35,281 nucleotides of DNA from assembly GCA_025356095.1 (NCBI GenBank), contig JANXUR010000011.1:1-35281 (forward strand). Direction: 5' to 3'. The stretch is from Acidobacteriaceae bacterium (GTDB taxonomy: Bacteria > Acidobacteriota > Terriglobia > Terriglobales > Acidobacteriaceae). Each line of letters begins with the position of its first letter. Position 1 is the stretch's first letter. The notes beneath the pieces are model-generated. The model was not told where the DNA came from. It saw only the letters and a list, made by a program, of their open reading frames with translations, and did not search any database. Below, one piece after another: positions 1-35,281 of the stretch. Both the position numbers and the translations under genes were made by a program.

Positions 1-83
1 AGCTCGGCCACGATCTCGCGTGGAGTCAGGTCGTCCAGACCAAGGTTTTCTTCTTCAGTGGAAGCGGGCAGGTAAAGAGCCAT
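1..83 (-). CDS. hslU: HslU ATPase subunit, N-terminus only (cut by window edge)
   Basis: Reading leftward from the ATG at 83-81, the first 27 codons give a short variable leader and then DDLTPREIVAEL, the characteristic start of HslU (ClpY), the AAA+ unfoldase that feeds substrates to the HslV peptidase in the cytoplasm. The rest, including the Walker motifs, lies outside the window. The call rests on this motif and on hslV lying upstream on the same strand. hslV and hslU are normally adjacent; here about 2 kb separates them. I see no strong ribosome-binding site before this ATG. Confidence 0.75.
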   Translation of the reverse strand, partial: MALYLPASTEEENLGLDDLTPREIVAE

Positions 84-204
84 ACCACAATTATCGCAGG
101 AGTGAGAGCAGGGCCGAGCCGAGCCCATGAGGGGAGTCAGCGAGGTGGCCGAGCAGGGGAAGAGTAAGGCGCTTTTTTGGCGGGGATTATACCCGTGTAG
201 TCGT

Positions 205-225
205 GTAACACGAGAATCGTGTTAC
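205..225. promoter_or_regulatory. Perfect inverted repeat upstream of the first toxin-antitoxin pair (putative autoregulatory operator)
   Basis: Arms GTAACACGA (205-213) and TCGTGTTAC (217-225) are exact reverse complements around a GAA spacer, 41 bp before the antitoxin GTG start. Ribbon-helix-helix antitoxins commonly bind such palindromes to repress their own operon, so this is the likely operator. The site lies between the outward-facing antitoxin and hslU starts, so it could also touch hslU expression. No convincing -35/-10 pair was assigned. Position and symmetry are seen; binding is inferred. Confidence 0.55.
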
Positions 226-266
226 GCTAAGTTATCTAGGGACTAGTAGGAAGTGTCGGAGCAATT

Positions 267-611
267 GTGGAGAATACGCGCAAAGTGAAGGCCGAGCCAC
301 TAGCGGAACGATTGGCGGAACGATTGGCGGAGCGATTGGCGGAACGAGGGGCGGAACGAGGGGCGGAGCCTAAACCGCAGCGTCGGCTGAAGAACGTCAC
401 CATTACCATGGATGAGGATCTGCTGCGGCGTTTGAGGGTGGAGGCGGCAGAGCAGGGGGCGAGCGTTTCCCGACTGGTGACGGAGTTGGCGCGGGAGCGG
501 GTGCTGCGTAAGGACTCCCATCAGCGGGCGATGCGAGATTTTCTGGCGGGGGCGCCGCTGTTCCGGTCGGGCGGCAAGTACTTGACGCGCCAGGAGGCAC
601 ATGACCGGTAG
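267..611 (+). CDS. Ribbon-helix-helix (CopG/VapB-like) antitoxin
   Basis: Predicted antitoxin of the PIN toxin encoded directly downstream; the two frames overlap by 11 nt (601-611), implying translational coupling. The 114-aa product has a beta strand (NVTITM, about residues 43-48) followed by two helices (DEDLLRRLRVEAAEQG, then SVSRLVTELARERVL), the layout of a ribbon-helix-helix DNA-binding domain. The C-terminal tail (about 80-114) would be the toxin-binding part. The start is a GTG at 267. The next in-frame ATG (408) would remove the DNA-contacting strand, so the GTG is preferred. Residues about 13-35 are an odd repetitive AERL/AERG stretch encoded by 12-bp tandem repeats. The exact antitoxin subfamily is uncertain. 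Confidence 0.75.
   Translation: MENTRKVKAEPLAERLAERLAERLAERGAERGAEPKPQRRLKNVTITMDEDLLRRLRVEAAEQGASVSRLVTELARERVLRKDSHQRAMRDFLAGAPLFRSGGKYLTRQEAHDR
303..370 (+). repeat. 12-bp tandem repeat inside the antitoxin gene
   Basis: About five and a half copies of a 12-bp unit (GCGGAACGATTG and variants ending GAGGG) begin at 303, 315, 327, 339, 351 and 363. The unit is a multiple of three, so each copy adds four residues (AERL or AERG) without breaking the frame. The repeat encodes an arginine/glutamate-rich N-terminal arm ahead of the ribbon-helix-helix domain. Copy number is likely to vary between strains. Confidence 0.85.
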
Positions 612-1047
612 TTGCTTCGTGGACACTAACGTATTTCTGTATGCCCACGACGCGGCGGAGCCAGAAAATGCTTTGCGCGCGCAGGCGTGGCTGGCGGAGC
701 TTGGCGACAGTGGGTCAGGCCGCATCAGCTATCAGGTTGTGCAGGAGCTTTATGCCAACCTGATCCGAAAGAGGCTGGTGCCGCCGGAGACGGCGCAGCG
801 CTTGTGCCGTGCACTTATGGGATGGCAACCAGTCGCAGCTGATGCAGAAATATTGGAGTCTGCCTGGGCGATTGGCGACCGCTATGGTCTTTCCTTCTGG
901 GATGCAATGATTGTGGCGGCGGCGCTGCGGCAAGGCTGCCGGTATCTGCTGACCGAGAACCTGCAGCATGGGCAGGTGATTGAGGGAGTGCGGGTGGTCA
1001 GCCCGTTTGAGGCTGAGCCGAGGGCGCTAGGCGGGGATGGCTTTTAA
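601..1047 (+). CDS. PIN-domain toxin (VapC-like ribonuclease)
   Basis: 148-aa PIN-domain protein, expected to be a Mg2+-dependent ribonuclease held inactive by the antitoxin encoded just before it. The acidic active-site pattern is visible: D8 in FVDTNVFLY, E49 in VVQELYANL, D101 in SFWDAMIVAAAL, and a TEN motif near residue 118. The 11-nt overlap with the antitoxin marks a classic two-gene operon. Its TAA stop (1045-1047) overlaps tail-to-tail with the stop of the SIR2-like gene on the other strand. The RNA target cannot be read from sequence. Confidence 0.85.
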   Translation: MTGSCFVDTNVFLYAHDAAEPENALRAQAWLAELGDSGSGRISYQVVQELYANLIRKRLVPPETAQRLCRALMGWQPVAADAEILESAWAIGDRYGLSFWDAMIVAAALRQGCRYLLTENLQHGQVIEGVRVVSPFEAEPRALGGDGF

Positions 1048-2052
1048 AGCTGTGCCTCGGCGCGGCGCTTCACCCATTCTTCGAAGAAAATCGGGCAACT
1101 CTTCACGTCTTCGAAACGAGCGGCATTGAACTCTTCCATGATGCGATCGCTGTCGTTGCCGCAGACGACCTCGATCGCAGCGGCCTTGGGAATATTGTCA
1201 AAAAGAAGTTCCCGCGCTCGTTCGTCGGCAGCAGGAAGACTGTATCCGCAGATGACGACTGCCGAGCTCCGCTGAAGCTGTTCCTTAGCTTGGCCCCAAA
1301 TCAAGTCCCAAAAGGGCTTCCATTCCGGCCCAAATGGTGTTGTAAAAAAGAATTCCTTTGACCTTGTCGGATAGATCAAGGCTGAAAGAGTAGTCCCTTG
1401 GTACCACCTGTGATTGTCGAGTTGTTCGCATCCCAAGTACTTTGCATCAACATCGAGCATCACTGGTCTTTCGCCAAGCGTATTGTCAGGATCAATCCGT
1501 CCGAAACCTCTGATGCCACCGAACATTGACGCAAGCCAATTGACACTGCCATGTAGTTTTCAGGACCATGACGTCGCTTGGCTTATTGCTTGAACTGAAA
1601 GGGAACCCGTATCCAGTCGAAAGGTTCCACTTCGCAGACCTATTTAGCTCCTTTTCGACCGAATCGTCATAATTGAAGGTAAGCACTGTATCGCCCGGTG
1701 ATGCGATGCGACTTGCGAAAGCCTGATATGCAGGTGCAGAGCCCCGAATTTGACGAAACCAGGCGCCGATACGGTACAGCAGCGCGCTGCGAAGGTTGGG
1801 GAGCTCCCCATCAGGGGCCGCAGTTGTGCCTGCTTTGTTGATGCGAGCCTGAAGGCTTGTGAAGAGGTCTTCGACGTTTGGCGTCTCGCCGAAGGTTTCG
1901 ACTGCTAACTCTGCGTAGCCGCTTAGGGTTTGGTCACCTGAGCCCCGCATTGCCTCGATCAAGTCCCGCCCCATGGTTGAGGCAAGCGGGTAGCCAGCGT
2001 GTTTCGACGCTCCTGCCCCGAAGATGTAAGTGGTTTGTGGCACCGAAAACAC
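1044..2052 (-). pseudogene. SIR2-like protein, interrupted by a +1 frameshift
   Basis: A single SIR2-like domain of about 335 aa, split over two frames. The first part (2052 to about 1560) has the nucleotide-binding motif FGAGASKHAGYP (residues about 11-22) and the TFNYD motif. The second (about 1557 to 1044) has LHGSVNW, then CGYSLPAADERARELL near the end. Dropping one A from the AAAA run at 1557-1560 (minus strand) joins the halves into VLKLHGSVNW, the family core. Proteins of this type (SIR2_2-like) are often NAD-cleaving effectors in phage defence or toxin-antitoxin settings; that role is inferred here. Start is GTG at 2052 with an AGGA ribosome-binding site and only 5 nt after the hslV stop. 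A sequencing error is possible, so the gene may be intact. Confidence 0.8.
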
Positions 2053-2057
2053 CTATC

Positions 2058-2609
2058 CTAAATTTCCTCGATCACAAAGTTTTCGTTGGTATAGATGCAC
2101 ATTTTGCCGGCGATATGCATGGCGGCTTCGGCTATTTCTCTGGCGGTGAGGCTGGTGTGTTCTAGCAGGGCGCGGGCGGCGGCTTGGGCGTAGGGGCCTC
2201 CGCTGCCGATGGCGGCGATGCCGCCGTCGGGCTCGATGACGTCGCCCTGGCCGCTGAGGAGGAAGGTTTGCTCGGCGTCGGCGACGATGAGCATGGCTTC
2301 GAGGTGGCGCAGGTACTTGTCGGTACGCCAGTCTTTGGCAAGCTCGACGGCAGCGCGGCCAAGGTTGCCCTGATACTGCTCGAGCTTGGCCTCAAAACGG
2401 CTGAACAGGTTGAAGGCGTCGGCCGTGGAGCCAGCGAAGCCGGAGATGACCTTTTCCTGATACATGCGGCGGACTTTGCGGGCGTTGTGCTTCATCACCG
2501 TATCGCCGAGGGTGACCTGGCCATCGCCGGCGAGGGTGACTTTGCCATCGCGGCGGACGGCGAGCACAGTGGTGGAACGGATGCGGCGGGTCTGCGACAG
2601 TTGGGCCAT
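2058..2609 (-). CDS. hslV: HslV, ATP-dependent protease peptidase subunit
   Basis: Threonine peptidase that forms the proteolytic chamber of the cytoplasmic HslUV complex. The 183-aa product matches HslV along its length: [19 protein letters not shown] with the N-terminal catalytic Thr, [36 protein letters not shown] and a C-terminal [13 protein letters not shown]. The start at 2609 gives a 12-residue leader before the catalytic Thr (residue 13 or 14), which would have to be removed. A longer frame reaches 2669 but adds nothing family-like. Downstream, instead of hslU, comes the SIR2-like gene 5 nt away. Confidence 0.93.
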
Positions 2610-2759
2610 ACCATTAATTGTAGAGGTTCTGGCGGTTTTGCCGCAGGGGATGCGCGCGCGGGTGGCCAAACATATCGCCGCACGGTCTGGCTCTGCGCCT
2701 GTGTTTTGCGGCGCGCTGGGTGCGGCTGCTCACGCGCCTGCAAAGGCTTGCGAGGCGAG

Positions 2760-3485
2760 TTAGTGCTTGCGCGGAGTCAGCTTGCGGAGAACACTCTTGA
2801 TCTCCGGAGTGTATTCGCGAGCCAGATTCAGACCGAAGACGAAGCCCATCTCCACGTGACCTGCCTGGACGCCCTGCACCAGTGGGCTGTAGTGGTCGGG
2901 ATACCAGGACCGGGAAATCATGGTCGAGCCATAGGCCCCGGCAAGCTGCGGCAAATCGAAGCGGACGCGACCGTGGTTGTCATAGGCAACAAAGCTGAAC
3001 TTGAGGGCATTCCAAGTGCGTGGGCCGACGCCGGAGCAACGACAGGGGAAGTAACGGGGGTCAAATCCCAGCGCGGCATCGCCCGCCTCGTGCACACCAG
3101 TATGGATGGTGAAAATAGCAAACTCAGTGCCGACGCGCCGGCCGTAGCCACCAAGGTTGCGACCCCAATCGCCAGCGGGATCCTTGGGATCGTGCGTGAT
3201 GAAACCTCCAGAGGCGGCACCCGCTGCGGCTACATAGGTGAATGGATTTGCTAAATAATCTTTGGCGAAGCGGTCCCAGCGCTGCGTGCTGGTCAAAGGC
3301 GCGTAGCCGGGCTCATCGGGTGCAATGAGCCCCGTCCTTAGTACAGGAGTGCCGACGGGAGTCCGCTTTGTGTCTGAGCCTTGTGCGCTGGCGGCGGAGT
3401 TAACGCTGATCTCAAGCGCCAGTAAAGATAGAATCACACTAAGGAGCGAACCCCGCTGCCTGTGTTTCAGAAGCTGCTTCATCAT
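2760..3485 (-). CDS. Exported protein of unknown function
   Basis: 241-aa protein with a signal peptide (MMKQLLKHRQRG, hydrophobic core LLSVILSLLALEI, likely cleavage after ASA near residue 35). The mature part has no enzyme motif I recognise. It is rich in Gly and aromatic residues (FAIFTIHTGVHEAGDAALGFDPRYFPCRCSG; later AGHVEMGFVFGLNLAREY), resembling acidobacterial cell-envelope proteins annotated only as hypothetical. Start ATG at 3485 is preferred over the longer frame to 3572 because a GGAG ribosome-binding site lies about 6 nt upstream and the signal peptide begins there. It lies 150 nt upstream of hslV on the same strand. Confidence 0.75.
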   Translation of the reverse strand: MMKQLLKHRQRGSLLSVILSLLALEISVNSAASAQGSDTKRTPVGTPVLRTGLIAPDEPGYAPLTSTQRWDRFAKDYLANPFTYVAAAGAASGGFITHDPKDPAGDWGRNLGGYGRRVGTEFAIFTIHTGVHEAGDAALGFDPRYFPCRCSGVGPRTWNALKFSFVAYDNHGRVRFDLPQLAGAYGSTMISRSWYPDHYSPLVQGVQAGHVEMGFVFGLNLAREYTPEIKSVLRKLTPRKH

Positions 3486-3587
3486 GGCCACTCCAATTCT
3501 AGATGTTTGCAATACGAGGGTTGTGCACGTTTGCGACAGGTTATTGACACGTTTGCGGCACGGTTGCGGCACACCTGTGCGCCCCGG

Positions 3588-4151
3588 CTACTTGTGTAGC
3601 AGGAACGCCTTGAGGCTGCTGCCCTTTTCTTCCGTAAAGTCGCCTTCGCCGCGCCACAGCACATTGCCTTGGCGATCCACCAATAAAGCGTACACGTGCG
3701 ATTCATCGGTGATGTGGAGTGCGTCAAGAAAAGGCTTCTGGTCGAGATAAAGCGTGATGGTGCGGTCACGCTGGCCTTGGTCGGGGATGCCGCGCTTCAT
3801 GCCGTTGTTGATAAACCAGCGAGCAAAGCCGTTGAGCCGAGAAATAGTGGGCAATTCGTAATAGTGCAGCTGCGGGTCGAGGTCAGTAAAACGCTTCATC
3901 TGGTGCAGCCATGTATCTACGTTGGACTGCTGCTCGCGCTGAAAGGCGATGAGCACCAGATTGCGCTCACCTGCAAAATCACCCGGCAGGTTGACCGTCT
4001 TACCAGAAAGATTCTCTGACGTAACGCTGGGGAAGCGGGCGGCATCTGCTGCAAACGAAGTCGCTACAAGTAGTGGCAGAAGCGGGATCATCGAGGGCGA
4101 AGCCGCGAACGCGAGCAAAATTCCTTTGAACACTTTGAACACTTTGAACAA
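3588..4151 (-). CDS. Secreted thioredoxin-fold-like protein without CxxC
   Basis: 187-aa exported protein. After a signal peptide (hydrophobic to about residue 35, ending SFAADAA) the sequence LSGKTVNLPGDFAGERNLVLIAFQREQQSNVDTWL resembles the start of thioredoxin/AhpC-like folds, but the two-cysteine active site is missing. The ending (ALLVDRQGNVLWRGEGDFTEEKGSSLKAFL) matches the last strands and helix of that fold. It may be a non-redox binding protein; the family name is uncertain. The TTG start at 4151 is backed by an AGGAGG site 6-7 nt upstream. The first codons are a 9-bp tandem repeat giving FKVFKVFK. Confidence 0.7.
   Translation of the reverse strand: MFKVFKVFKGILLAFAASPSMIPLLPLLVATSFAADAARFPSVTSENLSGKTVNLPGDFAGERNLVLIAFQREQQSNVDTWLHQMKRFTDLDPQLHYYELPTISRLNGFARWFINNGMKRGIPDQGQRDRTITLYLDQKPFLDALHITDESHVYALLVDRQGNVLWRGEGDFTEEKGSSLKAFLLHK
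4124..4150 (-). repeat. 9-bp tandem repeat at the 5' end of the thioredoxin-like gene
   Basis: Three exact copies of CTTTGAACA (plus-strand reading) at 4124, 4133 and 4142. They encode Val/Leu-Phe-Lys triplets at the extreme N-terminus, adding positive charge to the signal peptide in steps of three residues. Confidence 0.85.
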
Positions 4152-4327
4152 GAGGGCCCTCCTAGCCTTGAGGATAGCAGCGCATTTTGACGATGTACGT
4201 TTCTTATTGCTCGGCGGATGGGTTTGCGGGGGGAGAATTTACTCCCAACGAAACCAAAATGGCACGAATTATCGTGACACGAAAAGCGGTAGCTTGCGCG
4301 AAAGCATAATCGGCCCATGAACATTGC

Positions 4328-4358
4328 AAAAAATCGGGGGACGCATCCTGCGTCCCCC
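4328..4358 (-). terminator. Rho-independent terminator after the cytochrome gene
   Basis: Arms GGGGGACGCA (4336-4345) and TGCGTCCCCC (4349-4358) are perfect complements with a 3-nt loop. Read on the minus strand, the stem is followed by a run of six T (4333-4328). It lies 27 nt beyond the final stop of the multiheme cytochrome gene (4385), so it ends that transcript before the thioredoxin-like gene. Confidence 0.85.
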
Positions 4359-4384
4359 AAGGTGAAATTCGCGGAAGAAGTTGC

Positions 4385-6089
4385 CTAGCCTCCGTTGGGG
4401 CCGTTATGGCAGTCGTCGCACGTCACCTGTGTTGCGGTGGCGTAGGTCTTCTTGCCGTTCTCAATGTTAAAGGTGCGGGCAGCCGTGGTGACGGCCAGGA
4501 ACGAGCCGCGGTAGTCGGCACCATGGCAGTAGGCGCAGGCGGTCTTGCCGTTGCCCTGTGCGTAGTCACCGTGGCCGCTTACCCATGATTGTGAGTTGGT
4601 GGACTACACCTGATGCGGGCCACCATTATTGGTGAATGGAACTGGGTTATGGCAAGTGGTGCATTCGGCGATCTTGCCGGTGTGGCCCTGCAGTTTGCGG
4701 CTATAAAGCTGGTCATTGGGCTGGCTGGTGGCGAACTCCGCGTGCGGTGCGCCGTGGCAGGAGGGGCATCCCAAGTTTCCGTGACCGTTGCTCTGGCGGA
4801 ACAACTGGTAGGGAGCCTTGGGCACGTTGGGCTGGGTGGCGAAGCGGGTATCGGTTGCCACGCGCCATAGGCCATTCGTGTCGAAGGTAGTGGTATAGCG
4901 GGTGCTGTTCTCGTGGCACATCTGGCAAGCCGGAACGTCAAGCCAGCCAGCCCGCGTTGGATTGCCCACGGTGGTGAGGTTGCCATGACAGTTCTGGCAC
5001 GTCACATTAGAGGACATGGCACCGCGGTTGCACTGCGTCTTGACGCCGGGGTGACAGAGGTAGCACGAGGTCAGCGGATCGGTCTGGTTGTCTAAGCTGA
5101 TGCCGTTGGCGTAATTGATCTGCGGCCCATGCAGGGTATGCATGTCCGACGTGAGTGAGGCGATGCCGGTGACGCCCGGGGTGCCCAGAGCGTTGGTGCT
5201 GTGGCAGGAGGCGCAGAGGATGGGTGTGCCAGACAGTGCGGTCTGCTGCAGGCTGGACTGATAGACATAGCCTTGGGTCGCCAAAGCGGCGAGGTAGGGC
5301 GCGATGTTTATTTTGTCGTCATGCTTACGCAGGATGTTGTACTTGGCGTCTTTGGCGGGGTCGGGATTGTTCACCCAGCCATTCTTTGGCTTGGCGTCGT
5401 TGTCGCCGCTGCTGGAGGCATGGCAGTTGTGGCAACTGATTTCGTCACGCACCGCCATCACGATGGTGACCGCGGCCAACTGCGTGCCGGTTCAGTCCTT
5501 GGCTACGACGGACACCGTTGGGAAGGGGTTAAACGCCTGTTTGTTGTCGTAAGGAACGGTGGGGATGCCGATGGCTTCCCACCAGCCCGTAGTCTTGTTG
5601 TAGGTGAGCGGATTCGGGGTCAGGCTTTGCACTTTGTTGCCGGTTAGGCCGACGTCTTTGGCGGGGCTGGCATGGAACAGCGGCTGTGCATTAAGACCAG
5701 AAATTGGTCTTGGTAGAACTAATGGTGTTGATGGATGCGGTGGAATCCTTGATTGCCTGATAGGTGATGGTGACGCCAGAGGTGACCAGCTTCGGATCTG
5801 ACACTTTGGTCATCAGTTGGGCGTGAATCGAGTTGTACGGCGGCAGAATGGAGAACACAGAATAGTCCTCGCCATCAATGCAATGCATCCCGAGTTCGGC
5901 CCATGCGGTTAGGGTGTATTGGGTGGTGGTGGCGGTGACAACCGCCGTCTTGTAGGTGGGTGGAACTGCTTTGCTGGTGGTAATGCCTGACCCGGGCGTG
6001 ACCTTGTTGCTGGCCGCAAGCGAGGGATTGTGACCGGCCGTCAGCAAGACGCTGCCGAGAACCAGAACTGCCGCTGCAATGCGATACAT
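4385..6089 (-). pseudogene. Nine-heme c-type cytochrome, broken by a frameshift and two in-frame stops
   Basis: A periplasmic or surface multiheme cytochrome c spread over three open pieces. The ATG at 6089, with a GGGAG site, starts a signal peptide (MYRIAAAVLVLGSVLLTAG). Then comes WAELGMHCIDGEDYSVFSILPPYN, a segment seen ahead of heme domains in related multiheme proteins. Lesion 1 is a frameshift at about 5691-5695 (NFWS then stop; the next frame resumes NAQPLFHASPAKDVG). Lesion 2 is a TGA at 5494-5492 (VVAKD-stop-TGTQLAAV). Lesion 3 is a TAG at 4606-4604 (GGPHQV-stop-STNSQSW). Across the repaired frame there are nine CxxCH sites: CHNCH, CASCH, CYLCH, CQNCH, CQMCH, CPSCH, CTTCH, CAYCH and CDDCH, the last two beyond the TAG. 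The heme motifs are all intact, suggesting recent decay or clustered sequence errors. Confidence 0.85.
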
Positions 6090-6422
6090 GTGAAGCTCCC
6101 TTCCGAAGGGGTTAAACAAAAATGGCCCACCCACATGGGCGAGGCGAAAACGACAGGGGGACGAAGCGACCAACTACATGAATATATGGTGATACAGAAA
6201 GTTGCCCGATCATAGCGCACTTTGGCCGCTTTTCATCCCCTCGTCACGCACACGTGTGACGAACCTCACGCAGGGGACGCAAAGGTAGCAGTAGGAGCCG
6301 TTCGTGGTGGCTCGCATGCTAGTTGGGGCGGGCGGTTATCATACTGTGGCAGGCGTTGCTGCCGGTGTTCGCGGCCTAAACTGGCGGATAGCCCGGGTGA
6401 AGGACGCAGTTCCAAGGAGGGT
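6090..6422. other. Divergent intergenic region between cytochrome and aminotransferase genes
   Basis: 333 bp without a supportable gene; it must hold the promoters of both flanking genes. A stretch near 6175-6190 is AT-rich. An inverted repeat is at 6241-6262. A strong AAGGAGG ribosome-binding site (6413-6419) precedes the aminotransferase ATG. An open frame from 6222 continues into the aminotransferase, but its first 67 residues look non-coding (Cys/Arg-rich, no homology to the family). Confidence 0.6.
6241..6262. promoter_or_regulatory. Inverted repeat in the divergent promoter region (possible operator)
   Basis: Arms TCGTCAC (6241-6247) and GTGACGA (6256-6262) are exact complements with an 8-nt spacer. 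The palindrome CACACGTGTG (6249-6258) overlaps the centre. The position between two divergent genes is typical of a regulator site. No regulator gene is adjacent, so the binding protein is unknown. Confidence 0.35.
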
Positions 6423-7781
6423 ATGCGAGTGCAGATTCATCGGGAACGGCTGGCCGCGCTGATGCTGCGGGAGCAGCAGAGGTTTGAGCAGGAGCATCCC
6501 CGGTCTAAGGCGCTGTTTGAGCGCGGCCAAGACTCGCTGCTGGCTGGTGTGCCCATGAACTGGATGAGGAAGTGGGCTGGCGGCTTTCCGGTGTTTGTAG
6601 CGGAAGCGCATGGGGCGCACTTTACCGATGTGGATGGCCGCGAATACGTAGATTTGTGTCTCGGCGACACGGGCGCAATGACGGGGCACTCGCCAGCGGC
6701 ACCAGTGGAAGCACTGCGCGAGCAATTGGGTCGTGGCATTACTACGATGCTGCCGACGGAAGACGCGTTATGGGTGGGCGAAGATCTGCAGCGGCGATTT
6801 GGCATGAAGTATTGGCAGTTTGCGCTGACGGCGACGGACGCCAACCGATTTTCCCTTCGCCTGGCGCGCGAGATTACGCAGCGGTCGAAGGTGATGGTGT
6901 TTAACTGGTGCTATCACGGCACGGTGGATGAAAGTTTTGCCACACTTGGTGGGGATGGAACCGTGCGGGCGCGGCGCGGCAACATTGGAGCGCCAGTGGA
7001 TCCGGGGATCACGACGCGCGTGGTCGAGTTCAACGACGTGGCCATGCTGGAGCGCGAGCTGGCGCATGGGGACGTAGCTTGCGTGCTGATGGAGCCCGTG
7101 ATGACCAACGTCGGCATCGTGCATCCCGCGCCGGGATTCCACCTGGCGCTGCGCGAACTGACGCGCGCGCACGGCACACTGCTGATTGATGACGAGACGC
7201 ATACGATCTGCGCTGGCCCCGGCGGCTACAAGCAGGTAGAAGGACTTCATCCGGACATTTTTGTACTGGGCAAGCCGATTGGCAGCGGTGTGCCGGGGGC
7301 TGTGTACGGCTTCACTGCGGAGGTTGCGGCACGCTTTATGGCGCGGCAAACGCTGGAGGATTGCGACACGGGCGGCATCGGCGGAACGCTGGCGGGCAAT
7401 GCATTGTCACTGGCGGCGATGCGGGCGACGCTGGGCCACGTACTGACAGACGCCGCGTTTGCCAGGATGATTCCGATGGCTGAGCGCTGGACGGCTGGTG
7501 TGGCCGAGGCGATTGCCGACTTCGACATGCCGTGGCATGTGACGCGACTCGGCTGCCGCGCGGAGTATCTTTTTACGAAGCAGCCGCCGAAAAACGGCAC
7601 TGAGGCGCATGACGCGATGGACTTTGAGCTGGAGCGATTCATGCACCTCTATACGCTGAACCGAGGGGTGCTGCTGACGCCATTCCACAACATGGCGTTG
7701 ATGTGTCCGGTAACCAGCGAGGCGGATGTGGACCGGCATACCGAAGTGTTTCGCGAAGCGTTGCAGGAACTGGTGCGGTAA
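6423..7781 (+). CDS. Class III PLP-dependent aminotransferase (glutamate-1-semialdehyde aminomutase-like)
   Basis: 452-aa PLP enzyme of aminotransferase class III. The PLP lysine is K284 in FVLGKPIGSGVPG, the cofactor-binding acid D257 in LLIDDETHT, and the N-terminal domain has HFTDVDGREYVDLCLGDTGAMTGHSP. True HemL proteins usually carry SGTEA where the phosphate is held; this one has ATDAN (about residues 137-141), so it is probably a transaminase of a related subgroup and not the heme enzyme. Substrate unknown. The start at 6423 is set by AAGGAGG just upstream. It leads a plus-strand group with the lipoprotein 23 nt downstream. Confidence 0.85.
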   Translation: MRVQIHRERLAALMLREQQRFEQEHPRSKALFERGQDSLLAGVPMNWMRKWAGGFPVFVAEAHGAHFTDVDGREYVDLCLGDTGAMTGHSPAAPVEALREQLGRGITTMLPTEDALWVGEDLQRRFGMKYWQFALTATDANRFSLRLAREITQRSKVMVFNWCYHGTVDESFATLGGDGTVRARRGNIGAPVDPGITTRVVEFNDVAMLERELAHGDVACVLMEPVMTNVGIVHPAPGFHLALRELTRAHGTLLIDDETHTICAGPGGYKQVEGLHPDIFVLGKPIGSGVPGAVYGFTAEVAARFMARQTLEDCDTGGIGGTLAGNALSLAAMRATLGHVLTDAAFARMIPMAERWTAGVAEAIADFDMPWHVTRLGCRAEYLFTKQPPKNGTEAHDAMDFELERFMHLYTLNRGVLLTPFHNMALMCPVTSEADVDRHTEVFREALQELVR

Positions 7782-7804
7782 GGCATGATAGCCTGACTGC
7801 GAGC

Positions 7805-8950
7805 ATGCCAAAGTTCAACTCAAAATTGGTTGCGAAATATCGCCGCTGGGGTCTTCCGCTCACGGTGACCGGATTGTGCTGCGGGTTGGTCTGGCTCATC
7901 GGCTGTGCCAAGACTGCGCCACCGGTTCCGCCGTCGCTTGAACTGGCCAAACCTGTACGCGACCTTACCGCGACTCGGCAGGGCAACCGGGTGCTGTTGC
8001 GCTTTAGCCTGACCAACCATGCGACCGACGGCGGTAGCTTCCGAGCTTGGGGGCCGGTGCGGATTTGCCGAGCTGAATTCGAGGCCAAGGCGGAACCCAT
8101 GGTGAACTGCAGCACCGTGTTGGCCGCGCTGCGGGGTGAAGACCTTGGGCTGAAGGTTCACCAAAAAGAAGACCAGCAAGTAGTGGCCACGTTCGAAGAC
8201 ACAGTGCCTGCGGCGCGTCCGACCGGGGCTGCCGCCACTGCCGTGTACGCGGTGGAGGTGTTGAACAGCTATGGACGCAGTGCCGGACTGGGCAATCAGG
8301 TTACGGTGCCGTTGGCACCCGCGCTCGCGGCTCCAAGCGAATTCCACGCCGAGGTGGTGGCGGAAGGGGTAGCGCTGACTTGGCAGCCGGTGGCGCTAGA
8401 AGCCAGCATTGCGAACGTGAATTATGAATACCGGATTGAGCGCCGCGATGCGAAACTTGGGCAAAGTGGAAGCGGCGATGCGGCTGCGTCGTTAGCCTGC
8501 GTCGTTCCGTTGGGTACTGGCTCCCGCTGCCTAGACTATGGCACGGAGTGGGAAAAGCCAGTGGTGTATGCCATTCGCGTGGCGACGTTGCTGCCCGACC
8601 GCCAGGTGGTTATGGGTGAAGTAAGTGCGCCGATCCACATGCTGGCGCATGATATATTTCCTCCCGGTGTGCCGCAGGGAGTGCAGGCCGTGGCCTCAGG
8701 CGCAGGGCAGCAGGTGTTTGTTGATTTAACTTGGACTCCAGATACAGATGCTGACTTAACTGGCTATAACGTCTATCGTCGGGAAGATAACGGAGCGTTT
8801 ACCAAGCTAAATGCTACTGTAGTTGCGCAGCCAAGTTATCGCGATGACGAAGTTACCGGGGGCAAGAAGTATTTTTATGTAATTACCGCTCTGGACGTTC
8901 GCGCCAACGAAAGCGCAAAGAGCGAAGAAGCAAGCGAAACGGTGCCGTAA
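7805..8950 (+). CDS. Lipoprotein with fibronectin type III domains
   Basis: 381-aa lipoprotein. After a short basic start and a hydrophobic stretch, the lipobox LIGC places the lipidated Cys at residue 34. At least two fibronectin-III-like segments are visible: around 180-275 (APSEFHAEVVAEGVALTWQPV to YAIRVATL) and 280-380 (PPGVPQGVQAVASGAG to LTGYNVYRREDNG and YFYVITALDVRANES). Such domains mediate surface binding; no catalytic motif is seen. The ATG at 7805 fits the signal peptide better than the longer in-frame start at 7703, which lies inside the aminotransferase gene. A hairpin overlaps its stop codon. Confidence 0.85.
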   Translation: MPKFNSKLVAKYRRWGLPLTVTGLCCGLVWLIGCAKTAPPVPPSLELAKPVRDLTATRQGNRVLLRFSLTNHATDGGSFRAWGPVRICRAEFEAKAEPMVNCSTVLAALRGEDLGLKVHQKEDQQVVATFEDTVPAARPTGAAATAVYAVEVLNSYGRSAGLGNQVTVPLAPALAAPSEFHAEVVAEGVALTWQPVALEASIANVNYEYRIERRDAKLGQSGSGDAAASLACVVPLGTGSRCLDYGTEWEKPVVYAIRVATLLPDRQVVMGEVSAPIHMLAHDIFPPGVPQGVQAVASGAGQQVFVDLTWTPDTDADLTGYNVYRREDNGAFTKLNATVVAQPSYRDDEVTGGKKYFYVITALDVRANESAKSEEASETVP

Positions 8951-8963
8951 GAGGCACCTTTAT
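8941..8963 (+). terminator. Weak terminator overlapping the lipoprotein stop codon
   Basis: Arms GGTGCC (8941-8946) and GGCACC (8953-8958), loop GTAAGA containing the TAA stop, then TTTAT. The 6-bp stem and short T-run make it a modest intrinsic terminator or attenuator before the hydrolase gene. Confidence 0.45.
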
Positions 8964-9013
8964 GCGTCGAGCAAAGGTTACAGACTAGAGACCCACTTGA
9001 TGAAGGATGTAGC

Positions 9014-9892
9014 ATGAAGTATTGCCGGTTTCAGCACAACGGAAGATCGAGGTACGGGCTGGTGGAGCGCGTTGCCGGACGGGATACGATTACGCAGATA
9101 CTGCTCGCCGCGCCAGAGGAATTTCCGCGCACGAACCGAACGGACGATGTAACAGTGTACGAAGTGCCAATGGAGCGCATTGCTCCACTGCCTTTGGATG
9201 AAGCGAAGTTACTGCCGCCAGTAAAGCCCAGTAAGATAGTGTGTGTAGGACGCAACTATCTGGCCCATATCAAGGAACTGAACCATGACGTGCCTAAGAC
9301 TCCGCTCATATTCTTCAAGCCGCCGTCGTCGCTAATTGGGCATGATGATGTAATCTTTCGGCCACGCATCTCGCAGCGTGTGGATTTTGAAGGCGAACTG
9401 GCACTTGTAGTCGGCAAGCGCTGCAAACACCTAAAGCCGGGGCAGGTAGTGTGGCCCTATATTTTGGGTTGGACGATTGTGAACGACGTAACTGCCCGCG
9501 ACTTACAAGAACCGGAAAAGCAATGGACGCGAGCCAAAGGGTTTGACACCTTTTGTCCAGTGGGGCCTGTGGTGGTGGCCCGGGATGAGGTGGACCCGTG
9601 GGTCGGCGTGACCGTAGAGACGCGCGTCAATGGAGTCGTCAAGCAGCACGGCACTACGGAAGATTTTCTATTCTCCATTGAAGATATTCTTGTTTGGATT
9701 ACGCAGGCTATGACGTTAGAGCCGGGCGACCTAATTGCCACAGGCACTCCCGAGGGTGTGGGCCCGCTGCTGGCTGGCGATGTGGTTGAGGTGGAAGTAA
9801 GTGGTATTGGCACACTGCGCAACCGGGTGGAAGACGAAGTGATTCCGGCTGGGGGCGAGCAAGCCGGGGGCGAGCAAGCCGGGGACGAGTAA
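9014..9892 (+). CDS. Fumarylacetoacetate hydrolase (FAH) family protein
   Basis: 292-aa enzyme of the FAH superfamily, whose members hydrolyse, isomerise or decarboxylate beta-keto acids using Mg2+ or Mn2+. Family marks are IVCVGRNYLAHIKEL, the metal-ligand region VDFEGELALVVGKRC, GWTIVNDVTARDLQ, KGFDTFCPVGPVVV and GDLIATGTPEGVGPL. The N-terminal 70 residues form the small domain typical of YcgM-like and homoprotocatechuate-pathway relatives. The exact substrate cannot be told. The last residues (GGEQAGGEQAGDE) are encoded by a 15-bp tandem repeat in which one base change creates the stop. Confidence 0.9.
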   Translation: MKYCRFQHNGRSRYGLVERVAGRDTITQILLAAPEEFPRTNRTDDVTVYEVPMERIAPLPLDEAKLLPPVKPSKIVCVGRNYLAHIKELNHDVPKTPLIFFKPPSSLIGHDDVIFRPRISQRVDFEGELALVVGKRCKHLKPGQVVWPYILGWTIVNDVTARDLQEPEKQWTRAKGFDTFCPVGPVVVARDEVDPWVGVTVETRVNGVVKQHGTTEDFLFSIEDILVWITQAMTLEPGDLIATGTPEGVGPLLAGDVVEVEVSGIGTLRNRVEDEVIPAGGEQAGGEQAGDE

Positions 9893-9925
9893 GCTGGGGG
9901 CGAGTAAGCTTGGGACGAGTAAAGT
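9851..9925 (+). repeat. 15-bp tandem repeat straddling the FAH-family stop codon
   Basis: Five consecutive 15-bp units start at 9851, 9866, 9881, 9896 and 9911. The consensus is GGGGGCGAGCAAGCC. In copies 3-5 CAA is changed to TAA, so the frame ends in copy 3 (9890-9892) while the repeat carries on downstream. Copies 1-2 code for GGEQA. Confidence 0.9.
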
Positions 9926-9931
9926 AAACCT

Positions 9932-10342
9932 ATGGATCTACTGAAGCTTTACGAATTCGCGCTAGGCATGGTGGTGTTGGGCGTTGCTGCTGTTGCTCTG
10001 TTCCGCCGCAAGCGGCAGGCAGTAGAAGATCTGGAACGCGAGCGCCGCGACTTTTTGGAAGAAGTCGGACGTATTATTGATGGCATCGTGCTGGATGTGC
10101 AGGAAGTAGAGATTGATGGCCGCGAGGCGCAGATGGTGATCTTCCAGTACGAAGTAAGTGGGGTGAACTATGAGGCTTCGCAGGATGTTACGATGCTGCG
10201 TCCGTGGATCAACTTACAAAGCTGCCGGACTGGACTGCATGCTTCGGTGAAGTATGATCCGCTGAACCCTGGGAATTCGTTGCTCATCACCGAGAAGTGG
10301 AATGGCCTTGGTGCGGACGCTGGGTATGCGATGCCGCGGTAG
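9932..10342 (+). CDS. Single-pass membrane protein, DUF3592-like
   Basis: 136-aa protein with one N-terminal membrane segment (LYEFALGMVVLGVAAVALF, about residues 5-23), a charged linker (RRKRQAVEDLERERRDFLEEVGR) that may form a short coiled coil, and a beta-rich outer domain with IFQYEVSGVNYEASQDV and VKYDPLNPGNSLL. The last two stretches are the pattern of DUF3592 proteins. Function unknown. It is the last gene of the plus-strand group and starts 7 nt after the repeat tract. Confidence 0.7.
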   Translation: MDLLKLYEFALGMVVLGVAAVALFRRKRQAVEDLERERRDFLEEVGRIIDGIVLDVQEVEIDGREAQMVIFQYEVSGVNYEASQDVTMLRPWINLQSCRTGLHASVKYDPLNPGNSLLITEKWNGLGADAGYAMPR

Positions 10343-10362
10343 AAGTGGCGGCTGGGTCGAGA

Positions 10363-10387
10363 CCCGCCCAAGCGTAGCTTGGACGGG
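10363..10387. terminator. Hairpin between convergent genes (possible terminator)
   Basis: Arms CCCGCCCAAGC (10363-10373) and GCTTGGACGGG (10377-10387) with a GTA loop and one mismatch that becomes a G.U pair on the minus strand. It sits between the convergent DUF3592-like and DUF779 genes, but neither side has a clear T-run. A near-identical stem forms the terminator at 28799-28825. Confidence 0.45.
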
Positions 10388-10405
10388 GCACCCAAGGGTT
10401 GGCGC

Positions 10406-10768
10406 CTAAGTGGCGATGGGTGTAAGTTGTTCTTTTTCTTCCACAGTAAAGAGCCGGGAGCGCGTTAGAAAGCGCAGGCCAGTGGGGCGTTCGAGCGAGA
10501 ACATGCCGCCGTTGCCGGGGATGGCGTCAATGGTCAGGTGCGTGTGCTGCCAGTACTCAAACTGCGGGCGCGACATGTAGAACGGCACTCCGCCGATCTC
10601 GCCCAATAGGACATCGGAATCGCCCACGAAAAATTCATTGCGGGGAAAGCACATGGGTGCCGAGCCGTCGCAGCATCCGCCGGACTGGTGGAAGAGCAGG
10701 TCTCCGTGCTGCGCACGCAGGTCGGCGATGAGGGCGAGAGCAGCGGGGGTGGCGGCGACACGGGTCAT
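10406..10768 (-). CDS. DUF779 protein (aldehyde-dehydrogenase-associated)
   Basis: 120-aa cytoplasmic protein of DUF779, a small family regularly encoded beside acetaldehyde-type aldehyde dehydrogenases, as here. Visible marks are LLFHQSGGCCDGSAPMCFP (a Cys cluster that could bind metal or thiol), GGVPFYMSRPQFEYWQHTHLTIDAIPGNGGMFSLE and the C-terminal FLTRSRLF. Its role is not established. It follows the dehydrogenase gene on the minus strand after about 210 nt holding two palindromic elements. Confidence 0.85.
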   Translation of the reverse strand: MTRVAATPAALALIADLRAQHGDLLFHQSGGCCDGSAPMCFPRNEFFVGDSDVLLGEIGGVPFYMSRPQFEYWQHTHLTIDAIPGNGGMFSLERPTGLRFLTRSRLFTVEEKEQLTPIAT

Positions 10769-10845
10769 GAGTTCGGTTTCGGGTTTCAGGTGTGGAACCT
10801 TGTACGGCTTCGAGATCCACGGCTTGGTAGGGGTCCTTCGACTTC

Positions 10846-10878
10846 GTGAGGCAGTCGCGCCTTGCGCGATTGCCTCAC
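10846..10878. repeat. Long hairpin between aldehyde dehydrogenase and DUF779 genes
   Basis: Arms of 15 nt, GTGAGGCAGTCGCGC (10846-10860) and GCGCGATTGCCTCAC (10864-10878), with one mismatch and a CTT loop. The flanks (CCTTCGACTTC before, CGCTCAGGATGAC after) resemble a dispersed palindrome common in bacterial intergenic DNA. It probably acts as an intercistronic mRNA structure. Confidence 0.65.
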
Positions 10879-10918
10879 TCCGCTCAGGATGACACCCGTT
10901 TTAGGCGGCATTGTTTAC

Positions 10919-10948
10919 GGCGCGGCTGAAGCCGCGCCCTTTCAAAGC
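10919..10948. repeat. Interspersed palindromic repeat (GGCGCGGCT/AGCCGCGCC type)
   Basis: Arms GGCGCGGCT (10919-10927) and AGCCGCGCC (10930-10938) around GA, followed by CTTTCAAAGC. The same 30 bp occur inside mnmG at 15045-15074, and a related palindrome pair lies at 34845-34898. This marks a short interspersed repeat family with members both between and within genes. Confidence 0.8.
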
Positions 10949-10977
10949 CGCGCTCCTTCAAATCCGTTCGCTCAGTT

Positions 10978-12507
10978 CTAGAAGAAGCCGAGCTTATCGG
11001 GGCTGTAACTTACAAGCATATTCTTGGTCTGCTGATAGTGGTCGAGCATCATCTTATGGTTTTCGCGACCAATGCCAGACTGCTTGTAGCCTCCAAAGGC
11101 GGCGTGGGCCGGGTATAAGTGGTAGCAGTTGGTCCATACGCGGCCTGCTTTAATGCCGCGGCCCATGCGGAAGCAGATGTTGGCGTCGCGGCTCCAGACG
11201 CCCGCGCCGAGGCCGTAGAGCGTGTCGTTGGCGATTTCGAGAGCTTCGGCTTCATCCTTAAAGGTGGTCACCGAAACCACAGGGCCAAAGATTTCTTCCT
11301 GAAAGATGCGCATCTTGTTATGGCCCTTGAAGACGGTGGGCTTGATGTAGTAACCCTCGGCTAAGTCGCCGGGCTGCATATTGCGTTCGCCGCCGATGAG
11401 GCACTCGGCACCTTCCTGCTTGCCTAAGTCGAGATAGGAGAGGATTTTTTCCAACTGCTCCGAGGAAGCTTGCGCACCGATCATGGTGCTGGGGTCGAGC
11501 GGGTGGCCCTGCTTTACGGCGGCCACGCGCTGCAGCGCGCGTTCCATGAAGTTGTCATAGATGCTCTCTTGAATCAGCGCGCGCGAGGGGCAGGTGCAGA
11601 CTTCGCCCTGATTGAGCGCGAACATGGTGAAGCCTTCGAGAGCTTTGTCGAAGAAGGCATCGTCGGCAGCCATCACATCCTCAAAGAAGATATTGGGGCT
11701 TTTGCCGCCGAGCTCTAGTGTCACCGGGATCAGGTTCTGGCTGGCGTACTGCATGATGAGGCGACCGGTGGTGGTTTCTCCGGTGAAAGCGACTTTGGCG
11801 ACGCGCGGGCTGCTGGCAAGGGGCTTGCCGGCCTCAAGGCCGAATCCGTTCACAACGTTGAGCACGCCGGGCGGCAGCAGGTGGCCGATCAGCTCCATTA
11901 GAACGAGGATGGAGGCCGGGGTCTGCTCGGCGGGTTTGAGCACGACGCAGTTGCCGGCGGCGAGCGCGGGCGCCAGCTTCCACACCGCCATCAGGATGGG
12001 AAAGTTCCACGGGATGATTTGTGCGACAACGCCGAGTGGCTCCTTGAAGTGGTAGGCGTAGGTGGTGTGGTCAATCTCACTGATGCCACCTTCTTCGGCG
12101 CGGATGCAGCCAGCGAAATAGCGGAAGTGGTCAATGGCCAGCGGCATATCGGCGGCCATGGATTCGCGGATGGGTTTGCCGTTGTCAATGGTTTCGGCGA
12201 CGGCGAGCAGTTGCAGATTCTGCTCCATGGTGTCGGCGATTTTGTTGAGGATGACGGCGCGTTCGGCGGGCGAGGTGCGGCCCCAACCTGCGTTAAAGGC
12301 GGCGTGGGCGGCGTCGAGTGCAAAGTTGACGTCGGCGGCGTTCGAGCGCGGAATCTGGCAGAAGGGCTTGCCGGTGATAGGCGAGACGTTGTCAAAGTAC
12401 AGGCCGCTAAGCGGCTCGACCCACTGTCCGTTCAGGTAGTTGCCGTATTTGGCCTTATAGGGGTTGCTAATGCCGAAGGGTGAAAGCAGCGTTGCGAGAT
12501 CGGACAT
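10978..12507 (-). CDS. NAD(P)-dependent aldehyde dehydrogenase (AldB/ExaC-like)
   Basis: 509-aa aldehyde dehydrogenase oxidising an aldehyde, probably acetaldehyde or a related short aldehyde, to the acid. The catalytic Cys is C304 in [11 protein letters not shown] and the general base E265 in LELGGKS. The cofactor site shows [21 protein letters not shown] and FTGETTTGR. The EVCTCPSR form and the C-terminal [22 protein letters not shown] fit the acetaldehyde-type subgroup, supported by the DUF779 gene downstream. The start at 12507 (MSDLATLL) has a GAGG site 7 nt upstream and matches the family; the frame to 12606 is too long. Confidence 0.93.
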
Positions 12508-12629
12508 GGGTTGCCTCGTGTGTGCGGGATGAACCGCGCAGAGATGAGTTTTTACGACAGATTTTGTGACGGGAGAAGGGTAGTCCTGAGGGGCGGGGGT
12601 TGGCAAGGGATGGGGGGGCTAGCTTGTGC

Positions 12630-12656
12630 TATGATTGTGTACACAGGGAGTACACA
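12630..12656 (+). promoter_or_regulatory. Putative promoter -10 and overlapping operator of the second toxin-antitoxin pair
   Basis: A TATGAT -10-like box (12630-12635) abuts an inverted repeat: TGTGTAC (12636-12642) and GTACACA (12650-12656), 7-nt spacer, just before the antitoxin ATG (12659). Phd/YefM antitoxins bind such palindromes over their own start region, so autorepression is likely. No good -35 is seen. If the -10 is right, the transcript is nearly leaderless. Confidence 0.5.
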
Positions 12657-12658
12657 CG

Positions 12659-12937
12659 ATGAACACAACCAAGGTTGGCATCCGGGAGTTTCGGGAGAAC
12701 CTCTCCAGCTATCTGGAGGCGGAAAAGCCGGTAGCGATCACGCGGCACGGCATGACGATTGGGGTGTACGTACCGGCCAAGCCTCGCGCCAGCCGCGAGC
12801 AGCTCGAAGCACTGCGCATCGCCGGGGAGAAGATGGATGCTGCGATACGGGCCGCTGGCCTCAGCGAGGATGAGCTGGTGGCTGAGTTCGAGCAGTTGCG
12901 CAAGGCAGATCGCGCGAAGCGGCCTGCCAGCCGATGA
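12659..12937 (+). CDS. Phd/YefM-family antitoxin
   Basis: 92-aa antitoxin paired with the PIN toxin whose start overlaps its stop by 4 nt (ATGA at 12934-12937). The N-terminal fold is typical of Phd/YefM: VGIREFRENLSSYLEAEKPVAITRHGMTIGVYVPAK (residues about 5-41). The C-terminal half is helical and charged and would wrap the toxin. ATG at 12659 is chosen because the preceding palindrome looks like the operator and the family begins there. Confidence 0.88.
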   Translation: MNTTKVGIREFRENLSSYLEAEKPVAITRHGMTIGVYVPAKPRASREQLEALRIAGEKMDAAIRAAGLSEDELVAEFEQLRKADRAKRPASR

Positions 12938-13356
12938 TTGTGCTGGATGCGAACATCCTGATTCGCGCGGTGCTGGGGGCTCGCGTGCGTCGGCTTATCC
13001 AAACTTACGGTGACAGCGTCCTGCTCGTGTCGCCGCACACAGCAATTGGGGAGATGGATCGGCACCTGCCAGGCTTGGCGGACAGGAGGCACTTGGATGC
13101 CGCAGTGGCGGCTGAAATCCGTTCCAAGGTTATCGCCGCGGTTGAAATTGTGCTCTCTGCGACGTATGCACCCTTCGAAGCTGCGGCTCGGCAGCGCCCT
13201 GAACGCCGAGATGAGGATGACTGGCCCATCCTGGCAACCGCTCTCGCGTTGGGGTGTCCGATTTGGACTGAGGATTTGGACTTCTTTGGCTGCGGCGTGG
13301 CGACGTGGACCAGCGATCGAGTGGAACTGTATCTGAAGGCCACGACGGAGAACTAA
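12934..13356 (+). CDS. PIN-domain toxin (VapC-like ribonuclease)
   Basis: 140-aa PIN protein, the predicted ribonuclease toxin of this second pair. Active-site acids appear as D5 in [13 protein letters not shown]40 in [10 protein letters not shown]96 in [15 protein letters not shown] and D114 in WTEDLDFF. It differs clearly from the toxin at 601-1047, so the two are not a recent duplication. Its TAA stop overlaps by 3 nt with the TAG stop of mnmG on the opposite strand (13353-13356 in all). Confidence 0.87.
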
Positions 13357-15500
13357 AGCGCGGTTCTCCGCTTGTTCTGTATCTCAATGTACACATTCAC
13401 CAGTGACACTGCCGCCGGGGTTACGCCGGGGATGTGCATGGCTTGGGCTAGCGTCGCGGGGCGGACGCGGTCGAGTTTTTCCACCATTTCGCGGGACAGG
13501 CCGGGGATGTCGCGGTAGGTGAACCAGGCGGGGATGGGGCGCTGCTCGGCCTGCTTGAGCCGCTCGATGGAGCGCTGCTGCTGCAGCAGGTATCCGGCGT
13601 ACTTGACCTCGGTTTCCACGGTCTTCAGGTCCACGCGTGAGGGCGGGTCAACACCCGGGCCGGAGAATAGCTCGGGCGCGAGGCGGGCGAGCAGCGGGGC
13701 GACGTGCTCGATGGTGACCTCCGGGCGTCGGAGGAGTTGCGCGAGAGGCTGGCCGAGAGCGCTTGCCAGTTGCCGGTTGCCAGTTGCCAGAGTATCGGAG
13801 CTGCGCTCCGGGGGGCAGACGGGGGCGTCTGCCCCCACATGGGCCGTGACTGAGGGGGGGTCGCTCGGGATCGAGGCAGGAGCTACACGGGCCCCAAGTT
13901 CCTCCGCCATCTCACCGTTGAGCTTTGTGTTCTCCAGCAGGCGCTGCAACGCGGCGAGCCGCAGCTGCTTGGCTTGGAAGTCAGCCCAAGCGTCGTCGCT
14001 GATGAGGCCGACGCGGCGGCCGTGCGGAGTGAGTCGGCGGTCGGCGTTATCAATCCGCAGATGCAGACGGAACTCGGCGCGGCTGGTGAACATGCGGTAA
14101 GGCTCTTCGGTGCCTTTGCTAATCAGGTCGTCAATCAGAATGGCGGTATAGGCTTCGGTGCGGTCGAGCACGAGCGGCGATTCGCCTTTGACGGCGAGGG
14201 CGGCGTTGATGCCAGCCATCAGGCCTTGGCAGGCGGCTTCTTCATAGCCGCTGGTGCCGTTGATCTGGCCCGCGAGGTAGAGACCGGCGATCTGCTTGAC
14301 CTCGAGAGTGCGGCTCAGCTCGGTGGGGTCAATGGCGTCGTACTCAATGGCGTAGCCGGGGCGCAGCATCTCGGCGGTTTCCAGGCCGGGGATGGACTTG
14401 AGCACGGCGAGCTGCACGTCCACGGGCATGGAAGTGCTGAGGCCGTTGACGTAGATTTCGTGAGTGTGCAGGCCTTCGGGTTCCAGAAAGAGCTGATGCT
14501 GGGTCTTGTCGGGAAACTTGACGACTTTATCTTCGATGCTGGGGCAGTAGCGGGGGCCGATGCCTTCGATTTGGCCGCTGTACATGGGCGAGCGGTGGAC
14601 GTTTTCGCGCAGGATGCGATGAGTCTCTTCCGTGGTGAAGGCGATATAGCAGGCCACCTGGGTGGAGTGGTGCGTCACCTTCCGGGTGCGAAAGCTGAAC
14701 GGAGTTGGTTCAAGGTCACCGGGCTGGGCTTCAAAACGCGTCCAGTCTATAGTTCGGCCATCGAGGCGGGGGGGCGTACCGGTCTTAAGACGGCAGCCGC
14801 GCAGACCAAGCTGCTTCAGGGCTTCGCCCAGCATCACGGAGGCAGGCTCGCCAGAGCGACCTGCGGGCAATTGCTCTTCGCCAATGTGAATCAGGCCGTT
14901 GAGGAAGGTGCCGGTGGTAATGATGACGGCGGAGGCTCCGATGCGGCGGCCATCGCGGAGCAGGATGCCATTGGCGCGGCGGCGGGGCGCTTCCGCAAGT
15001 AGTCCATCGGGGGCTAAAGCCCCTGAACCTTCCGCGCCCGCAGCGGCGCGGCTGAAGCCGCGCCCTTTCAAAGCGGCGTCAGGGGGGGCAAGTTCTTCCA
15101 AGATGACTTTGGCGACTTCGGCCTGCTTGATCTTTAAGTTTGGCTGGGCATCGAGAAGCTCGCGCATTTTTACGCGGTAGGCGTGCTTGTCACACTGGGC
15201 GCGGGGAGACCAGACGGCGGGACCGCGGGAGGTGTTCAGCAGGCGGAACTGGATGCCAACGGCGTCGGTGACTTCCGCCATAATGCCGCCGAGGGCGTCA
15301 ACTTCGCGCACCAGGTGGCCCTTGGCGATGCCGCCGATGGCGGGGTTGCAGGACATCTGCGCGATCAGGTCTACGTTGAGCGTGAACAGGGCGGTCTTCA
15401 GGCCCATGCGCGCGCAAGCGACGGCAGCTTCGCAGCCCGCGTGGCCGCCGCCGACGATCACGGCGTCAAAGTGTTCGGTGAAATTTGCTGCGGAAGACAA
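13353..15500 (-). CDS. mnmG: MnmG (GidA), tRNA uridine-34 carboxymethylaminomethyl modification enzyme
   Basis: FAD enzyme that with MnmE modifies the wobble uridine of several tRNAs. Family marks: [16 protein letters not shown]-binding loop (residues 14-26), [61 protein letters not shown] and the C-terminal YIEIQNKR. At 715 aa it is longer than the usual about 620. The excess lies in two insertions: about 137-175, whose core (143-164) is an interspersed palindromic repeat, and about 540-580, encoded by other palindromes. TTG start at 15500 with AAGGA upstream. Confidence 0.95.
13763..13836. repeat. Direct repeat and palindromes inserted in the C-terminal part of mnmG
   Basis: TTGCCAGTTGCC occurs twice (13763-13774 and 13777-13788). 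Next comes a small hairpin with arms GGAGC/GCTCC (13797-13809), then a strong palindrome with arms GGGGGCAGACG (13811-13821) and CGTCTGCCCCC (13826-13836). All lie inside the reading frame and encode a stretch (around residues 555-580) with no counterpart in ordinary MnmG. Confidence 0.8.
15010..15074. repeat. Interspersed palindromic repeat inside the mnmG reading frame
   Basis: Two palindromes in tandem: GGGGCT/AGCCCC (15010-15023) and GGCGCGGCT/AGCCGCGCC (15045-15064), then CTTTCAAAGC. The second half is identical over 30 bp to the intergenic element at 10919-10948. In mnmG it encodes residues about 143-164 and leaves the frame open. Confidence 0.85.
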
Positions 15501-15620
15501 TTGATAGAATCCTTAGAACTGACAGTTTAGCAGCGGGGCAGGTGTGCGCCCGTTGCCGGGGTGGCCGGATGCCGCTGCGATCGTGACTGCTAGAGGCAAA
15601 AAAGAAGAGGAGACCTGCCG

Positions 15621-16592
15621 ATGAATTACCGCCCGCTGGGCCGCACCGGGTTTAACGTCAGCGACATTGCGCACGGCTTGTGGGGCATGGGCGGCTGGAG
15701 CGGCTCAGACGACGAGCAATCGCTCGCCGCTTTGCAGCTTGCCGTGGATCTGGGTTGTAACTTCTTCGATTCAGCGTGGGCGTATGGCGAAGGCAAGAGC
15801 GACGCGCTGCTCGGCCAGATCATTGCCCGCAATCCGTCAAAGCGGCTTTACGCTGCCAGCAAGGTTCCCCCGAAGAATCGCAAGTGGCCGGCATCGCCTG
15901 CCGACCATCTGCGCGATGTCTTTCCCACCGACCACTGCGTGGAGTACGCGAAAAAAATCCGCGAGAAGCTTGGCGTGGAAACCATTGACCTGCTGCAGTT
16001 GCATGTGTGGTCTGACGCGTGGGCGGGCGAGCCGGAGTTCCGCGAGACGGTGCAACGGCTGAAGGAAGAAAAGCTGATTGCCGCCTTTGGGTTGAGCTTG
16101 AACCGCTGGGAGCCGGAAAACGGAATCGCCGCGCTGCGCACCGGTCTGGTGGATGCAGTGCAGGTGATTTACAACATTTTCGATCAGTCGCCAGAGGACG
16201 CGCTCTTTCCCGTGTGTGAGGAGCTGAACATCGGTGTGATTGCCCGGGTGCCCCTGGACGAAGGCAGTCTTGGCGGCAAGATGACGCTGGAAACACGCTT
16301 CCCGGAGAGCGACTGGCGATCAAAGTATTTTGGCACGGAGAATCTGCACGCAACCATTCCTCGCATCGAAGGGCTGAAGGTGCTGGTGCCGGAGGGCATG
16401 GATTTGCCTGAGGTGGCGCTGCGGTTCATTCTCTCCAGCCCGGTGGTAAGCACGACGATCATTGGGATGAGGTCGCTCGCCCATGTGCAGCGCAATATCG
16501 CTGCCAGCGACGCGGGGGCGCTGCCTGCCGAGTTGGTGCAGGCCCTGAAGCCGCACCGATGGGATCGCAAGAAGAAGCCGTGGTCGGACTAA
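15621..16592 (+). CDS. Aldo/keto reductase
   Basis: 323-aa cytoplasmic NADPH-dependent oxidoreductase of the aldo/keto reductase superfamily. It starts with the family pattern YRPLGRTGFNVSDIAHGLWGMG. Catalytic candidates are D50 and Y55 in FFDSAWAYGEGKSD, K81 in YAASKVP and the His of LLQLHVW. The C-terminal part (SSPVVSTTIIGMRSLAHVQRNIAA) binds the nicotinamide nucleotide. Substrate unknown. GAGGAG lies upstream of ATG 15621. It is divergent from mnmG and only 7 nt before tgt. Confidence 0.92.
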   Translation: MNYRPLGRTGFNVSDIAHGLWGMGGWSGSDDEQSLAALQLAVDLGCNFFDSAWAYGEGKSDALLGQIIARNPSKRLYAASKVPPKNRKWPASPADHLRDVFPTDHCVEYAKKIREKLGVETIDLLQLHVWSDAWAGEPEFRETVQRLKEEKLIAAFGLSLNRWEPENGIAALRTGLVDAVQVIYNIFDQSPEDALFPVCEELNIGVIARVPLDEGSLGGKMTLETRFPESDWRSKYFGTENLHATIPRIEGLKVLVPEGMDLPEVALRFILSSPVVSTTIIGMRSLAHVQRNIAASDAGALPAELVQALKPHRWDRKKKPWSD

Positions 16593-16599
16593 GCGAGCG

Positions 16600-17796
16600 A
16601 TGTCTAAAGCACCCATAACCCGTCCCAATTTTTCTTTCACCGTTGAGGCTACTTCCGGCCCGGCGCGGGCGGGGCGGATGGTCACGCCCCACGGCGTCGT
16701 CGAGACGCCTGTGTTCATGCCAGTGGGGACGCTTGCTTCGGTAAAAGGGGTTTCGCAGGACCTGCTGGAAGAGCTTGGTGCGGGGATCATCCTGAGCAAC
16801 ACCTACCACCTGTATTTGCGGCCGGGGGTGGAACAAGTCCGCAAGCTGGGTGGGCTGCACAGGTTTATGAGCTGGGAGCGGGCGATTCTCACCGACTCGG
16901 GCGGATTTCAGGTGTTCAGTTTGAGTGCAATGCGGAAGCTGACGGAACAGGGCGTGGAGTTCCGGTCACATCTGGACGGTTCGAAGAAGTTCTTGGGTCC
17001 AGAGGAGGCGATGGGGGCGCAAATCGGGCTGGGCGCAGACATCATTATGGCGTTTGATGAGTGTACGGAGTACCCGGCCGACCGCAGCCGGGTGAAGGAT
17101 TCGATGGAGTTAACACTGCGCTGGGCGCGCCGCAGCAAAGAATATTTTGAGGCGCACAAAGGCGAAGTGCCGTGGAATGCTGCGACTGGGGCGTCCGCTT
17201 CCGATGCTGGGCGAGATGGCTTGGGGGCGCGAACCCAACGGGAAGGGGGCAAGGCCGATGGGGGCTGCCATCAGGCGCTGTTCGGTATTGTGCAGGGCGG
17301 AATGGAGCTTGATTTACGGCGCGAGTCGGCGGAGCGAACCATCGAGATCGGCTTTCCCGGCTACGCGATGGGAGGCTTCAGTGTGGGGGAGCCGCGTGAG
17401 CTGTCGCGAGACGTAATTGCGGCAACCCTGCAACACCTGCCTGCCGATAAACCCCGCTATTTGATGGGGGTAGGGACGCCGGAGGAGATCGTCGCCTATG
17501 CGCGGATGGGGGTGGACATGATGGATTGCGTGCTGCCCACGCGGGCGGCACGGCATGGCTTGCTGTTCACTTCAGAGGGGCGAATCAATATCAAAGGTGC
17601 GCGCTATGCCGGGGAGGATGGTCCGCTGGACCCGAAATGCGGCTGCAAGGTTTGCGCACGATACTCGCGTGCGTACCTGCGGCACCTGTATGTAGCGAAT
17701 GAGGTGCTGGCCACTGTGCTGAATACCGTGCACAATCTTGCCTATTACCTTGACACCATGCGGGCGGTGCGTCATGCTATTCGACTTGGGGCCTAA
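16600..17796 (+). CDS. tgt: Queuine tRNA-ribosyltransferase
   Basis: Exchanges guanine-34 for the queuosine precursor preQ1 in GUN-anticodon tRNAs. Active-site marks: D99 in LTDSGGFQVFSLS, the nucleophile D309 in MMDCVLPTRAARHG, GIVQGG, and the zinc site C347, C349, C352 (CGCKVC) with H378. At 398 aa it is about 20-25 residues longer than usual. Residues about 186-224 (HKGEVPWNAATGAS and a Gly/Arg-rich stretch) form an insertion before QALFGIVQGG. It lies directly upstream of yajC-secD-secF, a common order. Confidence 0.95.
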   Translation: MSKAPITRPNFSFTVEATSGPARAGRMVTPHGVVETPVFMPVGTLASVKGVSQDLLEELGAGIILSNTYHLYLRPGVEQVRKLGGLHRFMSWERAILTDSGGFQVFSLSAMRKLTEQGVEFRSHLDGSKKFLGPEEAMGAQIGLGADIIMAFDECTEYPADRSRVKDSMELTLRWARRSKEYFEAHKGEVPWNAATGASASDAGRDGLGARTQREGGKADGGCHQALFGIVQGGMELDLRRESAERTIEIGFPGYAMGGFSVGEPRELSRDVIAATLQHLPADKPRYLMGVGTPEEIVAYARMGVDMMDCVLPTRAARHGLLFTSEGRINIKGARYAGEDGPLDPKCGCKVCARYSRAYLRHLYVANEVLATVLNTVHNLAYYLDTMRAVRHAIRLGA

Positions 17797-18096
17797 GAGG
17801 AATTTTGTCTCATGCACTTTTCTCAGTTAGAGTGGTAGAGGCTTCCCCGCCATAGATTCTGAAGAGTTGTAAGGAAGTGGTTCGTCGCGCCCGGCTAATC
17901 CGGCAAATTGCTCAAGGGACTTGCTCCCGCGAAAGTACCTCTCGGTACCGATTGCAAGGTATCGGTGGCTGGGGCTGGAATGGGCGCGTGGATAGGGCAC
18001 GGCGGTTGGCGGCTTGCGGGCAGGTTTACGATACGGGCGGGTGAAGATTCGCAAGAACGGGTTCCGCGTGGGCGGCCCGGCAGAAAATAGGGGTTC
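17797..18096. other. Intergenic region between tgt and yajC
   Basis: 300 bp with no supportable gene. Open frames on either strand lack codon character or family motifs. A weak imperfect inverted repeat (CGGTACC at 17943-17949 with GGTATCG at 17958-17964) is the only structure noticed. It may hold a promoter for yajC-secDF, but I could not assign one. Confidence 0.4.
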
Positions 18097-18426
18097 ATGC
18101 AATCATTGTTTGCGCTATGGTTTATGTTTTCGCTGATTCAGGCGGGTGGAAGCAGTTTGGTCATGCTGCTGCCCATGGTCGCCATCTTCGGAATTTTTTA
18201 TTTTCTTCTGATTCTGCCGCAGCAGCGTCGCCAGAAGAAATGGCAGGCGATGCTGAGCGAGTTGAAGACGGGCGACCGTGTGGTTACCAGCGGCGGTCTA
18301 CGGGGCACGGTTACCAACCTGAAGGACGACGCGGTGGTGCTGAAAGTGGCACCGGATGGGCTGAAGATTGAAGTGATGCGCAGCGCGGTGCTTTCGGTAG
18401 AAGCGCCGGATGCCGGCAAGTCGTAG
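18097..18426 (+). CDS. yajC: YajC, Sec translocon accessory subunit
   Basis: 109-aa inner-membrane protein that joins SecD and SecF around the SecYEG channel. One membrane helix (SSLVMLLPMVAIFGIFYFLLILP, about residues 19-41) is followed by QQRRQKKWQAMLSELKTGDRVVTSGGLRGTV, the family signature, then a small cytoplasmic beta domain. A short preceding AGGGG serves as ribosome-binding site for ATG 18097. secD follows after 59 nt. Confidence 0.94.
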   Translation: MQSLFALWFMFSLIQAGGSSLVMLLPMVAIFGIFYFLLILPQQRRQKKWQAMLSELKTGDRVVTSGGLRGTVTNLKDDAVVLKVAPDGLKIEVMRSAVLSVEAPDAGKS

Positions 18427-18485
18427 TTTGTGACACAAGCTTTGGCACGGTGAGTTTGCAACAGAAATTTTAAGATTGGCACTTC

Positions 18486-20159
18486 TTGAGTGATTTTTTC
18501 GCGATGAAGAAACAAGGCTGGAAGCTGATATTGATTCTCGGGTTGCTGGCGATTTTTACAGCCGGCATTTTTGTGGGCGCTCCCGATAGCTGGGATCGCA
18601 GCGTGGCTGCTATGAAGAGCGGCGGCTGGCTCGCTGGCGTGCAGCAGAACATCCACTTGGGGCTCGACTTGCGCGGCGGCACACACCTGATTTTGCAGGT
18701 GGTAGTGAACGATGCGGTGAATGCCGAAACCGATCAGGCCGTCGAACGCCTGAAAGGCGAGCTTTCCAAGAAAAACATCGCCTACGCCGACATTCAGAAG
18801 CCCGATCCGGCGAACCATCCTGAGCAGGTGCTGCTCAAGGGTGTGCCTCCGGAGGCGACGAGTGACGTCCGGCAAATCGTCAGCGACCGGCTGCCCGAGT
18901 ACGACTTAGCTTCTGGCGCGGAAAATAGCTGGACTGTGACCATGAAATCGGCGGCTGAGAACGCGCTGAAAGATCAGGCGGTTACGCAGGCGATTGAAAC
19001 CATCCGCAACCGGATTGACGGCCTCGGCGTGAGTGAGCCGGTGATTCAGCAGCATGGTCTGGGCGAGTACCAGATTCTGGTGCAGTTGCCCGGCGTGGAT
19101 GACCCGGCCCGAGTGAAAGACATCATGCAGTCTACCGCCCTGCTGGAAATCAAGCAGGCTATGGCGGGGGGGCCGTATCCGAGTGAAGCAGCAGCGCTTG
19201 CTGGCTCTAACGGTGTGCTGCCTCCAGACCAGATTCTGCTAAAAGGCAAGAGTGCGGCAGCCGCGACGAGTGGCACGGCGGATTCCGCAGACCAGTTTTA
19301 TCTTGTCTCTCGCGCTTCGGCGATTACGGGGCGAGACATGCGCGCCCAGGGCGCTTCGGTGACTCAGGACGAGCAGGGCCGTCCGGCTGTGAGTTTTGCG
19401 CTGACGGCGGAAGGTGGGCAGAAGTTCGGCAACTTTACCGGTTCGCATGTGAATGAATTGCTCGCGGTCGTCCTCGATAACAAGGTGATGGAAGTCGCGA
19501 CGATTCAAGAGCAGATTCGTGACAGTGGCCGCATCACGGGCCGGTTCACGCCGCAAGCGGCGAAAGACCTGACCCTGATTCTGAATTCGGGCTCGCTACC
19601 CGCGACCATCCGCTATTTGGAAGAGCGCACGGTTGGCCCATCGCTGGGTGCAGATTCGATTAAGGCCGGTGTACAGGCTGCGATTATCGGGATGCTGGCG
19701 GTGATGATCTTCATGCTGGTGTACTATCGCGGGGCTGGCATTAACGCCGATTTGGCGCTGTTTCTGAACTTGGTGATCTTGTTGGGCTTTCTGGGCTTTA
19801 CCGGCGCAACCTTGACCCTGCCGGGCATCGCAGGCGTCATTCTGACGATTGGTATGGGTGTGGATTCGAATGTGCTGATCTTCGAGCGCATCCGCGAAGA
19901 GTTGCGGGCGGGCAAGACGGCGGCCGCGGCAGTGGAGCAAGGCTTTGGGCACGCTTGGTTGACGATCGTGGATACCCACGTCACGACAATTGTTTCTGCG
20001 GCCATCTTGTTTGTCTTTGGCACGGGTCCGGTTCGCGGGTTCGCGGTCACGCTGGCATTCGGTCTGGCGGCGAACTTGTTTACGGCTGTCTTCGTCTCAC
20101 GCACCATCTTCAACTGGCTGCTGAGCCGGAAGAAGCCGGGCGAGGCGCTGAGCATTTAG
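18486..20159 (+). CDS. secD: SecD, protein translocase subunit
   Basis: Proton-motive-force-driven export factor that works with SecF on the periplasmic side. The 557-aa product has membrane helix 1 (WKLILILGLLAIFTAGIFVG, 12-31), the GLDLRGGTHLILQV motif (59-72), a large periplasmic domain (about 75-370) and five C-terminal helices with GIAGVILTIGMGVDSNVLIFERIREEL. The start is either TTG at 18486 or ATG at 18504 (MKKQGWK); neither has a clear ribosome-binding site. Followed by secF after 84 nt. Confidence 0.95.
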   Translation: MSDFFAMKKQGWKLILILGLLAIFTAGIFVGAPDSWDRSVAAMKSGGWLAGVQQNIHLGLDLRGGTHLILQVVVNDAVNAETDQAVERLKGELSKKNIAYADIQKPDPANHPEQVLLKGVPPEATSDVRQIVSDRLPEYDLASGAENSWTVTMKSAAENALKDQAVTQAIETIRNRIDGLGVSEPVIQQHGLGEYQILVQLPGVDDPARVKDIMQSTALLEIKQAMAGGPYPSEAAALAGSNGVLPPDQILLKGKSAAAATSGTADSADQFYLVSRASAITGRDMRAQGASVTQDEQGRPAVSFALTAEGGQKFGNFTGSHVNELLAVVLDNKVMEVATIQEQIRDSGRITGRFTPQAAKDLTLILNSGSLPATIRYLEERTVGPSLGADSIKAGVQAAIIGMLAVMIFMLVYYRGAGINADLALFLNLVILLGFLGFTGATLTLPGIAGVILTIGMGVDSNVLIFERIREELRAGKTAAAAVEQGFGHAWLTIVDTHVTTIVSAAILFVFGTGPVRGFAVTLAFGLAANLFTAVFVSRTIFNWLLSRKKPGEALSI

Positions 20160-20243
20160 TTTTGCCGTGCGCAGATTTCGTAGTGCGATACCGGGTGAGC
20201 TTTTTAGCAACAATTTCGCATTTTTGACTCGAGGATTCGGCTG

Positions 20244-21425
20244 GTGGAATTTTTTCGCGACACAAAGATTGATTGGTTGGGCTGGAAGTGGTATTTTCTT
20301 GCCTTTTCGCTGGTATTCTCCGTGGCCGGTGTCTTGTCTATGTTGTTCTGGCATGGCATTCCATTGGGTGTGGACTTCAAGGGCGGCACGCTCGTCTATG
20401 TGAAGTTCAACCACGCACCGGATGACAATGGAATTCGGGCTGCGATGGATCGCGCCGGGCTGCACAACGCGCGGATTCAGCGCTATGGTGCGCCGCAAAA
20501 CAACGAAGTGCTGGTGCAGTTGGAGCAGAAAGAAACCAGTGAGTCGGCACTGGATCAGGGCAAGGCGCAGATTATTCAGGCCTTGGGCTCGGCCAACGCC
20601 GCGACTGGGGGCAAGCCTGACCTGAATAACGCCAGTCGCCTGACGCTGACGAATTTTTTGTTAGAAAAAGATGCCTCGCGGGCTGGAACGGATGCCAATA
20701 CGCGGTACACTGCCGAAGCCAATGCGATCGCAGATTTTCGCGACAAGGTGAAGGGCGGAGTGCTCGGTTCGATTGACGACTTGAGCAGCGTAGTGAAGCC
20801 CGAGACACTGGCGGCGCTGAAGGATGGGTTTTCGCTTTCAGACTACGGCGTCCGCAATGTGGACATCGTGGGGCCACAGGTAGGCAAGCAGTTGCAGGGG
20901 CAGGCTGTGCGGGCCGTCCTGTACTCTTTGGCCGGAATGCTGGTATACCTTTGGTTTCGCTTTGAATTGATTTATGGTGTGGCGGCGGTGGTGGCGGTAT
21001 TCCACGACACGCTGATTACGGTCGGTGCGTTCTCACTGGCGAATGTGGATATTTCGCTGACCGTGGTGGCGGCGATTTTGACGCTGGTCGGTTATTCGAT
21101 GAACGACACCATCGTGGTATTCGACCGGATTCGAGAAAACGTGCGGTTGTTGCGCAAGGACTCGCTGGCGGACATCGTGAACCGAAGCATCAACCAGACA
21201 CTGAGCCGGACGATTCTGACTTCTGGTTTGACGTTCCTGACGGTATTGGCGCTGTTTGTTTTCGGCGGAGAAGTGTTGCACAGCTTTTCGTTTGCACTGG
21301 TGATTGGAATTCTGATTGGAACGTACTCCTCGATTGCAGTAGCGGCACCGATGCTGGTGGCGTATCAGGAATGGCGGTCTGGAAAAACGGGTCGGCTAGC
21401 AACGGTTCCGGCACTGAAGCGGTAG
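20244..21425 (+). CDS. secF: SecF, protein translocase subunit
   Basis: Partner of SecD. The 393-aa product has helix 1 (WYFLAFSLVFSVAGVLSMLF), the GVDFKGGTLVYVKF motif, a periplasmic domain to about 210, and five C-terminal helices including AAILTLVGYSMNDTIVVFDRIRENVR and the SINQTLSRTILTSGLTFLTVLALFVFG region. GTG start at 20244 with GAGGA upstream. The periplasmic part is larger than in E. coli SecF (a low-complexity stretch around residues 105-170). Confidence 0.95.
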   Translation: MEFFRDTKIDWLGWKWYFLAFSLVFSVAGVLSMLFWHGIPLGVDFKGGTLVYVKFNHAPDDNGIRAAMDRAGLHNARIQRYGAPQNNEVLVQLEQKETSESALDQGKAQIIQALGSANAATGGKPDLNNASRLTLTNFLLEKDASRAGTDANTRYTAEANAIADFRDKVKGGVLGSIDDLSSVVKPETLAALKDGFSLSDYGVRNVDIVGPQVGKQLQGQAVRAVLYSLAGMLVYLWFRFELIYGVAAVVAVFHDTLITVGAFSLANVDISLTVVAAILTLVGYSMNDTIVVFDRIRENVRLLRKDSLADIVNRSINQTLSRTILTSGLTFLTVLALFVFGGEVLHSFSFALVIGILIGTYSSIAVAAPMLVAYQEWRSGKTGRLATVPALKR

Positions 21426-21463
21426 CGGAAAGTCGGGGCTTTAACGATTTTTGCAGCGAAAGT

Positions 21464-21509
21464 TTGACAGGCGGCGGGGGGCGCATAGTAACCTACCGAC
21501 CGGTCGTTA
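21464..21509 (+). promoter_or_regulatory. Putative promoter with TetR-type palindrome ahead of tonB-exbBD
   Basis: A perfect -35 TTGACA (21464-21469) is followed by a weak -10 (TAGTAA, 21486-21491, 16-nt spacer). Immediately downstream is the palindrome TACCGACCGGTCGTTA (21494-21509), with a perfect 10-bp core at 21497-21506 and matching outer bases. Palindromes of this ACCGACCGGTCGGT kind are known as operators of TetR-family regulators. The position over the likely transcription start suggests repression of the energy-transduction operon. The regulator is not in the window. Confidence 0.5.
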
Positions 21510-21600
21510 ATCGCTGAATAATTCGGCGCCAAAACGGGAACATGGTTTACCGTAGTGGTGTCTATGCAAGGGAAGTTCAGGGATTTAGTGGAGACTCCCA

Positions 21601-22320
21601 ATGTTTGAAGATAGCATTCTGCAGTCCAAGAATAAGCAAGGCAGATCGATGATGGTGTCGTTTCTGCTTCAAATTTTCGTCGTGGCTGTGTTGATCTTGA
21701 TTCCCTTGATCTACACGGAAGCGCTGCCCAAGGGGTCATTGACGACCCTGCTGGTGGCACCACCGCCACCGCCACCGCCACCACCGCCGCCAGCAGCTGT
21801 GCCGGTGAAGGTGATTCACGTGGTCAGCGAGATCCAGAACAACCAGCTGCGCATGCCCACCAAGATTCCCCAAAAGATCCAGATGGTGAAGGAAGATACG
21901 GCTCCTGCCGAAGCGCCGGATAGCGGCGTGATCGGTGGCGTGGGAGGTGCAGGAGGTGCCGTGGGTGGCATCATCGGCGGCATTATCAGCTCCACGCCTA
22001 TGGCGACGGTAAGGGCTGCGGCACCGCAGCGCGTCCGCGTGTCATCCGGTGTGGCGCAAGGCCAGTTGCTTAGCAAGACTCAGCCCGCATATCCGCCGCT
22101 GGCACGGCAAGCCCGCATTCAGGGTTCAGTGCTGCTCTCGGCGATTATCGGCAAAGATGGCACAATTCAGAACCTGAAGGTACTCAGCGGACACCCCATG
22201 CTGACGCAGTCGGCGTTGGACGCAGTGAAGCAGTGGCGCTACAAGCCTTATCTGCTGAACGGCGAACCGGTGGAAGTGGAGACGCAGGTTCAGGTGAACT
22301 TTACGCTGGCTGGCGGTTAA
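21601..22320 (+). CDS. tonB: TonB-family energy transducer
   Basis: 239-aa inner-membrane protein carrying ExbBD-derived energy to outer-membrane receptors. It has a cytoplasmic start, one helix (VSFLLQIFVVAVLILIPLIY, about 19-38), a run of eleven prolines (54-64) as periplasmic spacer, a Gly-rich linker (SGVIGGVGGAGGAVGGIIGGI), and the C-terminal TonB domain (YPPLARQARIQGSVLLSAIIGKDG to WRYKPYLLNGEPVEVETQVQVNFTL). GGAG lies just before ATG 21601. First gene of the tonB-exbB-exbD-exbD-TPR group. Confidence 0.93.
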   Translation: MFEDSILQSKNKQGRSMMVSFLLQIFVVAVLILIPLIYTEALPKGSLTTLLVAPPPPPPPPPPPAAVPVKVIHVVSEIQNNQLRMPTKIPQKIQMVKEDTAPAEAPDSGVIGGVGGAGGAVGGIIGGIISSTPMATVRAAAPQRVRVSSGVAQGQLLSKTQPAYPPLARQARIQGSVLLSAIIGKDGTIQNLKVLSGHPMLTQSALDAVKQWRYKPYLLNGEPVEVETQVQVNFTLAGG

Positions 22321-22477
22321 CCCCGCAGGTTGGCAGTCCCCGTCACGGCCTCAGCGGTAAGGCTAGTGGCGGGTAGCAGAAGCCGCGTGGAGCAGGCCTC
22401 GCCTGAGCCACCGGAGGCAATAAACCAGCAGCACCGCACCAGAGCTTGATTCGTTCTGAGGAGGAAAAGAAGAAGTC

Positions 22478-23239
22478 ATGTTTGCAGCCAACCTAGCAAT
22501 TGCCTTCAAGATTCACGCCCTTACCGCCGCCGCCCTGCTGCTCCAAGAGAGCTCATCGGCTGGCAACTTCTCTGACCCGATTTCTTTGTGGAGCGCGATG
22601 GGCAACATCGCGAAAGTCGTGGTCATCATCCTTTTCATTATGTCCGGCTGGTCCATTGCGGTCATGATTGATCGTTTGATCGCGTACAACAAGGCACGCA
22701 GCCAGTCGCGGGCATTTGCTCCGGCCGTTGCGGGCGCCCTCAAGAACGGCAATATGGATGAAGCCGTGAAGATTGCCGAGCGTCACAAGGCCAGCCATTT
22801 GGCCAAAGTGGTGCAGGCCGGGCTGATGGAATTCAAGTCGCATGATGTTTCCAGCGACATTCCGGGCGACCAGATTGAAGCCTCCAAGCGCGCACTGGAG
22901 CGCACCGAAGCCATTGTTCACGCCGAGATGAAGAGCGGTTTGAGCGCACTGGCGACGATTGGTTCGACGGCACCGTTCGTCGGACTGTTCGGCACCGTGG
23001 TCGGCATTTTGAACGCGTTCCAAGGCATCGCCAGCAACAAGGTGACCGGTCTGGGCGCAGTCGCCGGCGGTATTTCGGAAGCGCTGGTTACGACGGCTAT
23101 CGGCCTCGTCGTCGCCATCCCCGCAGTTATGATGTTCAACTACTTGACCAGCCGCATGGAAGCATTTGACGTGGAAATGGACAACTCATCGAGCGAGCTT
23201 CTGGACTACTTTTTGAAGCGCCGTTCTTTGCGCAAGTAG
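22478..23239 (+). CDS. exbB: ExbB/TolQ/MotA-family proton channel protein
   Basis: 253-aa inner-membrane protein of the ExbB-ExbD motor. Helix 1 is VVVIILFIMSGWSIAVMIDRLIAY (about 47-70). A cytoplasmic segment (AFAPAVAGALKNGNMDEAVKIAERHKASHLAKVV) follows, then the two-helix core with ATIGSTAPFVGLFGTVVGILNAFQGI and GISEALVTTAIGLVVAIPAVMMFNYL, which lines the channel. A strong GAGGAGGA site precedes ATG 22478. A strong RNA hairpin separates it from exbD. Confidence 0.94.
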   Translation: MFAANLAIAFKIHALTAAALLLQESSSAGNFSDPISLWSAMGNIAKVVVIILFIMSGWSIAVMIDRLIAYNKARSQSRAFAPAVAGALKNGNMDEAVKIAERHKASHLAKVVQAGLMEFKSHDVSSDIPGDQIEASKRALERTEAIVHAEMKSGLSALATIGSTAPFVGLFGTVVGILNAFQGIASNKVTGLGAVAGGISEALVTTAIGLVVAIPAVMMFNYLTSRMEAFDVEMDNSSSELLDYFLKRRSLRK

Positions 23240-23331
23240 TTCGCAGGTAGCTGGTAGCCGGTTGGGGCGCAAGCCGCTGGCCGTGCAAGCAGTGGGTCTT
23301 GATCGCGAATGCAGCGTAAGGCAGGTTGGCA

Positions 23332-23370
23332 GTTCCTGGGGTGGTGGCGCAAGCCGCACACCCCGGGAAC
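23332..23370 (+). promoter_or_regulatory. Strong intercistronic hairpin with GCAA tetraloop between exbB and exbD
   Basis: A stem of about 17 bp: GTTCCTGGGGTG (23332-23343) pairs with CACCCCGGGAAC (23359-23370), one U.G pair. It continues as GTGGC/GCCGC with a single bulged A and is capped by a GCAA loop (23349-23352), a stable GNRA type. An outer pair GTTCGCAGG (23239-23247) and CCTGCGAAC (23371-23379) could close a larger fold. GGCGCAAGCCGC also occurs at 23266-23277. No T-run follows, so it is more likely an mRNA-stability or processing element than a terminator. Confidence 0.65.
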
Positions 23371-23409
23371 CCTGCGAACACAGCCCTGCAGCTGCGGGAG
23401 AAGTCAACA

Positions 23410-23850
23410 ATGTCACTACAGGTTCGCAACGAAGGCGCCAACGTCCAGTCGACCATTAATGTGACGCCGATGGTAGACGTGATGCTGGTGCTGCTGATTA
23501 TCTTCATGGTGGTAACGCCGATGTTGCAGAAGGGCGCTGCCGTGGATCTAGCAAAGGTCAACAACCCTGCCGCGATGCCCGACGCCGACAAAGAAGATGC
23601 CCTGCTGGTCGCAGTGATGCGCGATGGCAAGCTCTTTTTTGGCAAAGACCAGATTCAGCCTGAAGCCCTGACCCAAAAGGTGAAGGACAAGCTGGCTGGA
23701 GGCAAAGCGGGACAGATTGTTTACGTGAAGGCCGATAAACGCGCTAAGTATGGCGTAGTCGCCGATGCGGTGGACAACATTCGCGCTGCTGGTGTGGATC
23801 AAATTGGCCTGCTGACTGACAAGAAACAGGTACCCGGCGCGCCGAAATAA
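23410..23850 (+). CDS. exbD: ExbD-family biopolymer transport protein (first copy)
   Basis: 146-aa partner of ExbB. It has a short cytoplasmic N-terminus, then INVTPMVDVMLVLLIIFMVVTPML, whose Asp in the membrane helix carries protons, and a periplasmic domain ending in the ExbD pattern VYVKADKRAKYGVVADAVDNIRAAGVDQIGLLTDK. ATG 23410 is chosen over an upstream in-frame start because it follows GGGAG and begins the family. 47 nt before the second exbD. Confidence 0.93.
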   Translation: MSLQVRNEGANVQSTINVTPMVDVMLVLLIIFMVVTPMLQKGAAVDLAKVNNPAAMPDADKEDALLVAVMRDGKLFFGKDQIQPEALTQKVKDKLAGGKAGQIVYVKADKRAKYGVVADAVDNIRAAGVDQIGLLTDKKQVPGAPK

Positions 23851-23897
23851 GGTTCGTACGGTCAACGCTCCATAGCGAAATTTTTTGAGGTGACCTT

Positions 23898-24332
23898 ATG
23901 GGTATGGCAATTGGTGGTAAAGGCGGTCAAACTTCGGAAATGAACGTCACTCCTTTGATTGACGTTCTGCTGGTGCTGCTTATCATCTTCATGGTGATTA
24001 CGCCCCTGACGCCGAAGGGCTTGGATGCTCTGGTGCCGCAGCCGCCGAAGAATCCGCAGACCGAACAGCCCAACGACCGCACCGTGGTGGTGCAGGTTCT
24101 GGGCAACGGCAGTTCGGCTTCGACGATCAAGATCAATCAGGATGACGTGACCTTGGATACGCTGGAAGGGCGTCTGACCGACATTTTCAAACTGCGTGCG
24201 GAAAAGATCATGTTCGTGCGCGCCGATCAGGATATTCCCTTTGAGCAAGTGGCAGAAGTGATTGATATTGCCCACTCAGCGGGTGTGGACAAAGTTGGCT
24301 TGGTAACCAAGAATATCGAAGCCGGGCATTAG
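23898..24332 (+). CDS. exbD: ExbD-family biopolymer transport protein (second copy)
   Basis: 144-aa paralogue of the preceding gene with the same layout: MNVTPLIDVLLVLLIIFMVITPL (proton-carrying Asp), a Pro/Gln-rich linker (PQPPKNPQTEQPN), then IMFVRADQDIPFEQVAEVIDIAHSAGVDKVGLVTK. The linkers differ, so this is an old duplication. Two ExbD types per operon suggest a mixed ExbD dimer. GAGGTGA lies upstream of ATG 23898. Confidence 0.93.
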   Translation: MGMAIGGKGGQTSEMNVTPLIDVLLVLLIIFMVITPLTPKGLDALVPQPPKNPQTEQPNDRTVVVQVLGNGSSASTIKINQDDVTLDTLEGRLTDIFKLRAEKIMFVRADQDIPFEQVAEVIDIAHSAGVDKVGLVTKNIEAGH

Positions 24333-24468
24333 AACGCTAGAGCGTAGGCTGCAACGCCAGCCCGATTTGGGCAGGCAGTGGCGACGGTAAGAGCGGCAGA
24401 TTACCTGAACGTTCCGCGCAAGCGGTTCCGGTGACTGCCCACAACTTGACTGGGAGATGACGAACGCG

Positions 24469-25290
24469 ATGAAGCGAAGCGTACAGGTTCTTGCGCTGGT
24501 TGCCCTTACCGCCGCGCTATTGGCGGCAACGGGCTGCAATAAACTACGGGCCCGTGACCAACTGAACAAGGGCGTTCAGGCGTTCAAGGCGCAGAAGTAT
24601 GAGGATGCGGTCAACCGCTTCCAGTCGGCCATTGAGCTTGACCCCTCTTTGACCAACGCCCGCCTCTATTTGGCGACCGCATTGGCACAGCAGTTTGTGC
24701 CGGGTGCCGATTCGCCGGAAAACACCAAGTTTGGCAGTCAAGCCATTGACGAGTTCAAGAAGGTGCTGGACGGCGACCCTAAAAATATCCCGGCAGTAAA
24801 GGGTATTGCGTCGCTGTACTTTAACCTTAAGAATTTTGACGAGGCCAAGAAGTTCCATCGGCAGGCGACCGACCTTGACCCCAACGATCCTGAAGCCTAT
24901 TACTCGATCGCGGTGATTGACTGGACGCAGACTTACAAGCCCCGCATGGAACTGAAGAAGAAGCTGAATCAGGATGCCAAAGATCCCATCAAGGACAAGA
25001 AGGCCTGTCAGCAACTGAAGGCAGTCAGTGGTCCGCTGGTAGATGAAGGTATTGACGCGATTGACAAGGCGCTGAAGATTCGTCCTGACTACGACGATGC
25101 CATGGCGTACATGAACCTGCTGTATCGCGAACGTGCGGATCTACAGTGTGATGACGCTGAAGCCCGCAAGGCAGACCAGACGACCGCCGACGACTGGGTA
25201 GACAAGACTCTGGCGACCAAGAAGGCCAAGGCCGAGAAGCAGCAAGGTCCGGGCGGCATCGTGATGGATAACAGCGGCAACCTGAAGTAG
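24469..25290 (+). CDS. TPR-repeat lipoprotein
   Basis: 273-aa lipoprotein with a short signal peptide and lipobox ATGC (Cys about residue 23). Tetratricopeptide repeats follow: KGVQAFKAQKYEDAVNRFQSAIELDPSLTNARLYLATAL, AIDEFKKVLDGDPKNIPAVKGIASLYFNLKNFDEAKKFHRQATDLDPNDPEAYYSIAVI, and IDAIDKALKIRPDYDDAMAYMNLLYRERA. It probably acts as a scaffold in the periplasm beside the TonB-ExbBD machinery. Start is ATG 24469, or ATG 24457 four codons earlier, which sits too close to its GGGAG. Confidence 0.85.
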   Translation: MKRSVQVLALVALTAALLAATGCNKLRARDQLNKGVQAFKAQKYEDAVNRFQSAIELDPSLTNARLYLATALAQQFVPGADSPENTKFGSQAIDEFKKVLDGDPKNIPAVKGIASLYFNLKNFDEAKKFHRQATDLDPNDPEAYYSIAVIDWTQTYKPRMELKKKLNQDAKDPIKDKKACQQLKAVSGPLVDEGIDAIDKALKIRPDYDDAMAYMNLLYRERADLQCDDAEARKADQTTADDWVDKTLATKKAKAEKQQGPGGIVMDNSGNLK

Positions 25291-25310
25291 AGGCTGCCAC
25301 CGGCAAGTGA

Positions 25311-25345
25311 AAAAGGAGCCACTCCCGCAGGGGGTGGCTCTTTCT
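25311..25345 (+). terminator. Rho-independent terminator of the tonB-exbBD-TPR operon
   Basis: Arms GAGCCACTCCC (25316-25326) and GGGGGTGGCTC (25330-25340), GCA loop, one T.G pair, an A-run before and TTTCT after. It begins 20 nt beyond the TPR gene stop. Confidence 0.88.
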
Positions 25346-25423
25346 GTTGCGGTGCGCGATGACTGGTGGACTTGTGGCATGGCTGTTGGCTGGCGGGGCG
25401 CACTAAGTGTCGGTGCTGCGCCA

Positions 25424-25456
25424 ATGCCACGCCGATGCCACGCCGATGCCACGCCG
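25424..25456 (+). repeat. 11-bp tandem repeat upstream of the biotin carboxylase gene
   Basis: Three exact copies of ATGCCACGCCG at 25424, 25435 and 25446, followed by a degenerate one. The DNA is non-coding. It lies 76 bp before the carboxylase start and may fall in its leader. Confidence 0.8.
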
Positions 25457-25531
25457 GTGCGTGGAGGTGCCTGGCGCCGTACCAGCGTGCCATCCGGCAG
25501 AGTACCATGAGGAGTGACACGGGAGACGACT

Positions 25532-27037
25532 GTGGAACCGCTATTCCGGAAGATTCTGATTGCTAATCGAGGCGAGATCGCCGTGCGCGTGCTTCGCGCC
25601 TGCCGCGAGATGGATATTCCTTCTGTCGCGGTTTACTCCGACGTAGATCGCAAGGCTCTGCACGTGCGCAAGGCTGACGAAGCCTACCCAATTGGCCCTG
25701 CGGCGGCAAGTGAATCGTACCTGCGCATGGACAAGATTTTGGACGTGGCGAAACGTTGCGGCGCGGATGCCATTCATCCGGGCTACGGATTTTTATCAGA
25801 GAACGCCGGATTCGCGCGGGCATGCGCTCAGGCAGGCATCAAGTTCATCGGCCCCACCGCAGAAGCAATGGAGAAGATGGGATCGAAGACTCGAGCGCGG
25901 CAGTATATGAAGGCTGCGGGTGTGCCGTTTGTGCCGGGAACAGACCGGGGCCTTACCTCAGTTGCCGAAGCCAAGGAAGTGGCGGCGCGCGTAGGCTACC
26001 CGGTGATGTTGAAAGCAGCAGCGGGTGGTGGTGGTAAAGGCATGAGACTCGTACATCACGAAGCGGATCTGGAGTCGGCTCTGCTGAGCGCGCAAAGTGA
26101 AGCGCAACGCTCGTTTGGGGATAGCGAAGTTTATATTGAGAAGGGGATTGTGAATCCCCGCCATATTGAGGTACAAATCTTCGCCGACGAGCAAGGCAAC
26201 ACGGTGTACCTAGGCGAGCGCGAATGTTCGATTCAGCGCCGCCACCAAAAAGTGGTGGAAGAGTGCCCCTCCGCAATTGTGGACGCTGAGATGCGCCGCC
26301 GCATGGGGGAGACAGCAGTAAAGGTGGCACAGGCGGCGGGGTATACCAACGCGGGCACCGTTGAGTTTCTGGTGGATCAGCAGAAGAACTTCTACTTTCT
26401 GGAAATGAACACGCGCCTGCAGGTGGAGCATCCCGTGACCGAACTGGTGACTGGAATTGATCTGGTGCATCTGCAAATTCACGTTGCAGCGGGCGAGGCA
26501 CTTCCCTTCCGGCAGCAGGATGTAACCTTGCGGGGCCATGCCATCGAGTGTCGCATCTACGCCGAGGATCCCGACAACCATTACTTTCCTTCACCGGGCA
26601 AAATTCAGATGGAGATGCTGCCGTCGGGCCCTGGCATTCGGCGCGATAGTGGGGTTTACGCGGGCTGGACGGTGCCGATTGAGTACGATCCGCTGCTGGC
26701 CAAGTTGTGCGGTTACGGCGAGAATCGTGAGCAGGCTCGTACCCGTTTGCTACGCGCGCTGGACGAATATCTGGTGGGCGGCATCAAGACCAATATTTCT
26801 CTATTCCGCCGGATTTTAAGCGACGAAGACTTCAAGGCGGCTCGACTCGATACGGGGTACCTTGACCGGTTGATGGCGAACGAGGCGGGCGCGCCCGCCA
26901 AGCCAGATGGCGATGTCGCGGCCATTGCTGCGGGCTTGTTCACCGCGCTGAACGCAGCATCCCAGCCAAGTAGGGGGCAGGCTCCGCCGGAAGTCTCAGC
27001 GTGGAAGCGAGCGGCGCGGGCCGAGGCACTGCGCTAG
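25532..27037 (+). CDS. accC: Biotin carboxylase subunit (AccC-like)
   Basis: 501-aa ATP-grasp enzyme that carboxylates the biotin of a carrier protein using bicarbonate and ATP. Marks: KILIANRGEIAVRVLRACRE at the start, HPGYGFLSENAGFA, the Gly-rich loop AAGGGGKGMRLV, ERECSIQRRHQKVVEE, FLEMNTRLQVEHPVTE and the BC C-terminal domain (HAIECRIYAEDP, YDPLLAKLCGYGENREQA). About 50 residues extend beyond the usual end. The GTG at 25532 has GGGAG 7 nt upstream; an in-frame GTG at 25514 is less likely. It could serve acetyl- or propionyl-CoA carboxylase; no carboxyltransferase gene is in view. Confidence 0.93.
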   Translation: MEPLFRKILIANRGEIAVRVLRACREMDIPSVAVYSDVDRKALHVRKADEAYPIGPAAASESYLRMDKILDVAKRCGADAIHPGYGFLSENAGFARACAQAGIKFIGPTAEAMEKMGSKTRARQYMKAAGVPFVPGTDRGLTSVAEAKEVAARVGYPVMLKAAAGGGGKGMRLVHHEADLESALLSAQSEAQRSFGDSEVYIEKGIVNPRHIEVQIFADEQGNTVYLGERECSIQRRHQKVVEECPSAIVDAEMRRRMGETAVKVAQAAGYTNAGTVEFLVDQQKNFYFLEMNTRLQVEHPVTELVTGIDLVHLQIHVAAGEALPFRQQDVTLRGHAIECRIYAEDPDNHYFPSPGKIQMEMLPSGPGIRRDSGVYAGWTVPIEYDPLLAKLCGYGENREQARTRLLRALDEYLVGGIKTNISLFRRILSDEDFKAARLDTGYLDRLMANEAGAPAKPDGDVAAIAAGLFTALNAASQPSRGQAPPEVSAWKRAARAEALR

Positions 27038-27077
27038 GCGAGAAGATTCCGCGAGAGATTGCATTCAGGAAACCCAA

Positions 27078-27575
27078 ATGACATACGAAATATTGATTGA
27101 TGGCAAGAGTTCCAAACTCGAGCTACACCACACAGAGTCCGGCTTTCGCTGCGTGCTCGATGGCCGCGTGGTGCCGGTGGATGCTGAGATGGCATCGCCG
27201 GACATCATGTCTCTGCTAATCGAAGGCCGCTCGTTCGAGATTAAGCGCGAGAACGTGAACGGCGAGGTTTTTCTGTGGGTGGGCAATGTGCGCTACACGG
27301 CTGAAGTCCGCGACCCGCGGGCGCGACGATCGAGCGAGGGCAGCAACAGCGATGCCGCAGGCCCCAAGAAGCTCAAGGCGCCCATGCCGGGCAAGGTTGT
27401 GCGCATTATGGTGGTGGTGGGCGATGCCGTAGAGGCCGGCCAAGGCGTCATCGTGATCGAGGCGATGAAGATGCAGAATGAGTTGAAGTCGCCCAAGAAG
27501 GGCGTGATTAAGAGCATCGTTGCGCGAGAAGGCGGGACTGTGAACTCGGGCGACGCACTGCTGGTGGTGGAGTAG
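27078..27575 (+). CDS. Biotin carboxyl carrier protein
   Basis: 165-aa carrier, 40 nt after the biotin carboxylase. The C-terminal biotinyl domain (about 98-165) has the EAMKM site with biotin on K131, preceded by LKAPMPGKVVRIMVVVGDAVEAGQ. The N-terminal part (FRCVLDGRVVPVDAEMASPDIMSLLIEGRSFEIK) resembles the region before the biotinyl domain in propionyl-CoA or methylcrotonyl-CoA carboxylase alpha chains more than classical AccB, so an acyl-CoA carboxylase role is plausible. Confidence 0.9.
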   Translation: MTYEILIDGKSSKLELHHTESGFRCVLDGRVVPVDAEMASPDIMSLLIEGRSFEIKRENVNGEVFLWVGNVRYTAEVRDPRARRSSEGSNSDAAGPKKLKAPMPGKVVRIMVVVGDAVEAGQGVIVIEAMKMQNELKSPKKGVIKSIVAREGGTVNSGDALLVVE

Positions 27576-27585
27576 AGGCGGTGCC

Positions 27586-28635
27586 TTAAATTCCGCCGCC
27601 CCTTTCTACTACCTTCTGCGCGTAATAGTTCTCAATCTTCGCCTTGTTGTGGATCACTTCCAGATAGGCTTGCTTCAGCAGTTGCTCGCGGCTGGTGCGC
27701 ATCTGCTCGCGGATTACCTGCTGCACCCTGGGGTCGCTGAGTTCGCGCTGACCGGCAGGCTCGCGGCTCAGTAGTTTTACTACGCGGAACCCGGCAGGAT
27801 TGCGCGGGTCGCCAATCGGGATGATCTGGGTGTGCTGGCCGGGCTGAATGCGGCTGAGCGCCTCGCGCGAGATGGAGTCATTTTTAAAGGCGGATTCTGG
27901 CACAAAGCCCAAATCGCCGCCGTTGGCTGCGCTTTGCTGATCTTCGGAGTAGTTGGTCGCTAGCGTCGCGAAGTCCGCACCCTTATCGAGTTCGTTGATG
28001 ATGTTGCCCAGCTTCTTGCGAGCGTCGGCTTCGGTTTGCGCCTTGCCGTTGCTGAAGTTGCGAGCCTGCGGGCCGGGTTGCGCGCTCACGGCAATCTGCG
28101 CCAAATGGTACTGGGTCTCGATCAGGTTGAACTCGGAGCGATGCGCGTTGTAGAAGTTGGTGATCTCCTGATCGGTCACGTTGATGCGCGAGGTGATCTC
28201 TTTGTTGAAGACTTTTTCCTGGGTCAGGCTCAGGCGGATGTCGTGCTTCAGGTCTTCCAGCGTCAGCTTCATCTCGTCGAGGCGTTTCTGGAATTTTTCC
28301 GGCGTGTCGTAGGGCGACTTCAGCTCCGCCAGTTTGCGGTTTACTTCGTCGTCGCTGGCCACCAGCTTCAGCTTTTCGGCTTGCGCCATCAGCAGTTCGC
28401 TATCAATCAGCTCCTTCAAAATGGAGAGCCGCAGATTGGTCGCCTGCTCCCCTGAGGGCACGGCCTGAGCGCCCGCAGCCTGATTCAAAAATCGCTTCTC
28501 CACGTCTGCCGCAGCGATGTCTTTATCGTTGACCCGCGCCATCACGTCGTCAGAGGGCTTACGGTTGCAGGCGGCACTGGTAATCAGCGCGGCAAGAGCC
28601 AGCGCCATAGCGAGCGAACGGGGGTTGAGTTTCAA
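27586..28635 (-). CDS. Parvulin-type peptidyl-prolyl isomerase lipoprotein (PpiC/SurA-like)
   Basis: 349-aa envelope chaperone. A short signal peptide ends in a lipobox-like SAAC. A SurA-type N-terminal helical domain follows (VMARVNDKDIAAADVEKRF to TQEKVFNKEITSRINVTDQEITNFYNAH). The parvulin domain covers about 193-300 (TQYHLAQIAVS, GADFATLATNYSED, GGDLGFVPESAF, FRVVKLLSRE). The TTG at 28635 has AGGA about 10 nt upstream and gives a normal signal peptide; the frame reaching 28791 does not. It helps fold outer-membrane proteins, by family. Confidence 0.88.
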   Translation of the reverse strand: MKLNPRSLAMALALAALITSAACNRKPSDDVMARVNDKDIAAADVEKRFLNQAAGAQAVPSGEQATNLRLSILKELIDSELLMAQAEKLKLVASDDEVNRKLAELKSPYDTPEKFQKRLDEMKLTLEDLKHDIRLSLTQEKVFNKEITSRINVTDQEITNFYNAHRSEFNLIETQYHLAQIAVSAQPGPQARNFSNGKAQTEADARKKLGNIINELDKGADFATLATNYSEDQQSAANGGDLGFVPESAFKNDSISREALSRIQPGQHTQIIPIGDPRNPAGFRVVKLLSREPAGQRELSDPRVQQVIREQMRTSREQLLKQAYLEVIHNKAKIENYYAQKVVERGGGI

Positions 28636-28791
28636 GATGACTTTATCCTCGACCGGGGCGCGACGGACCGCAACGCATCGCCAAAATGGTGCCCCGAAGT
28701 ACTCCCTAGATTGTAAAGCAAAGGATGGCGTAGCACGGATGGAAGAGACGGCAGGCTCACGCCATTTGCCCCCGCAGTCAGCCCCCTCCAC

Positions 28792-28825
28792 ATAAAAGCC
28801 CCGCCCAAGCAGAACTTGGACGGGG
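28792..28825 (-). terminator. Rho-independent terminator after the S10 peptidase-like gene
   Basis: Read on the minus strand: stem CCCCGTCCAAG (28825-28815), 5-nt loop, CTTGGGCGGGG (28809-28799) with one T.G pair, then CTTTTAT. It begins 26 nt after the peptidase stop. The stem is nearly the same as the hairpin at 10363-10387. Confidence 0.85.
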
Positions 28826-28850
28826 AGTTTTGTCCGTGTAGTATCTGGCC

Positions 28851-30452
28851 CTACTTGCTAGCGTCTTCGATAAAGCTGGCCACGCGGTCGTGCAGCTTTA
28901 TCAGGTCTGGGTCGTGCACGTACATCATGTGGCCTGCGTCGTAGTAGTCCATTTTGATGCGGCCTTGCATACGCGCGGGCAGGCCAAGATGGTCCACCGT
29001 GTACTCCGAGCCATAGAACGGAGTGGCCATGTCATACAAGCCGTTTTCCACCTGCACCTTAAGGTGCAGATTGGTCTGCATGGCGTTGATCAGGTCGCCT
29101 TCTACGTTTGGGGCGCCGGGGAAGCCGCCGCCATTGCCTTCGTGCTTCCAGTCCCACTGCCCGTTCGCGCCTTCGGCATAGATGTGAAAGTCTTTCTCCG
29201 TCACGTATTTCAGTTCTTCACGAACATAGCTGTTGAAGGCACCTACATAGGCACCGCTAATGGCGTTCGATTGTGCGTCTTCTTCCGCGCCTTCTGAGAG
29301 CTGGTCAATGATGGGACCCGAGAAGCGGGAGTCGAGTCGCCCGGTGTTCAGGCCCCGGCTGCGTTGCAGCTCCTGCATAAACTGAAACAGCACAACCCGC
29401 AGATTGGCTTTGGCGATATAGTCGGCGCTAAGGCCGGTGTAACGGGAGAGCTTGGCCGCCATGTCAGCTTTCTCTGCCGCGCTAATCTTGTCGCCCTTCA
29501 GCAGCGCCAGCGCGTATTCGGTAGAAGCGAACTTGCGAGCCTCTTGCAGAAAGCTATTCAGGTCGGTACCGCAATCGGTCAACACCTTGTGGTAGCAGGC
29601 TGTCGCCGCATAGCTGGGCAGGTAAAGGATGTAAGAAAGGTCATCGCCGGGCAGGAAAGAAATGGTGCCCAAGTCCAATACCATGCTGACCATGATGACG
29701 CCGTTGAAGTAAATGCCGTCATGATTCTGGATGTGGTTAACCACTGCCGCGTTGCGGAAGGTGCCATAGCTTTCACCCAACAGAAACTTGGGTGAGTTCC
29801 AGCGGTTGTTTTTGCTGATGTAGTTCTTGATGAAGTGGGCGATGGATTTTGCGTCTGAATCCACTCCCCAGTAGTCTTTATCCTTGGCTTTCCCGGCAGC
29901 GCGGCTAAAGCCGGTGCCAATGGGGTCAATCATCACAATGTCAGTCTTATCGAGGATGGATTGAGCGTTATCCACCAGTTTGAACGGGGCGTTGGGCGTG
30001 GCTTCGGGGTCAGTGGTGGCGACGCGGCGCGGGCCCAGTGCACCCATGTGCAGCCAAAGTGACGCCGAGCCGGGGCCACCGTTGTAAGCGAAGGTGATGG
30101 GACGGGTGGAGAGGTCCTTGACATCGCTGCGCGTGTAGGCCACGTAGAAGAAGTTGGCAATCGGCTCGCCCGCGTCGTCCTTTAGCAGCAGGTTGCCAGC
30201 GGTAGCTTTGTAGGCAACCGTCTGTCCGCCAATCTTGATGCTGTGGTCGGTGACGGTGGATTCTTCCTTCGGCTTGTCAGATTTGTCGCCCGCTTTGTCG
30301 CCGGGCTTGTCACCCGGCTTGTCAGCGCCCGCGGCGTCCGGTCTCACCTCTGGAGCTTGCGCGGTTGACAGCGAGGAGGAGCCCAGAGCGAAAGCCAGCG
30401 CCAACAGGCCCAGGCTCAGCGAGTGCAGCAGAGGGTGAGTCATCTTGTTCAT
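28851..30452 (-). CDS. Exported serine carboxypeptidase-like protein (peptidase S10)
   Basis: 533-aa secreted alpha/beta-hydrolase of the S10 carboxypeptidase family. It has a signal peptide (LLHSLSLGLLALAFALGSSS) and a linker with repeated KPGD/KAGDK units (about 45-58). The catalytic core has FAYNGGPGSASLWLHMGALGP (oxyanion region), IDPIGTGFSRA, GESYGTF with nucleophile S228, YDMATPF with D474, and DAGHMMYV with H508. ATG 30452 or ATG 30443 may start it. It probably trims peptides outside the cytoplasm. A terminator follows. Confidence 0.9.
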   Translation of the reverse strand: MNKMTHPLLHSLSLGLLALAFALGSSSLSTAQAPEVRPDAAGADKPGDKPGDKAGDKSDKPKEESTVTDHSIKIGGQTVAYKATAGNLLLKDDAGEPIANFFYVAYTRSDVKDLSTRPITFAYNGGPGSASLWLHMGALGPRRVATTDPEATPNAPFKLVDNAQSILDKTDIVMIDPIGTGFSRAAGKAKDKDYWGVDSDAKSIAHFIKNYISKNNRWNSPKFLLGESYGTFRNAAVVNHIQNHDGIYFNGVIMVSMVLDLGTISFLPGDDLSYILYLPSYAATACYHKVLTDCGTDLNSFLQEARKFASTEYALALLKGDKISAAEKADMAAKLSRYTGLSADYIAKANLRVVLFQFMQELQRSRGLNTGRLDSRFSGPIIDQLSEGAEEDAQSNAISGAYVGAFNSYVREELKYVTEKDFHIYAEGANGQWDWKHEGNGGGFPGAPNVEGDLINAMQTNLHLKVQVENGLYDMATPFYGSEYTVDHLGLPARMQGRIKMDYYDAGHMMYVHDPDLIKLHDRVASFIEDASK

Positions 30453-30674
30453 ATGTTTGAGTACGCCCCAATGGAGTGAAAGTTCCCCGAAAACAAAAAG
30501 CTAGTGGATTCTAGTCAGGGGAAGACGCTTTTACAACAGACGCGCCGGGTGGGGATTGGTGAGCCTGCAATCCACCCTCAGAACGCGACTGTTTATCAAT
30601 CGGGCGACCGAGGTGTAGAATTCGCACAGCATCGACCGACGTGGCTCGTTGAAGGTCGGTTCAGGAGTAGCCAA

Positions 30675-31916
30675 ATGAAGGTTCTCAGACCTATCTTTTC
30701 CCGTGCCGCATTCTTGGCAGCCCTATTGATGCTCGGAGTGCTGGCGGCAACAGAATTCACCACTCCGCTTCTTGCCCAGACCTTCGAGACAGCCTATTCA
30801 TTTCAGGGTGGAACCGACGGAAGCGTCCCCTCCTCCCTGGTTGAGGACGCTGCCGGAAATTTGTATGGCACCTCAGCAAGCGGGCAGTCGAGCGGCTTTG
30901 TGTTTCAGCTATCGCCGCCAACCGTCCCCGGAGGTGCGTGGACGAAGACCGACATTTTCGACTTCCCCGGGCCGCTGTTCAGTTCAGGAACTTATTTTCC
31001 AGAAAGCCTCACGATAGACAAGAACGGAACCCTTTACGGGGCGTCGATGGACGGCTACAACCGGAGGGGGTTGATTTACCAGTTGCGCAAACCAGCCACC
31101 GCCGGCGGCAAGTGGCAGTTCCGCATCATGCACCAGTTCGCGGACGACGGCAGCGAGGGTGAGACGCCGACGGGGCCGGTGGTCAATGCGGCGGGAACCC
31201 TCTATGGCGCAACTATGTACGGCGGCCTGAACGGGACGGGAACGGTCTACCAATTGACGACGTCGGGGTCGGGATGGAAGTTCACCCTGCTCTACAACTT
31301 CAAGGCCTTTTCTGCCCGGGGAGCCGTTCCGGCTGATGTGGAGTTTCCGTTCGGCCCCTTGTATTTGGATCGGACCGGCTCTTTATACGGCATCACCTTT
31401 TATGGTCAGCTCTCGTTGACCGGGTCGACCCAAGGCGGCGTTTTCGCCTTATCGCCTCCGGCCTCGGCTGGCGGCAGTTGGACGGAAAGGTTTTATTACT
31501 TTCCCGTCAGCGGCACCATCGGCAACCCCGGCGGTCGCCTGGCAACGGATAAGTATGGCAACATCTTTGGCGCGACCGTCACCAATCTGCTCTTTCAGCT
31601 CACACCGTCTGGCCAGAACTTTACTATGACTGTGCTGTGGAGTGGAAGTGGTGGGGGCGTGTATTACGGTGGCGGAGTCTTGCGTGATGCCGCGTCTGGT
31701 GATCTTTTTAGTGTCGACTTGCAGAGCAGAGTCTATGAGCTGTTTTCGCCCCTTCAGGCGAACGGAACCTGGACGGAGCGGACTTTATACGATTTTGGCC
31801 TTCCCGGTGATGGCGCAATTCCCACGGAGCTTGTCCGCGACCCATCCGGCACACTTTACGGGCTGACGCTGCTCGGAGGCACGGGGTCGGGCACGGTATT
31901 CCAGATCGTGCCCTAA
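30675..31916 (+). CDS. Secreted GloVer-type tandem-repeat protein
   Basis: 413-aa exported protein. A signal peptide (FSRAAFLAALLMLGVLAATEF, cleavage near LLAQ) is followed by seven or so repeats of about 50 residues with the pattern LxxDxxGxLYGxTxxGGxxGxGTVFxL (for example DAAGNLYGTSASGQSSGFVFQLSPP; GTLYGATMYGGLNGTGTVYQLT; the last GTLYGLTLLGGTGSGTVFQIV). These repeats probably form a beta-propeller-like structure. Such proteins are abundant in Acidobacteriota; function unknown. ATG 30675 follows AGGAG; the longer frame to 30504 is not supported. Confidence 0.88.
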   Translation: MKVLRPIFSRAAFLAALLMLGVLAATEFTTPLLAQTFETAYSFQGGTDGSVPSSLVEDAAGNLYGTSASGQSSGFVFQLSPPTVPGGAWTKTDIFDFPGPLFSSGTYFPESLTIDKNGTLYGASMDGYNRRGLIYQLRKPATAGGKWQFRIMHQFADDGSEGETPTGPVVNAAGTLYGATMYGGLNGTGTVYQLTTSGSGWKFTLLYNFKAFSARGAVPADVEFPFGPLYLDRTGSLYGITFYGQLSLTGSTQGGVFALSPPASAGGSWTERFYYFPVSGTIGNPGGRLATDKYGNIFGATVTNLLFQLTPSGQNFTMTVLWSGSGGGVYYGGGVLRDAASGDLFSVDLQSRVYELFSPLQANGTWTERTLYDFGLPGDGAIPTELVRDPSGTLYGLTLLGGTGSGTVFQIVP

Positions 31917-31928
31917 CCCTAAGCGCTA

Positions 31929-32861
31929 TTAGTTGGACGGCCTGGCGGGGGTTGGTGCCGCCGCGGCAGGCGGTTCTACGCCCGCATCGCGCAAGGCGTG
32001 ATCCAGAATGGCGCGGAACTCTGGAGCGGGAATCGCCCCATCCACCTTCTGGCCGTTGATGAACAGTGATGGCGTGGCCTCCACGCCGAGCGCGGTCCCT
32101 TCTTTCATGGAAGCATCCACCAGCGTGGCGTCTTGGGCCTTCAGGCAGGCTTGCAACTTGGCTGCATCCACGCCGTGCTTCTGTCCAGCTTCCGTGGCAA
32201 CCTTGTCCACGGCTGCGTACTGACCTTCCACCGGGCCGCTGATGCTGCGCTGTTGGGCGTGAATCTGGTCGGCAAACTCCCAAAAAGCTTCGCCATTCAG
32301 GTTTGCCAGGCAACCGCTATCCACGGCGGCGTGCTTGGCCCAGGGATGAATTTCTACCAAGGGAAAGTCTTTGTAGATGAAGCGAACTTTGTCGCCGTAA
32401 AGCTTCTGCATCTCTGGGAAGAGCGTCTGGTGCATGCGTGCGCAGAAGGGGCACTGATAGTCGTCAAAATTGACCACAGTTACTTTGGCGTCTTTGTTGC
32501 CGCGGACGGGGCGGCCTTTCAGGTCAATCTTTGCCATAGTGTCGGCAAAGGGGTCGCCGGCAAGTTCCAGCTTGGTGATGCGAACCAGAGTCTTCTCATC
32601 TTTACTAATTAGGAAGTCTACGGGGTCTTTTTTGTCGCCCACCTGCAGAGTGATCATGTCGTAGCCGGGGAAGTCTGGCGTGGAATGGCGGTCGCCCACC
32701 ACCACCGGCACTTGCGCGGGCAGGCTGTACTTGGCGCGAACATGAGACTCGATGCGCTTGGCGAGGTCAGGCGAAGGAGACTGCGCCGAGCAGGCAAGGC
32801 AGAGCATAAGGGCGAATGCAATGGAACCGCGAAGCATGAACACGTAGAACCGCCTAGACAT
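31929..32861 (-). CDS. DsbA-like thiol oxidoreductase, exported
   Basis: 310-aa periplasmic protein with a signal sequence (MLRGSIAFALMLCLACSAQ, possibly lipidated). An N-terminal domain (about 30-110) is followed by a DsbA/DsbG-like thioredoxin domain. The active site is C137-P-F-C140 in FDDYQCPFCARMHQTLFPEM, with the cis-Pro loop in VEATPSLFINGQKVDGA. The C-terminus is an Ala/Pro-rich tail. It should form or isomerise disulfides in exported proteins. Start taken as ATG 32861; ATG 32837 is possible. The stop is 12 nt from the convergent GloVer gene. Confidence 0.9.
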   Translation of the reverse strand: MSRRFYVFMLRGSIAFALMLCLACSAQSPSPDLAKRIESHVRAKYSLPAQVPVVVGDRHSTPDFPGYDMITLQVGDKKDPVDFLISKDEKTLVRITKLELAGDPFADTMAKIDLKGRPVRGNKDAKVTVVNFDDYQCPFCARMHQTLFPEMQKLYGDKVRFIYKDFPLVEIHPWAKHAAVDSGCLANLNGEAFWEFADQIHAQQRSISGPVEGQYAAVDKVATEAGQKHGVDAAKLQACLKAQDATLVDASMKEGTALGVEATPSLFINGQKVDGAIPAPEFRAILDHALRDAGVEPPAAAAPTPARPSN

Positions 32862-33275
32862 AGGATGACACCAGTTAAAAGTATCGCACGGGGCGAGACG
32901 AGGGTGAGGAAACGCAGGGCAGCAACGCAGCAAAGCCCGAAAGCAAATGAAAATCGAGACAGGGAAGGGACAATTTGTGGCGCGCGGAATTGTGTGCAAT
33001 TTCTAAACAATACTAACATAATTACTATAGTTATGTATTAATTTGGAGACGCAGCGCTACCGACTTGCTCTACCGAAAACGCCCGCTTGAATCCCCGAAA
33101 TGCCTGCGCCCGAAAGCGCAGGCCCGCCTGCAAGCCCACTTACCGACCCACTTACCGACCCACTTGTAGACCCCGCATTCGATTCGTAAAAGCGAGCGCA
33201 GCCGTATGGCCGCGCGGCAAAGTGCCGCATCGCACAGGCGACATCCCACGTACCGGCAGGGCAGCTGGCCCTTGG
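32862..33275. other. Intergenic region between larE and the DsbA-like gene
   Basis: 414 bp without a supportable gene. An AT-rich patch (about 33000-33045), unusual in this GC-rich window, holds an inverted repeat with arms ACATAA and TTATGT and probably the promoter of the DsbA-like gene. A perfect hairpin (arms GCCTGCGC at 33102-33109 and GCGCAGGC at 33116-33123) and a 12-bp tandem repeat follow. Confidence 0.55.
33135..33170. repeat. 12-bp tandem repeat in the larE-dsbA intergenic region
   Basis: Two exact copies of CCCACTTACCGA (33135-33146 and 33147-33158) and a third degenerate copy (CCCACTTGTAGA, 33159-33170). Non-coding. Confidence 0.8.
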
Positions 33276-34103
33276 CTACTTGCCCGCCGTCAGCACTTCC
33301 ACCGGCAGCACCGCGTTCATTGAGCCGGAGCGGAAGCCTTCCAGATCGAGCGTGACGTAGGTGAAGCCGAGCGCTTTGAACGTGCGGGTGAACTGGGCAG
33401 CCATTTCTGGCGAAAGTGCGCGCGGCAGTTCTTCGCGAGAAACCTCTATGCGGGCGATTTCGCCGTGATGGCGCACCCGAAACTGGCGAAAGCCGAGGGC
33501 GCGAAGTGCATCTTCGCCTTGCTCCACCTGGAGCAGCGCCTCGCGGGTCACGGGGCGGCCGTATTCGATGCGGGAGCTGAGGCAGGCGCTGGCGGGCTTG
33601 TCCCAGACGCGGAGACCGGCGGCGCGAGCGAGGTCACGAATCGCCTGCTTGCCGAGGCCGCAGTCCAGCAGCGGCGCGGCGACGTGGTGCATTTGCGCGG
33701 CGCGCTGGCCGGGGCGGAAGTCCCCCTGATCGTCGAGGTTCACGCCATAGGCGATGGCCGCAAAACCGCGCTCGGCGCGAAAGTGCTCCATCACCGTAAA
33801 CAGCTCGTCTTTGCAGTGGAAGCAGCGCTGGGCGTCGTTGCGGGCATAGTCAGGCTGGTCCAGCTCGGTGGTGTGGATGACCTCTACCGGGATGCCCTGC
33901 TCGGCGGCAAAGGCGAGCGCGTCGGCCAGTTGGGTGCGGGCCAGCGAAGGCGAATCGGCGATGACGGCCAGCATGTTCGACTGCCCATCGGAGTTCAACG
34001 CCCGATGCGCCGACCACGCAAGGTAAGCGGAGTCCACTCCGCCGGAGTAGGCGACAAGCAGCCGGCCAAGCGAGTGCAGGCGGGATTCGAGGGGGGAGTG
34101 CAT
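33276..34103 (-). CDS. larE: LarE-type ATP-dependent sacrificial sulfur transferase
   Basis: 275-aa PP-loop ATPase of the LarE family, which adds sulfur to the nickel-pincer nucleotide cofactor made for lactate racemase and related enzymes. The adenylating loop is SGGVDSAYLAW (20-30). RCFHCKDELF (94-103) and the sulfur-donating Cys, C174 in PASACLSSRI, are family marks. LarB, LarC and LarA are not in the window, so the target enzyme lies elsewhere. Start ATG 34103 begins at the family N-terminus. LarE donates its own cysteine sulfur in known members that keep this Cys. Confidence 0.9.
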   Translation of the reverse strand: MHSPLESRLHSLGRLLVAYSGGVDSAYLAWSAHRALNSDGQSNMLAVIADSPSLARTQLADALAFAAEQGIPVEVIHTTELDQPDYARNDAQRCFHCKDELFTVMEHFRAERGFAAIAYGVNLDDQGDFRPGQRAAQMHHVAAPLLDCGLGKQAIRDLARAAGLRVWDKPASACLSSRIEYGRPVTREALLQVEQGEDALRALGFRQFRVRHHGEIARIEVSREELPRALSPEMAAQFTRTFKALGFTYVTLDLEGFRSGSMNAVLPVEVLTAGK

Positions 34104-34207
34104 CTGGATAGGGTATCAAGGACAGCGGTTAAGGCTTAATCTTAGATGCCCCAGTAAAGTCGCATCCCGTCAAATCCATTGCGGGCTCCTAGTCGTTGTG
34201 AGGCCCG

Positions 34208-34669
34208 TTACATGATCTTTTCTGCGACGATGAATAGATCGTACGTTCCCGTCGGGACAGCGCCCAATCCACCAACCGTGTACGTAATTGGCGTACCTGC
34301 GTTCGCCCGAACAATCTGCGTCTGCTGAACCGAGTCAAATGGCGGGGCTTTCGTAGGATAGAGAATCAGCCCTTGACCGTTGGACTCTGCGCCAACCTCG
34401 TCCGTCCAACCGAAAGTGAGTTGCCAATTCCCAACATTGGGGCCGGGTACCGTCTCCGCCCAGTAAACCGAAAGTCTGTACGTGCCATTCGTTGTTGGCG
34501 TGAGGATTGTCGTTGCCGGCAATGAGGTGGTTTGGTTGAGAAGGGAAATCTTGGCGACGATTTGGGGGTAGGTGGCCGCCGCTGGCCCGCCCTTTCCTGG
34601 AGTGTCTTGCGCGGCGACGACTGCCACAAGACTTAGTGACAAAAATAGCGAAAGTAGTGCGGTTTTCAT
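34208..34669 (-). CDS. Small exported protein of unknown function
   Basis: 153-aa secreted protein. An excellent GGAGGA site precedes ATG 34669, followed by a signal peptide (MKTALLSLFLSLSLVAVVAAQ). The mature part is beta-rich and polar (YRLSVYWAETVPGPNVGNWQLTFGWTDEVG; QTQIVRANAGTPITYTVGG; YDLFIVAEKI), like a small Ig- or jelly-roll-type domain. No family was recognised. Confidence 0.75.
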   Translation of the reverse strand: MKTALLSLFLSLSLVAVVAAQDTPGKGGPAAATYPQIVAKISLLNQTTSLPATTILTPTTNGTYRLSVYWAETVPGPNVGNWQLTFGWTDEVGAESNGQGLILYPTKAPPFDSVQQTQIVRANAGTPITYTVGGLGAVPTGTYDLFIVAEKIM

Positions 34670-34844
34670 GAGAATCCTCCTGATTAGGCAGAGTCCGGCT
34701 CCACAGTTCATCTACGAGCCGATTCAAGGGCGAGACTAGCATCGCAAACTACCTAAGTCAACAAGGATTGCGTGGAGTCCGACGGGGCTTTAAAGGCAGG
34801 AGGGGTCGCTACTGGAACACATTTTGCGAGGCAAGCACGGTAGA

Positions 34845-34898
34845 GCGGGGCTTTAGCCCCGCGTCGAGGCGGGTGCGCCGAAAGCGGCTTCAGCCGCT
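34845..34898. repeat. Pair of interspersed palindromes (GGGGCT/AGCCCC and AGCGGCT/AGCCGCT)
   Basis: A perfect palindrome with arms GCGGGGCT and AGCCCCGC (34845-34862, TT loop), then a second with arms AGCGGCT and AGCCGCT (34883-34898, TC loop). The pairing of a GGGGCT/AGCCCC unit with a GCGGCT/AGCCGC unit mirrors the element inside mnmG. It lies in the 283-bp gap between the small exported gene and the remnant at the window end; nothing else was recognised there. Confidence 0.75.
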
Positions 34899-34952
34899 GG
34901 GGTGACCGGCGGCTGCGGGTCTGCCGATGACCTTAGAAGCAGAAGCTGCCAC

Positions 34953-35281
34953 TTACGACGCCCCCATGAGCACATTTGCTTGAGCGAACGCGAGCAGGTA
35001 GTAGCCGACGGTTCTTCCCGCGCTGTCGATGCCGTAAGAGACGGTCTCTATCGCGCCGGGGACGTCAAATGTGGTGACCGTGCCGCTCCGCTGGCGGATG
35101 AACCGTGGAAAATATAAAGAAAATCTGTATAGCACCCCGTCGCTGCACGGGTGTTGTTGACACTAAGCGGAACAATGTTGACTGCCCCTGGGATGTCAAA
35201 CTTACTGTATGTCCCGGCGAACGCACTCGGCGCGACAGCGAGGGCCAAACCTGCAAGCATCAAGTTTAGGAAGAAACGGCT
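34953..35281 (-). pseudogene. FDxPGA-repeat secreted protein, frameshifted and cut by the window edge
   Basis: The 5' end lies outside the window. In-window sequence starts within a signal peptide (LMLAGLALAVAPSAFA), then repeats TYSKFDIPGAVNIVPLSVNNT and, in another frame, TVTTFDVPGAIETVSYGIDSAGRTVGYY. The frame is lost at about 35102-35104: one frame reads FHGSSASG, but one extra base gives HGFIRQRSG, the normal repeat wording. The joined product is only about 105 residues, much shorter than usual relatives, so it is a remnant. Function of the family is unknown. Confidence 0.7.

Follow-up and report, generated by a model that had tools for sequence, protein, structure and literature searches.

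Does a multiheme cytochrome gene whose reading frame is broken in three places record the recent loss of a protein, or clustered errors in the assembly of a gene that is intact? This question is raised by a stretch of 35,281 nucleotides, hereafter the window, which is one whole contig of an Acidobacteriaceae genome (G000; 3.53 Mb in 120 contigs). On its minus strand, from 6089 to 4385, lies a gene for a cytochrome with nine CxxCH motifs, and the original prediction, which described a frameshift near 5692, a TGA at 5494-5492 and a TAG at 4606-4604, is borne out for all three lesions. The ATG (6089-6087) is preceded by GGAAGGGAG, the ribosome-binding site said to be intact, and frame 0 ends at the TAA 5693-5691; homologous reading resumes in frame 1 and runs to the stop 4387-4385, interrupted twice, by the TGA and the TAG. 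All nine CxxCH motifs are preserved, as had been claimed, and all are read in frame 1, with first bases at 5434, 5215, 5065, 4999, 4927, 4768, 4663, 4537 and 4420. The features discussed below are the following.

4385-6089, minus strand: broken nine-heme c-type cytochrome gene, very probably a pseudogene, from the ATG at 6089 to the stop 4387-4385
5694-6089, minus strand: N-terminal piece in frame 0, with a signal-peptide-like start and a conserved GMHC; its counterpart in the relative L046 is predicted to be beta-rich
5680-5697, minus strand: frame-change region, placed by the alignment of relatives, with the TAA 5693-5691 inside
5492-5494, minus strand: in-frame TGA, where conservation in the alignment is poor
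4607-5491, minus strand: heme-binding piece with seven CxxCH, matching Pfam MtrC/MtrF II/IV and Cytochrome_C7 above cut-off
4604-4606, minus strand: in-frame TAG, aligned with a histidine of 81/81 relatives, a candidate distal heme ligand
4388-4603, minus strand: C-terminal piece, which carries the eighth and ninth CxxCH
4334-4360, minus strand: intrinsic-terminator-like stem of 12 pairs, with a T run
6126-6143, minus strand: terminator-like hairpin in the 5′ leader, from a terminator scan

An answer depends on what intact members of the family look like, and intact homologues, which the original prediction had proposed to seek in sister genomes, were found. When the G010 protein was compared with 398 genomes of the same family, with at most three candidates scored per genome, 33 genomes gave matches, and 17 of them hold 20 uninterrupted copies that cover most of the query; the remaining matches are broken copies in G000 and G005, and short or weak matches only in 14 genomes. 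A search of public genomes with an alignment of 19 intact proteins yielded 283 relatives in 292 stretches, of which the best 80 were kept, a choice that favours intact copies, and in each of these 80 named relatives all nine CxxCH lie in a single open frame. Their titles, mostly of metagenome bins, include Acidobacteria, Beta- and Gammaproteobacteria, Sulfuricurvum and other Campylobacterales, together with one Aquificota and one Planctomycetota bin. Public genome contigs searched with a single window piece returned no relative. Within G000, the broken gene is the only copy found, both by a DNA search and by a protein search in which three of the seven candidates were scored. Its nearest intact relative shares about 61% protein identity over the core and 67% DNA identity, a distance at which synonymous sites should be saturated, and for the two heme-bearing window pieces identity to L006 is 63% and 53%. 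The reading frame is thus interrupted relative to intact homologues, and on the alignments (A2 and A3) the window copy is filed as a damaged former member of the nine-heme family. Among the relatives, L082, L085, L100, L113, L114 and L125 have open frames of 954-1099 codons, compared with about 560 in the closest intact relatives. An open frame at L025 1429-2056 (G101:C79), with six CxxCH counted by eye, matches only family residues 355-563 and is perhaps a stand-alone short version of the family.

The alignment places each lesion. The change of frame falls between the NFW codons, ending at 5697, and the LF codons, starting at 5680; an NFW-x5-LF pattern is present in 55 of 81 relatives (and, among the 22 distinct ones whose locus numbers do not exceed L065, in 21), and the NFW-to-LF spacing of the window copy is not a multiple of three. 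Compared with most relatives, the window copy has one extra codon in the aligned stretch around the TAG. The coincidence of the frame change with a stop codon recalls prfB, a known case of frame change at a stop codon, and would be the starting point for reading the gene as functional through recoding, with a programmed frame change at the TAA and read-through of the TGA and TAG. Such a reading is scarcely credible: it requires three different recoding events, one of them at an invariant histidine (the TAG) and another at a variable residue (the TGA), in a family whose 80 named members are read in one open frame.

That the gene is intact and only looks broken through clustered errors of sequencing or assembly is a less remote explanation, and the division of the G000 assembly into 120 contigs and the lack of another genome of the same genus among those compared leave room for it. 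We nevertheless consider it unlikely. The gene contains no homopolymer of five or more nucleotides, its lesions are of differing kinds, and no internal stop occurs in any of the 36 matches to the ABC_tran domain that G000 yields, of which 32 exceed the cut-off. Of 20 other window frames scanned, a weak control since they were chosen as open, 14 match a Pfam family, most of them along nearly the full model in one frame. The GC content at third codon positions (0.76) falls within the 0.61-0.78 spanned by seven window genes and favours neither decay nor assembly error.

A further argument comes from substitutions, as a few errors would not yield an excess of missense changes at conserved columns. 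At columns conserved in at least 95% of 81 distinct intact relatives, the window copy departs from the consensus at 8 of 129. Leave-one-out comparison of the 81 relatives, in which their relatedness is ignored, gives a median of 0.8% departures, and one relative is as high as the window copy, which thus exceeds 80 of 81, as expected under relaxed protein constraint. The window copy is changed at two of the 77 columns that never vary among the relatives, and one member is as high. The signal is weaker in a smaller set of 18 family members (L044 left out), in which 138-147 columns are invariant and 7-8 of them are changed in the window copy, against 0-9 in the members, with L043 the highest at nine. 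One of the listed changes, G to Q, falls in the disturbed stretch at the TAG. Taken at this strength, the erosion of conserved columns is a moderate signal. The branch leading to the window copy is of ordinary length (0.398 from the node common to seven intact relatives, whose own distances are 0.399-0.600), a point against decay that leaves room only for a recent death.

Simple mutation models turn the missense excess into an age of 0.012-0.031 neutral substitutions per site, that is, 21-53 substitutions, among which 0.6-1.8 stops are expected; the two in-frame stops observed agree with this. The statement that the lineage has ‘just lost’ the protein was therefore roughly right, at about 1-3% neutral change since. 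The chance that all 27 heme-attachment codons would remain unchanged is 0.44, 0.26 and 0.13 at d of 0.012, 0.02 and 0.03, respectively, so the intact CxxCH motifs are no sign of function.

A second broken copy, in G005 (L036 5250-6134, G005:C19), belongs to a draft assembly of about 180 contigs. Its pieces lie in different frames, its middle is absent (L007 residues 165-371 are unmatched), a further stretch before GQSWVDAH is missing by eye, and its main frame retains three CxxCH. Because these lesions differ from those of the window copy, two separate losses appear more likely than one common loss. Of the two outcomes left side by side by the original prediction, loss of the protein is the better supported, by the intact homologues, the eroded residues, the ABC control and the G005 copy, and clustered errors are disfavoured.

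With high confidence, then, we read the locus as a young pseudogene of a widespread nine-heme c-type cytochrome family, a single component having been lost and the rest of the chain seemingly kept. In the sequence of events that we propose, the G000 gene would first have lost constraint and would then have gained missense changes at conserved sites, the frame change and the two stops. A complete heme-loaded product would no longer be possible from it, because a restart 3′ of the frame change would carry no export signal. One piece might still yield a separate useful protein, for example from the 291-codon stretch 4604-5479, which is open from a TTG in the frame of the CxxCH motifs. This is very improbable: a start inside the protein leaves it without an export signal, c-type heme attachment occurs outside the cytoplasm, and the conserved columns are eroded. 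The pseudogene reading implies that what disappeared was probably a single interchangeable end component, the putative extracellular-electron-transfer chain being, it seems, otherwise kept.

In the intact proteins, the number of hemes and the set of histidines are strikingly constant, and no specific model in the libraries searched matches the family. The 81 relatives share 18 conserved histidine columns, 17 of them at 100% and one at 98.8%, and nine of these histidines follow CxxC and nine do not; the equal numbers of proximal and non-proximal histidines suggest that all nine hemes would be bis-histidine. The window copy retains 17 of the 18, the TAG occupying the other, so that its nine CxxCH stand at the family's conserved places and eight of the nine non-proximal histidines are present. 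It also keeps all 20 cysteine columns that are at least 97% conserved, two of which lie outside CxxCH, in GMHC and KCxRGAM. Pfam MtrC/MtrF domain II/IV scores 41.3 bits on the main window piece (cut-off 30), which also matches Cytochrome_C7, and 47.6 and 53.1 bits on intact L038 and L044; L006 and L009 gave no match to the Pfam MtrC model at E 0.01, and none of the NCBIfam models reaches its cut-off on two window pieces and two intact relatives. L006 alone has no PDB sequence match up to E 0.1. In titles and abstracts of openly licensed papers, no description of the family was found.

The protein model of L046 is weak (pLDDT 65.8, pTM 0.66) and places the N-terminal strands between residues 56 and 208. 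Its best Foldseek matches are p53-type domains (E 0.0024, with none at or below 0.001), and a second structure comparison lists mostly antibody domains (best Z 6.1, rmsd 3.0 over 99 aligned residues, at about residues 55-215). The matches listed span the beta domain only and include no cytochrome; they are read as a common beta sandwich, with no relationship claimed. The claim of an intact signal peptide agrees with the window copy, whose N-terminus looks like a signal peptide by eye, and the best explanation would have the intact protein exported. Its most likely role would be extracytoplasmic electron transfer, probably at the cell surface. The original wording, ‘extracellular or periplasmic’, is plausible to this extent: a crude lipobox-like pattern, doubtful in some cases (L055, L056 and L100), occurs in 32 of the 80 relatives, and none was seen by eye in the window copy.

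Known surface cytochromes offer partial parallels. The family resembles MtrC, MtrF and OmcA in the Pfam MtrC/MtrF II/IV matches of the window piece and of intact L038 and L044, and in a beta-rich domain that is predicted to precede the heme domain. It differs from these outer-membrane decahemes, which have ten CxxCH, in having nine (window copy and 80/80 named relatives), in the lack of a Pfam MtrC match in L006 and L009, and in the failure of the NCBIfam OmcA/MtrC model TIGR03507 to match, at E 0.01, any of the sequences scanned with it, namely two intact relatives and two window pieces out of four; nor is any match to the MtrB/PioB family found in G000. OcwA of Thermincola, a nonaheme terminal reductase, has in common with the family its nine hemes and the cell-surface role proposed here; the structure of OcwA is solved, with one His/Met heme and two hemes whose distal site is open (PMC6703420); the window family, in contrast, conserves nine non-proximal histidines. 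When the family profile was run against PDB sequences, none of the 12 matches up to E 1 bore the name OcwA.

The rest of the electron-transfer equipment of G000 appears to be in good order, as the three cytochrome c assembly matches and the seven other multiheme matches are all open. On contig C46 (L148 8160-12028), two genes adjoin on the same strand, which we label ImcH-like and CbcL-like on architecture rather than on comparison with Geobacter sequences, as is also the case for the conduit-like label used below. The first encodes a 558-residue protein of NapC/NirT type (PF03264, 46 bits) with six CxxCH and one CxxxCH, and thus has the features that PMC6295460 gives for ImcH homologues, namely NapC/NirT similarity, one CX3CH and 5-9 CX2CH; open relatives of this gene occur in G005 and G010. 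The product of the second, 711 residues long, combines eleven CxxCH with a cytochrome b561 domain and is similar to the CbcL described in the same paper. On C11 (L147 1093-9032), a 16-CxxCH cytochrome, a 4-CxxCH protein, two NHL-repeat proteins and a peptidyl-prolyl isomerase are accompanied by a 628-residue protein that has no Pfam match and, by eye, could be a beta-barrel, and this cluster resembles an electron conduit. Because the ImcH-like and CbcL-like genes are open and a conduit-like cluster is present, G000 seems still equipped for extracellular electron transfer, one putative end component having been lost and not the pathway.

By itself, this is an ordinary gene death, one more pseudogene in a fast-turning class of proteins. 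Its interest is that the loss of a surface-type multiheme cytochrome can be roughly dated while the inner-membrane electron gates are kept. In Geobacter, amino-acid change is reported to be fastest in outer-surface cytochromes, which are frequently lost and gained, while inner-membrane cytochromes change more slowly, are less often lost and are mostly inherited vertically (PMC12977616). With a broken surface-type gene beside open ImcH-like and CbcL-like genes, the G000 case fits this turnover pattern by analogy, in another phylum; the string ‘pseudogen’ does not occur in the main text of that paper. We tentatively suggest, as a possibility held with rather low confidence, that the nine-heme family, with all hemes bis-histidine, is an undescribed and patchy outer-surface module for electron transfer in Acidobacteriota, Proteobacteria, Sulfuricurvum and others, travelling without fixed neighbours, that has been repeatedly lost while ImcH/CbcL-like gates stay, G000 and G005 being independent snapshots.

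The surroundings of the broken gene were also compared. The flanking window genes have no match (E 1e-10) in ten homologue regions except one aldehyde dehydrogenase in L039, 31% identical, so the neighbours give no function for the cytochrome. Across the 80 named loci, clusters of neighbours other than the cytochrome recur at 13, 10, 9, 5 and 4 loci and comprise, by eye, two-component, spurious antisense, ABC, substrate-binding-type and other proteins. The divergent aminotransferase beside the cytochrome has relatives at nine loci, 67-74% identical; within about 1.5 kb of these, none of seven window frames from the far side of the cytochrome has a match, and an empty site, that is, a locus without the cytochrome, was thus not found. 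A plasmid collection gave no match, and 4200-6400 has no Rfam match at the gathering threshold. The terminator that had been called intact is the stem at 4360-4334, which has the most pairs of five terminator-like sites in 4150-6300, where 2.1 are expected by shuffling; a promoter scan near the gene gives one weak site, against 0.7 expected. The leader hairpin at 6126-6143 sits between this weak promoter-like site and the cytochrome start codon. The nine closest relatives of the aminotransferase frame 6222-7781 align only from residues 67-71, and its true start is probably near 6425 rather than at the listed 6222.
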